From NCBI RefSeq assembly GCF_000024405.1, contig NC_013517.1, positions 1,054,001 through 1,118,000 of the forward strand: a DNA stretch of 64,000 bases, written 5' to 3'. Made by a program: the position numbers and the translations under genes. The notes under the pieces are model-generated. The model did no database searches, was not told where the DNA came from, and saw only the letters and a program-made list of their open reading frames with translations. Source of the DNA: Sebaldella termitidis ATCC 33386. Lineage in GTDB: Bacteria > Fusobacteriota > Fusobacteriia > Fusobacteriales > Leptotrichiaceae. Positions 1 to 64,000 of this stretch are shown here, one piece after another. Numbering within the stretch: position 1 is the first letter of the stretch; each line of letters opens with the position of its first letter.

Positions 1-565
1 CTATCAGTTCTTCATTTGTATGAGTTACGCTGGTAATGATATGATTTGGTTCTTCACCCATATACCTAAGAAACATATTCCAGCTTTTAAAGTATTTTCT
101 GATAGTCCCGGCACTAATGCCGGTTTCTTTTTTCAAGAGCTCGAAAGTTATTTTATTGTGCTTCTTTTTTACTTTATTATATTGGAGTGCTATACTTTCT
201 GCAGTATATGAATATTTTTTTATTTTTATTCCGAATATTTTTTCCATTTCCTCTATAGTCCATAATTTTTTTATATATTTATAGCTTGGAAGATCAGCTA
301 TTTTATCAATATCTGAAATTCTTTTTATTTCTCCGGAATTTATTTTTTCTTTTATGGCAGCTAATAATTTCAGCTTATTATATTCTATACCGGAGGAGAG
401 TCCTATTTCCTTCTTAGCATTGTTCCAGGTTCCAAAATATCTTTTCACTGTAGTAGAGCAGCAGACGTTTTTGTTTTCATTAAAACTTTTCATGGTTATA
501 GTTTTCTTTTCACTGTAATGTAATCTCATTTGCTTTGTTATTTCTTCTTTGCTGTATAATTTCAT
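1..565 (-). CDS. Homing-endonuclease-associated-repeat protein, C-terminus outside window
   Basis: Reading the minus strand from an ATG at 565 gives 188 codons with no stop before the window edge, so the gene is partial at its 3' end. A good ribosome binding site (GGGGTGA) lies about 7 bases upstream of the ATG. The protein is basic and contains two spaced copies of a motif ending in a Trp-Asn pair: 'TVKRYFGTWNNAKKEIGL' at about residues 38-55 and 'TIRKYFKSWNMFLRYMG' at about 155-171. This resembles the repeat found beside HNH homing endonucleases (HNH_repeat, pattern R.FGSWN.A...AGL), which is thought to bind DNA. No nuclease motif is visible in the part present. It could be a mobile-element gene or a stand-alone DNA-binding protein. 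The repeat assignment is by eye. Confidence 0.6.
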   Translation of the reverse strand, partial: MKLYSKEEITKQMRLHYSEKKTITMKSFNENKNVCCSTTVKRYFGTWNNAKKEIGLSSGIEYNKLKLLAAIKEKINSGEIKRISDIDKIADLPSYKYIKKLWTIEEMEKIFGIKIKKYSYTAESIALQYNKVKKKHNKITFELLKKETGISAGTIRKYFKSWNMFLRYMGEEPNHIITSVTHTNEELI

Positions 566-714
566 TATATATCACCCCGGATTTTATGAACAGTAACAGA
601 AAGGACATACTTTTCAAATGATACTTTCCTTTTTTGTACTTTTTTATTAATAATCCCTCTTAAGTGCTGTCTCTAGTAAGGTAGACAAATGTTAATTTTA
701 AAAAGAAAAAAGAA

Positions 715-774
715 TTACAGCGGATTTTTAAATGTGATAAAATAAAGAATAAGATCTAAAGGTCTTTTTTTCAT
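715..774 (-). CDS. Possible 19-aa small peptide
   Basis: The minus strand has AAGGAG, an 8-base spacer, then ATG at 774 and 19 codons ending at TAA (715-717). The peptide is MKKRPLDLILYFITFKNPL: a basic start followed by a hydrophobic core, as in small membrane peptides. No family is recognised. Only the good ribosome binding site sets it apart from chance, and the TATAAT about 30 bases upstream lacks a clear -35. It may be spurious. Confidence 0.25.
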   Translation of the reverse strand: MKKRPLDLILYFITFKNPL

Positions 775-905
775 TTATTTACTCCTTTCTTATTATAATT
801 TAACAATATTCGCATTTTATAAATAATACGAACATTTTTTTTGTGTTTTTAACTTTAAAATTATGGTCTGACATTTTTTAAATTTTTATTTTTTAAAAAT
901 TAAAA

Positions 906-934
906 TTGACTTTATTAAGCAGTTTTAGTAAAAT
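906..934 (+). promoter_or_regulatory. Sigma-70 promoter, distal copy (P1)
   Basis: TTGACT (906-911), 17-base spacer, TAAAAT (929-934). GGTCTGACA lies upstream at 865-873. The same arrangement recurs at 1465-1535. Confidence 0.6.
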
Positions 935-1360
935 AATTATATATTTATATTACGTATTATTTATAGAATGCGAACTTCATAATATAATCATAAATTTAGG
1001 ACTGATATAAAAAAACAGAAATTTTATAGTGATAGCAGACAAATAAATTCTGATATGAATTCTTAAACCGTTCTTCCGTGCTTAATTCATTTCCCGAAAT
1101 ATTCTATAGTTTATATAATTTTTGAGATACATTGTTAAAATGTAAATAAATTTTATTGTTAATACAATTGTAAATCTAACAGGAGTAAAGAAATATAATT
1201 AATAAAATATAAAATAAAAATAATAATTCAAATAACAGATTTTTACAGAGAAAAATTATTGAAAAAGACAAAGGTAATGAAACTGGCAGATCAGGTACAT
1301 TTCTCATCTTTAATATTTAAAATAAGTAAAAATATATTAATTTAAAAAGCATTATATATG

Positions 1361-1389
1361 TTAGACAAAAATAAGAATTATGATATAAT
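1361..1389 (+). promoter_or_regulatory. Sigma-70 promoter (P2) of autotransporter 1
   Basis: TTAGAC (1361-1366), 17-base spacer, TATAAT (1384-1389), followed by TATATTGAAA. The -10 ends 465 bases before the start codon. A matching promoter lies 467 bases before the start of the second autotransporter. Confidence 0.6.
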
Positions 1390-1506
1390 TATATTGAAAA
1401 GTTTAAATTTTGTTATTAATACTATTATTTTAGAGATAAATTATAAAAATTAGTCAAAAATAAAGGTCTGACAATTTCTGTGAAATGTGTTTTTTTATAA
1501 TTAGAA

Positions 1507-1535
1507 TTGACTTCAAATGCTATTTTTAGTAGAAT
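1507..1535 (+). promoter_or_regulatory. Sigma-70 promoter, proximal copy (P3)
   Basis: TTGACT (1507-1512), 17-base spacer, TAGAAT (1530-1535), with GGTCTGACA at 1465-1473, 42 bases before the -35. It duplicates the block at 865-934. Confidence 0.65.
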
Positions 1536-1853
1536 AGAAATAGCATACAAGAAATTTTTTTCACATAATTAAAAATGAATATTCGTTCTAAAAAGAAGAG
1601 ATTTTATGAAGTTATTTTGTTTGAAAAAATATTTTAAAATTGGAAATTTTACAAAATTAAAATTATAATATTGTTATAAAAATAATAAAAAATGAATTTA
1701 ATATTATAAATTTAATTTGCAATAAAGTTTTTGAAATTTTTAAATAATATCTGAAATAAGGAGGTGAAAATTAAATATAGAAAATGAAAGATTTATTGTT
1801 CAGGACAAAGCAATGCAAAATTGAAGCTAATGTAAAATAAACAAGGAGGAGCA

Positions 1854-4800
1854 ATGAGAAAAAATAAAAAATTATTGGTATCATTTCTAGCGTTGAATTC
1901 AGTATTATCAATGTATAATACTGCGGCACCGGTAACTGTAAAGTATAACAGAATGTACAATAATATGGTAAAAAATATAAATCAGGGAAAGTCTAATGAA
2001 AAAAATTATGAAACAATACAGAAAATACTTAATCAAAAAAATAAGGAATTAAAAGATCTGTATTTGCAGGGAGAATATATAGTAAAACCTGAATATCTGG
2101 AATGGCAGGTATTTTTTACTGGATTTTATGACGAGTACGGAAAAGGTGTGGATAACAGTGCGGAAAATGCGGAGTATCATTCAAAGGTAACTGGATATTA
2201 TGATGCCGGCGGAAATTATGTGGTAACAAGCGGGAGCATAAAAGGTCTCGCAGGAAAGGGATACAGAGCACTTCAGCAGCCTAAGGATATAAATCTGGGA
2301 GTAAGCATTCCGCTGAAAGGACTTTCTAGAGAGCCGCTGAACTTATCGTTAACACCTGCGGGGGAAATAAATATAAATCCGGGTTCACAGAATGTAACAC
2401 CTCCGGTATTTTCCATCAATCCTACAGTTACTACTAATACTTTTAATATAGATATACCAAATATTACTGTTAATTCACCAACTGTTCCGACACCGTTTTC
2501 GGTAAAGCCGCCGGGAACAGGAAACGGAGACGAGACATATACAGCATTAAGACCAACAGATGTCGGGACTACTTATCGAGGCTATACAGCCATGATATCA
2601 CAGTATAATCTTACAACCGGAAATATGACAGCACATTTTTCAGGAAGCGGATATACTGGATTAGGGAGCTGTACTTCCGGCGGATGCCTGACCAGCTATG
2701 ATGTGGAAAATCTGAATGGAGCTATAGACTGGAGAGTAGGCAGCGGTGCAAATTACGGAGCGACGGATCCTGTTATAAATGATCTTACTGTAAGCTCGGC
2801 TCCGGGAGTAGGAAAAGCTGTTTATGACAGTCTGACAGCTTTATATAAAATAACAGCGGCCGAAAAAATAATATTGGGAATACCTAATAATCCTGTGGGA
2901 GGGACAGCAGATAATCTGGTAATGACACTGGATTCCAAAGCTACGGGAAATGATATGCCGCATTTAATTCAATTCGATCCCCATACCAATACTAACAGAA
3001 AATATACCGCATATATACAGGATCACTATGGAAATGCCACTGGAAGAACAAATACTTCGGATCAGGAATCTGATACTGATAAAAGAGTTCAGTATTACTA
3101 TAATGTTCTGGAAAATCACGGACTGCTTCAGCTAAAAGGAAGCAACGGTCTTTTGATAGGTCTGCAGTCTCATAACGGAGTTGTAAGTGCTGTTTATGAG
3201 AATTACGGTGAGATGATAGGTCTTAATGAGGGAACTAATCCTACCAATCATGTGGCTCATGCTTTTATCGCTGCACAAAATAACAGCTATAATCACAGAA
3301 GATTTGAATTCTATAATAAACCCGGAGGATTGGTGGAGCTTCGTGCAAAAAGCAGTATCGCATATTATTATGGAGATCCGAATAATTATATAAGTAATAA
3401 AGCTCCTCATTATAATATTTTTAATGAAGGGCGTATAGTTTTGTACGGAAGTGAAAATATAGGGATTTCTACAAATGGTGCTTCACGAGATCCGGAAGGG
3501 TCAAAAATAGTACTTTATACTCCTATAGAAATAAACGGGGATAACAGTATCGGGGTAGAAATATCAAAATTAATGGATGACGGTTACGAAACACCTGTTG
3601 CTGAAAACCCAAGCGGAGGAGCAAATACTTATGATGCACGTCCTTCTGCAATAAGAGTCATTATAGGTAAGGAAGAAAACAAATATGCAGGAAACAGTAC
3701 AGGGCTCAATTCAGCGGGAAATCCTTTTGAAGCAGGATATGTGGAAGATTCCGTGGGATTATATATTGATAAAGCAGGGCTTACATACAGACTAAAGGAT
3801 TTTGGATTTGAATTCGGAGATTATGCAAGATACGGGAAATTAGTATATTTAAAAGCAGGAACTCTGTATCTCGACAACAGAGAAACTACAGATATAAACA
3901 TAACTGCCGGAAAAGACAACTATGTATTTATAAGTGATTCATCAAGTTCGGATCTGACAGTAAATCCTAATCTGAATATAGGAACTGAAGCAAAGCCTGT
4001 TAACGGAACCATAGGAATTCTGGGTATAAATAACGGAAAGATACATTTCGGAGCTTCAAACAGTATAAAGACATACGGGGAGAACAGTCATGCAGTGATA
4101 ATACAGGGCGGATCTGTTCTGAATAATGCTGCGGCAGGATTAAATCACAGCTTTGAGGTAAACGGAAAAGGAAGTATAGCCTTATATGTAAATCAGGGAA
4201 CAGCTGATTTCAGCAATTCTCCTGAGATAAATGTGAAAGCAGTCGGGGAAAAAGCAGTCGGGGTATATAATTCTTCGGGAGTAGTAAAACTAGGAGCTTC
4301 CGGGACAGGAACAGGGATTTATACGGCAGACGGGCTGAACAGCGTGTTATTTTATAATAAAACTACAAATGCAGCAAATTCAATAGAAACTTCCGGTTCA
4401 ATTTTTACGGTGAAAAACGGAGGATTGTTTTCATATATAGAAAACAAATTATCTGCACCGCAGATAAAATTTACGAATACCGGCGGAACAACACTTAATT
4501 TATCTGACGGAGCCAGAGGATTTATATATACCGGAAATAATACATCGGTAGCAGCTGCAGATATTCAGAATTACTTTAATGATAATTACAGCGGTCACGG
4601 TAATATGACAGTAAATCTAAGCTCAAATGCAAGTTTATTTGTAATACAGGAATTTGGTTCAATAAGCCTTGATGATGTCAATACTGTGGCAGCAGGAACG
4701 GGAATATTTAATCAGATAAATAATACAGGCGGGAAAAATGCTTTTTTAACTAAAGGAACACTGGTATTAAATCCGGCTTCCAATCTTGTGGATCTGGACA

Positions 4801-7800
4801 GTCCGTCGGAATTATACCTGAATATAGATAAGGCATTACTGGGAATAACAGTAAATTCCGGTGTGGCTGTCAAAGGAACACAGGATGGTCAGGCAGCCTT
4901 AGCTGATGATAATTCATATGACGCAGTTCTGCACGTAAAAATGGAAAATAACGGAACTATTGATCTGCAGGGAAAATCATCAATAGGAATATATACAAAT
5001 AACGGGAAAATAACTAATAATAATATAATAAATGTTTCAGGAGATAGCTCTCTCGGAATATTCAGTGAAAATGGAACGGTAACATCAAATACCGGGACAA
5101 TAAACATAGGAAACGGCAGTGTGGGAATATACGGAATATCACATCAAAATCCTGCAAGTGTTCCTGCACACGGCGGAGGACTTATAGATATAGCAAATAC
5201 CGGAGTAATAAGAGCATCAGCCGGAACAGGGGCAATAGGAATATATGCTGATAATAACAGAACAGGCGGTATAGCTTCTGATGCAGATATAGATCTTTCG
5301 ACAGGGACGATAGATGTAAAGAATTCTGAAAATGCTGTAGGAGTATATGTAAATAAAGGAACAATAGTAGATTCTGGATCAAGGATAACAGTAGGTAAAA
5401 ACAGTGTTGCATTATATGCAAAAGATAGTGATGTTTCACTTAACGGAATAATAATTGACTTAAACGGTGATAATGCTCTCGGAATATTTTTGGACGGGAC
5501 ATCATCTCTGGCTACTACAGGAACGAATATCATAAATATAGACGGCCGGGATATAATTTTATTTAATATGAATTCAAGCGGGGCAGTCAGTAATAACTTT
5601 ACTGTAGGAAGTATTGCGCCGGGGTCAACATATACTCTGGGGAATATAACAGGCGGAGTATTCAAATATACAGGAAACAGTGAACTTGCTTCAAACGGAA
5701 CACTTGTAACGGGAAAAGAGTCAGCGGTATATCTGGACGGGTCAACTGTTACTTCGGCAGCAGGCTCTGTAAATGTAGCTGCAATAGCACTGAATGATCA
5801 ATATTCAGGTTTGCTGCCTTTACCGGCAGGAATGACAGCCGGAATTGACGGTGAAAATAACGGAACTATTATTTTAGGCGACGGTTCAGCGGGAATTTAC
5901 GGAAAGAACGGTTCTCGGATAAGCAACAAGGGTGCGATAACTGTAGGCAGTTCATCGGCCGGATTAATGACGTCAGGATCAGGATCAAAGGTTCTGAACA
6001 GCGGAATGATAACTGTGGGAACAGGTTCACAGGGAATTTATCTTAAAGACGGAATAAGTGCAGAGAATCTGGGAGCTGGAAATATATCAGGTACCGGAGC
6101 AGGAACAATAGGAATATATGCAGACAGTAATATTTCAACAATGCAGATAAGCAATGACGGTATTATTAATCTAAGCGGGGATAAATCTGTAGGAATATAT
6201 ACAACAGGGACAAACAGCTACTTAATAGACAACAATTCAACGGGAATAATAAGTATAGGTAATTCTACGAATACATCGGATCCCGGAATAGGAATTTACG
6301 GATCAACAGCTGGAAGTATAATAACAAATCACGGTACTGTAAGTTCGGGCGAAAATTCTATAGGTGCATACAGCAGCAGCGGTACAGTGGATAATAACGG
6401 TATATTCAATGTCGGTAATTCAGGAGTGGGAATATATTCATCAAATGGAATTGTGAATCTCAATACAGGTTCTGCAATAAATATGGGGACAAATGGAGCA
6501 GTGGCTGTGTATGGAGTTAATTCCGCAGTAACTAATTCATCTGATCTGAATATAGGAGATAAGAATTACGGATTTATTCTGAAGGGCGGTTCATTAACAA
6601 CAGGAGCCGGTACAAACAGTATCTTGGGAAATGACTCGGTTTACATGTACAGTACAGAAGCTGTAACAGTGATTAATAACGGAAATGTTGCCATGACCGG
6701 CTCTGATAATATAGGATTCTATATGGCCAAGGATCCTGTAAGCAAAACAGGCGGAGGAACTATTGTCAACAGTCCTGGAAGTGTAATAGCAGGTACAGCA
6801 GGGGATAACAACATAGGAATCTATAACTACGGCGGAATAGTGGACAACTACGGTATGGTCATGGTAGGCGGCTCAGAGCTGAAGCTGATAGACGGAACTT
6901 CGGATATAGATGTGAAGAGCAGTAAATATTCAGTAGGAATATACGGTGAAGATGCTGCTGTTACAAACTACGGAAGCGGACTGATAACAGCAGGCTACGG
7001 CGGATTTGGTATAGTAGCCAAAGGCGGAACTGCAAGCAATTTCGGAATTATAATAACAAACGGGGATCACTCTACTGGAATGTATACAGAGGATGGAATA
7101 ATAACAAATGAAGCAGCAGGAGTAATAGATGTAACAGGTAAGAATGCAATAGGAATGGCAGGAAAAGGAGAAGGCTCGCAGCTGATAAACCATGGAACTA
7201 TTAATATTGACGGTGACGGTGCAATAGGAATGTATGGTAATGTGGGGACTGTAATTTTCAACAGTCCAACGGGAATCATAAATGTAACTGGAAATGGACA
7301 GGCTTTTGTATCGGCTGATCCTGCAAATTCGTCACATAATATAGAGAACGGATCGGCATTTATAAATGGTGCGATAACAGCTAATGTAATAGAATCAATA
7401 GGAAGTTCACACACACTTCCGACGCTGATAAATGCAGGGATAATAAAGTCAAGCGGAATACTGGCATTAGACGGAATGCAGGTAATGATAAAACCTGATC
7501 CTACAACAAAACAGCCGTCATCAGATCCGGATTATGACTTTGAATTATCAGGAACGTCGATAATAGCAGATCAGGTAACTGCCTCAAAACCTATAGTGAT
7601 TCTTCCCGGATTTTCTGACGGGTTGATTGCCAATGTAATAAAGCTGGAAGGTCTGATACAGGCAACATCAGGGCAGTATGACTTTATAAGCGGATCGCTT
7701 CTGTGGGAAGCTACGCCTAAAGCAACAGGCTCAGGCTCTGATGTATATATGTCAAGAAAAGCATTTACAGAATTTACAGACGGACTCTGGTTTGAAGATT

Positions 7801-8867
7801 TTGGAACAGCACTGGAAAATAATTATATGACGGCATCAGGCGATGGAATAACAATATACAATAAGACAGGCTATATAACGAATGAAACAGATTTCAGACA
7901 TATAATGGCAAGTCTTGCAGGAAATGTATATGCTAATATAAATCAGAGAGAAAATGATATAGCGAGAACATTTGAAGATTCAATGCATTTACTGCAAAAT
8001 TCAGTAAATAACACAAAAGAAAATGTGAAAATAAGTGTAATAGCAGGAAAAGGAAAAAATAAAGAAGAAACTGACGGGGTAGTGAGCTATGACTATGCTA
8101 CAACGGGAGTACTAGCACTAAGGGAAGTGGAAAGAACATACAGACATACTTTTGGATATTCAGTGGGATACTTGCATACAGGATTTGAATTTAATGACGG
8201 GAACAGCAGTGAAGAATGGGTAGATACAATCCAGCTCGGAGTACATAATAAGTATAAGTCGGGTGGCTGGGAAGTAAGAAATGACCTTACGGGAAGAGTG
8301 AGCTTTCATAATGTGGACAGAAATATAGACTGGCCGTCACCGCTTGTAAGATCGGAAATGAATGGGACATATGAAACATATAGTCTAACAAGTGATAATA
8401 TTCTCGGGAAAGAATTCGGACTTGGTAAGAAAGCAAGTATAATGCCGTATGGGGCATTCAGGGCAATGTATGTGACAAGACCGGCATTCGATGAAAGCGG
8501 GCTGGAGGCACTTGAGGTGGAAGGAAACGATGCATGGAGTGCTAAGCCGAGAGCAGGTGTGGAACTAAAAGGATCTGTACCGCTCGGGGCAAAGTCGGCA
8601 TGGAAGCTGAAAGGAACACTGGATCTTGCTTATGAATATGAACTGGCAGATCTGAATGAAAGAGAAAAAGCAAGATTAACAGCAATAGAAGACGGATATC
8701 ATGAGCTGTCGAAACCGCAGGAGGAAAAAGGAGCATTCAGAACAAGAGCAGAAATAGGTGTGGAAGTAGAAGACAGATACGGAGTGTTTATTACAGGTGA
8801 ATATTTGTCAGGGAATGATAAAGAAGATGATTACAGAGCAGGAGTAACACTTAAAGCAGTATTCTAG
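1854..8867 (+). CDS. Giant type Va autotransporter 1
   Basis: 2,337-residue secreted surface protein with a classic AAGGAGGAGCA ribosome binding site before ATG. Layout: signal peptide at about 1-25 (basic MRKNKK, then a hydrophobic stretch); fusobacterial autotransporter-associated N-terminal domain at about 30-130 (includes YNNMVKNINQGK and VKPEYLEWQ); Pro/Thr-rich linker at about 165-222; a unique passenger portion at about 222-1000; a long run of glycine-rich rungs of the form 'N.G.I..G..S.GIY...G', typical of a right-handed beta-helix, to about 1880; and a C-terminal 12-strand-type beta-barrel at about 1980-2337 ending in aromatic Phe (LKAVF). The barrel should insert in the outer membrane and export the passenger, probably as an adhesin. 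It is paralogous to the next gene. Ligand unknown. Confidence 0.93.
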   Translation: MRKNKKLLVSFLALNSVLSMYNTAAPVTVKYNRMYNNMVKNINQGKSNEKNYETIQKILNQKNKELKDLYLQGEYIVKPEYLEWQVFFTGFYDEYGKGVDNSAENAEYHSKVTGYYDAGGNYVVTSGSIKGLAGKGYRALQQPKDINLGVSIPLKGLSREPLNLSLTPAGEININPGSQNVTPPVFSINPTVTTNTFNIDIPNITVNSPTVPTPFSVKPPGTGNGDETYTALRPTDVGTTYRGYTAMISQYNLTTGNMTAHFSGSGYTGLGSCTSGGCLTSYDVENLNGAIDWRVGSGANYGATDPVINDLTVSSAPGVGKAVYDSLTALYKITAAEKIILGIPNNPVGGTADNLVMTLDSKATGNDMPHLIQFDPHTNTNRKYTAYIQDHYGNATGRTNTSDQESDTDKRVQYYYNVLENHGLLQLKGSNGLLIGLQSHNGVVSAVYENYGEMIGLNEGTNPTNHVAHAFIAAQNNSYNHRRFEFYNKPGGLVELRAKSSIAYYYGDPNNYISNKAPHYNIFNEGRIVLYGSENIGISTNGASRDPEGSKIVLYTPIEINGDNSIGVEISKLMDDGYETPVAENPSGGANTYDARPSAIRVIIGKEENKYAGNSTGLNSAGNPFEAGYVEDSVGLYIDKAGLTYRLKDFGFEFGDYARYGKLVYLKAGTLYLDNRETTDINITAGKDNYVFISDSSSSDLTVNPNLNIGTEAKPVNGTIGILGINNGKIHFGASNSIKTYGENSHAVIIQGGSVLNNAAAGLNHSFEVNGKGSIALYVNQGTADFSNSPEINVKAVGEKAVGVYNSSGVVKLGASGTGTGIYTADGLNSVLFYNKTTNAANSIETSGSIFTVKNGGLFSYIENKLSAPQIKFTNTGGTTLNLSDGARGFIYTGNNTSVAAADIQNYFNDNYSGHGNMTVNLSSNASLFVIQEFGSISLDDVNTVAAGTGIFNQINNTGGKNAFLTKGTLVLNPASNLVDLDSPSELYLNIDKALLGITVNSGVAVKGTQDGQAALADDNSYDAVLHVKMENNGTIDLQGKSSIGIYTNNGKITNNNIINVSGDSSLGIFSENGTVTSNTGTINIGNGSVGIYGISHQNPASVPAHGGGLIDIANTGVIRASAGTGAIGIYADNNRTGGIASDADIDLSTGTIDVKNSENAVGVYVNKGTIVDSGSRITVGKNSVALYAKDSDVSLNGIIIDLNGDNALGIFLDGTSSLATTGTNIINIDGRDIILFNMNSSGAVSNNFTVGSIAPGSTYTLGNITGGVFKYTGNSELASNGTLVTGKESAVYLDGSTVTSAAGSVNVAAIALNDQYSGLLPLPAGMTAGIDGENNGTIILGDGSAGIYGKNGSRISNKGAITVGSSSAGLMTSGSGSKVLNSGMITVGTGSQGIYLKDGISAENLGAGNISGTGAGTIGIYADSNISTMQISNDGIINLSGDKSVGIYTTGTNSYLIDNNSTGIISIGNSTNTSDPGIGIYGSTAGSIITNHGTVSSGENSIGAYSSSGTVDNNGIFNVGNSGVGIYSSNGIVNLNTGSAINMGTNGAVAVYGVNSAVTNSSDLNIGDKNYGFILKGGSLTTGAGTNSILGNDSVYMYSTEAVTVINNGNVAMTGSDNIGFYMAKDPVSKTGGGTIVNSPGSVIAGTAGDNNIGIYNYGGIVDNYGMVMVGGSELKLIDGTSDIDVKSSKYSVGIYGEDAAVTNYGSGLITAGYGGFGIVAKGGTASNFGIIITNGDHSTGMYTEDGIITNEAAGVIDVTGKNAIGMAGKGEGSQLINHGTINIDGDGAIGMYGNVGTVIFNSPTGIINVTGNGQAFVSADPANSSHNIENGSAFINGAITANVIESIGSSHTLPTLINAGIIKSSGILALDGMQVMIKPDPTTKQPSSDPDYDFELSGTSIIADQVTASKPIVILPGFSDGLIANVIKLEGLIQATSGQYDFISGSLLWEATPKATGSGSDVYMSRKAFTEFTDGLWFEDFGTALENNYMTASGDGITIYNKTGYITNETDFRHIMASLAGNVYANINQRENDIARTFEDSMHLLQNSVNNTKENVKISVIAGKGKNKEETDGVVSYDYATTGVLALREVERTYRHTFGYSVGYLHTGFEFNDGNSSEEWVDTIQLGVHNKYKSGGWEVRNDLTGRVSFHNVDRNIDWPSPLVRSEMNGTYETYSLTSDNILGKEFGLGKKASIMPYGAFRAMYVTRPAFDESGLEALEVEGNDAWSAKPRAGVELKGSVPLGAKSAWKLKGTLDLAYEYELADLNEREKARLTAIEDGYHELSKPQEEKGAFRTRAEIGVEVEDRYGVFITGEYLSGNDKEDDYRAGVTLKAVF

Positions 8868-8877
8868 ACTAAGAAAA

Positions 8878-8920
8878 TAAAAAGGCAGGCATTTTGGAAA
8901 ATCCAAAACTGCCTTTTTTA
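8878..8920 (+). terminator. Rho-independent terminator after autotransporter 1
   Basis: AAAAAGGCAG pairs with CTGCCTTTTTT and encloses an inner TTTTGGA/TCCAAAA stem. A T-run follows. It begins about 10 bases after the stop codon. Confidence 0.85.
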
Positions 8921-9729
8921 TAATTTGGGAAAAAATATAATATTCCTGATGAAAATAATTAGAACGAATATTATTAATGTAAATATTTTGTAATATGATA
9001 TTTTGTAACATATTTTTTTAATCAAATATTTTATATAGTTATTTAAAATAACTGCATATACATTTGTAGAGAGTATAAAAAAGATTTTTTCAATTAATTT
9101 ATCGTAAAATAAATCTAATATTTTCAAAAATGAGACATATAACAAAAATTTTAAAATGTAATAAAATTAGACGGTTTATTCTATAAAAATATGTATATAT
9201 CATAAAATCTTATATTAAAAAATAAAAATGAACATTAGATTATTTGTATATTATTGGTATAATTATAGTGAAATCTGATAATAGATACCTGCATATTTTA
9301 ATTTTAAACATAAAATTTCTGTTAGTTAAATAAAATCAGATGTATAAATTTCATAGAAACTATTATTTTATCTACTGTGTATTGAAAAAATGTAAAGGAG
9401 TTTGTAAGGAGTATATTTAAATTGATTTATTTACAGAAATGTAAGGTTTGAATTAGAAAAAGAGAATTTTTTCTAACATTTTCGGCTATAAATGAAAATA
9501 TTTAGAAAATCAGGATTTTGTCAGAATTTGGCAATTAGTAAAAATGCGGTATGTTTAATTTCTATATATAAATTGAGGAGGTGTAAATAAAAGCAAATTT
9601 TTCGTTATTTATCTCATTTAAGTCTATTATTCGGCAGAAATTTTTGTTATAGAATAAAAAATGAGAAGAAAAAATAACGAAAAAATATAATTTTATATTA
9701 ACGTATTATAAGTGGATCAAGGAGGAAGA
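8921..9729. other. AT-rich leader upstream of autotransporter 2
   Basis: About 800 bases with no supported gene. It holds one promoter (9235-9263), the AGGAGG-N5-ATA motif (9576-9589) and the ribosome binding site of the next gene. No RNA gene or riboswitch is visible. Confidence 0.6.
9235..9263 (+). promoter_or_regulatory. Sigma-70 promoter of autotransporter 2
   Basis: TTAGAT (9235-9240), 17-base spacer, TATAAT (9258-9263), followed by TATAGTGAAA. The sequence and the distance to the start codon (467 bases) match the promoter at 1361-1389. Confidence 0.6.
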
Positions 9730-12700
9730 ATGAGAAGAGATAAAAAATTATTATTATCATTTCTGGCGTTAAATACTGTACTATCCGGATATGCCGTGAG
9801 TGCGGGGAAAACTGTAGCATTAAACAGTGATAGATTATATAATAATATGATAAAAAATCTGGAACAGGGGAAAACAAACGAAGAAAATTACAAGCTTATA
9901 GAAAAAGTATTAAACCAGCGAAATAAAGAATTAAAAGATCTGTATTTACAGAGTGACTATATTGTAAAACCTGAATATCTGGAATGGCAGATTTTTGCCA
10001 GTGCATTTTATGAAGAACACGGAAAGGGTGTAGATAATACCAAAGAAAATGCAAAATATCGTTCACAGGTATCAGGATACTATGATGACAGCGGAAATTT
10101 TGTGACAACAAGCGGATCAATAAACGGAGTGGACGGAAAACCTTATCAGCCGCCACAGCAGCCTAAAAATATAAATTTAGGGGTCAGCATTCCTATGAAG
10201 GGAATGACCAGAGAGCCATTAAATCTAAACATAACACCGGCAAGCGAAATTAATATTAATCCTGCCGGATATAATTTTAACATACCTTCAGGAGCAACAA
10301 TCCCGCAGATAAATGTAATAGAATTTCAGCCGATAGCACCTGATCTGACAGCACCCACACCTATTACGGTAAATCCGCTGAGCTTGTCATTCCCGGGAAG
10401 TGGTAACGGGGATAGTACATGGTTTGGATTAACTGCGAATAATGCACCTATAAAACAACAGTCAATGACAGGAATAAGCGGAACAGGAACTTTTGAGACA
10501 TTGTTTACCGGTGCAAATAATATAAGACAGTATATAGACAATACTTTAATGCAGGGATATGCAGGTGGTCACACAGCTACTTCAGGAATTTCACATCCTG
10601 AAAATAATTATAAATTTAGCGGAACAGCTACATTTGGAAGTATGCTTCTGGTAGGTGGGGAATATATTCCGATAAATAACATGAATTTGACAGCTATGAA
10701 ATTAGCCGGAGCTAATAATCTGGCAGTTTTCCACACAGATTCACACAATGATTTCGGGACTTCACTATGGGATTTGAATAATACAAATGTTACTATGAAA
10801 GGTGAAAAAACAATATTATATGATGTTCAATATCATGGGACTAACGGTGATTCCGGTATGGTATTTAATAATGGAACAATATTAGCAGATAATACTACAT
10901 CTTATACTTCATTGTATGACGGAGCAGTATATAATTATAGTCCTGAAAAGAGATTTGTTTTTGTTTCCATTGCTGACGGCGGAGGTACTTCAAGATATCT
11001 TTATTTTAAAAATGAAGCTGGCGGAAAAATTTATCTAAATGGAAAAGAAGACGTTCTTTCTAACTTTGCAGCTGAAGATAATGCAAATTATGGAGGGTCA
11101 TATTTTGAAAATAGAGGAACAATTGAACTGAACGGAATAAAGTCCATGGGGGCAGTATTTGCCAGAGAGTATACCAGATCTTGGGTTAGATTTGAAGAGG
11201 CTCTGAGCTTAAACGGTGATAAGAGTGTGGGAGTTGCATTTACATATAACTTTAATACTAATGCGACTAATGGTGCCGGAGCAGCACCAGTACTTAATGC
11301 AAACTATGAAACCTCACCGGTAAAAGATTCAGTATTTAATATAAAGATCGGAGAAAAATCAAATCCCAGCAATGCAGATTCAAATGACACTTCTATAGCA
11401 GGAAGTACTACAGCTCTGGTAGAAGAGGCAACAGCACTGTATTTTAATAACGGAAGCGGAACTAGAAAAGATTATAAAATAATGCATGCACAGCTTGATG
11501 CATTAGAAAATGCTAAAAGAGCAACATTGGTATCAATAGTAAGAGGAAAGGTAATATTAGACGGGACTGATACGGCAAACAGACTGAAAATAGACGGCGG
11601 GACTTCAAAAACAGGAATAAATAATATAGCAATATATGCAGGAGCTACCGGAACTCCAGGCTCTACACAGTCAGAAATAGAGAGCTATATTCCGTTAACT
11701 ATAACAAATTCTGATTTATCAACAGCTATTTTTGGTGAAAAGAAGGCGGTAATAACAAATAACGGTGATATTACTATATCCGGCAGTAACGGAGTAAAAG
11801 GAATAATAATAGACAGCGGTGCTCAGGCAACAATAGGAGGAAATATAACACTTGCCAACGGAGGAGTGTATACGGATTCAGCGAATGTAAAAACCGGTTC
11901 AGTGGTGCTAGGTGTGATGAACGGATCTATGCTGACAAGTACCGGAATTATAACAGCTGATGTCCATGGTAAGGAATCAATAGCAGTTTATGCTGACAGC
12001 TCGGTAGTAACTATGACGAATGCAGGCTCAAGCATAAAAGCATTGGACGGAGCTTTTGCAATGACAGCTGTCAATGGCGGAAGCATCAAATATGACGGTA
12101 ACTATATAGAAGCGGGACAAAAGTCACTGTTGTTTTATCTCGATAATACCGGGGAGATAAGAATAACATCACCAGCAACTGCAAAAGTAACCGGAGCTTC
12201 AAATGCCACAGACAGAGGAACAGCATTTTATTATAAATCTCCTACAGCATATGGAACATTTAATTCAAGTGATATTTCCTCATATTTTACAAATAGATAT
12301 AATTCTACTTTAGGAAATCTGACATTAAATATGGATCCAGGTTCAAGATTGTTTATTGTGGACAATGTAGCGATGAACTTGTCAAGTACCAATGTATCAA
12401 TGGGGTCTGTGCTAAATGCACCGATAATAAACGGAAGCTCATATAAAACATTTATGCTGTATCAGAGTGATTTGACAATAGATAAAGCAATAAATCTTGA
12501 TTCAGCCACAGATGACTATAACAATCTGGAAATAGTAACTTCAAAAATAACAAACAACGGATTTAATATAACAGGGACTGCAGCGGGTCAGGCCGGAATG
12601 GCCCAGGAAAACGGGCTTGATATGACATCAACGCCATTAGCCAGATCAACTGTGACTTTAACAAATAACAACGGAGTAATTTCTCTCGGCGGAGCCAATT

Positions 12701-15700
12701 CAATAGGAATATACACAAGCAACGGGGAAATTTATAATAATGGTACAGGAAAAATAAACACAACAGGTGATAATTCAATCGCTATTTATGCAGTAAATGG
12801 TACTAAAGTGGATACAGCAGCAGGAACTGAAATAAATATAGGGAAAAATGGAGTAGGAATATTTGCAGAGGGCTATAAACAGGGGACAGCGCAGGTTTTT
12901 GGAAACGGCGAGCTTGATATAAAAAACAGCGGATTGATAAAATCAGGAACTGGAACTAATGCAATAGGGATTTACCTGAATAATAACTCAGGAGTGGCAA
13001 TTGGTAATTCAAAACTTAATTTATCAAACGGAATTGTAGATATGAGTGCTTCTGAGGGTGGAGTAGGTGTTTATGTAGATAAAGGAACTGTAACTGATTC
13101 CGGCTCTACAATAACTGTAGGTAAAAACGGTGTAGCTCTTTATGCTAAAGACAGCAGTGTAACACTTGCAGGTTCTACAATTAATTTATTAGGTGATAAT
13201 GCATTGGGACTTTATCTTGACGGCACAACAAGCTTTAACGGAACAGGGAACATAAATATAAGCGGACAGAATATAGTTTTATTTAATATGAATTCAAGCG
13301 GGTCAATCTCAAATAATTTTAATGTGGCAAATGTGGCTCCCGGCTCTACATATACTCTGGGAAATATCACAGGAGGAGCATTTGAATACACAGGAATCAG
13401 TAATCTGGCTACAAATGGGACACTTGTTTCGGGAACAAATTCTGCTATATATCTAAACGGATCTGTTATAACTTCAGCAGCAGGTGCAACAAATATAGCT
13501 GCCGCAGTTCTTAACGGGCAGTATACAGGAACAGTACCGGCTGGTATGACAGCAGGAACTGACGGAGAAAACAACGGAACGATTACTTTGGGAGATAGTT
13601 CAGTAGGATTATTCGGTAAAAACGGATCAAGAGTGAGCAATAAAGGGGTAATAACAGCAGGTAATGCATCAGCAGGCTTAATGACATCAGGAGCAGGTTC
13701 ACTGGCAATGAACAGCGGAGCAATAAATCTGGGAGCAGGTTCACAGGGAATGGTTCTGAAAAACGGAACAACTATAGATAACTTAGGAACAGGAAATATA
13801 TTAAGCAGCGGTGCAGGAACTGTAGGGATATTTGCTGATAATATTACAGGGAATATAAATAATGCCGGGGCAGTTGATCTTAGCGGTGATAAATCAATAG
13901 GAATATATTCGGCAGGATCAAATGCCGTAACTATAAATAATACAGGAACAGTAAAAGTAGGGAATTCATCAAATGTTTCCGACCCTTCAATAGGGATATA
14001 CAGCGGAATAGCTGGAAATACAGTAACCAATTCGGGAACTGTAACTGCCGGTGATAATTCAATAGGGATATACAGCAATACAGGAACTGTTAACAGCAGC
14101 GGAATAATGAACATCGGAAATGCAGGTGTGGGAGTATACGGAACAAATGCAGTAATTAATCTAAATTCGGGAACAATAAATATAGGGACAAACGGAGCAG
14201 TAGGAGTATATGCTGAAAGCTCTGCGGTAACTAATTCATTAAGCTTTGATGCAGGAAGTCATAACTATGGTTTTATACTAACAGGCGGATCATTCACGAA
14301 TAATGCGGGAACAAACAGCGTTATAGGTACAGATTCTGTATTTATGTACAGTCAGCAGGGAACAGCAGTAACAAATAACGGAAATCTTACAATGACAGGA
14401 TCGGATAATGTCGGTTTCTATCTTGATAAGGATTCAAATTATGTCGGCGGAGCTGTAATTACTAATAACGGAACTATAACAGGAACAGCGGGGAATAATA
14501 ATGTCGGAATCTATAATTACGGCGGAACAATTGATAACTACGGAACTGTAGCTGTAGGAGGTTCAGATATTGTAATTTCCAAAGGAGTGGTAGACAGTGA
14601 TAAGAGTAAATATGCAGTGGGATTATACGGAGAAAATGCTGCAATCATAAATCATTCAGGAGCAACAGTAACAGCAGGTTACGGCGGATACGGAATAGTA
14701 GCCAAGGGCGGAACAGGAAGCAACTACGGTACGGTAACAACAAACGGAGATTATTCAGTAGGAATGTATACAGAAAATGGAACAGTAACCAATGAATCTG
14801 GCGGAGTAATTAATGTAACAGGCGACAATGCAATAGGTATGGGAGGAAAAGGAACAAACTCATTTATTACGAATCATGGTACTATAAATATAACAGGTAA
14901 TGATGCAATAGGAATGTATGCTAATCCCGGAACAATAATAACAAATACAGGTACTATAAATATAACAGGAAACGGTCAGGCATTCGTATCTTCGGATCCT
15001 GATGATCCTGCTCATAGTGTAAACAGCGGAAGTGCCACAATAAATGGAGTATCAGATAATGTAATTCAGGGATTGGGAAATACTTATGCGATACCGACGC
15101 TGATAAATGCAGGAATAATCAAAACAACAGGAGTATTGGCACTGGACGGGATTCAGGTATTAATCAAGACTGATCTATCTACAAGACAGGCATCATCAGA
15201 TCCTAATTATGATTTCGTAATATCGGGAACTTCAATAACAGCTGATGAAATACTGACAACAAAGCCTATAGTAATAATGCCCGGCTTTGCAGACGGAACA
15301 AATGCAGATGTTTATAAACTGGAAGGATTAATTAAGGCAAATTCAGGAAAATATGACTTCATAAGCGGATCGCTTCTGTGGGAAGCAACACCGAAAGTAA
15401 CATCAACAGGCGCAGATATTTATATGTCAAGAAAAGCATTTACAGACTTTACAGACGGACTGTGGTTTGAAGACTTCGGGACAGCACTGGAAAATAATTA
15501 TGCTGCTGCCACAGGAGATGGAGTAAAAATATACAATAAAACCGGCTATATAGCAGACGAAGAAAGCTTCAGACATATAATGGCGAGTCTTGCAGGAAAT
15601 GTATATGCCAATATAAATCAGAGAGAGAATGATATAGCAAATGCATTTGAAAACTCATTACATTTGATGCAGAATTCAACAAATAACACAAAAGAAAATG

Positions 15701-16542
15701 TAAAAGTAAATATAATAGCAGGAAAAGGGAAAAACAAAGAAGAAACAGACGGGGTAACGAGTTATGATTATACAACAACAGGGGTACTGGCATTAAGAGA
15801 AGTGGAAAGAACTTACAGACATACATTCGGTTACTCACTTGGGTACTTACATACAGGCTTTGAATTCAATGACGGGAACGAGAGTGAAGAATGGGTAGAT
15901 ACAATCCAGCTTGGAGTGCATAATAAATATGATGCGAACAGCTGGCAGCTGAGAAATGATCTTACAGGAAGAGTAAGTTTCCATAATGTAGACAGAAATA
16001 TAGACTGGCCATCACCGCTTGGAAGATCAGAAATGAACGGAACTTATGAGACATACAGCATAACAAGTGACAATATACTTGGAAAAGAATTCGGATTAGG
16101 AAAGAGAGCAAGTATAATGCCATATGGAGCATTCAGAGCAATGTATGTGACAAGACCGACATTTAATGAAAGCGGACTGGAAGCCCTTGAGGTGGAAGGG
16201 AATGATGCATGGAGTGCAAAGCCGAGAGCAGGAGTGGAACTAAAAGGCTCATTACCTTTAGGAAGCAAGACAGCATGGCAGTTAAAAGGAGCATTGGATG
16301 TAGCTTATGAATATGAGCTTGCGGATTTGAACGAAAGAGAAAAGGCAAGATTAATAGCCATAGAGGATGGTTATCATAAACTGTCAAAGCCACAGGATGA
16401 AGAGGGAATATTCAGAACAAGAGCTTCATTAGGAGTAGAGGTGGAAGACAGATACGGAATATTCCTGACAGGAGAATACTCAACAGGAAATAATAAGGAA
16501 AATGATTACAGAGCAGGAGTAGTATTCAAGGCAGTGTTTTAA
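9730..16542 (+). CDS. Giant type Va autotransporter 2
   Basis: 2,270-residue paralogue of the preceding autotransporter. I start it at ATG 9730 because CAAGGAGGAAGA directly precedes it. The in-frame GTG at 9712 would place the ribosome binding site inside the coding region. Layout: signal peptide at about 1-26 (MRRDKK then a hydrophobic stretch ending near AVSAG); autotransporter N-terminal domain at about 30-130, nearly identical to gene 1; Pro-rich linker at about 165-230; a divergent passenger at about 230-900; glycine-rich GIY-type beta-helix rungs from about 960 to 1840, closely matching gene 1; barrel at about 1911-2270 ending FKAVF. Predicted outer-membrane export and surface display. 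The pattern suggests tandem duplication followed by exchange or diversification of the exposed N-proximal passenger. Its leader resembles that of gene 1. Confidence 0.93.
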   Translation: MRRDKKLLLSFLALNTVLSGYAVSAGKTVALNSDRLYNNMIKNLEQGKTNEENYKLIEKVLNQRNKELKDLYLQSDYIVKPEYLEWQIFASAFYEEHGKGVDNTKENAKYRSQVSGYYDDSGNFVTTSGSINGVDGKPYQPPQQPKNINLGVSIPMKGMTREPLNLNITPASEININPAGYNFNIPSGATIPQINVIEFQPIAPDLTAPTPITVNPLSLSFPGSGNGDSTWFGLTANNAPIKQQSMTGISGTGTFETLFTGANNIRQYIDNTLMQGYAGGHTATSGISHPENNYKFSGTATFGSMLLVGGEYIPINNMNLTAMKLAGANNLAVFHTDSHNDFGTSLWDLNNTNVTMKGEKTILYDVQYHGTNGDSGMVFNNGTILADNTTSYTSLYDGAVYNYSPEKRFVFVSIADGGGTSRYLYFKNEAGGKIYLNGKEDVLSNFAAEDNANYGGSYFENRGTIELNGIKSMGAVFAREYTRSWVRFEEALSLNGDKSVGVAFTYNFNTNATNGAGAAPVLNANYETSPVKDSVFNIKIGEKSNPSNADSNDTSIAGSTTALVEEATALYFNNGSGTRKDYKIMHAQLDALENAKRATLVSIVRGKVILDGTDTANRLKIDGGTSKTGINNIAIYAGATGTPGSTQSEIESYIPLTITNSDLSTAIFGEKKAVITNNGDITISGSNGVKGIIIDSGAQATIGGNITLANGGVYTDSANVKTGSVVLGVMNGSMLTSTGIITADVHGKESIAVYADSSVVTMTNAGSSIKALDGAFAMTAVNGGSIKYDGNYIEAGQKSLLFYLDNTGEIRITSPATAKVTGASNATDRGTAFYYKSPTAYGTFNSSDISSYFTNRYNSTLGNLTLNMDPGSRLFIVDNVAMNLSSTNVSMGSVLNAPIINGSSYKTFMLYQSDLTIDKAINLDSATDDYNNLEIVTSKITNNGFNITGTAAGQAGMAQENGLDMTSTPLARSTVTLTNNNGVISLGGANSIGIYTSNGEIYNNGTGKINTTGDNSIAIYAVNGTKVDTAAGTEINIGKNGVGIFAEGYKQGTAQVFGNGELDIKNSGLIKSGTGTNAIGIYLNNNSGVAIGNSKLNLSNGIVDMSASEGGVGVYVDKGTVTDSGSTITVGKNGVALYAKDSSVTLAGSTINLLGDNALGLYLDGTTSFNGTGNINISGQNIVLFNMNSSGSISNNFNVANVAPGSTYTLGNITGGAFEYTGISNLATNGTLVSGTNSAIYLNGSVITSAAGATNIAAAVLNGQYTGTVPAGMTAGTDGENNGTITLGDSSVGLFGKNGSRVSNKGVITAGNASAGLMTSGAGSLAMNSGAINLGAGSQGMVLKNGTTIDNLGTGNILSSGAGTVGIFADNITGNINNAGAVDLSGDKSIGIYSAGSNAVTINNTGTVKVGNSSNVSDPSIGIYSGIAGNTVTNSGTVTAGDNSIGIYSNTGTVNSSGIMNIGNAGVGVYGTNAVINLNSGTINIGTNGAVGVYAESSAVTNSLSFDAGSHNYGFILTGGSFTNNAGTNSVIGTDSVFMYSQQGTAVTNNGNLTMTGSDNVGFYLDKDSNYVGGAVITNNGTITGTAGNNNVGIYNYGGTIDNYGTVAVGGSDIVISKGVVDSDKSKYAVGLYGENAAIINHSGATVTAGYGGYGIVAKGGTGSNYGTVTTNGDYSVGMYTENGTVTNESGGVINVTGDNAIGMGGKGTNSFITNHGTINITGNDAIGMYANPGTIITNTGTINITGNGQAFVSSDPDDPAHSVNSGSATINGVSDNVIQGLGNTYAIPTLINAGIIKTTGVLALDGIQVLIKTDLSTRQASSDPNYDFVISGTSITADEILTTKPIVIMPGFADGTNADVYKLEGLIKANSGKYDFISGSLLWEATPKVTSTGADIYMSRKAFTDFTDGLWFEDFGTALENNYAAATGDGVKIYNKTGYIADEESFRHIMASLAGNVYANINQRENDIANAFENSLHLMQNSTNNTKENVKVNIIAGKGKNKEETDGVTSYDYTTTGVLALREVERTYRHTFGYSLGYLHTGFEFNDGNESEEWVDTIQLGVHNKYDANSWQLRNDLTGRVSFHNVDRNIDWPSPLGRSEMNGTYETYSITSDNILGKEFGLGKRASIMPYGAFRAMYVTRPTFNESGLEALEVEGNDAWSAKPRAGVELKGSLPLGSKTAWQLKGALDVAYEYELADLNEREKARLIAIEDGYHKLSKPQDEEGIFRTRASLGVEVEDRYGIFLTGEYSTGNNKENDYRAGVVFKAVF

Positions 16543-16557
16543 TTAAAGAATAATATA

Positions 16558-16618
16558 AAAAAACAGAATCTTTGTTATTGCTATTATAAAATCAGCAGTA
16601 ATACACAGGTTCTGTTTT
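16558..16618 (+). terminator. Hairpin terminator after autotransporter 2
   Basis: AAAACAGAA pairs with TTCTGTTTT. The inner sequences TTATTGCT and AGCAGTAA extend the stem. It starts about 15 bases after the stop codon. Confidence 0.7.
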
Positions 16619-16686
16619 AAAATTACCGGGAATATTATATTCTGAAATTAAAAAAATAATCTTATTATTATGTATGATATTTTATA

Positions 16687-16715
16687 TTGTTTTTAAAAAA
16701 AGATTATGATATAAT
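16687..16715 (+). promoter_or_regulatory. Sigma-70 promoter, distal, autotransporter 3
   Basis: TTGTTT (16687-16692), 17-base spacer, TATAAT (16710-16715). The ATTATGATATAATT context matches that at 1377-1390. Confidence 0.5.
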
Positions 16716-17028
16716 TCTGTTAACAAAAAAAATGATAGTATTGTTATTATGGAATTCATTATTATCAGTATTAATAAACGAAAATTAACTATAGTGTATG
16801 CATTTTTTCTGTGATGAGAAGTCAGAAGATTATCAATGAAGAATCAAAAAATAAATTTATAAAATAGTTAATATATATAATAGTATTCGTATAAATTTAA
16901 TAATACGAAAATTATTATTTGATTATTATATAGTAATGATACATATTTCTGAAAAAATGAAAAGCGGATCATTATCAGCGGTCATTTAGCTCGATGTCTG
17001 AAAAGAAAGAATTTTATATAATTGTTTT

Positions 17029-17054
17029 AGTCGCATTATTAAATGAATGCGACT
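17029..17054 (+). promoter_or_regulatory. 9-bp hairpin in leader of autotransporter 3
   Basis: AGTCGCATT (17029-17037) and AATGCGACT (17046-17054) are perfect complements around an 8-base loop, followed by GTTTTATT. It may be a weak terminator for the distal promoter or a protein-binding site. Confidence 0.45.
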
Positions 17055-17251
17055 GTTTTATTCCGTGAAGTAAAATTTTGGTTTTATTAAATTTTGAAGG
17101 AGGTGAAAATAAAGAATAAAAATAACAGAAAGAATTCTAAAATAATTAGTTTTTTACAGGGAAATATGATGAAAAAGATAACAGGTAAAGAGGAACCGGA
17201 CAATAACAGGAATTTTAGTTTTAGAAAACAGCATGTAGACGGAATATTTGC

Positions 17252-17280
17252 TTGACAATAGACAGAAATTCAGTTATAAA
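17252..17280 (+). promoter_or_regulatory. Strong sigma-70 promoter, proximal, autotransporter 3
   Basis: TTGACA (17252-17257), 17-base spacer, TATAAA (17275-17280). It leaves a leader of about 200 bases before the start codon. Confidence 0.7.
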
Positions 17281-17488
17281 TAAATAAGTATTCTTAAATT
17301 TGAAACAAATTTTATGCTAAAAAATTTAAAATTAATCATTTTTTTAAATTTAACATAGGGTCAGTTTGAGGATTTTTTGGTGTATTTACCATGATTTGTA
17401 CATTGATGTTAATTAAATTATATGTAATTAATTTTTATGGTAACAGACCGGAAAAAGTAATAAGAAAATGTGTACAGGAAGGTGAAAG

Positions 17489-20400
17489 ATGAAAAATATA
17501 CTTGGATATACTGAAAGGCAGCTAAAATCATGCCTAAAGAAAAATAAAAGGGTAAAATTTTCAAAAAGCCTGCCATTGATTTTTCTGATGACAGGTAATA
17601 TTTTAAATGCAGGTGAAGAACCCGCTATGGGAAGAGTAGCTGAAAATCTACAAAAAAAGATAAAAAAACTGCGTGATGAAAATAAGAAAAATCTGAGATA
17701 CAGCAGATTGGAACTGGAGCGTCTGGAAAAAGAGGGAGATCAGGTAATAAAATCTCCATGGGAAAGCTATATATTTTCAACATTATTTGGATATAAAGAT
17801 ATGGACAGTCAGAGCAAAGAATGGAAATACGGGGACAGGAAAGATACTATGCAGGATATGGACAGGGCAGTTTTGAGAAGTTTTCTCGGCCTGTCAAGTC
17901 TGCGCGGAGGAACCACTGGATGGATCACTGAAACTAATACAGGAGACGGAGAAGGAAATGCATGGACAGTGAATACATCGGTATATGATAATACGGCACA
18001 GTTTACAATAATCCCTACAATAAAAGTGCCTGAAGTAACAACTCCGCTGTCGCCGCAGGTTGATCTTCCAAGCATTAATGTACCTGTAGTTCCCGGAGCA
18101 CCGGCAGTAACCTTAACACCTGTGAATGTGGGTACTATTTCCGTGAGTGTGGCAGCTCCGAGCATTACCGGGGCAATACCGGCAGTAACGCTGAATTCGC
18201 CGAATGATGTAAGTATAAGTACAATAGCACCTAACATAAATGTATCTGTGGATGAAGTAAGCGGTCCTGTAATAAGTACAGTAAATCAGCCGGTTATTTC
18301 ATTTACACCGCCGAATTTAAGCGTAGCACCACAGGTGCCTCCGAAAATAAAAGTACCTACACCAACAGTGACGGCACCGGTTTCACCGCCGGCACCAAGC
18401 TTTGAGGCTTTTACAAGAGGAAGAGGAGACTGGCTGGGCGGTTTTTCGTTTATTCAGGGAAGAAATAATTTTGACAGAAAAATACTGGCATGGGAGCAGG
18501 GTTCGCCGGCACCGTCGCAAAGAGGAATAAACAGCCAGCCAATGTTCAATATAGGCGGGACAATAAGCGGGCACGGTAAAAATACTTCAAGTAAAATATA
18601 TGCTACTACAAGCCCTCTGGGAGTAGTAAATAACCAATATACTGATATAAGGTTAAGCAATGCGGCAGCAGGAGGGAAACCTACGAACCAATACGGAGCA
18701 ATTCCTTATCCTACAGTAGTGGTGAGTCCGGCGGCATTTCCGTCGAATTTAGCTGGAGAATGGGTTTCGGCAGTTGATAATGACACACTGCAGGGCTTTA
18801 GTACTTCAAGATATCAGCAGTCATGGATTTTTCAGGGTTCTCCCATAGTACAGGATATGGATATAATAGTAGGAGGATCTGCAACTTATTCTACGGCACT
18901 ATTTGCACAGACTGGCTCAATTCAGATGAACAGAGTGGGACTGGAACTAAAAGGAAAAACAATAATAGGGCAGCTCAGCATAAGAGGTGCCTATAATGTA
19001 AAATTTACAGATGTAGATATAAATATAACAGGGGATTCAAACAGTCTTCTGACAACCCAGCTTTATCCCAATACACATGTATACTGGCAGTCTAGTGACG
19101 GGAGAAACTCAACTACATGGGGATCAAGTTATCTTGATAATGTTGCAAGTACTACAGCTATAGATTTTGGCGGAACAAAACTTGTAGCAGACAGAAGCAA
19201 AAATACTATAGTTTATGTAGCACCTGCCGAAATGCACAGATGGCTCGGATATTCCCAGATGGTACCGCTGCCTGGGACGACTTCGCCTACAGTTTATGAT
19301 GTGAATGCTGCAAAGTATTATATGTATGCTCCTGTAATGGGAAATGTCAATGTAAAAAATACCGGCGGAGATGTAGAATATACAGGAAGTGGAAACGTAG
19401 GAATATGGGTAGCAGGTTATGTTCCAGACAGGACAAAATGGGCTACAGGACTGGCACCATCCCTTGATCTGGGGACTGTGAAGCTTCAGGGAGATAAAAA
19501 CGTAGGTTTTTATCTTGCGTCGCATGATACAAGACCAGATGCAAACGGGATATTTCAGGGAAATATCAATGTGAATGTAAAACTGGGAACGGATATAGAC
19601 GGTAAAGGCGGGACAACACAGACCGGAACTGGAAATATAAGCGGAAACAGCAATACAAAAAGTGAAGATAACGTAGCACTTTATGTATCATCAGGGCAGA
19701 GAGCCGGAATGAATAATACAGTAGGGACGGCGTATCAGGAATATTTTCCTGCTACACTGGATTTTAAAGTAGATAAAAGTGTTACTCCTAATCTTGTGGG
19801 AATAAATAACGGAACACAAATAGGATTTCAATATCTGACAGCTGATCCGATAAGAGATTTAAGCGTAACTAATTTTAATCTGGAATTTGGTAAATTTTCT
19901 GAAAGAGGAATAGGAATTATTTCTAAAAACGGAAGTGTGGTTAATGTAAATAAAGGAACTGCAATATCGGATAATGCCGGAACAGGTGCAGACAGAGCAA
20001 CAGGAACAATTATGTTTTACAGTGAAGGTGTCTGGTTTAACCCGAGAAAAGTGCTTACAGGCGGAGTATACAATAAGGAAGCATACGGTAGAGGGGAAAG
20101 TCAGACAGGTCAGAAAAATATAGTAGATTTTAATTCTACAATAAATGTGAGTAACAATGTTTCCATGTCAAGCTATGAGGCAATAGCTTTCTTTGCTAAA
20201 AACGGAGGAAAGATAACAGGTAATGATGTAACTATGACAGGTCATAGTTCTATAGGAGCTTTTGCATACGGGGCTAATGACTTTGATTCGTCAAAAACTG
20301 TACTGGCTAACAATACAGGAGCGGGAAGTCAGGCTTCTACGACAATTACTCTGGGAAATGTAACTGCAACAGGACTTGGTTCAGCAGCTAATAAAAATGA

Positions 20401-23400
20401 CGGAAGCAACAGTAATGTCGGAGTAGCAGCCTTAAGCATATCAAATGACGAGCTAACTAAAGGAACAGGAAATACAGCAGTAACTGTTACAGGAAATCTG
20501 AATGTAAACGGTGTCGGAGCTTTTGCTAAAGGTGACAAAGCCGTAATAAAAATTCTGGGAACAAACAGTACCGTAAATACAGGTGAAAATGGAGGGCTTG
20601 TTGCTCAGAAGGGCGGTAAGGTAGAATTCGGCGGCGGAACTATTACTCATAAAATTGCTGATAAAGTAGCTTTTTATTCTGATGCAAAAGCCGGGGCAAC
20701 AGTATCTACCATAGACTTCAAAGGCGGAACAACATTTGAAATGTATAAGGGGATAGCTTTTTACGGATCGAAAAGTGATTTTGACGGAACTACGGGACGA
20801 TATCTCGGAATGAATAATGTAACTGTAAATCTGAGAGACAATGGTATTAATCTGGGGTATTTTCAGTACAGCTCAAGCGAGAGCGATGCAGACAGAACAA
20901 TTAACTGGACTGGGACTAATATTTCCACATATCTGAACAGTCTAAAAAGCAGAGTAGGAAATGCTACCATAAATGATAACGGCTTCTGGTTCAAATCTTC
21001 TTTAGACGGGGCAATTGTTAATGTAAACGGAGATGTAAATCTGGATTATGCGTCTGATGATTCAGGCGGAACACCGGATAAATTCAATGATATAACAATA
21101 GAAAGATCAAAGGTAATTGTGAATCCGGGTATAACTGTCGAGTCAATCGATAAAGGGAACGGACTGAAAATGGCTTCCAATACAAGTGCAGCTAATAATA
21201 CGGAAACTGGTTATACAATAAAAGGGACAGTAAATATAAAGGATCCTACAGTAACTGGGCCGGGAGCTAAAGAAAATGTCGGTATTTATACCAGCTTCGG
21301 TCATATAAATAATACAAATACAGGATTAATAAAAGTAGATAAAGGTGTGGGAGCATACGGGGTAAACGGCAGTCAGATAATAAACGACGGAGTAATAGAA
21401 ATTTCTGCTAAGACAAACAATACTCTGGGCGGAATAGGACTGGTCGGTGTTACAAGAAAGGTAAAAGCTGACGGTACTGTGGATACCGCAGAGAATTACG
21501 GTACTGACAATACTTCAAATCCGTCTATGGCGTCTCTGCCATTGGTAGATATTATAAATAGAGGTACATTAAATATATATTCGGCAGGAACAACCCCTGC
21601 TTCAAATGCTACTGGAATATTCGCGGAAAATAATACAGGCGGTGCAAGAAGCAGAGTAAAAATACACAATGAAAGCGAAGCGATAATTCTCGGGAATGAA
21701 AGTGTGGGAATTAAAGTAAAAGCAGCAAGCGGAATTACCGAGGGCGGAACTCTTACACTAAAGCATAAAACGGGTGTGAGCGGACCGGATATAAAAGTAG
21801 GTGAAACTTCATTTGTAATATCGGCAGAATACTCTGATGTGAAATTTGACGGAAATTATACTGTGGAAATGGGAAGAGAAAGTGTAGCGCTGAATCTTAC
21901 GGGAAATAGTACTGTAAGTACTGCAAGTGCAGCTGATGTACTGACTGTTAATTATGATTATAATGATCCGGGGATAACAACGGCTCCGAAATACGGAACA
22001 GGAATTTATTATACGGGAAAAATCGGAGAAATAGTAACGAATAATCTGAACCTTGCATTACAGCCGGCAGGGCTCATATCAGATGATAATAACGCACTTG
22101 TAGGTATTTATGCGGCAGGAGCCGAGACAAATACTTCCAATATAACAAAACTCTATAATAACGGAAATATTTCCGTAGGTAATTATGATTATGGAATTTA
22201 TGGAAAAAATATTTATACAATAAATACAGGAAATATCGAGGTAAAAGATAACGGTATAGGTATTTTATCAGATGAGGGCCGTGTAGAAACAGCGGATAAT
22301 AAAATAAAAGTAACGGGTGACAAGGGAATAGGTATTTATGCAGGAGCTGTCAGCGGAACATATAACAGAGATGTGCTGATAAATCCGGGAATGAGCGGCA
22401 AGCTTGAAATAACAGGTGAAGAAGGTATAGGTGTATACCTTGAAGGAAAAGCAAGACTGGATAATAAAGGAACAATAGAAATGGCAGATTCTAATACACC
22501 GGGAGCTTTACCAGGAGAAATACTCAGAAAAACCGGGGTTTATCTGAAAAATTCCGATACTGCCAATGAATCAACAGGAATAATCAAAGTAAATAAAAAC
22601 AATATAGGAGTATATTCACTGAATTCCAGATTTGAAAACAAAGGAGCTGGTCTGGTGTCGGTAGAAGATACTACAGCAGCACAAAATATAGGAATATATG
22701 CTGTAACTTCAAATGATGCCGCAGCAGATAATTTTCTTATTTCAAACAGCGGAACCATTGAAGTAAAGGGTTTGAAAAATATAGGGATCTATTCTGAAAT
22801 AAAAGACACGGCAAGTGCTGGAGATACTGGACATATAAATCTGTCTTCGGGAAGAATAAATGTAACAGCTTCAGATCCTCTGACAGATTCAAATATTCCA
22901 TTGGGAGTATATGCAAAGGGGCAGAATATAAATGTGTCATCAGTTTCATCTATTACAAAAGTCAGTGAAAATGGGATAGGTATTTATATTGACGGTATTT
23001 CGACACTGGGAAATTCCGTTAATGCATTTAACGGCGGATTTACACTAAAATCAGCAGCATTATCTACGCCGGCAATAGGGGCATATCTGAAAAACGGAGC
23101 TCAGGCACTGGCTGGAAATATTAATGTGATTAGTACAGGAACTGCAAATGACAGTTCAGGAAATCCTTTAAGACCAATAGGAATATTTTATGCGGAGAAT
23201 ACAGGAGCTCTTACTAACGGTGTAAATATTACCCTGACAAATGACGGTATAAATCTAAATCAGGAAACGATCGGGCTGTATGCAGAAAAAAATAACAGCC
23301 TTACAAATACGGGGAACATAACAATAAATGCAAATTCAAAAGGTATAGGCGGGTATTTTAAAGATACCAACCTTATAAACAGCGGAGCTGTAACTGTAAA

Positions 23401-26400
23401 TGCAGATGGTGCATACGGGCTTTATGTAAAATCAGACGGAGCAGCAGTAACAAATTCTTCTAATTCAGGATTAATAAATGTTAATAATAAAGAAGCAGTG
23501 GGAATTATTCTTGATGATAAAGCCAAGCTGACTAATACAGCTGTAATAAATTCCACAGCTGGAGGAAATGCAGCACAAAATGGCTCTATGGGTGTATATG
23601 TGACAAATCAGGGAAATTTTGTAAATGATGTATCCGGGAATATATATGCTACAGCAGCAGCTGCAGGAACTAATCCGGGAAGTGTAGGAATTTATATAAA
23701 AAATGGTCTGGCAGATAATAAAGGAACAATAACATCTGATTATGTGGGGCTGTATGCAGAAAAAGACAGCAGTCTGGCATCTTCTTCAACTATCGCTGAT
23801 CATACAGGAACTATAACTATAAATAACGGAATAGGAATATATGCTAAGGATACAGGAACACAGATAAATCTGAATGCAGGCGGAGCAATAAACGGTACTG
23901 TAAATGGTTTATCCGGAGTAATGGCTTATGATAAAGCATCTGTAAAATTAGCAGGAACAAATATATCACTTACAGGTGACCAGTCAAATGCAATAATATT
24001 GGGGAATAGTACTTTAAACACCGATAAGTCGGTTCTGGATCTGAATTCTGGGAATATAACTGTAGGTAAAGAAGGAACTGCAATATATTCTAAGAATGGA
24101 ATTATTAATATAGCCGGCGGGTATACAGGATTAATTACATTGGGGGAAAAAGGAACAGGAGTATATGCCGATAAAGATACAGCAGTAAGTGCTGGGACTC
24201 TGGAAACAGTATATTCACACGGTACAAACAAAGGTGTGGGAATATTCTATGACGGAGGAATTCAGGAAAATAAAGTAACAATAAAACAGCATGCCGGGAA
24301 TAATAATCTGATAAATATTTACGCGCAGGATATAGCACTTGTAAATAATGCAGATCAGGAAGTATCACAAAACGGAATAGGTATTTTTGTAAAAGGACCT
24401 GGATTAGCAACAAGCGTAGAAAATAAAAAGACGCTGTCACTAACAGGAACTAATTCTGTGGGAATAGTAACAGAGGCAGGCTCAGCTGTAACAGGTATAG
24501 GCAAAATAGCCGGGATAAACGGAAAACATGATAAGATAGGCGTATATGTAAAAGGCGGGGATATATCGGGAACAGCCGGTTATGAATTTGATATAGACGG
24601 CGGAATAGGAATATACCTGAACAATGCAGTAAGCTATACAGGGACAATGGAGCTGAAAGGCGGAGTGTATGATGACAGTCTGAATAAATACAGGGCAATA
24701 GGAATTCTTGCAGCACCGTCATTTGGTACTGGAACACTTTCTGCAGGTATAGATATGACAGGTTCTGGAGGAATAGGGATTTATCAGGAAAATGGAACTG
24801 ATATCACATATACCGGTAAACTGGACATAAAAGGAACAAGTACAGCTGCTGATCAGGGAATAGGGGTTTATACAAAGGCAGGAAGCCAGTTTAATCTTGC
24901 TTCAGGCGGAGATATCAAAATAGGCGGTACAAACAATATTGGATTCTATGTGGAGTCTGGAGGAATCCTTAATGTAACAGGAGGAACCGTAACTAATACC
25001 GAAGACGGTATATTTGCTTATCTGGAAGGCGGAAGCATGACTTTTACCGGCGGAGGAACTAATATTAATTATGCCAATGTAATAGTAGCTTCAGGAGGAA
25101 GTCTTGTAAACCAGACAACTATAGCAACAGGAAAAACAGGACTTCAGGCAACAGGTGAAAGCCCACTGCTGGTACCGTCGACAATATTAAACGATACAGG
25201 CGGTATTATAAATTCATCTACACTAAATGCAGTGGCAATGACAGGACTGGACAAAGCTTATATTGAAAATAAAGGGAAAATAAATTTGAACGGTGACGGG
25301 TCTATCGGTATGTATGTAAGAGATGCCGACGGATTAACAACAGGTGAGGTTAATGTAGGCGAAAAATCTGTAGCTTATTATGCCGACGGAATAAATGGTA
25401 AAATGATAATTAACGGAACAAGCAATATAGGTAAAAACTCGACGCTGCTTGCAGTAGCAGACGGAGCGAGAATTGATTATCAGAGCGGAGCAATAAATCT
25501 CGGAGATGAAAGATACGGAGCCCTTATAGACGGAGCGGCAAGTATAATTGATTTTGGCGGGAATAACATAACAACAGGCAATAAGTCAGTAGCAATAATG
25601 CTGCAAAACGGCGGACAGCTGAATACTACACTGCATGATATAACAGTAGGCAGTGAAGCTGTAGGAATATATCTTGCAGATTTTACGAATGTAATATCGC
25701 CGTTATCAAGAACTATAAACCTTGGAACAGGTTCAACAGGTATATACGGGGAAAACGGAGGAAATATCCAGCTTGACGGAAGTATACTTTCAGCGGCATA
25801 TGGAGCCAAAGGAATAGCATCTAAAAATTCTGCAGTAACATGGATAGAAAATTCCGGGATGATAAATCTGTCAGGTGCAGCAAGTGTGGGGATGTACGGC
25901 GAAGGAATAGCACAAATAAGAAACAGCAGTGGAAAAACAATAAAAATCGGAGACGGGGATACTATAAACAGTAAATCTGGTGTAGGAATCTTTGGACTTA
26001 ATTCAGACAGCATTGTAAATGAAGGAATAATAGAATTTGGGAATGAAGCTGCGGGAATCTACGGTGAAAATATTACATCAGGTATAGAAAACAGAGCAGG
26101 AAGCCTGCTTACAAATAACGGCGGCCAGAAAGGAACAGGAATATTCGCCAAAGGCTCGATGGTGGAAAATCGTGGAAATATAGCTATGGGAGATGCATCA
26201 AATGGTATTTATTCTGATAACGGCTTAGTAAATAACTACAGCAATATAACTGTAGGGAATGATAAGTCGGCGGGAATATTTACTTCGGGAACAGCAGCTA
26301 TAAATCATATTTCCGGAACAGTAAGTGCGGGATCAGATTCTGTAATTCTTGCTTCGGAAAGCGGGAATATAATAAATAACAGTACACTTATATCCACTGG

Positions 26401-28546
26401 TGAAGGAACTACATATATTTACAGTAAAGCCGGGAACGGGGAAACAAATACGGCTCTGACATTAACAGACTACAGTGTGGGAATGTACGGGCAGTCAGGA
26501 ACAATGACAAATAAAAGTGTAATAACTGTGGGAAAATCAGATGTAGCAGCTGGGAAATTCTCTGTGGGAATGGCAACTGAAACAGGAAATATAATAAATT
26601 CATCAGGTGCTTTGATAACTGTGGGAAATGAAGCCGGAGTCGGTATGTTTGCCAGCGGTATAGAAGTAAAGCATTCTGACGGGACAGTGACTTTCGGTCC
26701 TTCAGGAAGAGCTGAAAACTATGGCACTATAGATGTAACAGGGCTAAAAGCTTACGGGATGCTCGGTACAAACGGTGCAACCGTATATAATGATTCAAAC
26801 GGAATTATAAATGTGGACGGGACAGGTGCAAAAGGTCTCGTTGGAACAAATGAAGCACATTTGATAAATAATGGTACTGTAAATGTAAACGGACAGGATG
26901 CTCAGGGAGTATATATAGAAAAAGGCGCCACACTTACGAATACAGGACAGATTAATGTAAGCGGAGCCGGAAGAATCGGAGTATTTGTAGGAATGGGAAG
27001 CTCTTTTGTAAATACTGCGGGAATAACAATAAGCTCTGGAGGGACTGTAGTACTTGACGGAGGCGGAACACTCGCTAACATAGGAGATATAGTCATAGAC
27101 GGACCTAATGCAACTGTAAACGGAATTACAATAAATAATACCGGAAAAATAGAGGTAACAGGAACAATTAATTTTACTGACAATATTCTTCTGGAAACAA
27201 CACCGGGAAAAACAGGAACGATAAATGTAGGCGGAATATCCGGAACAGGACATATTATACTTAGTCCGGGAGCAACACTTGGAAATAATTATGATATGTA
27301 TCATGTACAGCTTCTCGGAGGACTGCATAATCCGACTACAGAAACAATAAGGCTGACATCTCAATCGGTATCCTTCCTTGCGGAAAAATATTTTGACAAG
27401 GATCTGAACAGCTATGTACTGACACTTACAAGAATACCGTATGCACAGATGCTTAAAAATACAGAGGCGGTAGAATTCGGAAAAGGACTGGACGAGCTTT
27501 ATACAAAAGGGCCTTCAGGCAGTGAAATGGATATGTTTGATGCATTGAAATCAGTATCTGATAAGGATGAACTGGCTGAAACATTTGATATGCAGCTGAG
27601 AGGTAATGTATATGCGAATATCCAGCAGAGAATGATGGATGTAAGCGGAGTTCTTGATACAGCATACAAGCAGCTGAAAAGCGAAGAAAATACAACTAAG
27701 GATATTACTAAGGTATCAGCGATTTATTCGGGAGGAAATATTACAGATAAGAATCCGGGAGTGGAGGAATATGATTATCAGTCACTGGGAATCATGTATC
27801 TGAAGGAAAAAGAAACATTGAAATATGGTACAAACTTTAATTATTCACTTGGAATACTGCAAAGTAAGTTTGATTTTGATCAGGGATCAAAAGAAGACAT
27901 AACAAGTCTGAAAGCGGGAATAGGATATGAACAGTATCTGAAGCAGGGCAGCAGATTCAAATATATGACAAGAGGAGAGCTTGGGGTAAATTACCATGAT
28001 ATGGAAAGAAAGATTTACTTAAGCAACGGAACATACAAGAATAACGGAGATTACTTCTCTGGAACAGCAGAATGGAAAAACAGACTGAACTATGAACTTC
28101 CAATAATATCAAAGAATTTTAAGATGGATATATTTGGAAGTCTGAATACAGGATACGGGAAATTCCAAGGCTTCAAGGAAGACGGAGACGGAATGTATCT
28201 TGATGTAAAATCAGAGGATTACTTCTCATTAAGACCAGGAGCAGGGGTAGAGGGAGAATGGTCATATACAACGGTAAAAGGAAGTAAGTTTATGCTTACG
28301 GCAGGAGCAGCTTATGAATATGAGACACAGGATATCTATGGAGACGGAAATGAGGTAAAAATAGCCAATACAGATGCAGGGTACTACAGACTGGAAGAAC
28401 CTGAAAAAATAGATAATATATTTAAGGCAAATGTCGGAGTAGGCTATGAAACATCAGGAGGATTTAAAACAGGAGTAAGAGTAGAGAGAGAAGAAGGAAG
28501 TGTAAAGGGTACAAAATATCAGTTAGACTTTTCATGGAAATTCTAA
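17489..28546 (+). CDS. Giant autotransporter 3 with fusobacterial N-terminal domain
   Basis: 3,685 residues, the largest gene here, starting with ATG after AGGAAGGTGAAAG. Its N-terminus differs from the other two: an extended signal peptide (KNILGYTERQLKSCLKKNKR, then a hydrophobic stretch at about 28-40), followed by a charged helical domain with WESYIFSTLFGYKD at about 92-105. This is the pattern of the fusobacterial autotransporter-associated N-terminal domain. Then come a Pro/Val-rich linker (about 175-310), a very long passenger of glycine-rich GIY and GVY rungs predicted to form a beta-helix (to about 3280), and a C-terminal barrel from about 3400 ending LDFSWKF. The barrel sequence is unrelated at close range to those of genes 1 and 2. 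Probably a surface adhesin. It is followed directly by six small envelope genes, which may be co-transcribed. No catalytic or protease motif was seen. Confidence 0.92.
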   Translation: MKNILGYTERQLKSCLKKNKRVKFSKSLPLIFLMTGNILNAGEEPAMGRVAENLQKKIKKLRDENKKNLRYSRLELERLEKEGDQVIKSPWESYIFSTLFGYKDMDSQSKEWKYGDRKDTMQDMDRAVLRSFLGLSSLRGGTTGWITETNTGDGEGNAWTVNTSVYDNTAQFTIIPTIKVPEVTTPLSPQVDLPSINVPVVPGAPAVTLTPVNVGTISVSVAAPSITGAIPAVTLNSPNDVSISTIAPNINVSVDEVSGPVISTVNQPVISFTPPNLSVAPQVPPKIKVPTPTVTAPVSPPAPSFEAFTRGRGDWLGGFSFIQGRNNFDRKILAWEQGSPAPSQRGINSQPMFNIGGTISGHGKNTSSKIYATTSPLGVVNNQYTDIRLSNAAAGGKPTNQYGAIPYPTVVVSPAAFPSNLAGEWVSAVDNDTLQGFSTSRYQQSWIFQGSPIVQDMDIIVGGSATYSTALFAQTGSIQMNRVGLELKGKTIIGQLSIRGAYNVKFTDVDINITGDSNSLLTTQLYPNTHVYWQSSDGRNSTTWGSSYLDNVASTTAIDFGGTKLVADRSKNTIVYVAPAEMHRWLGYSQMVPLPGTTSPTVYDVNAAKYYMYAPVMGNVNVKNTGGDVEYTGSGNVGIWVAGYVPDRTKWATGLAPSLDLGTVKLQGDKNVGFYLASHDTRPDANGIFQGNINVNVKLGTDIDGKGGTTQTGTGNISGNSNTKSEDNVALYVSSGQRAGMNNTVGTAYQEYFPATLDFKVDKSVTPNLVGINNGTQIGFQYLTADPIRDLSVTNFNLEFGKFSERGIGIISKNGSVVNVNKGTAISDNAGTGADRATGTIMFYSEGVWFNPRKVLTGGVYNKEAYGRGESQTGQKNIVDFNSTINVSNNVSMSSYEAIAFFAKNGGKITGNDVTMTGHSSIGAFAYGANDFDSSKTVLANNTGAGSQASTTITLGNVTATGLGSAANKNDGSNSNVGVAALSISNDELTKGTGNTAVTVTGNLNVNGVGAFAKGDKAVIKILGTNSTVNTGENGGLVAQKGGKVEFGGGTITHKIADKVAFYSDAKAGATVSTIDFKGGTTFEMYKGIAFYGSKSDFDGTTGRYLGMNNVTVNLRDNGINLGYFQYSSSESDADRTINWTGTNISTYLNSLKSRVGNATINDNGFWFKSSLDGAIVNVNGDVNLDYASDDSGGTPDKFNDITIERSKVIVNPGITVESIDKGNGLKMASNTSAANNTETGYTIKGTVNIKDPTVTGPGAKENVGIYTSFGHINNTNTGLIKVDKGVGAYGVNGSQIINDGVIEISAKTNNTLGGIGLVGVTRKVKADGTVDTAENYGTDNTSNPSMASLPLVDIINRGTLNIYSAGTTPASNATGIFAENNTGGARSRVKIHNESEAIILGNESVGIKVKAASGITEGGTLTLKHKTGVSGPDIKVGETSFVISAEYSDVKFDGNYTVEMGRESVALNLTGNSTVSTASAADVLTVNYDYNDPGITTAPKYGTGIYYTGKIGEIVTNNLNLALQPAGLISDDNNALVGIYAAGAETNTSNITKLYNNGNISVGNYDYGIYGKNIYTINTGNIEVKDNGIGILSDEGRVETADNKIKVTGDKGIGIYAGAVSGTYNRDVLINPGMSGKLEITGEEGIGVYLEGKARLDNKGTIEMADSNTPGALPGEILRKTGVYLKNSDTANESTGIIKVNKNNIGVYSLNSRFENKGAGLVSVEDTTAAQNIGIYAVTSNDAAADNFLISNSGTIEVKGLKNIGIYSEIKDTASAGDTGHINLSSGRINVTASDPLTDSNIPLGVYAKGQNINVSSVSSITKVSENGIGIYIDGISTLGNSVNAFNGGFTLKSAALSTPAIGAYLKNGAQALAGNINVISTGTANDSSGNPLRPIGIFYAENTGALTNGVNITLTNDGINLNQETIGLYAEKNNSLTNTGNITINANSKGIGGYFKDTNLINSGAVTVNADGAYGLYVKSDGAAVTNSSNSGLINVNNKEAVGIILDDKAKLTNTAVINSTAGGNAAQNGSMGVYVTNQGNFVNDVSGNIYATAAAAGTNPGSVGIYIKNGLADNKGTITSDYVGLYAEKDSSLASSSTIADHTGTITINNGIGIYAKDTGTQINLNAGGAINGTVNGLSGVMAYDKASVKLAGTNISLTGDQSNAIILGNSTLNTDKSVLDLNSGNITVGKEGTAIYSKNGIINIAGGYTGLITLGEKGTGVYADKDTAVSAGTLETVYSHGTNKGVGIFYDGGIQENKVTIKQHAGNNNLINIYAQDIALVNNADQEVSQNGIGIFVKGPGLATSVENKKTLSLTGTNSVGIVTEAGSAVTGIGKIAGINGKHDKIGVYVKGGDISGTAGYEFDIDGGIGIYLNNAVSYTGTMELKGGVYDDSLNKYRAIGILAAPSFGTGTLSAGIDMTGSGGIGIYQENGTDITYTGKLDIKGTSTAADQGIGVYTKAGSQFNLASGGDIKIGGTNNIGFYVESGGILNVTGGTVTNTEDGIFAYLEGGSMTFTGGGTNINYANVIVASGGSLVNQTTIATGKTGLQATGESPLLVPSTILNDTGGIINSSTLNAVAMTGLDKAYIENKGKINLNGDGSIGMYVRDADGLTTGEVNVGEKSVAYYADGINGKMIINGTSNIGKNSTLLAVADGARIDYQSGAINLGDERYGALIDGAASIIDFGGNNITTGNKSVAIMLQNGGQLNTTLHDITVGSEAVGIYLADFTNVISPLSRTINLGTGSTGIYGENGGNIQLDGSILSAAYGAKGIASKNSAVTWIENSGMINLSGAASVGMYGEGIAQIRNSSGKTIKIGDGDTINSKSGVGIFGLNSDSIVNEGIIEFGNEAAGIYGENITSGIENRAGSLLTNNGGQKGTGIFAKGSMVENRGNIAMGDASNGIYSDNGLVNNYSNITVGNDKSAGIFTSGTAAINHISGTVSAGSDSVILASESGNIINNSTLISTGEGTTYIYSKAGNGETNTALTLTDYSVGMYGQSGTMTNKSVITVGKSDVAAGKFSVGMATETGNIINSSGALITVGNEAGVGMFASGIEVKHSDGTVTFGPSGRAENYGTIDVTGLKAYGMLGTNGATVYNDSNGIINVDGTGAKGLVGTNEAHLINNGTVNVNGQDAQGVYIEKGATLTNTGQINVSGAGRIGVFVGMGSSFVNTAGITISSGGTVVLDGGGTLANIGDIVIDGPNATVNGITINNTGKIEVTGTINFTDNILLETTPGKTGTINVGGISGTGHIILSPGATLGNNYDMYHVQLLGGLHNPTTETIRLTSQSVSFLAEKYFDKDLNSYVLTLTRIPYAQMLKNTEAVEFGKGLDELYTKGPSGSEMDMFDALKSVSDKDELAETFDMQLRGNVYANIQQRMMDVSGVLDTAYKQLKSEENTTKDITKVSAIYSGGNITDKNPGVEEYDYQSLGIMYLKEKETLKYGTNFNYSLGILQSKFDFDQGSKEDITSLKAGIGYEQYLKQGSRFKYMTRGELGVNYHDMERKIYLSNGTYKNNGDYFSGTAEWKNRLNYELPIISKNFKMDIFGSLNTGYGKFQGFKEDGDGMYLDVKSEDYFSLRPGAGVEGEWSYTTVKGSKFMLTAGAAYEYETQDIYGDGNEVKIANTDAGYYRLEEPEKIDNIFKANVGVGYETSGGFKTGVRVEREEGSVKGTKYQLDFSWKF

Positions 28547-28557
28547 AGGGTAACAGA

Positions 28558-28590
28558 CAGAAGAAATGAAGGCTTTCTTCATTTCTTCTG
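28558..28590 (+). terminator. Perfect 14-bp hairpin between autotransporter 3 and the FadA-like gene
   Basis: CAGAAGAAATGAAG pairs perfectly with CTTCATTTCTTCTG around a GCTTT loop. The following TTATAAAAA is not a full T-run, so it may only partly terminate, or may protect the upstream mRNA end while the small genes downstream are still read. Confidence 0.6.
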
Positions 28591-28614
28591 TTATAAAAAT
28601 GAACAGGAGGAGAA

Positions 28615-28989
28615 ATGAAAAGAATATTATTATGTTTGCTTTTAGGAACAATATGTTTTGGATATACCAGAATGTCAACACTTACCGAGGAAGCCGGGAA
28701 GATAAACAGCGCAGAGACAGCAAGGCAGGAAAGACTTCAGCGTAGAAAAGAAAAATTAGAGAATGATCTGGAAAAATTATATAAAAATTATGACAGCAGA
28801 GCAGAAATAACAGAAAAACTGAGAGTGGATTCGGAAGTAAGATGGTACAGGGATGAATACAGGGAGATACTGAAAAAATATGACGATGTCCAGAATAATT
28901 TAAATGAAGAGATAAGTAAAAAGGAAAAAGAACTGGCACTGGTAAATATAGGACTAGGCATTCAGGAAGAACCAGTTTTGGAAGATTAA
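28615..28989 (+). CDS. FadA-like coiled-coil adhesin
   Basis: 124-residue secreted protein close in size to FadA of Fusobacterium nucleatum (about 129 aa). The signal peptide is at about 1-17 (KRILLCLLLGTICFG), followed by charged heptad-rich helices. The C-terminal half (EVRWYRDEYREILKKYDD) matches the FadA pattern 'RFYKSQYQELASKYED' by eye, and FadA is an alpha-helical hairpin that polymerises on the cell surface and mediates adhesion. The ribosome binding site is CAGGAGGAGAA before ATG. It is the first of six small genes behind autotransporter 3, separated from it by a hairpin. Whether it forms filaments here is inference. Confidence 0.75.
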   Translation: MKRILLCLLLGTICFGYTRMSTLTEEAGKINSAETARQERLQRRKEKLENDLEKLYKNYDSRAEITEKLRVDSEVRWYRDEYREILKKYDDVQNNLNEEISKKEKELALVNIGLGIQEEPVLED

Positions 28990-29020
28990 GCAGTTTGTCA
29001 GAAGAAAACAGGAGGAAATT

Positions 29021-29263
29021 ATGAAAAAAATGATATTACCCTTATTGATGTGTTTATTTGTAAGTCACGGACTTTTGGCAGCACCAAAACTGAAAAGCGG
29101 GAAAAAAACAGAAAGTCAGAAAATGCAGGCTGAAATAGACAGAATAGAAAAAAGAGTAAATGAGATTAATAATAATATAGAGGCTTATAAAGAAAATGAA
29201 AAAAAACTGGATGAGCTGGAAGTAAAATATGAGGAAACAGTAACAGATTTGAGACTGAAATAA
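29021..29263 (+). CDS. Small secreted coiled-coil protein
   Basis: 80 residues. A cleavable signal peptide at about 1-20 ends in GLLAA, followed by a basic patch (KLKSGKK) and a single long charged helix with heptad spacing (IDRIEKRVNEINNNI and onward). The ribosome binding site is AGGAGGAAATT before ATG. No family is recognised. It could be a shortened relative of the FadA-like neighbour or a periplasmic partner of the lipoproteins that follow. It sits 31 bases after the FadA-like gene, so co-transcription is likely. Confidence 0.7.
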   Translation: MKKMILPLLMCLFVSHGLLAAPKLKSGKKTESQKMQAEIDRIEKRVNEINNNIEAYKENEKKLDELEVKYEETVTDLRLK

Positions 29264-29275
29264 AAGGAGACTGTG

Positions 29276-29416
29276 ATGAAGAAATATTTGGTGTTAGTAG
29301 CGGTATTATTTCTGTTGGGATGTACCTCTGGTGAGACAAAAAGAACAATAGAGGATACGAAAGAAAGAGTAGACAGAACAGAAGAGTATTTATGGGAAAA
29401 TCAGGTAAAAGAATAA
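29276..29416 (+). CDS. 46-aa lipoprotein
   Basis: A short gene with an AAGGAGA ribosome binding site, 12 bases after the previous stop. The peptide begins MKKYLVLVAVLFLLGCTSG: a lipoprotein signal peptide with lipobox LLGC and acceptor Cys16. Only about 30 mature residues follow, highly charged and helical (TIEDTKERVDRTEEYLW). This resembles Lpp-like small lipoproteins and the small lipoproteins found near fusobacterial adhesin operons. It is predicted to be lipid-anchored in the periplasm. It is easily missed because of its length. Confidence 0.75.
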   Translation: MKKYLVLVAVLFLLGCTSGETKRTIEDTKERVDRTEEYLWENQVKE

Positions 29417-29432
29417 GCTGGAGGAGGTAAAA

Positions 29433-29657
29433 ATGAGAAAAATGATTCTGACAGGATTGTTTCTGTTTATTATAGCTCCTTTAGCAGCAGAGGAAATAAT
29501 AATAGAAGAGGCAGAAACAGACGTAAAACTGGAAAAGGCAGAAGCAGAGCTGGATTATATGAAAGAAAAAGTAGATTTTTATAAAAGAGTGGTAAGAAGT
29601 GTGCAAAGGGAAGAAGAAGAATTAAAGGCACTGAAAAGAATAAGGGTTAGAAAATAA
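29433..29657 (+). CDS. Small secreted coiled-coil protein
   Basis: 74 residues after a GGAGGAGGTAAAA ribosome binding site. The signal peptide at about 1-19 ends APLAA. The mature part starts with an acidic run (EEIIIEEAE), continues as a charged coiled coil (about 25-60) and ends very basic (KRIRVRK). Family unknown. Its position between two lipoprotein genes suggests a periplasmic or outer-membrane-associated partner. The charge asymmetry could favour contact with peptidoglycan or other envelope components, but that is speculative. Confidence 0.7.
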   Translation: MRKMILTGLFLFIIAPLAAEEIIIEEAETDVKLEKAEAELDYMKEKVDFYKRVVRSVQREEEELKALKRIRVRK

Positions 29658-29674
29658 AAGACTAAGGAGAAAAT

Positions 29675-29872
29675 ATGAAAAAGAAGCTGCTGTTACTAAT
29701 GAGTTTTTTACTGGTATCATGTACAACAAATAAAGCTTTGGTGGAATATAACAGAGTTAGAATGGATAAGAATGAAGAATATCTGAGAAATGTAGAAAAT
29801 AAAACAGTACCAAAGGGAGAAGTAAAGGGAACGACAAGAAGAGAGCCTCTGGAAAAGGAGGCGGACAGATGA
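29675..29872 (+). CDS. Small lipoprotein
   Basis: 65 residues. MKKKLLLLMSFLLVSCTTN is a lipoprotein signal with lipobox LVSC and Cys16. The short mature part is charged and predicted mostly helical (EYNRVRMDKNEEYLRNVEN). The ribosome binding site is AAGGAGAAAAT before ATG. The stop overlaps the start of the OmpA-domain gene (ATGA), which implies translational coupling. No named family; it fits a set of envelope components made together. Confidence 0.72.
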   Translation: MKKKLLLLMSFLLVSCTTNKALVEYNRVRMDKNEEYLRNVENKTVPKGEVKGTTRREPLEKEADR

Positions 29873-30408
29873 AAAAAAAGATAATATTGTTATTATTTGT
29901 GCTGGCAGTATTTAGCACAGCAAGGCCGTTTACGACAAAGCAGATGCGAAATGATACAATAAGAATAAATGCCCTGGAAGTAGAGTTTGTGGAGGAGAAG
30001 GCTGCGGTACAGGAAGTGAAACAGAATGGAAGCGGAGAAGTAAAGAAGATAATACGTCTGAATGAAAATAAGCTTTATTTTGATTTTGATGACAGCAGAA
30101 TAAAGCCGGAATATTACGGATTATTGAGAGAAATGGTAGAAGAGATAAAAGCAATGGATTCAGATGTAATAATAAGAGGATATACAGATTCAAAGGGAAC
30201 AGACGAATATAACAACAGACTGTCCCAGAGAAGAGCAGAGTCAGTCAGGGATAAGCTTATAGAGTTTGGTTTGGAGTCGGGCAGAGTTCTGAAAACAGAG
30301 GGAATGGGTGAACGAAATCCAATTGCACCGAATACAAACAAGGATGGAAGTGACAATCCGGCAGGACGTGCTTTGAACAGAAGAATTGAATTGGAACTTG
30401 TAAAATAG
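29869..30408 (+). CDS. OmpA-family peptidoglycan-binding protein
   Basis: 179 residues: a signal peptide at about 1-20, a short N-terminal segment, then a C-terminal OmpA-like domain at about 62-179. The domain shows LYFDFDDSRIKPEYY at its start, 'GYTDSKGTDEYNNRLSQRRAESV', the NxxLSxxRAxxV peptidoglycan-binding signature split here by one residue, and an ending NRRIELELVK. It lacks the eight-strand OmpA barrel, so it should be periplasmic and bind peptidoglycan. It ends a run of six small envelope genes and probably ties them, or the autotransporter, to the cell wall. It overlaps the preceding lipoprotein gene by four bases. Confidence 0.9.
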   Translation: MKKKIILLLFVLAVFSTARPFTTKQMRNDTIRINALEVEFVEEKAAVQEVKQNGSGEVKKIIRLNENKLYFDFDDSRIKPEYYGLLREMVEEIKAMDSDVIIRGYTDSKGTDEYNNRLSQRRAESVRDKLIEFGLESGRVLKTEGMGERNPIAPNTNKDGSDNPAGRALNRRIELELVK

Positions 30409-30430
30409 AGACTAATAAAAATTAACATAA

Positions 30431-30488
30431 AAAAAATCTGTGAATAAAAATCGACTGTTGTTTTAGAGATTTATTTTCAGATTTTTTG
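30431..30488 (+). terminator. Terminator after the FadA-lipoprotein-OmpA genes
   Basis: AAAAAATCTG pairs with CAGATTTTTT. The inner GAATAAAAATC and GATTTATTTTC lengthen the stem imperfectly, and a T-run ends it. Confidence 0.75.
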
Positions 30489-30689
30489 TAATTTAAAAAA
30501 TTATATATGAAATCTGTATTTCAAAAGATATTGATTAAAAAGAAATTTTTATGAAAATATGTTAGAATAAAAAAGTACATGATTTATATGAAGTGTCTGA
30601 ATAATTAGGAAAAAGGTATTTCGGTAAATAATTATATCAGTATTGTGGACGAAAATAAACTCAGATTTTATAGAGAGGTGAGGATAAAA

Positions 30690-31430
30690 TTGAAAGAAAA
30701 TAAATATGATGATGAAAAATTTTTTAATCAGTATAAAAAAATGGCAAGATCAACAGGCGGATTGGAAGCTGCGGGAGAATGGCACGAGTTCAGAAAAATG
30801 ATGCCTGATTTTCAGGGGAAACGTGTGCTGGATCTGGGCTGCGGTTTTGGATGGCATTGCAGATATGCAGCAGATAACGGGGCAAAAGCAGTAACCGGGA
30901 TAGACATATCAGAGAAAATGCTGGAAAAAGCAAAAGAAATGACAGAGTCGCCTGTAATTGAATATATTTTAATGCCTGTAGAGGAAGTTGACTATCCGTC
31001 TGAAAGCTTTGATGCAGTTCTAAGTTCACTGACTTTTCATTATATAGATTCCTTCAGGAATATGTGTAAAAAAATATATAATTTTCTAACTGACGGAGGA
31101 TATTTTGTATTTTCTGTGGAGCATCCTGTATTTACTGCATATGGAACACAGGACTGGTATTACGGGAAAAACGGGGAGCGTCTTCACTGGCCGGTGGACA
31201 GATATTTTTCTGAAGGACTTAGAAAAGCAAATTTTCTCGGAGAGGAAGTAATGAAATATCATAAGACGCTTACCACTTATATAAATGATCTTATATGGGC
31301 AGGCTTTGAAATAACGGGATTTATGGAGCCGAAGCCTGAAGAGTCTATGCTAAGAGACATTCCGGAAATGCAGGATGAATTAAGACGTCCGATGATGCTT
31401 CTTATTTCGGCTAAAAAAAGGAAGAGATAA
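30690..31430 (+). CDS. Class I SAM-dependent methyltransferase
   Basis: 246 residues if started at TTG 30690, which follows GAGAGGTGAGG at good spacing and gives the usual MKENKYDDE family start. The in-frame GTG at 30645 has no ribosome binding site. SAM-binding motif I is VLDLGCGFGWHCRYAA at about 46-61, followed by the acidic post-I residue in TGIDIS, and the sequence continues in the Methyltransf_11 pattern (FDAVLSSLTFHYI). The substrate cannot be told. The protein is cytoplasmic. It stands alone between two terminators, so it is probably a single-gene transcript. Confidence 0.85.
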   Translation: MKENKYDDEKFFNQYKKMARSTGGLEAAGEWHEFRKMMPDFQGKRVLDLGCGFGWHCRYAADNGAKAVTGIDISEKMLEKAKEMTESPVIEYILMPVEEVDYPSESFDAVLSSLTFHYIDSFRNMCKKIYNFLTDGGYFVFSVEHPVFTAYGTQDWYYGKNGERLHWPVDRYFSEGLRKANFLGEEVMKYHKTLTTYINDLIWAGFEITGFMEPKPEESMLRDIPEMQDELRRPMMLLISAKKRKR

Positions 31431-31446
31431 AATAACGGGAAAAGGG

Positions 31447-31483
31447 CTGTATTGTAAAAAAACTTTACTGATACAGTTTTTTT
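31447..31483 (+). terminator. Terminator after methyltransferase
   Basis: CTGTAT (31447-31452) pairs with ATACAG (31471-31476), with an inner TAAA/TTTA pairing and a run of seven Ts. Confidence 0.8.
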
Positions 31484-31525
31484 CTTAATTTTTATAATTT
31501 TTTACAAAAAAGGAGATACAAAAAA

Positions 31526-32284
31526 ATGAAGAAAGTAATATTATTTTTTGGAGTAATAGTAATAGTATTAGTCTTAGGAATAAGTATTGTAAAAATTATT
31601 GAAGAGGGTGATTATGATTACTGGTCACATTATTTTGATAAAGATTATCTTGCGTTTAAAGGAATGAAAAATTCTGATGCGAAATATCTGTTAAGAGCAA
31701 TAGAATTAGGTGAAAAAAGTACATGGGCATATTGTACGCTGGCATCTGTTTATGTAGAAGACAAGAACGATGACTTGGCTGAAAAGTATTATAAAAAAGC
31801 AATAAATAAACTGGATACAGAAAGTATAAAAATACTGGACAGCAGATATATTAAGGATAAAAATAATGTGTACCTTGAGTGCAGTGAAATTAAAGAGAGG
31901 GATGCGGAAAGTTTTGAAGTATTATCATATTTTTATACGAAAGATAAAATCAGAGTTTTTTATGTAGATGAAGAATTAAAAGGTGCAGATACTGAAACAT
32001 TTACCATCTTAAACAGTGACTATGCAAAAGATAAAAATAATGTATATTATAATAATAAAAAAATAAATAAAGCAGATCAGAAAACATTTGAAGCTTATGA
32101 AAATTACGGAAAAGACAGAAACAATGTATATTATAGGGAAATATTGATGAAAGATGCTGATTCAGAGACATTTACAGAAAATAAAGTATGGCAGAGGACA
32201 GAGGACGGGATCGAATACATGGCAGAAGACAGAAATAATTACTATGCAGGAGAAGAAATAGTAAAAGAAAAAGACCGGAATTAA
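31526..32284 (+). CDS. DKNYY-repeat protein
   Basis: 252 residues with one N-terminal membrane segment (about 4-23), then a TPR/Sel1-like stretch (AIELGEKSTWAYCTLASVY, about 70-100), then four to five copies of a roughly 35-residue unit beginning DKNNVYY or a variant and ending 'ADxETFxxL'. This is the DKNYY family pattern. DKNYY proteins are anchored or secreted and of unknown function. The ribosome binding site is AAAAAGGAGATAC. It is bounded by terminators on both sides and so is probably monocistronic. Confidence 0.8.
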   Translation: MKKVILFFGVIVIVLVLGISIVKIIEEGDYDYWSHYFDKDYLAFKGMKNSDAKYLLRAIELGEKSTWAYCTLASVYVEDKNDDLAEKYYKKAINKLDTESIKILDSRYIKDKNNVYLECSEIKERDAESFEVLSYFYTKDKIRVFYVDEELKGADTETFTILNSDYAKDKNNVYYNNKKINKADQKTFEAYENYGKDRNNVYYREILMKDADSETFTENKVWQRTEDGIEYMAEDRNNYYAGEEIVKEKDRN

Positions 32285-32354
32285 CATATTGAATGAAATA
32301 ACCGATTAAAAAATCTGCTGGTTAAAAGAGCTTAAAAATAAAAAATTAGAATAT

Positions 32355-32390
32355 AAAAAAATAGGAATCCGGATAAGAATCCTATTTTTT
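32355..32390. terminator. Bidirectional terminator
   Basis: AAAAAAATAGGA pairs with TCCTATTTTTT between two converging genes (the DKNYY-repeat gene and cobC), with T-runs on both strands. Confidence 0.85.
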
Positions 32391-32397
32391 AGTTTTA

Positions 32398-33003
32398 TTA
32401 TATTCTGTTAACATATTCCAAAAAAGCAAAATCAGAACTATCAAAACACAGCTTAGTCATAGAGCCGTGATTAAATCTGAATTTCCAGTAAGCCTCAAGG
32501 TTTCCTGTGAAATAATATGAAAGAACTGACTGTATAACACCTGAATGTGTTGTTATAAGAATTCTTTCTCCTTTACAGGCTTTTTTTATTTCCTCAATTT
32601 CATTTACAGCTCTCATCATAAAATCATGAATACTCTCACCGCCGGGAATACGGTATGTTTCCCAGTTTTTAAAAAAAATATCGGCTTCTTCTGGATATTT
32701 ATTCATTAACTCTTCATGGCTTATTCCTTCAAAAATTCCGAAATTTAATTCACGAAATCCTTCTTTTTCTATAATATCAAGATTAAGAGATTCATTTATG
32801 ATTTTTGCAGATTCAGTACATCTTTTCAGATCACTGGAATAAAACAGACTGATATTTTCATTGATAAGATTTTTTTTTGTATTTTGAATCTGCTGAATTC
32901 CTTCATTAATTAACGCCGGGTCAAGCTGTCCGAAATATACCTTTTTTACATTCAATTCTGTAATACCGTGACGTATAAATATAAATTCCGTATTTTTATT
33001 CAT
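32398..33003 (-). CDS. cobC: Alpha-ribazole phosphatase (histidine phosphatase family)
   Basis: 201 residues with the histidine phosphatase signature FIRHGITELN at about 9-18 (phospho-accepting His12), a conserved Glu around 83 (RELNFGIFEG) and the second His in ITTHSGV near 150. CobC removes the phosphate from alpha-ribazole-5'-phosphate or from adenosylcobalamin-5'-phosphate, the last step of the nucleotide-loop pathway. The assignment as CobC rather than a general phosphatase rests on its four-base overlap with cobS, whose product it would act on. A second family member lies after cobT. It is transcribed opposite to the main cobalamin operon. Confidence 0.85.
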   Translation of the reverse strand: MNKNTEFIFIRHGITELNVKKVYFGQLDPALINEGIQQIQNTKKNLINENISLFYSSDLKRCTESAKIINESLNLDIIEKEGFRELNFGIFEGISHEELMNKYPEEADIFFKNWETYRIPGGESIHDFMMRAVNEIEEIKKACKGERILITTHSGVIQSVLSYYFTGNLEAYWKFRFNHGSMTKLCFDSSDFAFLEYVNRI

Positions 33004-33728
33004 TTTAGAATCACTCCTGTGATAAGTACAAGGATACTGGTCATTTCAAGGCTTGCACCCATGGTATCACCCGTAACTCCGTCAATTTTTTTTGTGACAT
33101 AAAATAAAAAATATATAATAAACGCCAGACACACAAAAACAGAGATTATACCTTTGAAGCCTCCTAAAAAAAAGCAGATTACAGAGGTAATGAGCAGTGA
33201 AATCAGAATATCAGACTTTGAATTATAATCCATTATAGCATTGCTCATGCCGTTTTTTCTGGCATATGTCCCGAGACCGGCATTCGTAACTGTAGCAAGT
33301 CTGGCGATGACAGGCATCATGATGATATACTTTATGTCAGCTTCTGCAAGCAGGAAAGTTTTCAGAAGAAAGTATATGATGAGAACAATCGCACCGTTAG
33401 TCCCTATTCTGGAATCCTTCATTATTTCCAGTATTTTATCTTTCGGACGGTAGCTGAAAAGTCCGTCAAATGTATCGGCAAGTCCGTCTAAATGTATTGC
33501 TCCGGTAATAACAGTTTCTGCAATAACAATAAAAACCGCAGTAAGAAGCCGGCTGTCGGTAAATTTTGTTACAATAAAATAAGTAAGATATAAAAGTCCG
33601 CCGATCAGCAAGCCCAAAACGGGAAAATATTTTATTGATTTTCCGAAATCCTTTTCATTATATTCAGTTTTCACGGGAACAGGAATACGTGTCATAAACT
33701 GTGTAAGCAGAATAAATTGTTTTATCAA
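33000..33728 (-). CDS. cobS: Adenosylcobinamide-GDP ribazoletransferase (cobalamin synthase)
   Basis: About 242-residue integral membrane enzyme that joins adenosylcobinamide-GDP with alpha-ribazole (or its phosphate). It shows the CobS signatures GAIHLDGLADTFDGLF (about 76-91) and DSRIGTNGAI (about 105-114), plus several hydrophobic segments. I place the start at TTG 33728: AGAGGTG lies six bases upstream, while the GTG at 33737 is itself part of that ribosome binding site. It is translated with cobC (four-base overlap). The pair is not downstream of the cobalamin riboswitch found at 35.5 kb. A palindrome lies in its likely promoter. Confidence 0.9.
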   Translation of the reverse strand: MIKQFILLTQFMTRIPVPVKTEYNEKDFGKSIKYFPVLGLLIGGLLYLTYFIVTKFTDSRLLTAVFIVIAETVITGAIHLDGLADTFDGLFSYRPKDKILEIMKDSRIGTNGAIVLIIYFLLKTFLLAEADIKYIIMMPVIARLATVTNAGLGTYARKNGMSNAIMDYNSKSDILISLLITSVICFFLGGFKGIISVFVCLAFIIYFLFYVTKKIDGVTGDTMGASLEMTSILVLITGVILK

Positions 33729-33761
33729 AGTCAGCACCTCTAAATTATAATATTTGTTTTT

Positions 33762-33790
33762 ATATTATCAGATATCTGATATTTTGTACA
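33762..33790 (-). promoter_or_regulatory. Promoter and operator-like palindrome upstream of cobS
   Basis: On the minus strand: TGTACA (33785-33790), 17-base spacer, TAATAT (33762-33767). The perfect 16-bp palindrome TATCAGATATCTGATA (33766-33781) fills most of the spacer, where a dimeric regulator could block transcription. No cobalamin riboswitch is visible in this 160-base gap. Confidence 0.5.
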
Positions 33791-33896
33791 GCAGTAAAAA
33801 TTTAGTATACAAACCTTTTTATATATGTTAAAATTTTTATGATCAGACAAATAGAAATTTAAAAAATATAAAATAAAAGATTAAGGAGATGAAAAT

Positions 33897-34748
33897 ATGC
33901 CGGGAGAGCAAAAAGGAATTCAGGATTTATACTTTCCGAACAGAAGTTATAGAGAAAATACCCATTTTCCAAGTATTATGGCAGCAGTGGAGAATCTGGA
34001 CTTCGAGCAGGCAGTTTCAGAATTTGATAAATTAATACCAAGCGAGAGAAAGTCATACATAATAATGAGTTCTGTGCTGAAAAATTTTCTGGAGCCCAGA
34101 AAGATTAATTTTAATCTTCTCTTTCAGACAGGTGCCGAGTTATATAAAAATATAGGAGAACTGGGATTTTATTTTCAGGCCATATTGGACAAAAACAGTG
34201 CAGATAATGAAGATGTCAGAAAGTATGCTGATTTATTGATGCAGCTGAGTATTGCGGGAGTAATGAAAGTACAGGAAGAGTCAAACGGATATCCGGAAAA
34301 GCCGATTAACGGTATGGTATGGCTGGACGGAGCATGTATTGACGTGTGGAATGATTTTTTAGCAAATTATTTTGATATAATAAGGGATTATAAAAATTAT
34401 TATAATTCAAGGCTTATACAGTCAAGAATAGTATTTTCAATAAAGCGTCATTATTCTTATGAAATAGCAAGAAGTACTTATAATATGGGACTAGCTAACA
34501 GCAAAATAGGTGAAATGGAGACAGCACTAAAATGTTATCAGGCTGTGGTAGATGATTTTCAGGAGATACTTGATCAGCCTTTGGAGTATTTTGCCGAGAA
34601 CATGGAGGCTGTGCATGAGCTTTATTATTTGGGAGAAGCACTGGAAAAGTATATTGACCTTGAAGGGCATTCTGACGAGACTTTGCGGAATCAGTATAGA
34701 AAAGTAAAAGAACTGGAAAATATGATAAAAGCAAAAATGAATATTTAA
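33897..34748 (+). CDS. Uncharacterised helical (TPR-like) protein
   Basis: 283 residues, no signal peptide or membrane segment, so probably cytoplasmic. The composition is strongly alpha-helical. The segment YNMGLANSKIGEMETALKCYQAVVDDFQEIL (about 199-229) reads like a TPR unit, and the C-terminal helix is charged. I recognise no family. The ribosome binding site is AAGGAGATGAAAAT before ATG. It is divergent from cobS and followed by a terminator, so probably monocistronic. Confidence 0.7.
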   Translation: MPGEQKGIQDLYFPNRSYRENTHFPSIMAAVENLDFEQAVSEFDKLIPSERKSYIIMSSVLKNFLEPRKINFNLLFQTGAELYKNIGELGFYFQAILDKNSADNEDVRKYADLLMQLSIAGVMKVQEESNGYPEKPINGMVWLDGACIDVWNDFLANYFDIIRDYKNYYNSRLIQSRIVFSIKRHYSYEIARSTYNMGLANSKIGEMETALKCYQAVVDDFQEILDQPLEYFAENMEAVHELYYLGEALEKYIDLEGHSDETLRNQYRKVKELENMIKAKMNI

Positions 34749-34752
34749 TGAT

Positions 34753-34792
34753 AAAAAGGCAGTACTGGTGAGAAAATCCGGTACTGCCTTTG
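34753..34792 (+). terminator. Terminator
   Basis: AAAGGCAGTACTGG pairs with CCGGTACTGCCTTT (one G-T pair) around a 9-base loop. Confidence 0.75.
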
Positions 34793-34822
34793 TAATTAAT
34801 ATAAATTAGTTTTTTTGGGGAG

Positions 34823-35011
34823 TTGTTTGAAACATGTAATTATAAAGCTTTAAAGTGTGTGGAGCATGAAGAAAAATGCAGTCACTGGTGGCATTATAAT
34901 TTATCTGACGAAAGAGTTTTAAAAGAAATACTTGTAAATGATTTTGGCAAGTATAGCATTCAAACAGAAAAAATCATAAAAGTAATAAGAGAAATTTTGA
35001 TAAAAAACTAA
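34823..35011 (+). CDS. Small Cys/His-containing hypothetical protein
   Basis: 62 codons from a TTG start. The first third is rich in metal-ligand residues (CNYKALKCVEHEEKCSHWWH: three Cys and three His within about 20 residues). The rest is an ordinary charged helix. The TTG has only GGGGAG at very short spacing, so the start is doubtful, and the frame could be the remnant of a longer gene. No family recognised. Confidence 0.4.
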   Translation: MFETCNYKALKCVEHEEKCSHWWHYNLSDERVLKEILVNDFGKYSIQTEKIIKVIREILIKN

Positions 35012-35079
35012 GAATCAGGTCAAGATTATTGATTAATCCGGCAATGATTCTGTAAATAACCTGCTAATGAAAGGAAAAA

Positions 35080-35409
35080 ATGCAAAAGGAAAAATATGAG
35101 GTACACTTCGGTGAAGATGATTTTTGGATAAACGGATTTAGATTTAATGCAGTTCATATAATACCGAAAATACCGAATGAAATAACTGAAGTAGATTTTT
35201 ATATGGACACTGGCGAGGAAATCTGTCTTTTGAGAGTGAGAAACAGTCCTTTGGATAAAATAACATTTTGTCAGGGAGAAATCACTTATATTATTATAGA
35301 AAAAACACTGCAGTTTGAAATAAAAAAAGAACTGGAAATGATTGCCGAAATTTTGAAAAAAGTAAAAATTCCGCATAATTTTAAAGAAAATATTTCTTTT
35401 TCAATATAA
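35080..35409 (+). CDS. Uncharacterised 109-aa protein
   Basis: A small soluble protein of alternating strand-like segments (YEVHFGEDDFWINGF, ITEVDFYMDTGEEICLLRVR) and a C-terminal charged helix. ATG at 35080 follows GAAAGGAAAA. There is no signal peptide and no recognised family. It sits 70 bases after the Cys/His-rich small frame and before the cobalamin riboswitch promoter, so any link to B12 is by position only. Confidence 0.6.
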   Translation: MQKEKYEVHFGEDDFWINGFRFNAVHIIPKIPNEITEVDFYMDTGEEICLLRVRNSPLDKITFCQGEITYIIIEKTLQFEIKKELEMIAEILKKVKIPHNFKENISFSI

Positions 35410-35471
35410 ATGTGCCGAAAAAATCAAGATTTAAACAGGGAAAATAATTTTTCTGCTAAGTAAAAACCAGT

Positions 35472-35499
35472 TTGACAAATTTTTATTTCATGGTATACT
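35472..35499 (+). promoter_or_regulatory. Strong promoter of the cobalamin operon
   Basis: TTGACA (35472-35477), 16-base spacer, TATACT (35494-35499). It is placed about 20 bases before the riboswitch, as expected for a riboswitch transcript. Confidence 0.8.
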
Positions 35500-35520
35500 T
35501 TAATAAATAATTTTAATAAT

Positions 35521-35665
35521 CAGGTGTTTAAGGAACTTAATAAGGAAACCGGTTTGAATCCGGTACAGCCCCCACTACTGTGAAGCTGACGAAAGCATAT
35601 TACCACTGGAAGTTTTTCCGGGAAGGATGTGAGTAGGGTGAAGCTAGTCAGGAGACTTGCCTGTT
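35521..35665 (+). ncRNA. Cobalamin riboswitch
   Basis: It carries the conserved cobalamin aptamer elements in order: AAGGAAACCGGT, then AATCCGGTACAGCCCCC, then ACTACTGTGAAGC, a GGGAAGGATGTGAGTAG segment, and the B12 box AGTCAGGAGACTTGCCT at 35646-35662. It lies between a sigma-70 promoter and cbiX. It should bind adenosylcobalamin and switch off the downstream synthesis and cobalt-uptake genes when cofactor is plentiful. Confidence 0.95.
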
Positions 35666-35768
35666 ATTATTTATTTAAATTTTCTGGGAAGGGAAAATTT
35701 AATATACTATTAGAGAGATATATAAATCAATGAAGATTTAATTTCTGTGTATCGTTTTGGTTCGGTAT

Positions 35769-35826
35769 ACAGCAGTTTTATTTCTTAAATATTGTATATT
35801 AAATTCAGCTTCTTGCTGATTTTTTT
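35769..35826 (+). terminator. Riboswitch expression platform: terminator with possible antiterminator
   Basis: TCAGC (35805-35809) pairs with GCTGA (35815-35819) and is followed by seven Ts, giving a rho-independent terminator about 100 bases before cbiX. ACAGCAG at 35769-35775 could instead pair with TTGCTG at 35813-35818 and would melt that terminator. This suggests control by transcription attenuation. The pairing was worked out by eye. Confidence 0.65.
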
Positions 35827-35921
35827 GTTTTTATAGCCTAAAAATCAAAGATTTCGGGGATATTTTCCGGCAGGGAGCAGAAAATAAAACACAATTGAAT
35901 AAGAAAGAAGGATTGATCAGA

Positions 35922-36290
35922 ATGAAAGCAGTAATGATAGTAGGGCACGGAAGCCGTTCCCTGAAATCACAGGAAGAATTCAAAAAAATAATCGAGGTCA
36001 TGAAACAGAAACTGGCTCATACAAAGGTGTATGGTACAAACATGGAATTAGCAGAACCGCTGATGGAGGATACTATTGACGAAATAGTAAAGGAAAACAG
36101 CGGGATCAGTGAAATTATTGTTGTACCATTTTTTTTGTTTGAGGGAATGCATATCAGAAAAGATATTCCTGAAAAATTAGATGAGTTCAGGGAAAAATAT
36201 CCGGATATAAAAATAACGTTCGGAAGACCGCTTGGAGCAGATCCGATGATAGCAGAGGTATTAACTGCAAGAGTAAATGAAATGCTCTAG
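35922..36290 (+). CDS. cbiX: Short-form sirohydrochlorin cobaltochelatase CbiX
   Basis: 122 residues from ATG 35922 (GAAGGA nine bases upstream). An in-frame TTG at 35895 lacks a ribosome binding site. It contains GHGSR (His9) and a second catalytic His in FEGMHIRKDIP (His77), the pair that holds the tetrapyrrole metal site. It inserts cobalt into sirohydrochlorin (factor II), the committing step of the anaerobic cobalamin route. Its length matches the small CbiX-S form, which acts as a homodimer and is best known from archaea; the usual bacterial CbiX or CbiK is about twice as long. It is the first gene behind the riboswitch. Confidence 0.88.
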   Translation: MKAVMIVGHGSRSLKSQEEFKKIIEVMKQKLAHTKVYGTNMELAEPLMEDTIDEIVKENSGISEIIVVPFFLFEGMHIRKDIPEKLDEFREKYPDIKITFGRPLGADPMIAEVLTARVNEML

Positions 36291-36356
36291 TATATATTCA
36301 GGATAACCAATGATTATAAAGATCATTATACTCAAAATAAAAAATAAGGAGGAAAA

Positions 36357-37067
36357 ATGAAAAATAAAAGTAGAATATATTTAATTGCATCAGCATTTTT
36401 AATATTATCAGTGAGCAGTTATTCAATGCATATTATGGAAGGATATCTGCCGGTAAAATGGGCAGTATTCTGGTTTATTCTTTGTGCTCCGTTCTGGATT
36501 TACGGACTTGTAAAATTACAGAAAGAAGCAAAAGGTAACGTGGAAGAAAAATTGACACTGGCACTTGCAGGAGCGTTTATTTTTGTTCTTTCCGCATTAA
36601 AAATACCGTCAGTAACAGGAAGCTCGTCACATCCTACAGGTGTAGGACTGTCTGCAATATTATTCGGACCGTTTATTACATCAATACTGGGAACTATAGC
36701 ACTTATATTTCAGGCAGTGCTGCTTGCACACGGAGGGCTTACCACACTCGGGGCAAATGCATTTTCCATGGCAGTGGCGGGACCTTTGGTGTCATATGGT
36801 ATCTACAGACTTCTGAAAAAAAAGAATAAATCTCTTGCTGTATTTCTTGCGGCTTCACTGGGAAACCTGAGTACATATGTAATAACTTCTTTCCAGCTGG
36901 CACTTGCGAATCCATCGGCAGACGGGGGAATAACAGCATCATTTGTGAAATTTGCCATGATATTTGCCGTGACACAGATTCCTTTGGCAGTAATAGAAGG
37001 ACTTCTGACTAACGTAGTAATGAATTTACTTGAAAAATATAATATAAAGCAAGGGGTGAAGGCATAA
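36357..37067 (+). CDS. cbiM: Cobalt ECF transporter, substrate-binding component CbiM
   Basis: 236-residue membrane protein with a signal peptide (about 1-23) followed by MHIMEGYLP at 24-32. In CbiM proteins the freed N-terminal Met-His coordinates the metal. Conserved [14 protein letters not shown] and [19 protein letters not shown] segments (about 80-145) and several membrane helices follow. It captures Co2+ for the CbiMNQO uptake system. The ribosome binding site is AAGGAGGAAAA. Its stop directly abuts the cbiN start (TAAATG). As part of the riboswitch operon, cobalt uptake should fall when B12 is abundant. Confidence 0.95.
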
Positions 37068-37355
37068 ATGAAAATTTTGAAGAATAATATAGCATTAATC
37101 TGCCTTGTAATAGTTATCGGAGCAGCACCTCTGATGCTGGTAAAAAATTCCGAATTTGGCGGTGCAGACGGGAAGGCCGAGGAATTAATAACTGAGATAA
37201 ATCCAGGTTATGAGCCTTGGGCGGAAAGTCTCATAGAGCCGCCGGGCGGAGAAACAGAAAGTCTTCTGTTTGCTTTGCAGGCAGCATTGGGAGCAGGAGT
37301 AGTCTGCTACGTTCTGGGATATTTCAGAGGCAGAGCCAAGAATGCTGATAGATAA
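37068..37355 (+). CDS. cbiN: Cobalt ECF transporter, small component CbiN
   Basis: 95 residues with two membrane helices (about 8-25 and 66-86) flanking an outside loop that contains the CbiN-type FGGADGKAEELI and PGYEPWAESL motifs. CbiN associates with CbiM and is needed for cobalt uptake by CbiMQO. It begins at the base after the cbiM stop and overlaps cbiQ by 14 bases. Confidence 0.95.
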   Translation: MKILKNNIALICLVIVIGAAPLMLVKNSEFGGADGKAEELITEINPGYEPWAESLIEPPGGETESLLFALQAALGAGVVCYVLGYFRGRAKNADR

Positions 37356-38031
37356 AATATCTTATGCTAATTCTCTCAAGGATGTTAATCCTCTTGAAAA
37401 ATTTATTTTATCGGCAGGAGTACTGGTATTCCTATTAATGACAAAAGAAAAAACAGTATTTATAATGAATTTTGTTATATTTAATTTTATTATTTTATTT
37501 ATTATGAAGGTAAGTGCAGGAAAGCTTTTGAAGCTGTATTCGATTCCGGCGGTCTTTATACTGACTACACTTATTCCCATGTTTTTAATAAAAGGAGATA
37601 TAACAATGCTTCTGCTGAGGGCATTTGCATCTCTTTCTGCTGCATATTTTCTGGTGTGTTCCACGCCGGCGGCAGATCTGGATTATATTTTTGAAAAGCT
37701 GAGATTCCCGAAAATTTTCAGAGAGATGTTTTTGCTGATTTACAGATATATTTTTGTTTTATTTGATATAAAAGATCAGATAATTACGGCACAGAAAAGC
37801 AGGTCAGGATATGTGAATTACAGAACGTCAAAGAGATCATTCGGAATTCTGCTGATATCAATATTAAGAAAGACATATTATTACAGCAGAAATTCCGTAA
37901 AGGCTGTAGAAGCAAGACTTGGAAATGAATTTATATTTTATCAAAGAAGATATAACAAGCCGGGTAAAGAAGTAGTTTTTATAATAACAATATTATTAAT
38001 AAATTTATTTTTGGTGGTATGGTATGCTTAA
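37342..38031 (+). CDS. cbiQ: Cobalt ECF transporter, T component CbiQ
   Basis: 229-residue membrane protein with five or so hydrophobic segments. The C-terminal half carries the coupling motifs of T components, including 'AQKSRSGYVNYRTSKRSFG' near 155-172 and VKAVEARLG near 192-200, which contact the ATPase. It links CbiM to CbiO. It overlaps cbiN by 14 bases and cbiO by 8. Confidence 0.92.
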   Translation: MLIDKISYANSLKDVNPLEKFILSAGVLVFLLMTKEKTVFIMNFVIFNFIILFIMKVSAGKLLKLYSIPAVFILTTLIPMFLIKGDITMLLLRAFASLSAAYFLVCSTPAADLDYIFEKLRFPKIFREMFLLIYRYIFVLFDIKDQIITAQKSRSGYVNYRTSKRSFGILLISILRKTYYYSRNSVKAVEARLGNEFIFYQRRYNKPGKEVVFIITILLINLFLVVWYA

Positions 38032-38839
38032 ATTGGAAGATGTTGTTTTTTCATATGAAAAAGGGACAGAAATAATAAAGGGAATAAATATTAATATAGA
38101 AGAGGGAAAGAAGATAGTGTTTCTGGGTGAAAACGGATCAGGAAAATCAACATTGTTTTTACTTATGAACGGTCTTCTGAAGCCTGAAAAGGGAAATCTT
38201 TACTTTAAAGGTGAAAAGATAGGATATAAGAAAAAAGAACTGGATAAACTGAGGGAAAAGGTAGGTATTGTATTTCAAGATCCGGAAATACAGATATTTG
38301 CTCCTACAGTGATGCAGGAGGTAGCCTTTGGTCTGCAAAACCTCGGTTACTCTTCGGATGAAACAGAGGAAAGAGCATTGGAAGCAATGAGAGCTCTGGA
38401 GATAGAAAATTTACGTAATACACCATGCCATCATCTAAGCTACGGCCAGAAAAAAAGAGTGGCAATAGCATCTATAACGGCGATGAAGCCGGAAATATTA
38501 ATATTGGACGAGCCTCTTGCCTGGCTGGATCCTAAAAATAAGAAGAGAATACTGGAAATACTTCTGAATTTTTCAAAAGAGGGAAAGACAATGATTGTTT
38601 CCACACATGATGTAAATTTTGCCTATGATTTTGCTGATTATATTTTTGTGCTTAGGGACGGACAGCTTTTGAAAAGCGGTGATAAAAAAGAAGTTTTTTC
38701 TGATTTTGAATTTTTGAAAAATGCAAATCTGGATGTCCCTGTGATTCTGAAAATGTACAGCCATCTAAAAGACAGTTTGAATACTGACTTTGACAGCTTT
38801 CTTGCAGGATATAACAGATTTTTGAAGGAGAATTTTTAG
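38024..38839 (+). CDS. cbiO: Cobalt ECF transporter ATPase CbiO
   Basis: 271-residue ABC ATPase with Walker A GENGSGKST (35-43), Q-loop in VFQDPEIQ (83-90), signature LSYGQ (138-142), Walker B ILILDEP (158-164) and the switch His in VSTHD. It powers cobalt import with CbiM, CbiN and CbiQ. ECF transporters often use two ATPases; only one is in this operon, consistent with a CbiO homodimer. Its stop directly precedes cbiA (TAGATG). Confidence 0.95.
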   Translation: MLKLEDVVFSYEKGTEIIKGININIEEGKKIVFLGENGSGKSTLFLLMNGLLKPEKGNLYFKGEKIGYKKKELDKLREKVGIVFQDPEIQIFAPTVMQEVAFGLQNLGYSSDETEERALEAMRALEIENLRNTPCHHLSYGQKKRVAIASITAMKPEILILDEPLAWLDPKNKKRILEILLNFSKEGKTMIVSTHDVNFAYDFADYIFVLRDGQLLKSGDKKEVFSDFEFLKNANLDVPVILKMYSHLKDSLNTDFDSFLAGYNRFLKENF

Positions 38840-40168
38840 ATGAGAAAGATATTAATTGCCGGCACTATGAGCGGAAGCGGAAAAACTACAGTAAGCAGTA
38901 TTATTATGTCTGCCTTTGCAAATGTTGCTCCGTTTAAAATCGGGCCGGACTATATAGATCCCGGATATCACAGACTTTTTACGGGAAATGCCTCATATAA
39001 TCTGGATTCATTTATGTTTGACGAGAATACACTGAAATATATATTCGAGGAAAATTCCAAAGGAAAAGATATAGCGGTAATAGAGGGAGTAATGGGACTT
39101 TATGACGGAATAAACCATACAAAGGATAATTTCAGTACTGCACATACAGCAAGAATTCTCGATGTTCCGGTAATTCTCGTGGTAAATGCAAAGGGAATAT
39201 CTACAAGCATAGCAGCAGAGGTGCTGGGATTTTCAGGCTTTGACAAAGATGTCAATATAGCAGGGGTTATTCTGAATAATGTTTCCGGGGAAAAGCTTTA
39301 TCTTAGTCTGAAAGAAGCTGTGGAAGCATATACGGGTATTGAGTGTCTGGGATATATACCCAAGGATGAAAATATCGGTGTGGAGAGCAGGCATCTTGGA
39401 CTGAAGCAGGCATTTGAAGTAGAGGATTCGGCTAAAAGAAAAGAATTTTTGAAGGATATAGGGGAAAAATATCTGAATCTAAAAAGAATATATGAAATTG
39501 CGGAAAGCTCCGAAGAATATAATATAAAAAATCCTGCTGAGGAACTTAAAAATATTTTTAGAGGGAAGAGAGCTGCTGTAGCCAGAGATAAGGCATTTTC
39601 ATTTTATTACGAATCGAATTTTGATATGATGAAATACGCGGGTCTGGAGCTGGTGGAGTTTAGCCCTGTGTATGACAGTAAGGTTCCTGAAAATGTTGAC
39701 TTTATCTATCTTGGCGGAGGATATCCCGAGCTTTATGCAAAAGAGCTTGCGGAAAATACAGAGATGAAAAAAAGCATCACGGCGGCACATAAGGCAGGAA
39801 TACCTATATATGCAGAGTGCGGAGGTTTTATTTATCTTACAGACGGACTAAAAAATACTGATGGAAAATTTTATGAATTCTGCGGAATATTTGATATAAA
39901 AACAGCTATGAGAAAAAAGCTTAATATGGGAAGATTCGGATACATAAATATAAATATGGAAAACGGAATTAAAATAAGAGGGCATGAGTTTCATTATTCA
40001 GAGATATTTGAGAATAATGAAAAACAATGTTTTTACAATATAAAGAAAGAAAACGGCAGGGAATGGGAATGCGGCTATAAGAAAAATAACACTCTTGCCG
40101 GTTATCCTCATATTGCTTTTTATTCCGAGCCTGAATTTTTGAAATTTTTATTTGAACAGGTCCCATAG
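38840..40168 (+). CDS. cbiA: Cobyrinate a,c-diamide synthase
   Basis: 442 residues: an N-terminal P-loop dethiobiotin-synthetase-like domain (GTMSGSGKTT at 8-17) and a C-terminal class I glutamine amidotransferase domain with nucleophile Cys in YAECGGFIYLT (about 327). It uses ATP and glutamine to amidate the a and c side chains of cobyrinate. 'IGPDYIDPGYH' at about 34-44 is a family signature. Part of the riboswitch operon. Confidence 0.95.
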   Translation: MRKILIAGTMSGSGKTTVSSIIMSAFANVAPFKIGPDYIDPGYHRLFTGNASYNLDSFMFDENTLKYIFEENSKGKDIAVIEGVMGLYDGINHTKDNFSTAHTARILDVPVILVVNAKGISTSIAAEVLGFSGFDKDVNIAGVILNNVSGEKLYLSLKEAVEAYTGIECLGYIPKDENIGVESRHLGLKQAFEVEDSAKRKEFLKDIGEKYLNLKRIYEIAESSEEYNIKNPAEELKNIFRGKRAAVARDKAFSFYYESNFDMMKYAGLELVEFSPVYDSKVPENVDFIYLGGGYPELYAKELAENTEMKKSITAAHKAGIPIYAECGGFIYLTDGLKNTDGKFYEFCGIFDIKTAMRKKLNMGRFGYININMENGIKIRGHEFHYSEIFENNEKQCFYNIKKENGREWECGYKKNNTLAGYPHIAFYSEPEFLKFLFEQVP

Positions 40169-40184
40169 AAAACAGGAGGGAAAA

Positions 40185-40820
40185 ATGTCGTATATAAAAG
40201 CACCAATGGATATAGAAAAAAGAAGCTTTGAAATAATAGAAGAGGAGCTCGGGGAAAAAATAAACAGCTTTACAGAAGCCGAGAAGCCCGTGGTAAAAAG
40301 AATTATACATACCACAGCGGATTTTGAATATGCAGATCTTCTGGATATAGAAAATGATGCAATAAATTCCGGAATGGAAGCATTAAAATCCGGTTGTAAG
40401 ATTTATTGTGACACTAATATGATAGTAAACGGACTAAGCAGAGGTATACTTGAAAAGTTTTCCGTGAAAGCATATTCACTTGTATCAGATGAGGAAACTA
40501 TAAAGGAAGCAAAAGAAAGAGGCGTTACAAGGTCTATAGTAGGAATGGAAAAGGCTCTGAAGGATAAGGACACAAAAATATTTCTTATAGGAAATGCACC
40601 TACAGCTCTTTACACACTTTTGGAAAATATGAAGGAAAATATGCCAAAGCTGATAGTGGGTGTTCCTGTAGGTTTCGTAGGAGCGAGTGAATCAAAAGAG
40701 GAGCTGTCAAAGTATGATGTTCCGTATATAAGAATAAGAGGCAGAAAGGGCGGGAGTACAGTAGCTGTATCTATTCTTCACGGTATTTTATACCAGATGT
40801 ACCAAAGGGAAGGAATGTAA
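40185..40820 (+). CDS. cbiC: Cobalt-precorrin-8 methylmutase
   Basis: 211 residues. I choose ATG 40185 because CAGGAGGG precedes it; the frame stays open upstream to TTG 40152, inside cbiA, without a ribosome binding site. The catalytic His is at position 42 (KRIIHTTADFEYADLL), and the CobH/CbiC signatures IYCDTNMIVNGL and IGNAPTALYTLL follow. It moves the methyl group from C-11 to C-12 of the corrin ring, giving cobyrinate. Confidence 0.95.
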   Translation: MSYIKAPMDIEKRSFEIIEEELGEKINSFTEAEKPVVKRIIHTTADFEYADLLDIENDAINSGMEALKSGCKIYCDTNMIVNGLSRGILEKFSVKAYSLVSDEETIKEAKERGVTRSIVGMEKALKDKDTKIFLIGNAPTALYTLLENMKENMPKLIVGVPVGFVGASESKEELSKYDVPYIRIRGRKGGSTVAVSILHGILYQMYQREGM

Positions 40821-40825
40821 GTGAA

Positions 40826-41923
40826 ATGGAAGGATATAGATATTATCAGGGGAAGCAGTTAAGGTGCGGTTTTACTACGGGAAGTGCTGCAGCTGCAGCT
40901 GCTCAGGCAGCAATGGCTGCGTTTTTCGGAGAAAGAGTTCCGGATGAAGTTATAATAGATCTTCCGGCAGGAGGAACTCTGAAAATAGAAATAAATACCG
41001 TGCGTGTAAGGGAGGGCTATACTATCGCCTCTGTAATAAAGGACGGCGGAGATGACCCTGATATTACACACGGCATTGAGATTTTTTCAAAAATAAGTAT
41101 CCGTGAGGATAATAAGGTAAATATATATGGCGGAATAGGAGTGGGGACTGTTACCAAGCCCGGTCTTCCCATGAAAGTGGGGATGTCTTCCATAAATCCG
41201 GTGCCTATGAAGATGATAGAAAATGAAGTGCGGAAGGAACTTCCGGCTGGTAAAGGCGTGGATGTGGAAATATTCGTACCCGAAGGGGAAGAAATTGCAA
41301 AAAGAACATTGAACCCTAAGCTTGGTGTTTTGGGAGGAATTTCAATACTGGGAACAACGGGAATAGTAAAGCCCATGTCGGAAGAGGCTTTTAAAGATTC
41401 ACTTGCCATAGAGCTGAAAATGCTTTTAGCTGAAAATCCTGAAAAAGAAGTGATTTTTGTATTTGGCAACCATGGGAAAAAATTTATAAAGGAAAAGTTT
41501 GATACAGACGAGGGGAAAATACTTGTAATAAGTAATTTTGTGGGCTTTATGCTTGACAGGGCATGTGAATACGGGGTAAGAAAAATCTTTTTTGCCGGAG
41601 ATCTAGGAAAGTTCGTAAAGGTAGCGGGCGGGATATTTCATACACACAGCAGAATGTCCGATGCAAAACTGGAAATATTAACAGCAAATGCACTGCTTGC
41701 AGGGGAGGAGAGAAAGAACCTGTTGAAAATATTAAATTCCAACACCACAGAAGAGGCTGTTAATTATGTGACAAAAAAGGAAACATTTACACTTCTTGCG
41801 GAAAAGGCAAAAGAAAAATGTCAGGAATATGTAAGAAGAAACGGTGCGGAAATATCCGTGGAAACTCTGATATTTGCTTCAGGAGGAAGAGAGCTGGGGC
41901 GGAGTAAAGGATGGAAATTATAA
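40826..41923 (+). CDS. cbiD: Cobalt-precorrin-5B C1-methyltransferase
   Basis: 365 residues with the CbiD N-terminal signature LRCGFTTGSAAAAAAQAA (about 12-29), followed by VIKDGGDDPDITHG and GGIGVGTVTKPGLPM. It methylates C-1 of cobalt-precorrin-5B in the anaerobic route. Unlike the other ring methyltransferases here it is not of the CbiF/CysG fold. It begins five bases after cbiC, and cbiE follows at once. Confidence 0.95.
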   Translation: MEGYRYYQGKQLRCGFTTGSAAAAAAQAAMAAFFGERVPDEVIIDLPAGGTLKIEINTVRVREGYTIASVIKDGGDDPDITHGIEIFSKISIREDNKVNIYGGIGVGTVTKPGLPMKVGMSSINPVPMKMIENEVRKELPAGKGVDVEIFVPEGEEIAKRTLNPKLGVLGGISILGTTGIVKPMSEEAFKDSLAIELKMLLAENPEKEVIFVFGNHGKKFIKEKFDTDEGKILVISNFVGFMLDRACEYGVRKIFFAGDLGKFVKVAGGIFHTHSRMSDAKLEILTANALLAGEERKNLLKILNSNTTEEAVNYVTKKETFTLLAEKAKEKCQEYVRRNGAEISVETLIFASGGRELGRSKGWKL

Positions 41924-41924
41924 T

Positions 41925-42548
41925 ATGAAGAAGATAAGGGTGGCAGGGCTCGGACCGGGAAATCCCGATTATATTCTGCCGGCAGTGAGAAAAGCGGCGG
42001 AGGATTCAGATATAATAATCGGCGGCAGGAGGAATATAGAAAGCATTAAGGAGCTTTTGGAAGGAAAAGAAATAAAATATATAGACAGCCGTCTTGCAGA
42101 ACTTGCAGAATATATGAAACAAAACAGAATGAAAAAAATAACTGTAATAGTATCAGGTGATCCGGGATTTTACAGTATGCTGAATTATCTGGAAAATGTT
42201 TTCGGCAGGGAGGAACTGGAGGTTATACCCGGTATTTCTTCTGTGCAGTATATGTTTGCCAGACTTGGAATGCATTGGTATGATGCTTTTGTTTCCAGCC
42301 TTCATGGTAAGGAGTTTAATTTTACGGAAAAATTGAATGATTATAATAAGATGGGTTTATTAACAGACAGTAAGTTTACGCCGCAGAGAATAGCCGGAGA
42401 GCTTTTTAAAAATAAACAGAATGATGTAAAAATCTTTGTGGGGGAAAATTTGTCCTATGAAAATGAAAAAATATGGGAATTTTTTCCTGAAAATTTATAT
42501 GATTTTGATTATAAATTTGGGATTAATGTAGTGGTGTTAGTGAAGTGA
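41925..42548 (+). CDS. cbiE: Cobalt-precorrin-7 C5-methyltransferase
   Basis: 207 residues from ATG 41925, two bases after the cbiD stop (AAGGATGG upstream). The open frame extends back to 41874 inside cbiD but without support. The tetrapyrrole methylase fold shows the SAM-site loop GLGPGNPDY (8-16) and the SGDPGFYSML segment (about 78). It methylates C-5. Separate cbiE and cbiT genes replace the fused CobL of aerobes. Confidence 0.92.
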   Translation: MKKIRVAGLGPGNPDYILPAVRKAAEDSDIIIGGRRNIESIKELLEGKEIKYIDSRLAELAEYMKQNRMKKITVIVSGDPGFYSMLNYLENVFGREELEVIPGISSVQYMFARLGMHWYDAFVSSLHGKEFNFTEKLNDYNKMGLLTDSKFTPQRIAGELFKNKQNDVKIFVGENLSYENEKIWEFFPENLYDFDYKFGINVVVLVK

Positions 42549-42566
42549 ACGGATTTTAGCCGTTCA
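42546..42566 (+). promoter_or_regulatory. Intercistronic hairpin between cbiE and cbiT
   Basis: TGAACGG (42546-42552) and CCGTTCA (42560-42566) form a perfect 7-bp stem at the cbiE stop codon. There is no T-run, so mRNA processing or stability is more likely than termination. Confidence 0.45.
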
Positions 42567-42622
42567 GGAACACTGCATTGATATAAGAATAAAATATTAA
42601 ATTGTGAAATGTAAGGAGAGAT

Positions 42623-43186
42623 ATGTATCACATAAAAGACAGTGAATTTTTAAGAGGAAAAGTCCCTATGACAAAAGAGGAAGTAAGGGCTGTGAGCATA
42701 GCGAAGCTGGATATGAAGGATACTGATATCTGTCTGGATATAGGTGCGGGAACAGGTTCTGTATCTATAGAAATGGCACGGTTTGCCTCAAAGGGAAAGG
42801 TTTATGCCATAGAAGAAAAGCAGGAAGCAGTGGAGCTGATAAAAGAAAATATGAAGAAATTCCGTGTTTCCAATATTGAACTTATAACAGGCAAGGCTCC
42901 CGAGGATCTGAACAAAGTAAAAGCAGATAAGATATTTATAGGCGGTTCAGGAGGAAATTTAGACGGGATAATTAGATATTCATATGAATACTTAAATATA
43001 GACGGAAAAATTGTTTTGAATTTTATTGTTTTGGAAAATATTTTTACTGCACTGGAAAGCTTGAAAAAAACAGGATTTCAAAATATAGAAATAACTCAGA
43101 TGATGATAAGCAGAAATAAAACAATAAAAGATTTTAATATGATGGTTGCAGAAAATCCAATATATATAATTTCAGCAGAAAGGTGA
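42623..43186 (+). CDS. cbiT: Cobalt-precorrin-6B C15-methyltransferase (decarboxylating)
   Basis: 187 residues. The opening 'LRGKVPMTKEEVRAVSIAKL' (about 10-29) is typical of CbiT, followed by Rossmann motif I CLDIGAGTGSVSIEMA (37-52) binding SAM. It methylates C-15 and removes the acetate carboxyl from ring C. It works with cbiE just upstream. The ribosome binding site is TAAGGAGAGAT. Confidence 0.95.
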   Translation: MYHIKDSEFLRGKVPMTKEEVRAVSIAKLDMKDTDICLDIGAGTGSVSIEMARFASKGKVYAIEEKQEAVELIKENMKKFRVSNIELITGKAPEDLNKVKADKIFIGGSGGNLDGIIRYSYEYLNIDGKIVLNFIVLENIFTALESLKKTGFQNIEITQMMISRNKTIKDFNMMVAENPIYIISAER

Positions 43187-43190
43187 CAAA

Positions 43191-43907
43191 ATGAAGGGAA
43201 AATTTTACGGAGTAGGCGTAGGTGTGGGTGATGAAGAGGAGCTTACACTAAAAGCAGTGAGAATATTAAAGGAAGCAGATATTCTTGTATTGCCTGAGGC
43301 TAAGAAAAGTGAAGGAAGCACGGCATTTGAAATAGTAAAGAATTATCTGAGAGAAGATGCCGAAAAGCTTTTTCTGGAGTTTCCAATGCTTGAAGATGTA
43401 AAGGAGAAAGAAAAAATCAGGGTGGAAAATGCAAAAGCAATCAGGGAAGAACTGGAAAAGGGGAAAACTGTAGTTTTTCTTACAATCGGCGATCCTATGA
43501 TTTTCAGCACTTACACATATATTCTGGAACACCTAGAGGAAACTGATGTAGTAGAGACAGTTCCCGGAATTACATCATTCGGAAGCATGGCTTCAAGACT
43601 GAATATTCCGCTTGTAATAGGAGATGAGGATCTTAAGATAGTATCATTAAATAAAAATACAGATATCCATAAGGAAATAGAAAACAATACCAATATTGTT
43701 TTTATGAAGTTAAGCAGGAATTTTGAAAGGCTGAAAAAAGCATTGGAAGATACAGAAAACCTTGAAAATTCCATATTAATATCAAATTGTGGAAAAGAAA
43801 ACGAGGAAATAATCACAGATGTGGCAAATACTGAAAAGGTTCATTATTTTTCCACTTTAATATTAAAAAAAGGAGGGCTGAAAAAGTGGAAAAGGTTTAT
43901 TTCATAG
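43191..43907 (+). CDS. cbiL: Cobalt-factor-II C20-methyltransferase
   Basis: 238 residues of the tetrapyrrole methylase fold: GVGVGVGDEEELTLKAVR at the N-terminus, FLTIGDPMIFSTYTYI near 100, and ETVPGITSFGSMASRL near 125. It performs the first methylation after cobalt insertion, at C-20, using SAM. It overlaps cbiF by 22 bases. Confidence 0.93.
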   Translation: MKGKFYGVGVGVGDEEELTLKAVRILKEADILVLPEAKKSEGSTAFEIVKNYLREDAEKLFLEFPMLEDVKEKEKIRVENAKAIREELEKGKTVVFLTIGDPMIFSTYTYILEHLEETDVVETVPGITSFGSMASRLNIPLVIGDEDLKIVSLNKNTDIHKEIENNTNIVFMKLSRNFERLKKALEDTENLENSILISNCGKENEEIITDVANTEKVHYFSTLILKKGGLKKWKRFIS

Positions 43908-44647
43908 GTGCAGGACCCGGAGATCCTGATTTAATAACGGTAAAAGGGAAGAAAATAGTGGAGAAGGCAGATATAATAATCTATGCCGGTTCGCTGGTAA
44001 ATAAAGATATTATTGCCTGTCATAAGGACGGAGCCGAAATATATAATTCAGCAGTAATGAATCTGGATGAGGTAATGGAAGTAACCGTAAAAGGAATAAA
44101 GGATAATAAAACGGTGGCAAGAGTACATACGGGAGATCCGAGTATATATGGTGCAATAAGAGAGCAGATGGATATTCTGGATGAGCACGGGATAGAATAT
44201 GAAGTAATTCCCGGGGTTAGTTCGTTTGTAGCATCGGCTGCAGCGATAAAAAAGGAATTTACTCTTCCTGATGTAAGCCAGACTGTGATATGTACAAGAC
44301 TTGAGGGGAGAACTCCTGTACCTGAGGGGGAAAGTCTCGAATCACTGGCAAGTCATAAAGCTTCAATGGCAATATTTCTGTCTGTTCAAATGATAGACAG
44401 TGTAGTGGAAAGACTTGGCAGATATTATGAAAAGGAAACACCTGTAGCAGTAATACAGAAAGCAACTTGGCCTGATGAAAAAATAGTACAGGGAACACTT
44501 GAAAATATAGCAGAGCTTGTAAAAAAAGAGAATATAACAAAAACTGCGCAGATTCTTGTAGGATGGTTTATGGGAGATAAGTATTCCAAATCAAAGCTGT
44601 ATGATAAAAGCTTTACACATGAGTATAGAAAGGGAAGCGGTGAATGA
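43886..44647 (+). CDS. cbiF: Cobalt-precorrin-4 C11-methyltransferase
   Basis: 253 residues from GTG 43886, with AGGAGGG eight bases upstream. Signatures: GAGPGDPDLITVKG (8-21), the CbiF/CobM-specific IIYAGSLVN (about 31-39), HTGDPSIYGAIREQMD, and EVIPGVSSFVASAAA. It methylates C-11. It overlaps cbiL (22 bases) and cbiG (ATGA), implying coupled translation. Confidence 0.95.
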   Translation: MEKVYFIGAGPGDPDLITVKGKKIVEKADIIIYAGSLVNKDIIACHKDGAEIYNSAVMNLDEVMEVTVKGIKDNKTVARVHTGDPSIYGAIREQMDILDEHGIEYEVIPGVSSFVASAAAIKKEFTLPDVSQTVICTRLEGRTPVPEGESLESLASHKASMAIFLSVQMIDSVVERLGRYYEKETPVAVIQKATWPDEKIVQGTLENIAELVKKENITKTAQILVGWFMGDKYSKSKLYDKSFTHEYRKGSGE

Positions 44648-45642
44648 AAACAGCTGTTTATTGTGTAAGTAAAAATGCCCTGAAGCTGGCTGAAAAAATA
44701 AAGACAGACAAGAGGTATGATACAGATCTGTATATATCCAAACGTATAGCAGAGTATACTGAAAAACAGGATTATGTGATAATACAGGGGACATTGAAAG
44801 AGACAGTAAAAGAGACATTTAATATATATGATCTGCACGTGTTTATTACTGCGGCCGGAATAGCAGTAAGGGTAATAGACGGTCTGCCGGATTCCAAGGC
44901 TAAAGATCCTGCGGTACTGGTAGCAGATGAACAGGGGAAATTTATTATTTCTTTATTATCGGGACATCTTGGGGGAGCAAATGAGGAATGCCGTTATCTT
45001 GCAGAAATGCTGGGCAGTATTCCGGTAATTACCACTGCTTCTGATGCAGGAGGTAAAATAGCAGTAGATACTTTGTCGCAAAAGCTGAACGCGGGACTTT
45101 CAGATCTGGAAGGTGCCAAAAAGGTAACTGCATTAATAGTGAATGGTGAAAAGGTAAAGCTTATACTGCCTGAAAATATTACACAGAAAGACGAGAATGT
45201 TTCCGGGGCAATTGTGGTATCAAACAGAAAAAATATAGAGATAAGCAAGATTATTCCAAGAAATATCATCATTGGAATCGGCTGTAAAAGAAATACAGAT
45301 AAAGCGGAAATAATACATGCTGTAAATGATGCACTGAGCCGGTATAATCTGGAGTCTGATTCTGTGAAAAAGGGTGCTTCTGCATGGCTGAAAGAGGATG
45401 AAAAAGGACTTTTGGAGGCTTTTCACGAGCTGGGCAAGGAGCTGGTGTTTTTTTCAAAGGAAGAAATACTTGAGCTGGAAGGGAAGATACATAAAGAATC
45501 CGAATTTGTAAAAGCTCAGACAGGAGTGAGTGCGGTATCAGAGCCGTGTGCTTATCTGGCCTCTGAAAAAAACGGAGGATTTATTGCCAGAAAGCTGGTT
45601 TATAACGGTATAACAATATCAATCTACGAAGAAGCTTTATGA
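44644..45642 (+). CDS. cbiG: Cobalt-precorrin-5A hydrolase
   Basis: 332 residues with the CbiG N-terminal and central signatures HVFITAAGIAVRVI, DPAVLVADEQGKFIISLLSGHLGGANE (about 80-105) and PVITTASDAGGKIAVD, and the C-terminal domain IGIGCKRNTDKAEI with LVFFSKEEI. It opens the delta-lactone and releases acetaldehyde from cobalt-precorrin-5A. The presence of cbiG with cbiD identifies the anaerobic, oxygen-independent pathway. It overlaps cbiF by four bases. Confidence 0.95.
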   Translation: MKTAVYCVSKNALKLAEKIKTDKRYDTDLYISKRIAEYTEKQDYVIIQGTLKETVKETFNIYDLHVFITAAGIAVRVIDGLPDSKAKDPAVLVADEQGKFIISLLSGHLGGANEECRYLAEMLGSIPVITTASDAGGKIAVDTLSQKLNAGLSDLEGAKKVTALIVNGEKVKLILPENITQKDENVSGAIVVSNRKNIEISKIIPRNIIIGIGCKRNTDKAEIIHAVNDALSRYNLESDSVKKGASAWLKEDEKGLLEAFHELGKELVFFSKEEILELEGKIHKESEFVKAQTGVSAVSEPCAYLASEKNGGFIARKLVYNGITISIYEEAL

Positions 45643-45687
45643 GCTAAAAAATATACAGAAAAGGAATAAAAGCGGAGGTAAAAAATA

Positions 45688-46410
45688 ATGGCAAAAATTT
45701 ATGTAGTGGGAATAGGTCCGGGGAAAAAAGGGGATATGACTTTCAGGGCTTATGATGCTCTTGAAAAAAGTGATGTTATTATAGGATATAAAACATATAT
45801 TGATTTGATAAAGGAATATTTTCCGGAAAAGGAACTAATTTCTTCACCAATGAAAAAAGAAGTGGACAGATGCCGTGAAGTGGTGGAAATCGCTGAAAGC
45901 GGAAAAACAGTGAGCCTAATAAGCAGCGGTGATGCCGGAATATATGGTATGGCAGGGATAATGCTTGAAATAGTGCCGGAAAGCATAGAAACAGAAATAA
46001 TTCCGGGAGTAACTGCTTCTAATGCAGCAGCAGCAACAGCGGGAGCACCGCTTATGCATGATTTTGCCACAATAAGTCTGAGTGATCTGCTGACTGACTG
46101 GGATCTGATAAAAAAAAGAGTGGATCTGGCAAGTCAGGGAGACTTTGTAATAAGTCTTTATAACCCCAAAAGCAAGGGAAGAACAACACAGATAGAAGAT
46201 GCGGCAGAAATAATGCTGAAATATAAGTCGCCGGAAACGCCTGTGGCGATAGTAAGAAATGCAGGAAGAGAAGACGAGAGAGTAACGGCGGCAACTTTGG
46301 GTACTATGCTGGAGCATGAAATAGACATGCTTACTGTAATAATCATAGGTAATTCAAAAACGTTTATGAAAAACGGAAAAATAATTACTCCGAGAGGGTA
46401 TAAATATTAA
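45688..46410 (+). CDS. cbiH: Cobalt-factor-III C17-methyltransferase
   Basis: 240 residues of the tetrapyrrole methylase fold: VVGIGPGKKGDMTFRA at the start, VIIGYKTYIDLI, SSGDAGIYGMAG (about 72-83), and EIIPGVTASNAAAATAGAPLMHDF. It methylates C-17 and drives ring contraction. The ribosome binding site is GCGGAGGTAAAAAAT before ATG. It is the last ring-modifying gene of this run; a 136-base gap follows before cobU. Confidence 0.95.
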   Translation: MAKIYVVGIGPGKKGDMTFRAYDALEKSDVIIGYKTYIDLIKEYFPEKELISSPMKKEVDRCREVVEIAESGKTVSLISSGDAGIYGMAGIMLEIVPESIETEIIPGVTASNAAAATAGAPLMHDFATISLSDLLTDWDLIKKRVDLASQGDFVISLYNPKSKGRTTQIEDAAEIMLKYKSPETPVAIVRNAGREDERVTAATLGTMLEHEIDMLTVIIIGNSKTFMKNGKIITPRGYKY

Positions 46411-46546
46411 TATTATTTTATATATTTTTGTAATTTGATAAACAGGAATTGATACGGATATTTTGATATTGAAGAATGTTTAAATGTAAACGAAATAAAA
46501 TCTGTATCTGAAAAAATTGAAATTTAGGTATTGTGAGAGGTTCTTT

Positions 46547-47101
46547 ATGGGAATTATATTTATAACAGGCGGGGCTAAGAGCGGTAAAAGCAAATTTGCA
46601 GAAAGTCTGGCTTTTAAGAGGGAAAAAAGGATATATCTGGCAACTTCCGTTCCTCTGGATAATGAAATGAAAAGCAGGGTGCAAAAACATAGAAAACAGA
46701 GGGGCGGGGACTGGATCACCATAGAGGCTTATAAGGATCTGGGCAAGGTACTTGAAAAAACTGCGGAGAACATAGATGTTATTTTACTGGACTGTCTTAC
46801 GAATATGATAAGCAATATTATGTTTGAGGTATATGACGGTAACTGGGAAAGTATACCTGATTATATTCCTGAAAAAATTCAGAATACTGTTTTGGCAGAG
46901 GTAAATAAAATTCTTGATTTTAATAAAGTATATATGGGAGATATTATCTTGGTTTCTAACGAGGTAGGTCTGGGACTTGTTCCCGAAAATCCTCTGGGCA
47001 GATATTTCAGGGATATTGCAGGAAGCATGAACCAGATCATCGCTGCTGAATCAGATGAGGTATATATGGTAGTATCGGGAATTCCGGTAAAAATAAAGTA
47101 A
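46547..47101 (+). CDS. cobU: Adenosylcobinamide kinase / guanylyltransferase
   Basis: 184 residues from ATG 46547, six bases after GAGAGG; a longer frame to TTG 46517 has no ribosome binding site. P-loop FITGGAKSGKSKFAE (5-19); 'KHRKQRGGDWITIEA' carries the guanylylated His region; VILLDCLTNMISN and ILVSNEVGLGLVPE are further family motifs. It phosphorylates cobinamide and transfers GMP to it, preparing the substrate for CobS. Confidence 0.94.
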   Translation: MGIIFITGGAKSGKSKFAESLAFKREKRIYLATSVPLDNEMKSRVQKHRKQRGGDWITIEAYKDLGKVLEKTAENIDVILLDCLTNMISNIMFEVYDGNWESIPDYIPEKIQNTVLAEVNKILDFNKVYMGDIILVSNEVGLGLVPENPLGRYFRDIAGSMNQIIAAESDEVYMVVSGIPVKIK

Positions 47102-47151
47102 CCGGTTGCAAAAGTGAACGAAACATAAGGTAAGGGAATAGAGATAAGATT

Positions 47152-47856
47152 ATGAAAGAAAATAAATTTATATATAATTTGAAAGATTTTGAGTATTTTA
47201 AAAAGAATATCAGACTGACATGTATTTCAGATACTTTGAAAAGAGCATTAACGGGAACGACAGCTGCAGCTTTGGGATTATGGATTATTTTAACTGTACT
47301 GGATATTATTTTCGGCATTTATAAAGGGAAATTATATGCTTTGTTAGGAAACTGGAAAACTCCGTTGATATTTAGCGGACTAATATTATTTTTTGTTATT
47401 GTGATATCAATTTTAAGTCTGTATTCCAAAAAAGCACTGGATGTGAAATATCATGAAATACACAGTCTTTACCTGAGCAATCCCGTTGTTTTGAAAAGAA
47501 GAAAAATATCCGGAAGAAAAAGAAATGTTCTGTGTGTAATAGCAGAGCTTCCAAAGGAACAGGAATATCTGGAAAAAAGACTAATGAAATTATTTTATGA
47601 AAATAAAAAAGCAGAAAAAACAGTGTATTCATTTTTGGCTGTAAGTCACGGGAAAAAAGAAACATTAAAGCAGGAAAGATTCAAAAATCAGATAATTTCC
47701 TGTGATGAAACATTAGAGAATTATTTTTTCAGCTTTGAAAGATTCAGAAATGATAATGAAGAGGATGATTTTGCATATTATATGATTATTAACGGTCATA
47801 ATATAAGAATAAATAATGATAGAGCGGTAATGGCAGAAATAATTTTATTCAGGTAA
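47152..47856 (+). CDS. Uncharacterised two-helix membrane protein inside the cobalamin operon
   Basis: 234 residues with two central membrane segments (about 40-55 and 70-90), a short basic N-terminal part and a soluble C-terminal domain of about 140 residues (RKRNVLCVIAELPKEQEYLEKRL; CDETLENYFFSFERF). No family recognised, and it does not resemble any known cobalamin enzyme or transporter component. It lies 50 bases after cobU and 37 before cbiP, same strand, so it is probably co-transcribed. It might be a membrane tether or a corrinoid-related accessory protein, or simply a passenger. Confidence 0.65.
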   Translation: MKENKFIYNLKDFEYFKKNIRLTCISDTLKRALTGTTAAALGLWIILTVLDIIFGIYKGKLYALLGNWKTPLIFSGLILFFVIVISILSLYSKKALDVKYHEIHSLYLSNPVVLKRRKISGRKRNVLCVIAELPKEQEYLEKRLMKLFYENKKAEKTVYSFLAVSHGKKETLKQERFKNQIISCDETLENYFFSFERFRNDNEEDDFAYYMIINGHNIRINNDRAVMAEIILFR

Positions 47857-47893
47857 TTTAATTTTGAAATAAAGTGCCGGGAAAGGGGAAAAT

Positions 47894-49378
47894 GTGAAAC
47901 ATAAAAATATAATGATACTGGGAACAGGATCAAATGTAGGGAAAAGCGTGGTGACAGCAGGTTTATGCAGAATATTCGTGCAGGACGGTTATAAAACGGC
48001 TCCTTTCAAGTCACAGAATATGGCACTGAATTCTTTTATTACAAAAGACGGTAAAGAAATGGGAAGAGCACAGGTGGTGCAGGCAGAAGCTGCCGGAATA
48101 GAGCCGGAAGTATATATGAATCCTATTTTGCTGAAACCTACCACAGACAGAAAATCCCAGGTAATAGTAAACGGAAAAGTTCTTAAAAATATGGATGCCC
48201 GTGATTATTTTGCCTTTAAGCATAATCTTAAGGATGAAATAATGAAGGCCTATAATTATATAAGGGAAAACTTTGAAATATCAGTACTGGAGGGTGCGGG
48301 AAGCCCTGCGGAAATAAACCTCAAGGAAGATGATATAGTAAATACCGGAATGGCGGAAATGGCAGATGCACCTGTAATTCTCATAGGAGATATTGACAGG
48401 GGAGGGGTATTTGCTTCGCTTTACGGTACTGTAATGCTTCTTGAGGAAAGTGAAAGAAAAAGAATAAAGGGTATTATAATAAATAAATTCAGAGGGGATG
48501 TTTCCCTTTTGGAGCCGGGTATAAAAATGCTGGAGGAATTGATAGAGATACCTGTTTTGGGAGTTTTGCCTTATGTAAAGCTGGAAATAGAAGAAGAAGA
48601 CAGTCTTGGAATAAAAAATTTCAATGTGAAAAAAGACGGGAAGATAAATATTTCCGTGATAAAATTAAAGCATATATCTAATTTTACTGATATAAATGCT
48701 CTTGACCAGTACAGCGACCTGAATATTAAGTATGTAACGAAGGCTTCCGAGCTGGGAGACGAGGATATGATAATTATTCCGGGATCAAAAAATACTATTG
48801 AGGATATGAAAGATCTGTCAGATAAGGGAATAAGCGAAAAAATAGCAAGAGCAGCTAAGCAGGGAACTGTGATATTCGGTATATGCGGGGGATTTCAGAT
48901 TCTCGGAGCCAAGATTACCGATCCTTATAATATAGAATCCAATATAGAGGAAATCCCCGGAATAGGTCTTCTGGATATAGAAACTGTAATGTCAAGGGAA
49001 AAGACAACAACACAGTATACTGATAAATTATCAGGTACAGAGGGAATACTTGCCGGCGGAGACGGACTGGAAATAAGCGGGTATGAGATACACCAGGGGA
49101 TAAGTACCGGAAGCGGGGAAATAATTCTTGGGACACCGGAGGATATAAAAGGTGCAGTCAGGGAAAATATAATAGGGACTTATGTTCATGGTATTTTTGA
49201 TAACGGGGATTTTACGGGATTTTTATTAAATAAGATCAGGGAAATGAAGGGTCTTGATAAAGTGGAGGAATACTTTGACTTTAAAGAATTTAAAGAACAG
49301 GAATATAATAAGCTTGCTGATGTAATACGCCAGAATCTGGATATTGAAAAAATTTACAAAATAATGGAAGGTGAATAG
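47894..49378 (+). CDS. cbiP: Cobyric acid synthase
   Basis: 494 residues from GTG 47894 (GAAAGGGGAAAAT upstream; the nearby ATG is out of frame). P-loop GTGSNVGKSVVTAGL (about 10-24), then the CobQ/CbiP features FKSQNMALNSF and GRAQVVQAEAAG, and a C-terminal amidotransferase domain with Cys in FGICGGFQILG (about 331). It amidates the b, d, e and g side chains of adenosylcobyrinate a,c-diamide. It overlaps cbiB by eight bases. Confidence 0.95.
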   Translation: MKHKNIMILGTGSNVGKSVVTAGLCRIFVQDGYKTAPFKSQNMALNSFITKDGKEMGRAQVVQAEAAGIEPEVYMNPILLKPTTDRKSQVIVNGKVLKNMDARDYFAFKHNLKDEIMKAYNYIRENFEISVLEGAGSPAEINLKEDDIVNTGMAEMADAPVILIGDIDRGGVFASLYGTVMLLEESERKRIKGIIINKFRGDVSLLEPGIKMLEELIEIPVLGVLPYVKLEIEEEDSLGIKNFNVKKDGKINISVIKLKHISNFTDINALDQYSDLNIKYVTKASELGDEDMIIIPGSKNTIEDMKDLSDKGISEKIARAAKQGTVIFGICGGFQILGAKITDPYNIESNIEEIPGIGLLDIETVMSREKTTTQYTDKLSGTEGILAGGDGLEISGYEIHQGISTGSGEIILGTPEDIKGAVRENIIGTYVHGIFDNGDFTGFLLNKIREMKGLDKVEEYFDFKEFKEQEYNKLADVIRQNLDIEKIYKIMEGE

Positions 49379-50306
49379 CTTGGTATTTATTCTGAAAATA
49401 TATATTGCATATATTCTGGATCTTATATTCGGCGATCCTTATGTAATTCCGCATCCTGTTCAGGCAATAGGAAAGCTTATAAGTTTTCTGGAAAAAAGAC
49501 TGATAGGATTTTCAAATAAAAAATTTTTTGGAATGATTCTGAATATTACAGTTTTAGCTGTTACCTTTACTGTATGCTATTTCCTGCAAAAGTTCGTAAT
49601 TGTGGAAATATATCTTATGTACACTGTATTTTCAGTGAAGTGTCTGGGGGATGAGGGAAGAAAGGTATACAGAATATTAAAAGAAGGAAATCTTGCTAAG
49701 GCAAGAAAAGAACTTTCATATCTGGTATCAAGAGATACGGAAAGTCTTGAAAAAAATGATATAATAAGAAGTACGATGGAAACAATTTCGGAAAACACTG
49801 TAGATGGAGTAATAGCACCGATGATTTATATGTTTATCGGCGGCCTGCCGCTGGCTATGGTATATAAAGCCATAAATACCATGGATTCCATGCTTGGGTA
49901 TAAAAATGATAAATACGCTGAATTTGGTTATTTTTCTGCAAAGCTCGATGATGCAGCTAATTTTATCCCGGCAAGAATTACAGGAGGTCTGCTTATTCCG
50001 CTGTCATGCTTCTTTCTGAGATATGATTATAAAAATGCATGGAAAATATTTTTCAGAGACAGAAAAAATCATGCGAGTCCCAATTCTGCACATCCTGAAG
50101 CAGCAGCAGCAGGAGCTCTGGGCATACAATTCGGCGGGAAAACGTCCTATTTTGGAAGGGAATACGATAAACCGACAATTGGAGATAAAAAAAGGGAATT
50201 TCAGACTGAGGATATAAAAAAGAATATAAAAATACTGTATATGACCAGTTTTCTGGGCTTGATCATATGCTCGGCAGTATATGCAGCTGTTTTGAAAATA
50301 TTTTAG
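49371..50306 (+). CDS. cbiB: Adenosylcobinamide-phosphate synthase
   Basis: 311-residue membrane protein with the CbiB signature DLIFGDPYVIPHPVQAIGKLI near the N-terminus, followed by 'SRDTESLEKNDIIRSTMETISENTVDG' (split here; about 122-148) and the HASPNSAHPEAAAAGAL segment (about 236-252). It joins aminopropanol phosphate, made by CobD, to cobyric acid. The start is GTG 49371, within the end of cbiP. Confidence 0.93.
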   Translation: MNSLVFILKIYIAYILDLIFGDPYVIPHPVQAIGKLISFLEKRLIGFSNKKFFGMILNITVLAVTFTVCYFLQKFVIVEIYLMYTVFSVKCLGDEGRKVYRILKEGNLAKARKELSYLVSRDTESLEKNDIIRSTMETISENTVDGVIAPMIYMFIGGLPLAMVYKAINTMDSMLGYKNDKYAEFGYFSAKLDDAANFIPARITGGLLIPLSCFFLRYDYKNAWKIFFRDRKNHASPNSAHPEAAAAGALGIQFGGKTSYFGREYDKPTIGDKKREFQTEDIKKNIKILYMTSFLGLIICSAVYAAVLKIF

Positions 50307-50328
50307 ATTATTAAAAAAGGAGAAGCAA

Positions 50329-51423
50329 ATGGATCTGCACGGCGGAAATATATATAAGATTTTCAGAGAAAAGGACATGGATAAAATACTGGATTACAGC
50401 TCAAATATTAATCCTTTCGGACTGCCTGAAAGTTTGAAAAAAGCAATATCGGAAAATATGGAGATTCTGGAAAAATATCCCGATCCTGATTATTATGATT
50501 TGAGAAAAACCATTGCTGAATATAACGGTACTGAAATAGATAATGTTTTGGCAGGAAACGGGGCAACAGAGCTTATATTTTTATATATGAAAGCTGTTAA
50601 GCCAAAAAAAGCACTTATTTTATCACCAACCTTTGCAGAATATGAAAGAGGTATAAAATCAGCTGCCCCGCAATGTGAAACAGTGTATTTTCATCTTGAA
50701 GAAGCAGATGACTTCATTCCTGATATGAAAAAACTAAAGGCTGAATTAAAAAAAGGCTATGATCTGGTGGTTCTCTGCAATCCGAATAATCCCACGGGAA
50801 AATTTCTTTCCAAAGAGAAAATACTGGAATTATTATCTGAATGTGATAAATATGATACAAGACTTTTTGTAGACGAGGCATTTATAGAATTCGCAGAGGG
50901 CGGAATAAAAAGCAGTCCTGCCGGGGAAAATGCCAATAAAAAAAATCTTTTTATAATAAGGGCATTAACTAAGTTTTTTGCACTGCCGGGTCTTCGTCTC
51001 GGGTATGCTTTGTTTTTTGACAGCAGTCTGAAAGAGATATTTGACAGTCTGAAAGAGCCGTGGAGTGTAAATGCTTTTGCGGAGCTTGCGGGGAAAACAT
51101 TGTTTTCAGATACAGATTATATAGAAAAAACTGAAGGCTGGATAAAAGAAGAAAAAAGATATATGTTTAATGAGCTTGGTAAAATAAAAAATATAAAAGT
51201 ATATAAAACAGAAACTAATTTTATTTTATTGAAAATGTATAAGAAAAATGCTGCATTTGTAAGGGCGGAGATGCTGAAAAAAGGGATACTTGTAAGAGAT
51301 GCATCAAATTTTACCTATCTGGATGAGACATTCATCAGGCTTGCAGTAAAAGACAGGGAAAATAATAATATAGTAATAAAAAAATTAAATGAAGTTATTA
51401 ATGGAGATAATGAGAATGAATAA
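50329..51423 (+). CDS. cobD: L-threonine-O-3-phosphate decarboxylase
   Basis: 364-residue PLP enzyme of the aminotransferase fold I. It opens with LHGGNIYKIF and DYSSNINPFGLP, typical of CobD. CNPNNPTGKFL (about 149-159) and the PLP Lys in IRALTKFFALPGLRLGYA follow. It makes (R)-1-aminopropan-2-ol phosphate for CbiB. The ribosome binding site is AAAGGAGAAGCAA. The neighbouring cbiB supports CobD over histidinol-phosphate aminotransferase. Confidence 0.92.
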   Translation: MDLHGGNIYKIFREKDMDKILDYSSNINPFGLPESLKKAISENMEILEKYPDPDYYDLRKTIAEYNGTEIDNVLAGNGATELIFLYMKAVKPKKALILSPTFAEYERGIKSAAPQCETVYFHLEEADDFIPDMKKLKAELKKGYDLVVLCNPNNPTGKFLSKEKILELLSECDKYDTRLFVDEAFIEFAEGGIKSSPAGENANKKNLFIIRALTKFFALPGLRLGYALFFDSSLKEIFDSLKEPWSVNAFAELAGKTLFSDTDYIEKTEGWIKEEKRYMFNELGKIKNIKVYKTETNFILLKMYKKNAAFVRAEMLKKGILVRDASNFTYLDETFIRLAVKDRENNNIVIKKLNEVINGDNENE

Positions 51424-52423
51424 CATGAAAGCAGAAAATTTTTATATTATAAGTTTCAGCTATAAAAGCCTGAATCTTGAGGAACGGGAAGAGTTCGTCA
51501 GAACCGGCTATAAAAATATAATGGAAGAGTATTTTCAGAGAAAAGAAATAAAAGGATATACTGCTCTGGAGACATGTCTGCGTGTGGAGCTTTATCTGGA
51601 AACAGGAGAAAACTTTGATATTGATATGTTTCTGGAGAGAATGAATGCTTCAAATACGAGGATTTACAGAGGGAAAGATGCGGTAAAGTATCTTCTTACG
51701 GTTATCTGCGGTCTGGATTCTGTTATAAAAGGCGAGGATCAGATATTATCACAGATAAAAAAAACATATCTTGAATATATGGAAAATAATAAAACTTCTG
51801 CACTGCTGAATATTATTTTTAATAAAGCAGTAGAAACCGGAAAAAAATTTAGAAGCGTAAGCGGAATAAGCAGAAAAAATCTTTCTCTGGATTCTATAGC
51901 GGTGAAATTTATAAAATCAAAATTTTCCAATCTTGAAGATAAAAATATCTTTATAATCGGGGTAGGAGAACTAAGCCAGGAAATACTTGCCATACTTCAC
52001 AAGATAAATAATGACAAAATAACCATGACAAACAGAAGCAGAAAGAAGTCAATAGAAGTACAGAAGCTGTTTTGCGGAGTTATGACAGCAGAATTTGATG
52101 AAAAATATAAAGTGGTAAAAAACAGCGATATTATTATTAGTGCTACATCAGCACCGCATCTGGTACTCAAGGAAAGCTTCATGAAAGAAATACTTGCCGA
52201 CGGGAAAGAAAGATTTTTTCTTGATCTTGCAGTACCGAGAGATATTGATACCGAACTGAAAAAATATAATAATGTGACCTTATATCATCTTGAAGACATA
52301 TGGGATGAGTATAATAAAAATATAGACAGAAGAAATAATATAGCCGACGAATATTACTATATAATCGAGGAACAGATGGAAAAGCTCGGAAAAAAACTTA
52401 TGAGCAGATACCAGAGAAATTAA
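51416..52423 (+). CDS. hemA: Glutamyl-tRNA reductase, short and atypical
   Basis: About 335 residues from ATG 51416 (GGAG nine bases upstream; ATGs at 51389, 51401, 51410 and 51425 are alternatives, some inside cobD). It reduces glutamyl-tRNA to glutamate-1-semialdehyde. The catalytic Cys54 lies in ETCLRVELY; the usual motif is TCNR(T/V)E, so Asn is replaced by Leu. GEDQILSQIK and the NADPH-binding region IFIIGVGELSQEIL are present, as is FLDLAVPRDID. The protein ends soon after, so the long C-terminal dimerisation region of the usual 400-residue enzymes is missing or very short. The corrinoid context suggests a dedicated role in B12 supply. Confidence 0.85.
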   Translation: MNNMKAENFYIISFSYKSLNLEEREEFVRTGYKNIMEEYFQRKEIKGYTALETCLRVELYLETGENFDIDMFLERMNASNTRIYRGKDAVKYLLTVICGLDSVIKGEDQILSQIKKTYLEYMENNKTSALLNIIFNKAVETGKKFRSVSGISRKNLSLDSIAVKFIKSKFSNLEDKNIFIIGVGELSQEILAILHKINNDKITMTNRSRKKSIEVQKLFCGVMTAEFDEKYKVVKNSDIIISATSAPHLVLKESFMKEILADGKERFFLDLAVPRDIDTELKKYNNVTLYHLEDIWDEYNKNIDRRNNIADEYYYIIEEQMEKLGKKLMSRYQRN

Positions 52424-52455
52424 TATTTTTGAAAATACAGGAAGAAGGCAGTATA

Positions 52456-53349
52456 ATGAGAAAAATAGTAATGGGGACAAGGGGAAGTGTTCTAGCAGTG
52501 GCTCAGGCAGAAACCGTAAAGAAAATGCTTATTGAAAAAATTCCCGGTCTTACAGTAGAAATAAAAAAAATAGTGACGAGCGGAGACAGGGATCAAACTA
52601 CAAACTGGGGAGGAGATTCTTCTCTGAAAAGTATGTTCGTAAAAGAGATAGAGAGAGAGCTTCTTGAGGGAACGATAGACTTTGCTGTTCATTCGATGAA
52701 GGATATGCCGCAGATATCGCCTGAAGGACTTATAAATGCCTGTTTTCCCATAAGGGAGGATAACAGGGACGTGCTTGTATCAAAGAATAATACTGTTTTT
52801 TCAGAAATGCCGTCCGGTTCGGTAATAGGTACAAGCAGTCTCAGAAGAAAGTCTGCAGTAACAGAGCTGTATCCTGAAATGGAGATAAAGCCCATAAGAG
52901 GAAATATTCATACAAGACTGGGAAAGCTGGATTCAGGTGAATATGACGGAATTATACTTGCGGCTGCAGGGCTTATAAGAACAGGACTTGAAAGCAGAAT
53001 AAGTGAATATATAGATCCTGAAAAAATGCCGCCCGCACCTGCGCAGGGCATTTTATGCGTACAGTGCAGGGAAAATAATATGGAAATATTGGAAATACTA
53101 AAGGAGATAGATGACAGGGAAACACGTATAATCTGTGAGGCAGAAAGAGAATTCTCCAGAATATTTGACGGGGGATGTCATACTCCGATGGGTTGTTTTG
53201 CAGTGATAAAGGAAGAGGAAATATTCTTAAAGGGCATGTTTTGCTCCGGTGAAAAAATGTATTTTGGAGAAGCAGGGGGAAGTATAGAAAAACCTAAGGA
53301 AGCAGCACAAAAACTGGCGGAAATAATCAGGAGGCAGATAAATGAGTAA
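52456..53349 (+). CDS. hemC: Porphobilinogen deaminase
   Basis: 297 residues from ATG 52456 (GAAGAAGG seven bases upstream). GTRGSVLAVAQAE near the start, 'AVHSMKDMP' (about 77-85), IGTSSLRRKSAV and PIRGNIHTRLGKLD follow. The dipyrromethane-cofactor Cys is in FDGGCHTPMG (near 240). It condenses four porphobilinogens into hydroxymethylbilane. It overlaps the next gene by eight bases. Confidence 0.95.
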   Translation: MRKIVMGTRGSVLAVAQAETVKKMLIEKIPGLTVEIKKIVTSGDRDQTTNWGGDSSLKSMFVKEIERELLEGTIDFAVHSMKDMPQISPEGLINACFPIREDNRDVLVSKNNTVFSEMPSGSVIGTSSLRRKSAVTELYPEMEIKPIRGNIHTRLGKLDSGEYDGIILAAAGLIRTGLESRISEYIDPEKMPPAPAQGILCVQCRENNMEILEILKEIDDRETRIICEAEREFSRIFDGGCHTPMGCFAVIKEEEIFLKGMFCSGEKMYFGEAGGSIEKPKEAAQKLAEIIRRQINE

Positions 53350-54823
53350 TGGGAAGGTATATATAGCAGGAGCAGGATGTGGAGATCCTGGGCTGATAAC
53401 AGTAAAGCTGAAAAAAGCTTTGGAAAATGCTGACTGTATTGTGTATGACAGACTGGTAGGAAGTGCGGTTCTGAATTATGCAGGGAAAAATGCCGAGCTT
53501 GTTTATTTTGGCAAGGAGAATACAGAGGGCGGGCTTATACAGGAAGAGATAAACAGGATTCTTGTGAAAAAGGCTAAAGAAGGAAAAAATACCGTAAGGC
53601 TGAAAGGCGGCGATCCTTTTGTCTTCGGAAGAGGCGGAGAGGAGATACTGGAGCTTGTAAATGAAGGGATTGAATTCGAGCTTATTCCGGGTATTACTTC
53701 GGCGGTAGCTGTCCCTGAATATGCGGGAATTCCCGTGAGCCACAGAGGGATTAATACGTCTTTTCATATATTCACAGGACATACGCAGAAAGACGGCAGC
53801 TGGCCGAATCTTGAAGCAGCAGCAAGACTCGAAGGCACACTTATATTTCTTATGGGTGTAAAGAATCTGGGACGAATATCACAGGAACTTATAAAATACG
53901 GTAAGGATAAAGGTACACCTGCCGCTGTGATAGAAAAAGGCTCTACTGCGAAACAGAGAGTAACACAGGGAACACTGCAGGACATAGAAAAAATATGTAT
54001 TGAGCGAAACGTAGAATCACCTGCTGTTATTATAATAGGTGAAGTAGTGAAGCTGAGGGAAAAAATGAAATGGTTTGAGGAAAAGGAATTTTTCGGGAAA
54101 ACTGTTTTGGTAACAAGAAATCAGGAACAGGTGCACTCACTTTCCGAAAAAATAAATGAAGCAGGCGGGAGTGCTTTGGAGCTGCCCTTTATAAATATAA
54201 GGTATAATGATTTTGAACTGCCTGATTTTAAGGATTATAAAGCAGTGCTGTTTAACAGTGCAAATGCTGTAAGGGGATTATTCGCCGGGATAAAAGATCT
54301 GAGGGTTTTAGGAGATATAAAAATCGGTGCAGTAGGAATAAAAACTCTTGAAGAGATCGAGAAAAACAAGATTATACCGGATTTTTTTCCAAAAGAGTAT
54401 AAAATAGAAAAACTTGCTGAAATAGCAGTGGAATTTACGGGAGAAAATGACAGGATACTTGTGGTAACCTCGGATATTTCACCTTTTGATGAATCGGCTT
54501 ATTCCGAAAAGCACAGCAGAACTTTTCAGGCATTAAAAGTATATAATACGGAAAAGATCATAAGGGATAAAACAGAAGTGGAGGATTATATAAATAAAAG
54601 TGATATTCTTACTTTCCTGAGTTCTTCAACATTTGAAGCGTTTATGGAAAGCATAAAGTCTGATAAAAAGCTTCTTGAAGGAAAAGTAATAGCTTCAATA
54701 GGACCTGTTACAAGCGATACTATCAGAAAATACGGTGTAAATGTGGATATAGAAGCCAAAAGCTATACAGCTGAAGGACTTTTGGAGATGATCGGAAAAT
54801 TTGAAATATCTTTTAAAAATTGA
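53342..54823 (+). CDS. cobA-hemD: Fused uroporphyrinogen-III methyltransferase / uroporphyrinogen-III synthase
   Basis: 493 residues in two domains. Residues about 1-240 are the SAM-dependent methyltransferase (GAGCGDPGLITVKL at 8-21, VYDRLVG, LKGGDPFVFGRGGEE, PGITSAVAVPEYAGIPVSHR), which makes precorrin-2. Residues about 250-493 are a HemD domain (KTVLVTRNQEQVHSLSEKI; LPFINIR; LTFLSSSTFEAFM), which closes hydroxymethylbilane to uroporphyrinogen III. The fusion hands product directly to the corrin route. No precorrin-2 dehydrogenase (CysG N-terminal) domain is present. The ribosome binding site is AGGAGGCAGATAA. Confidence 0.95.
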   Translation: MSNGKVYIAGAGCGDPGLITVKLKKALENADCIVYDRLVGSAVLNYAGKNAELVYFGKENTEGGLIQEEINRILVKKAKEGKNTVRLKGGDPFVFGRGGEEILELVNEGIEFELIPGITSAVAVPEYAGIPVSHRGINTSFHIFTGHTQKDGSWPNLEAAARLEGTLIFLMGVKNLGRISQELIKYGKDKGTPAAVIEKGSTAKQRVTQGTLQDIEKICIERNVESPAVIIIGEVVKLREKMKWFEEKEFFGKTVLVTRNQEQVHSLSEKINEAGGSALELPFINIRYNDFELPDFKDYKAVLFNSANAVRGLFAGIKDLRVLGDIKIGAVGIKTLEEIEKNKIIPDFFPKEYKIEKLAEIAVEFTGENDRILVVTSDISPFDESAYSEKHSRTFQALKVYNTEKIIRDKTEVEDYINKSDILTFLSSSTFEAFMESIKSDKKLLEGKVIASIGPVTSDTIRKYGVNVDIEAKSYTAEGLLEMIGKFEISFKN

Positions 54824-54871
54824 TAAGAATAATCGCAGTGCTGTAATAAAATCACTATCAGGGAGGATTAG

Positions 54872-56176
54872 ATGAATATAAAAAAATCGGGTGAAATATT
54901 TGAAAGATCTCAGAAGTCAATACCGGGAGGAGTAAACAGTCCTGTGAGAGCCTTCAAATCTGTGGACAGACAATACCCCATATTTATAGAAACAGCTAAA
55001 GGAAGCAGGCTTTATGATGTGGACGGCAATGAATACACTGACTGTATCGGATCATGGGGACCAATGCTTCTGGGACATAATAATGAAAGAGTGCTTGAAG
55101 CTGTAAAAAAGAGTCTTGATGAAGGGACATCCTTTGGTCTGCCTACGGAAAAAGAAGTGGAGCTTGCCGAACTTATAAAAGAATGTTATCCGTCAATAGA
55201 TAAAGTAAGACTGACTACGTCAGGGACAGAAGCAGCAATGGCAGCAGTGCGTCTTGCCAGGGCATATACCCAGAAAAATAAGATAATAAAATTCGAGGGC
55301 TGCTATCACGGACATTCGGATTCTCTAATGGTAAAAGCAGGCTCGGGGCTACTGACTTTTGGTCATCAGGACAGCAATGGGATAACAGAGGGTGTTATGA
55401 AAGATACTATAACACTTCCTTTCGGTAACAGTGAAAAGCTTATTGAAATACTGGATTCAGAAGAAGAGGCCGCTTGTATTATTCTTGAGCCGGTACCGGC
55501 TAATATGGGACTGATAATACCGGAAGAAGGTTTTCTGAAGTTATTAAGAGAAAAATGTACGGAAAAAAATATAGTTTTGATTTTTGATGAGGTAATAAGC
55601 GGTTTCAGAGTATCGCTGGGAGGAGCACAGGAATTATTTAATATTACTCCTGATCTGACTGTACTGGGTAAAATCATAGGCGGAGGCTTCCCGGTGGGGG
55701 CATTCGGCGGGAAAAAAGAGATAATGGATATGGTGGCTCCTGTAGGAAATGTGTATCATGCGGGAACTTTGTCAGGAAATCCTGTTTCTGTAAGTGCAGG
55801 GCTTGAAACTATAAATATACTGAAAGAAAACAGGGAGATTTATAATACTCTGGAAAAAAGAACAAAGGAGCTTGTGTTAAGAATAGAAGAGCTTATAGAA
55901 AAATATAATATAAAAGCCACTGTAAATCATATTGGAAGTCTTTATACGATATTTTTCTCTGATAAAAAGGTAGAAAACCTTGAAGATGCAATGGCTACAG
56001 ATGATAAGGCATATAATACTTATTTTTCTTCTATGCTTGAAGACGGAATAATAGTTCCTCCTTCAAAATATGAGGCACATTTTATTTCATGGGCACATAA
56101 TAATGAGGATTTTGAAAAACTTATTGCGGGAGTGGAAAAAAGCTTTATTGCAATAAATCAGAATTCAGGCCGTTAG
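54872..56176 (+). CDS. hemL: Glutamate-1-semialdehyde 2,1-aminomutase
   Basis: 434-residue PLP enzyme: opening 'IPGGVNSPVRAF' (about 18-29), LTTSGTEAAMAAVRLARAYT, FEGCYHGHSD, FDEVISGFRVSLGGAQ, and the PLP Lys in LTVLGKIIGGGFPVGAFGG (near 272). It makes 5-aminolevulinate from the HemA product (C5 pathway). The ribosome binding site is AGGGAGGATTAG. It is followed by the inverted-repeat region. Confidence 0.96.
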   Translation: MNIKKSGEIFERSQKSIPGGVNSPVRAFKSVDRQYPIFIETAKGSRLYDVDGNEYTDCIGSWGPMLLGHNNERVLEAVKKSLDEGTSFGLPTEKEVELAELIKECYPSIDKVRLTTSGTEAAMAAVRLARAYTQKNKIIKFEGCYHGHSDSLMVKAGSGLLTFGHQDSNGITEGVMKDTITLPFGNSEKLIEILDSEEEAACIILEPVPANMGLIIPEEGFLKLLREKCTEKNIVLIFDEVISGFRVSLGGAQELFNITPDLTVLGKIIGGGFPVGAFGGKKEIMDMVAPVGNVYHAGTLSGNPVSVSAGLETINILKENREIYNTLEKRTKELVLRIEELIEKYNIKATVNHIGSLYTIFFSDKKVENLEDAMATDDKAYNTYFSSMLEDGIIVPPSKYEAHFISWAHNNEDFEKLIAGVEKSFIAINQNSGR

Positions 56177-56498
56177 TATGTTTTATATGTATCCAGTCAG
56201 TAACAGAAGTAATTTTTTATATAAAGAAACAGACAGTAAATATTTAATCAGATTGTAACTATGGAAAGACAGAGGTCGGGGAGCGTTGGTAATATATTTT
56301 ACGAAGAACAGTTTTATTATTTTTTATCCGGTTAAGATATAATGAGGATAAGGACTCTAGTTGTATTGATGTCAGAAACTGTACGTAAAAATACTGTATT
56401 ACCAACGTCCCCCCGCCTCTGAAAAATTATAAATTTACGACTTTCTGATTTACATCTTTGTTAATACAGAAATAAGCCGGAAAAAACAGGAGGCATAT
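56177..56498. other. Gap between hemL and cobT holding a large inverted repeat
   Basis: About 320 bases without a gene. It is dominated by the imperfect palindrome at 56270-56421 (listed separately). cobT has its own ribosome binding site (ACAGGAGGCATAT) at the end of the gap. Confidence 0.7.
56270..56421. repeat. 152-bp imperfect inverted repeat (MITE-like or structured RNA)
   Basis: The left end, 56270-56294, is complementary to 56397-56421 over 25 bases with four mismatches (CAGAGG, GGGG and CGTTGGTAATA blocks). Inside, TATTTTACG pairs with CGTAAAAATA, and ACAGTTT with AAACTGT, lengthening each arm to about 45 bases. In the loop, TTATCC and GGATAA form a further small stem. The outer arms are GC-rich, unlike the surroundings. 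No transposase and no clear target-site duplication. It could be a miniature transposable element or an RNA element within the operon. Confidence 0.75.
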
Positions 56499-57530
56499 AT
56501 GGAGATATTAAAGAAAACCATAGAGGGTATAGAGAAAATCAACAGGGAAAGTATGAACAGCAAAGAAAAAGAACTGAATTCCCTGCTAAAAACCCCGAGA
56601 GGTCTGGGAAAAATGGAGGATCTGGCAATACAGCTGGAAGGAATAAAGGAGAATTACACTCCGGATAAAAAAATAGTCTTGGTTATGGCCGCTGATAACG
56701 GTGTGGAGGCTGAAAAAGTAAGTGCTTCCAAGAGAGTAATAACCCAGTATGTGGTAGAAGCAATGCTGAGCGGTAATTCTTCTGTTAATTCTCTGGCAGT
56801 TTCGTTCGGGGCTGATGTAAAGGTAGTAGACTTGGGAATTGATTCCGAAAAAGATTTTTTTGGAATAATTAACAGAAAAATTATGAAGAACGGTACAAGG
56901 AATATAAGACGCGAAAGCGCAATGACAAGGGAAGAAGCAGTAAAGGCCATAGAAACAGGTATAGAAATAGTTGATGAGCTGGCAGAAAAAGGGTATAATC
57001 TTTTTGCACTTGGTGAAATGGGCATAGGGAATACAACTACAAGCAGTGCGGTATTAAATGTACTTACAGATATACCTCTTGAGGAAATAGTCGGAAGAGG
57101 AAGCGGAATAAATGATCAGACACTGGAGCATAAAAAAAATGTAGTAAAAGAATCAATAAAAATAAATGATCCTGATAAAACAGATCCTCTTGATGTACTG
57201 GCAAAGGTGGGCGGGCTGGATATTGCAGCTATGACCGGAGCATTTCTGGGCTGTGCCAAAAACAGGATTCCGGTAGTAATAGACGGATTGATATCGGGGG
57301 TATCGGCTCTTCTCGCTTATAAGCTCGCAGAAAATTCAAGAGATTATATGATTCCTTCTCATTTGAGCGAAGAACCGGGAATGAAGTGGCTGATGAAAGA
57401 AATGGATCTCGAGCCTGTATTTCTCATGAATATGAAGCTCGGGGAAGGCAGCGGTGCGGTACTGATGTTTCCGTTTGTGGAAGCGGCCTGCAAAATTACA
57501 AAAGATGTGAGGTTATATCCTGATGTGTAA
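56499..57530 (+). CDS. cobT: Nicotinate-nucleotide-dimethylbenzimidazole phosphoribosyltransferase
   Basis: 343 residues. Signatures: LLKTPRGLGKMEDLAIQL (about 28-45), VMAADNGVEAEKVSA, LGEMGIGNTTTSSAVL (about 170-185), VGRGSGINDQ, and the C-terminal KLGEGSGAVLMFPFVEAA with the catalytic Glu. It makes alpha-ribazole phosphate from the lower-ligand base. No lower-base synthesis gene (bza or bluB) is visible in the window, so the base may be scavenged or may differ from dimethylbenzimidazole. It overlaps the next gene by eight bases. Confidence 0.95.
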   Translation: MEILKKTIEGIEKINRESMNSKEKELNSLLKTPRGLGKMEDLAIQLEGIKENYTPDKKIVLVMAADNGVEAEKVSASKRVITQYVVEAMLSGNSSVNSLAVSFGADVKVVDLGIDSEKDFFGIINRKIMKNGTRNIRRESAMTREEAVKAIETGIEIVDELAEKGYNLFALGEMGIGNTTTSSAVLNVLTDIPLEEIVGRGSGINDQTLEHKKNVVKESIKINDPDKTDPLDVLAKVGGLDIAAMTGAFLGCAKNRIPVVIDGLISGVSALLAYKLAENSRDYMIPSHLSEEPGMKWLMKEMDLEPVFLMNMKLGEGSGAVLMFPFVEAACKITKDVRLYPDV

Positions 57531-58161
57531 AGACGAACAGCTGAACATATACTTTGTGAGACATGGTGAAACTCTTTGGAACAAAGAGGAGAAAATTCAG
57601 GGTGAGCTGGATTCGCCTCTGACACTCAATGGAATAGAAGATATACAAAAGCTTGCGGAAAATCTCGGACAGATAAAATTTGACGAAGTCTACAGCAGTG
57701 AGCTGGGAAGAGCATATGAAACAGCTTTGATATTAAGTAACGGCAGACACAGAATAAAGCGCATGAAAGAATTTAATGAAAAAAATTTCGGAGACTGGCA
57801 GGGAATGGAAATCAAGGAAATTTACAGAAAATACCCTGTACAGGCAGAATTTTATTTTAATGATATAAAAAATTATAACAGCAAGGAGATAAATGCTGAA
57901 AGTCTGGAGCATGCACTGAGAAGATTTGTCTCGGGAGTAAAAAAAATAGAAAAGTCCGTAAGAAATGGAAATGTGCTGGTAGTATCACACGGGACGATCC
58001 TGAAGCTTTTCTTTAATTATATTGATAATAAAGACATAAATGAGCTGAACGAAAAAGATCTTATGGAAAATACGAGCTTTAGGGTATTGCAGTACTGCGG
58101 AAGAAATATGGTTCAGAATTCCCGACCGGCAGAGAAAATATTAAGCAGTAATAAGACATGA
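57523..58161 (+). CDS. cobC: Histidine phosphatase, second alpha-ribazole phosphatase candidate
   Basis: 212 residues with YFVRHGETLWNKEEKIQGELDSPLT near 10-35 in the classic phosphoglycerate-mutase-family form (catalytic His in RHG), KEFNEKNFGDWQGM with the conserved Glu, and second His in VVSHGTIL. Overlap with cobT by eight bases argues that it dephosphorylates alpha-ribazole phosphate, the CobT product. The other cobC-like gene is beside cobS. The two may divide the work, or one may act on another phosphate ester. Confidence 0.82.
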   Translation: MCKDEQLNIYFVRHGETLWNKEEKIQGELDSPLTLNGIEDIQKLAENLGQIKFDEVYSSELGRAYETALILSNGRHRIKRMKEFNEKNFGDWQGMEIKEIYRKYPVQAEFYFNDIKNYNSKEINAESLEHALRRFVSGVKKIEKSVRNGNVLVVSHGTILKLFFNYIDNKDINELNEKDLMENTSFRVLQYCGRNMVQNSRPAEKILSSNKT

Positions 58162-58186
58162 TACTAATTTAAGAGGGTGAACAAAT

Positions 58187-59164
58187 ATGTTTAAAAGACA
58201 CAGAAGGCTCAGAGTAAATAAAAATATGAGAAATCTGGTAAGAGATGTGTATCTGGATGCGGATGACCTTGTATATCCGCTGTTTATAGAAGAAGGAACT
58301 GATATAAAAAGTGAGATTCCTTCTATGCCCGGTATATACAGATATTCTGTGGACAGGCTGAAAGAGGAGCTTGACGAGGTACAGTCTTTGGGAATAAAGA
58401 CGCTTCTCCTTTTCGGAATTCCAAAGCATAAGGATAATACTGCAAGCGAAGCATATAATGAGCATGGAATAGTACAGGAGGCTGTAAGGTATATAAAAAA
58501 AGAATATCCTGATTTTCTTGTAATAACAGATGTATGCAACTGTGAGTATACAGATCACGGGCATTGCGGAATACTGGACGAAAATGGTTATGTATTAAAT
58601 GATGTAACACTGGAGCTTCTGGGGAAAACAGCAGTTTCTCATGCTAAGGCAGGTGCGGATATCATAGCTCCTTCGGATATGATGGACGGAAGAATAGAGA
58701 AAATAAGAGAAGAGCTGGATAAAAACGGTTTTGAAAATATACCTGTAATGTCTTATGCAGTAAAGTTTTCATCGGCTTTTTACGGACCGTTCAGAGATGC
58801 AGCAGATTCAGCGCCGAAATTTGGTGACAGAAAATCCTATCAGATGGATTACAGGGCAGAATTTGACGTGTTAAGCGAAGCCTGCGAGGATATAAAGCAG
58901 GGAGCAGATATGATAATAGTAAAGCCTGCTCTGGCATACCTTGATTTAATCGCAAAAATAAAAAGAGAATGTAATGTACCTATAGTGGCATACAGCGTGA
59001 GCGGTGAGTATTCAATGGTAAAGGCAGCGGCACAAAACGGCTGGATAGATGAAAAAGGCGTGGTAATGGAAAAGATATATGCTATGAAGAGGGCAGGGGC
59101 AGGTATTATAATTACATATTATGCAAAAGACATAGCAGAATGGCTCAGAGAGGAAAAAAAATGA
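58187..59164 (+). CDS. hemB: Porphobilinogen synthase (delta-aminolevulinate dehydratase)
   Basis: 325 residues. It has the cysteine-rich metal site DVCNCEYTDHGHCG (near 123-136), which marks the zinc-dependent class, and the two Schiff-base lysine regions PVMSYAVKFSSAFYGPFRDAA and IIVKPALAYLD. It condenses two 5-aminolevulinates. The start is ATG after AAGAGGGTGAACAAAT. Its stop overlaps the cbiJ start (ATGA). Confidence 0.96.
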   Translation: MFKRHRRLRVNKNMRNLVRDVYLDADDLVYPLFIEEGTDIKSEIPSMPGIYRYSVDRLKEELDEVQSLGIKTLLLFGIPKHKDNTASEAYNEHGIVQEAVRYIKKEYPDFLVITDVCNCEYTDHGHCGILDENGYVLNDVTLELLGKTAVSHAKAGADIIAPSDMMDGRIEKIREELDKNGFENIPVMSYAVKFSSAFYGPFRDAADSAPKFGDRKSYQMDYRAEFDVLSEACEDIKQGADMIIVKPALAYLDLIAKIKRECNVPIVAYSVSGEYSMVKAAAQNGWIDEKGVVMEKIYAMKRAGAGIIITYYAKDIAEWLREEKK

Positions 59165-59913
59165 TCTGGCTGGTGGCGGGTACTAAAGATGCAAGAGTCA
59201 TTGCTGATAAGCTTCTTCTAAAGGGGACTGACAGGCTTTTGGCAAGTACTGCTACGGAATACGGAGGTAAGCTTTTTAATGACAGCAGAATTGAAGTGAC
59301 TGTTAAGAAGCTGGAGTATGAGGATATGAAAAAGCTTATAGCTGAAAAAAATATAGATGTTATAGTAGATGCAAGCCATCCGTATGCTGCAAATGTGAGC
59401 AGAAATGTAATGAAAGCAGCAGAAGATACTGGAGCTTCATATTTCAGATTTGAGAGAAAAATGCTGGATTATAAAGGAGCGAAAAGATTTTCTTCGCTGG
59501 ATGAAATAGTAAGATACATAAAAACAGCTTATAAAAATGAAAACATATTAAGTACTCTCGGCAGTAATAATCTTCCAGAAATAAAGTCTATCAGTGAGGA
59601 AAATAATCTCTATATAAGAATACTGCCTATAGTTTCTTCAGTAGAAAAAGCCGAAAGTCTGGGCTTTCTTCCGGGGAAAATAATAGCTGTGCAGGGGCCT
59701 TTCAGTAAGAACCTTAATAAAGTTATTCTGGAGGATTATAAAATAAAAGCTTTGATAACCAAGGAGAGCGGTGAAACAGGCGGGGAAGCAGAGAAAATAG
59801 AAGCATGTATTGAAACAGACACAGAAATTTTGGTTCTGGAAAGACCGAAAATCAGCTATATTAATTGCTTTGAGAATATAGAGGAATTAGTAAACAGAAT
59901 TTTGAATAAATAA
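59161..59913 (+). CDS. cbiJ: Cobalt-precorrin-6A reductase
   Basis: 250 residues from ATG 59161 (GAGAGG upstream and overlap with the hemB stop). A Rossmann-like N-terminus (MIWLVAGTKDARVIADKLL), the family signature VDASHPYAANVSRN (about 74-87) and the C-terminal 'ALITKESGETGGEAEKIEA' follow. It reduces cobalt-precorrin-6A to 6B with NAD(P)H. It is the last gene of the cobalamin cluster, followed by a terminator. Confidence 0.93.
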   Translation: MIWLVAGTKDARVIADKLLLKGTDRLLASTATEYGGKLFNDSRIEVTVKKLEYEDMKKLIAEKNIDVIVDASHPYAANVSRNVMKAAEDTGASYFRFERKMLDYKGAKRFSSLDEIVRYIKTAYKNENILSTLGSNNLPEIKSISEENNLYIRILPIVSSVEKAESLGFLPGKIIAVQGPFSKNLNKVILEDYKIKALITKESGETGGEAEKIEACIETDTEILVLERPKISYINCFENIEELVNRILNK

Positions 59914-59952
59914 AAAGAGCTTTTCTGAGATTTCTGCAGGAAGCTCTTTTTT
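59912..59952. terminator. Terminator ending the cobalamin cluster
   Basis: AAAAAGAGCTT pairs with AAGCTCTTTTTT. T-runs on both strands suit the convergent neighbour. Confidence 0.88.
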
Positions 59953-59989
59953 AAGTTCTAAAATTCCGGGGTTATAAAAAAATCAGCAG

Positions 59990-60472
59990 CTATTCAAAAG
60001 CAATACTGTCTGAAATAATCAGCCGCATATTTTTTTCGTCATAACCAAAGACAGTTCCAAGAATTTTATGTCCGGGATAGAGATTTTTAGGACTGCTGTT
60101 TTTTCTGCATGTATCATAATCAGAAATTCCCTGTATTTTGTCAATCTCCATTATAATGCCCTGCGGATAAAAATATTTGATAAATCCTTTTACTTGACTT
60201 CCTACAGGGTATTTTTTCTTTTCCTCATTCCAGACATTTAAATATGGAAAAGAGTATATATTCCATATTTTTTCAAATTCATCATTATCTATGGGTAAAA
60301 TATTTTCATCAATTTCATCTGTAAGAATCATTCCTTCCGCAAGACAGTCATCCCTGCAGGAAATAGCGGCAAAACCGTCTTCTGACAGAATAATTTGTCT
60401 TAAAGCATATTTTTCCTCATCTAATTCCAGCCAGTAAGTTTCATTTTCAAAAGTAAAAGTTATATATTCCAA
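59990..60472 (-). CDS. Uncharacterised protein with possible S1-like domain
   Basis: 160 residues from TTG 60472, with GGGAGG five bases upstream. The N-terminal half is acidic (YITFTFENETYWLELDEE). The C-terminal part (VGSQVKGFIKYFYPQGIIMEID, then GHKILGTVFGYDEKNMRLIISDS) reads like an S1/OB-fold RNA-binding barrel, but this is a weak match by eye. It is soluble, with no signal peptide. It converges on the cobalamin terminator and is divergent from the pdu promoters. Confidence 0.6.
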   Translation of the reverse strand: MEYITFTFENETYWLELDEEKYALRQIILSEDGFAAISCRDDCLAEGMILTDEIDENILPIDNDEFEKIWNIYSFPYLNVWNEEKKKYPVGSQVKGFIKYFYPQGIIMEIDKIQGISDYDTCRKNSSPKNLYPGHKILGTVFGYDEKNMRLIISDSIAFE

Positions 60473-60625
60473 GACAGCCTCCCAAAATTAAAATTAATAC
60501 TGATCTGCATTCAGTCCGGTACTGCATTACTATATCAGTCTAATATATTGGTTGTTTTTTGTCCAGTTATTTTCTGTTTAGTATCAGTAAACACAATAAC
60601 AGAAGCAGACCGGGGAAAAAATAAT

Positions 60626-60654
60626 TTGACAAATAAAGAAAAACAGGCTATAAA
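60626..60654 (+). promoter_or_regulatory. Distal pdu promoter
   Basis: TTGACA (60626-60631), 17-base spacer, TATAAA (60649-60654), about 310 bases before pduB. Confidence 0.6.
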
Positions 60655-60746
60655 TAAATGCAATTGTACGAAATAAGCGCTGCAACTTTGTGCAAAAGAA
60701 TGGTTTTTAAAATAAATTTTTCACTAATTAAGATTAACAAAATATA

Positions 60747-60774
60747 TTGACAAAATCATAAATTATGGTAAACT
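60747..60774 (+). promoter_or_regulatory. Proximal pdu promoter
   Basis: TTGACA (60747-60752), 16-base spacer ending ATGG, TAAACT (60769-60774). It closely resembles the riboswitch promoter at 35472-35499 in spacer length and in the ATGGTA ending. Confidence 0.6.
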
Positions 60775-60965
60775 AAAACTAAGTAATAAAACATTTTTTA
60801 TAATTTGTTTAACAATTTTCAATTCAATTTCAAGTAATATCAAAACATATCGTATTTAGAAATTTTTTACTATGTAAATAAGAAAATTAGTAATCTTGTA
60901 CCACATTAGAAACACTGTAATTTTTAGTTGTTATTTAATAAATAATAATATAGAGAGGTGGAATA

Positions 60966-61661
60966 ATGGCAGGAATAGGAGTAACCGAATTTGTAGGTGT
61001 TGCCAGAGGCGATACCATAGGATTGGTAATAGCTAATGTAGATGATGAGGTAAGGAAAGCCATGAATGTCGAAACTAAATACCGTTCAATCGGGATAGTA
61101 GGGGCAAGAACAGGAGCCGGACCTCATATTTTTGCTGCAGACGAAGCAGTAAAGGCAACGAATGCCGAAATAGTGAGCATAGAATTGCCGAGAGATACCA
61201 AAGGAGGAGGCGGACACGGGAACCTGATTATTTTCGGGGCAGATGATGTATCTGATGTAAGAAGGGCTGTGGAAGTGTGTCTTGGGGAACTGGAACGTAC
61301 CTTTGGAGATGTATACGGAAATGAAGCAGGACATCTGGAATTTCAGTATACAGCAAGAGCAAGCCATGCAGTGGCAAAGGCATTCGGTGCACCAGTAGGA
61401 AAGGCATTTGGAATAACAGTAGGAAGCCCTGCTGCTATAGGTGTAGTAATGGCGGATAATGCTGTCAAAGCTGCCACAGTAGATGTAGTGGGATACTCTT
61501 CGCCTGGTCACGGGACAAGCTACAGTAACGAGGTAATTCTAAGTATCAGCGGAGATTCCGGAGCTGTAAAGCAGGCGATAATATCAGCAAGAGAGATCGG
61601 GTTAAAGCTTTTGGCACAGCTCGGAGCAGAGCCTGTAAGCGATACAAAGCCGTATATCTGA
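60966..61661 (+). CDS. pduB: Bacterial microcompartment shell protein PduB (short PduB' form)
   Basis: 231 residues, a trimeric shell protein with two tandem BMC folds (about 1-115 and 120-231). Family signatures: FVGVARGDTIGLVIANVD, VGARTGAGPHIFAADEAVKATNAE, KGGGGHGNLIIFGADDVSDVRRAVE, GKAFGITVGSPAAIGVVMAD. It starts like Salmonella PduB', which lacks the N-terminal extension of full PduB. An in-frame TAG at 60951-60953 shows that no longer form can be made. The ribosome binding site is AGAGAGGTGGAATA. It leads the operon with the diol dehydratase, so the compartment encloses B12-dependent propanediol metabolism. Confidence 0.93.
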   Translation: MAGIGVTEFVGVARGDTIGLVIANVDDEVRKAMNVETKYRSIGIVGARTGAGPHIFAADEAVKATNAEIVSIELPRDTKGGGGHGNLIIFGADDVSDVRRAVEVCLGELERTFGDVYGNEAGHLEFQYTARASHAVAKAFGAPVGKAFGITVGSPAAIGVVMADNAVKAATVDVVGYSSPGHGTSYSNEVILSISGDSGAVKQAIISAREIGLKLLAQLGAEPVSDTKPYI

Positions 61662-61744
61662 TGTGTCTGATCATAAACGGAAATGATAGTCAGGAACAGA
61701 TATAAATATTTTGACATTAGGAATGACGAGGAGGAATATAGATT

Positions 61745-63406
61745 ATGAAGTCAAAAAGATTTGAAGTCCTAAGAAACAGACCGGTAAATCAGGATGGATT
61801 CGTTGCTGAATGGCCGGAGGTAGGATTTATCGCTATGAACGGACCAAATGATCCCAAGCCCGGAGTAAAGGTGCAAAATGGCGAAATAGTAGAGCTGGAC
61901 GGTAAAAGGAAAGAAGATTTTGATTCGATAGATATGTTTATAGCAAAATATTCGATTAATATAGAAAAAGCAGAGGAAGTAATGAAAATGGATTCACAGA
62001 AGCTGGCAAACATGCTTTGTGATCCTAATGTGCCCCGTACTAAGCTGATAGAGATAACTACTGCCATGACTCCGGGGAAAATAGTAGAAGTTTTGGGACA
62101 TATGAATGTACTGGAAATGATGATGGCGCTTCAAAAAATGCGTGCCAGAAAAACACCGGCAAATCAGTGTCATGTTACCAGTGTAAAGGATAATCCCGTT
62201 CAGATTGCTGCAGAAGCAGCAGAAGCAGCAGTAAGAGGATTTGCCGAGGAAGAAACTACAGTGGGAATAGCAAGATACGCTCCTTTTAATGCTCTTGGAC
62301 TGCTTATAGGTTCTCAGGTGGGAAGAGGAGGAATTCTCACACAGTGTGCCCTTGAAGAAGCAACGGAACTTCTTCTGGGAATGAGAGGACTTACTTCATA
62401 TGCAGAGACAATTTCTGTTTACGGAACAGAAGATGTCTTTACAGACGGTGACGACACTCCGTGGTCGAAGTCGTTTCTGGCATCTGCGTATGCGTCAAGA
62501 GGATTAAAAATGAGATTTACTTCCGGGACAGGTTCAGAGGTTCAGATGGGATATGCCGAAGGAAAGTCAATGCTTTATCTTGAGGCAAGATGTATATATA
62601 TAACAAAAGGTGCAGGGGTACAGGGACTGCAGAACGGTTCCATAAGCTGTATCGGGATACCCGGGGCAGTACCTTCGGGAATACGTGCCGTGCTTGCGGA
62701 AAACCTTATAACAACAATGCTTGATCTGGAAGTAGCTTCCGGGAATGACCAGACTTTCTCGCATTCGGATATAAGAAGAACTGCGAGAATGCTTATGCAG
62801 ATGGTTCCGGGGACAGATTTTATCTTTTCGGGATACAGTGCGACCCCTAATTATGATAATATGTTTGCCGGGTCAAATTTTGATGCTGAGGATTTTGATG
62901 ATTATAATATTATACAAAGAGATCTGAAAGTAGACGGGGGTCTTCGTCCTGTAGTGGAAGACGAAATTGTGGCAATCAGAAATAAGGCTGCAAGAGTACT
63001 TCAGGCTGTATTCAGAGAACTGGGTCTTCCGGAAATTACTGATGAAGAGGTAACAGCAGCTACCTATGCACATGGAAGCAAGGATATGCCTGACAGAAAT
63101 GTGGTGGAAGATCTGAAAGCAGCAGGAGAAATGCTGACAAGAGGTATAACCGGAGTGGATGTAGTAAAAGCTCTTCATAAAAATGGATATCTGGATGTAG
63201 CACAAAATGTGCTGAATATGCTGAAACAGAGAGTTTCCGGGGATTATCTTCATACATCGGCAATTATAAACAAGGATTTTGAAGTAATAAGTGCCGTGAA
63301 TGATCTGAACGACTATTCCGGACCGGGAACCGGGTACAGAATAAGCGAAGAGCGTTGGAATGAGATAAAAGATATTCCAAATGCAATAAAACCTGATTCA
63401 ATATAG
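61745..63406 (+). CDS. pduC: Propanediol dehydratase large subunit
   Basis: 553 residues, the same length as known PduC. The start 'KRFEVLRNRPVNQDGFVAEWPE' is near-invariant in this family. The core shows KTPANQCHVTSVKDNPVQIAA, GRGGILTQCALEEATELLLG, FTSGTGSEVQMG and KGAGVQGLQNGSISCIG, which build the TIM barrel binding adenosylcobalamin and the substrate. It converts 1,2-propanediol to propionaldehyde, and usually glycerol to 3-hydroxypropionaldehyde. PduC rather than a glycerol dehydratase is favoured by the shell gene upstream. The ribosome binding site is GAGGAGGAATATAGATT. pduD follows after 19 bases. Confidence 0.95.
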   Translation: MKSKRFEVLRNRPVNQDGFVAEWPEVGFIAMNGPNDPKPGVKVQNGEIVELDGKRKEDFDSIDMFIAKYSINIEKAEEVMKMDSQKLANMLCDPNVPRTKLIEITTAMTPGKIVEVLGHMNVLEMMMALQKMRARKTPANQCHVTSVKDNPVQIAAEAAEAAVRGFAEEETTVGIARYAPFNALGLLIGSQVGRGGILTQCALEEATELLLGMRGLTSYAETISVYGTEDVFTDGDDTPWSKSFLASAYASRGLKMRFTSGTGSEVQMGYAEGKSMLYLEARCIYITKGAGVQGLQNGSISCIGIPGAVPSGIRAVLAENLITTMLDLEVASGNDQTFSHSDIRRTARMLMQMVPGTDFIFSGYSATPNYDNMFAGSNFDAEDFDDYNIIQRDLKVDGGLRPVVEDEIVAIRNKAARVLQAVFRELGLPEITDEEVTAATYAHGSKDMPDRNVVEDLKAAGEMLTRGITGVDVVKALHKNGYLDVAQNVLNMLKQRVSGDYLHTSAIINKDFEVISAVNDLNDYSGPGTGYRISEERWNEIKDIPNAIKPDSI

Positions 63407-63425
63407 TCCATGAAGGAGGAAATGT

Positions 63426-64000
63426 ATGAATATTGATGAGAAACAGTTAAAAGATATAATTGCCGGCGTAATAAAGGAAATTCAGAATGAAAAAGGAAAC
63501 TGCGGATGCACTTCTGACGGGAAAATCAGTTTCGGACAGGGAAGCAGTGATAACAGATTAAAGCTGAATGAGAACGGACAGGCAAAACAGGGAACAAGAT
63601 CAGACGAAGTAGTTATAGGAATAGCCCCTGCATTTGGGGAATCACAGACGGAAACTATTATGCATGTTCCGCTTTATAAGGTATTAAGAGAGATAATTGC
63701 AGGAATAGAAGAAGAAGGGTTAAAATTCAGAATAATAAGAGTTACACGTACATCTGATGTTTGCTTTATAGCACATGATGCTGCGAAGCTGAGCGGTTCT
63801 AAAATAGGAATAGGAATACAGTCAAAAGGGACAGCGGTAATACATCAGGCTGACCTTATGCCTTTAAGTAATCTTGAGCTTTTTCCTCAGTGTCCTCTTT
63901 TGGATCTGGAAACATACAGGGCAATAGGAAAAAATGCTGCTAAATATGCCAAAGGTGAAACGCCTAATCCGGTTCCTGTGCGGAATGACCAGATGGTAAG
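63426..64000 (+). CDS. pduD: Propanediol dehydratase medium subunit, 3' end outside window
   Basis: 191 codons are visible from ATG 63426 (GAAGGAGGAAATGT upstream; the ATG at 63422 is out of frame and stops at once). Residues about 1-19 ([19 protein letters not shown]) form an amphipathic helix like the encapsulation peptide of Salmonella PduD, followed by a flexible linker with NCGCTS. The catalytic-subunit core follows: [59 protein letters not shown]. It is a partner of PduC in the B12 enzyme; pduE probably follows beyond the window. Confidence 0.95.

Follow-up and report, generated by a model that had tools for sequence, protein, structure and literature searches.

Gene context of the hemL-cobT spacer

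The genome of Sebaldella termitidis NCTC 11300T, a bacterium of the termite gut, is 4,486,650 bases long, with a chromosome of 4,418,842 bases and a G+C content of 33.4% (PMC3035275). We analyzed a 64 kb stretch of this genome (G000), C1:1054001-1118000, which is called the window here; coordinates without a contig name are positions in the window. On the plus strand of the window, genes of cobalamin and heme synthesis follow each other nearly without gaps from cbiM (36357) to cbiJ (59913). Names were assigned to the genes of this run by reading their translations. Two of them, the open reading frames hemL (54872..56176) and cobT (56499..57530), both on the plus strand and named from sequence knowledge, are separated by 322 bases, and the hairpin studied here lies in this spacer. 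Relatives of cobT were present in 45 of 60 related genomes. The Shine-Dalgarno sequence of cobT, AGGAGG (56488..56493, plus strand), is a partial complement of GCCUCU, the end of the right arm of the hairpin.

Apart from the hemL-cobT spacer, the only gap of more than 110 bases in the cbiM-cbiJ run is the one after cbiM, which is filled by a cbiN-like open frame. This frame, at 37068-37340 between cbiM and cbiQ, is complete, and the RNA fold of its DNA ranks among the most stable in the window. A cobalamin riboswitch (Rfam RF00174, 35505-35678) belongs to the same gene run as the hairpin. Between the start of the riboswitch and cbiM (35505-36357), the riboswitch is followed by an open reading frame resembling a short sirohydrochlorin cobaltochelatase (MKAVMIVGHGSRSLKSQEEF...).

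The spacer was compared with that of other Leptotrichiaceae which have both genes in reach of each other. The hemL-cobT distance was mostly 14-54 bases in the family, with two cases at 147 and one at 945, indicating that the operon junction is old and that the hairpin was added to it only in Sebaldella. Since hemL and cobT are adjacent and close in the family, the spacer is probably transcribed through. The scan of the spacer detected neither a terminator-like site nor a conserved sigma-70 promoter. The Ilyobacter polytropus SZUA-427 MAG was found to have two different hemL-(cysG-like)-cobT loci (L066 and L068), whose intervening genes were 80% alike, which suggests that this MAG is a mixed bin.

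Fold of the hairpin

The sequence-only reading of this DNA had described a 152-bp imperfect palindrome at 56270-56421, with G+C-richer arms and further pairing inside them, and the analysis confirmed each of these points. The outer arms (56270..56294 and 56397..56421, plus strand) are 25 nt each, lie 102 nt apart and are complementary at 21 of 25 positions (84%); their G+C content is 56% and 60%, against 33.4% in the genome. When 56250-56440 was folded as RNA, the plus strand gave -61.8 kcal/mol (z -6.0) and the minus strand -54.5 kcal/mol (z -7.6), and on neither strand was any of 200 shuffled sequences as good. When all 64 kb were scanned in 160-nt windows (mean -25.7, s.d. 7.9), the hairpin ranked among the top two in stability despite a G+C content of only 38%. 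The corresponding hairpin of a second genome of the genus, G001, folded with a z of -7.5.

The plus strands of the two genomes share one plan: an outer stem, a bulge on the right side, the helices P2 and P3, a terminal stem and a small hairpin. The outer stem, P1, is formed by the two arms and consists of three runs of 7, 4 and 14 pairs, interrupted by two single mismatches. P2 is a helix of seven pairs between UUUUACG (56297..56303) and CGUAAAA (56384..56390). P3, which is found in the minimum free energy fold of both genomes and is kept in part by G001, pairs ACAGUUUU (56308..56315) with 56374-56382. The terminal stem-loop P4 (UUUAUCC ... GGAUAAG, 56323..56352) folds in both genomes with different letters. 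The small hairpin of both genomes bears the same 10-nt loop, UAGUUGUAUU (56358..56367), which is identical at 10 of 10 positions in G001 and changed in the closer relative G002. By eye, we also noticed a candidate pseudoknot of eight pairs, two of them G-U, between UAGUUGUA in the loop and UGUAACUA in the 5' flank; both partners are invariant in the two copies.

Copies and relatives

The genome of S. termitidis was searched for further copies with a DNA search, with an arm pattern allowing three mismatches and with a covariance model made from two copies. In all of these searches, the hairpin was single-copy. Among 98 Fusobacteriia genomes, the whole element was found in G001 only, at the same hemL-cobT locus, and a part of it in G002; it was absent from the other Fusobacteriia searched outside Sebaldella. 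Weak covariance-model matches in G052, G051, G033 and G068 were taken as chance, because they were short and folded differently; those in G052, G051 and G033 lay in or opposite long open frames, and no long frame was present at that of G068.

Over cobT-cbiJ, G000 and G002 are sisters (93% identity) with G001 as the outgroup (84%), which indicates that the arms, absent from G002, were lost there. In the 153-base hemL-cobT spacer of G002, the loop core is retained with 84% identity. In this genome, the TD116_bin61 MAG (L062, 2302-2454), the arms were removed by two separate deletions which left the loop core between them, and the sequence replacing the left arm folds into a small CCGG hairpin of its own.

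Conservation between the two full copies

The locus was aligned with locus L034 of G001, and identity at four-fold degenerate sites served as the neutral comparison: 59% of these sites were identical in hemL and cobT, and 63% in the whole run. In the spacer, two blocks stood far above this level. Block 1 (56240-56300) was identical at 60 of 61 positions and block 2 (56395-56460) at 64 of 66, together 124 of 127 against 59% at four-fold sites (P below 1e-12 for each block). The loop between the blocks was identical at 71 of 94 positions, and left of block 1 the spacer could barely be aligned. Both arms of P1 were identical to those of G001 at 25 of 25 positions, and near-identity continued into the 5' flank AAATATTTAATCAGATTGTAACTATGGAAAGA (56238..56269) and the 3' flank (56422..56460). 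Because conservation runs 30-40 bases past each arm, the conserved element is longer than the palindrome first described and spans about 56238..56460 on the plus strand, including block 1, the loop and block 2.

Within the aligned 25 kb, every other identity run of at least 49 bases fell inside a gene, or else in the riboswitch region or the leader that extends to cbiM. If that region and leader are set aside, no non-coding block of the gene run other than the element has about 50 consecutive bases in common between G000 and G001. The stretch from 35462 to 36059 itself consists largely of long identity runs with G001. The four mismatches between the P1 arms are the same in G000 and G001; thus the identity of the arms is not explained by mutual correction of one arm by the other.

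Covariation and strand

The two strands of P2 read UUUUACG/CGUAAAA in G000, against UUUUGCA/UGCAGAA in G001. These sequences differ by two double compensatory changes and one change from U-A to U-G. When five changes were drawn at random in P2, all seven pairs survived in about 1% of the draws. Covariation in P2 is real but thin, since it comes from one comparison of two full copies in one helix, and we regard it as modest. The structure had six G-U pairs when read on the plus strand and one on the minus strand, in each genome, and the folding energy was also lower on the plus strand. The asymmetry in G-U pairs favors an RNA of the plus strand, in the sense of the operon.

The earlier proposal of a conserved structured RNA in the cobT leader was thus supported by conservation far above the neutral level, a structure common to G000 and G001 and modest covariation. 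The same reading had taken a single copy lacking both conservation and covariation in relatives as evidence against itself: the copy is indeed single, but conservation and covariation are both present.

Proposed function

The hairpin is probably a lineage-specific RNA that regulates or processes the operon, rather than a mobile element. Our main reading, tentative at roughly 45%, is that it is a structured RNA specific to Sebaldella. It would be carried between hemL and cobT by the polycistronic cobalamin/heme mRNA and act there as a processing or stability element. Most likely it would work in cis, as an intercistronic element for processing, stability or translation of the downstream mRNA. 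The element would be co-transcribed with the operon, as the tight hemL-cobT spacing of the family indirectly suggests. The long rod, P1 followed by P2 and P3, could then be a site of RNase III-type cleavage or a barrier to 3'-exonucleases, and a protein or a second RNA might bind at the conserved flanks and the 10-nt loop. In this way, the output of cobT-cobC-hemB-cbiJ would be set apart from that of the upstream hem/cob genes. For cobT itself, the hairpin may be a regulator or a processing site.

Two observations do not fit this processing-element reading well. The nearest relative, G002, manages without the arms. In addition, ordinary processing hairpins conserve structure more than letters, so the frozen letters of the stem would be better accounted for by sequence-specific binding or by a stand-alone RNA. 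That the letters of both stem and flanks are frozen suggests a specific partner, and would also be compatible with a small RNA gene in the spacer. Such an RNA would act in trans or via a protein, and the rod would form its body. Frozen letters in the stem, conservation of both flanks and a conserved 10-nt loop are features typically seen in RNA genes that have a promoter and ends of their own. In both genomes, a TATAAT/AATAAT box (56426-56431) also precedes the hairpin start on the minus strand by about 4 bases. However, the best minus-strand matches to a -35 element reached about 3 of 6 positions, the minus strand is disfavored by the G-U asymmetry, and the spacer scan revealed neither a terminator nor, on either strand, a conserved sigma-70 site. 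With the position inside an old operon junction also counting against it, we consider a stand-alone small RNA rather unlikely.

A more ambitious version would be that the element founds a new class of sequence-specific regulatory RNA, confined to the genus and placed in a tetrapyrrole operon. A dedicated partner would then recognize the stem letters, the flanks and the 10-nt loop of the rod, which would either control cobT-hemB-cbiJ in cis or be released as a small RNA; we regard this as a speculation that is unlikely to be correct.

The complementarity noted above between the right-arm end and the Shine-Dalgarno region raised the possibility of a translation switch of cobT, in which GCCUCU pairs either with the left arm, leaving the ribosome site open, or with GGAGGC, closing it. 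In computed folds of both genomes, the ribosome site was mostly closed without the left arm and open or partly open with the rod intact, and the loss of both arms together in G002 would be expected if a lone right arm shut cobT. Shuffled sequences, however, closed the site equally in 42 and 68 of 300 cases (14-23%), and for this reason the switch, though geometrically possible in both genomes, is not claimed. When the hemL tail was included, the site was only 25-35% open even with the rod, and the right arm and the ribosome site did not covary. We therefore regard the switch as improbable.

We give similarly little credence to the idea that the element works as DNA. In that case, the two blocks would be inverted binding sites for a protein, spaced by about 100 bases, and the RNA fold would be a by-product. 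Such an arrangement would agree with conservation centered on two inverted blocks and their flanks, but the compensatory changes in P2, which lies outside the conserved arms, and the strand-specific G-U pairs point to RNA.

The sequence-only reading had also proposed a foreign, MITE-like origin. This was not supported, because the element has one genomic copy, which is kept at the orthologous locus of a second species. A relic of a MITE or another mobile palindrome whose copies have since gone would have inverted arms and a G+C content above the surroundings, as observed, and the junction does take in repeats. In G003, a third and more distant Sebaldella, the spacer 5' of cobT (L063) contains two copies (C136:7628-7704 and 7887-7966) of a different palindromic repeat, TGTCATCCTGAGAAACGCAGTGACGTAAGGATCTGAG..., which has about 44 matches in G003 and none in G000-G002. 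Recovery of this repeat by the same kind of search served as a positive control, indicating that true copies of the hairpin would have been detected. The hairpin, however, is not a repeat in its own or any related genome, and it was not matched in plasmid records or viral contigs; a match to an Acinetobacter phage covered 39 bases within a coding gene and was taken as chance. Conservation shows no sharp boundary at the arm ends but extends past them, with arms and flanks far above neutral sites, and no target-site duplication was found outside the inverted repeats (GGAAAGA / arm ... arm / AAAAATT) beyond A-rich similarity. A mobile relic is accordingly very doubtful. Elsewhere in the window, other long AT-rich inverted repeats with a CGTATTATT/TCGCATTATT-like motif were noticed at 790-993 and 16887-17094, which possibly belong to a repeat family of intergenic hairpins.

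Finally, a 24-codon leader frame at 56261-56335 was rejected as the main explanation, since it has no ribosome site and its frame is not preserved in the loop.

If it functions as proposed, the hairpin would provide a vitamin B12/heme operon of Fusobacteria with a post-transcriptional control point, in addition to the cobalamin riboswitch at its head. It also exemplifies an RNA under strong constraint which appeared in a single genus and disappeared again in a close relative, and is thus a good case for following the birth and decay of a regulatory RNA.

Comparison with known systems

No Rfam family matched at the hairpin. Families of plant miRNA precursors and a fungal snoRNA gave weak matches (E 0.2-1.2), which were regarded as generic to hairpins. 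6S RNA (RF00013) is likewise a rod-shaped RNA of about 150-200 nt, but did not match at the locus, and the 6S candidate of this genome is located at C1:1243393-1243592. The cobalamin riboswitch shares the gene run with the hairpin; even at a permissive threshold, RF00174 matched only at 35505-35678 and not at the hairpin. Palindromic repeats of the MITE and REP types resemble the hairpin in being palindromic and intergenic, and G003 carries a real multi-copy repeat at the same junction, whereas the hairpin is single-copy, conserved past its arms and not found elsewhere.

Stem-loops between cistrons, such as RNase III-type sites and REP-type 3' barriers, are a general class of processing and stabilizing elements in polycistronic bacterial mRNAs. 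The hairpin resembles them in its position between co-directional operon genes and in its long, near-perfect stem on the sense strand. It differs from them in that the letters of its stem and flanks are frozen between species and in being single-copy and lineage-specific. The element is best filed as a genus-restricted candidate structured RNA, new in itself but of a known general kind.
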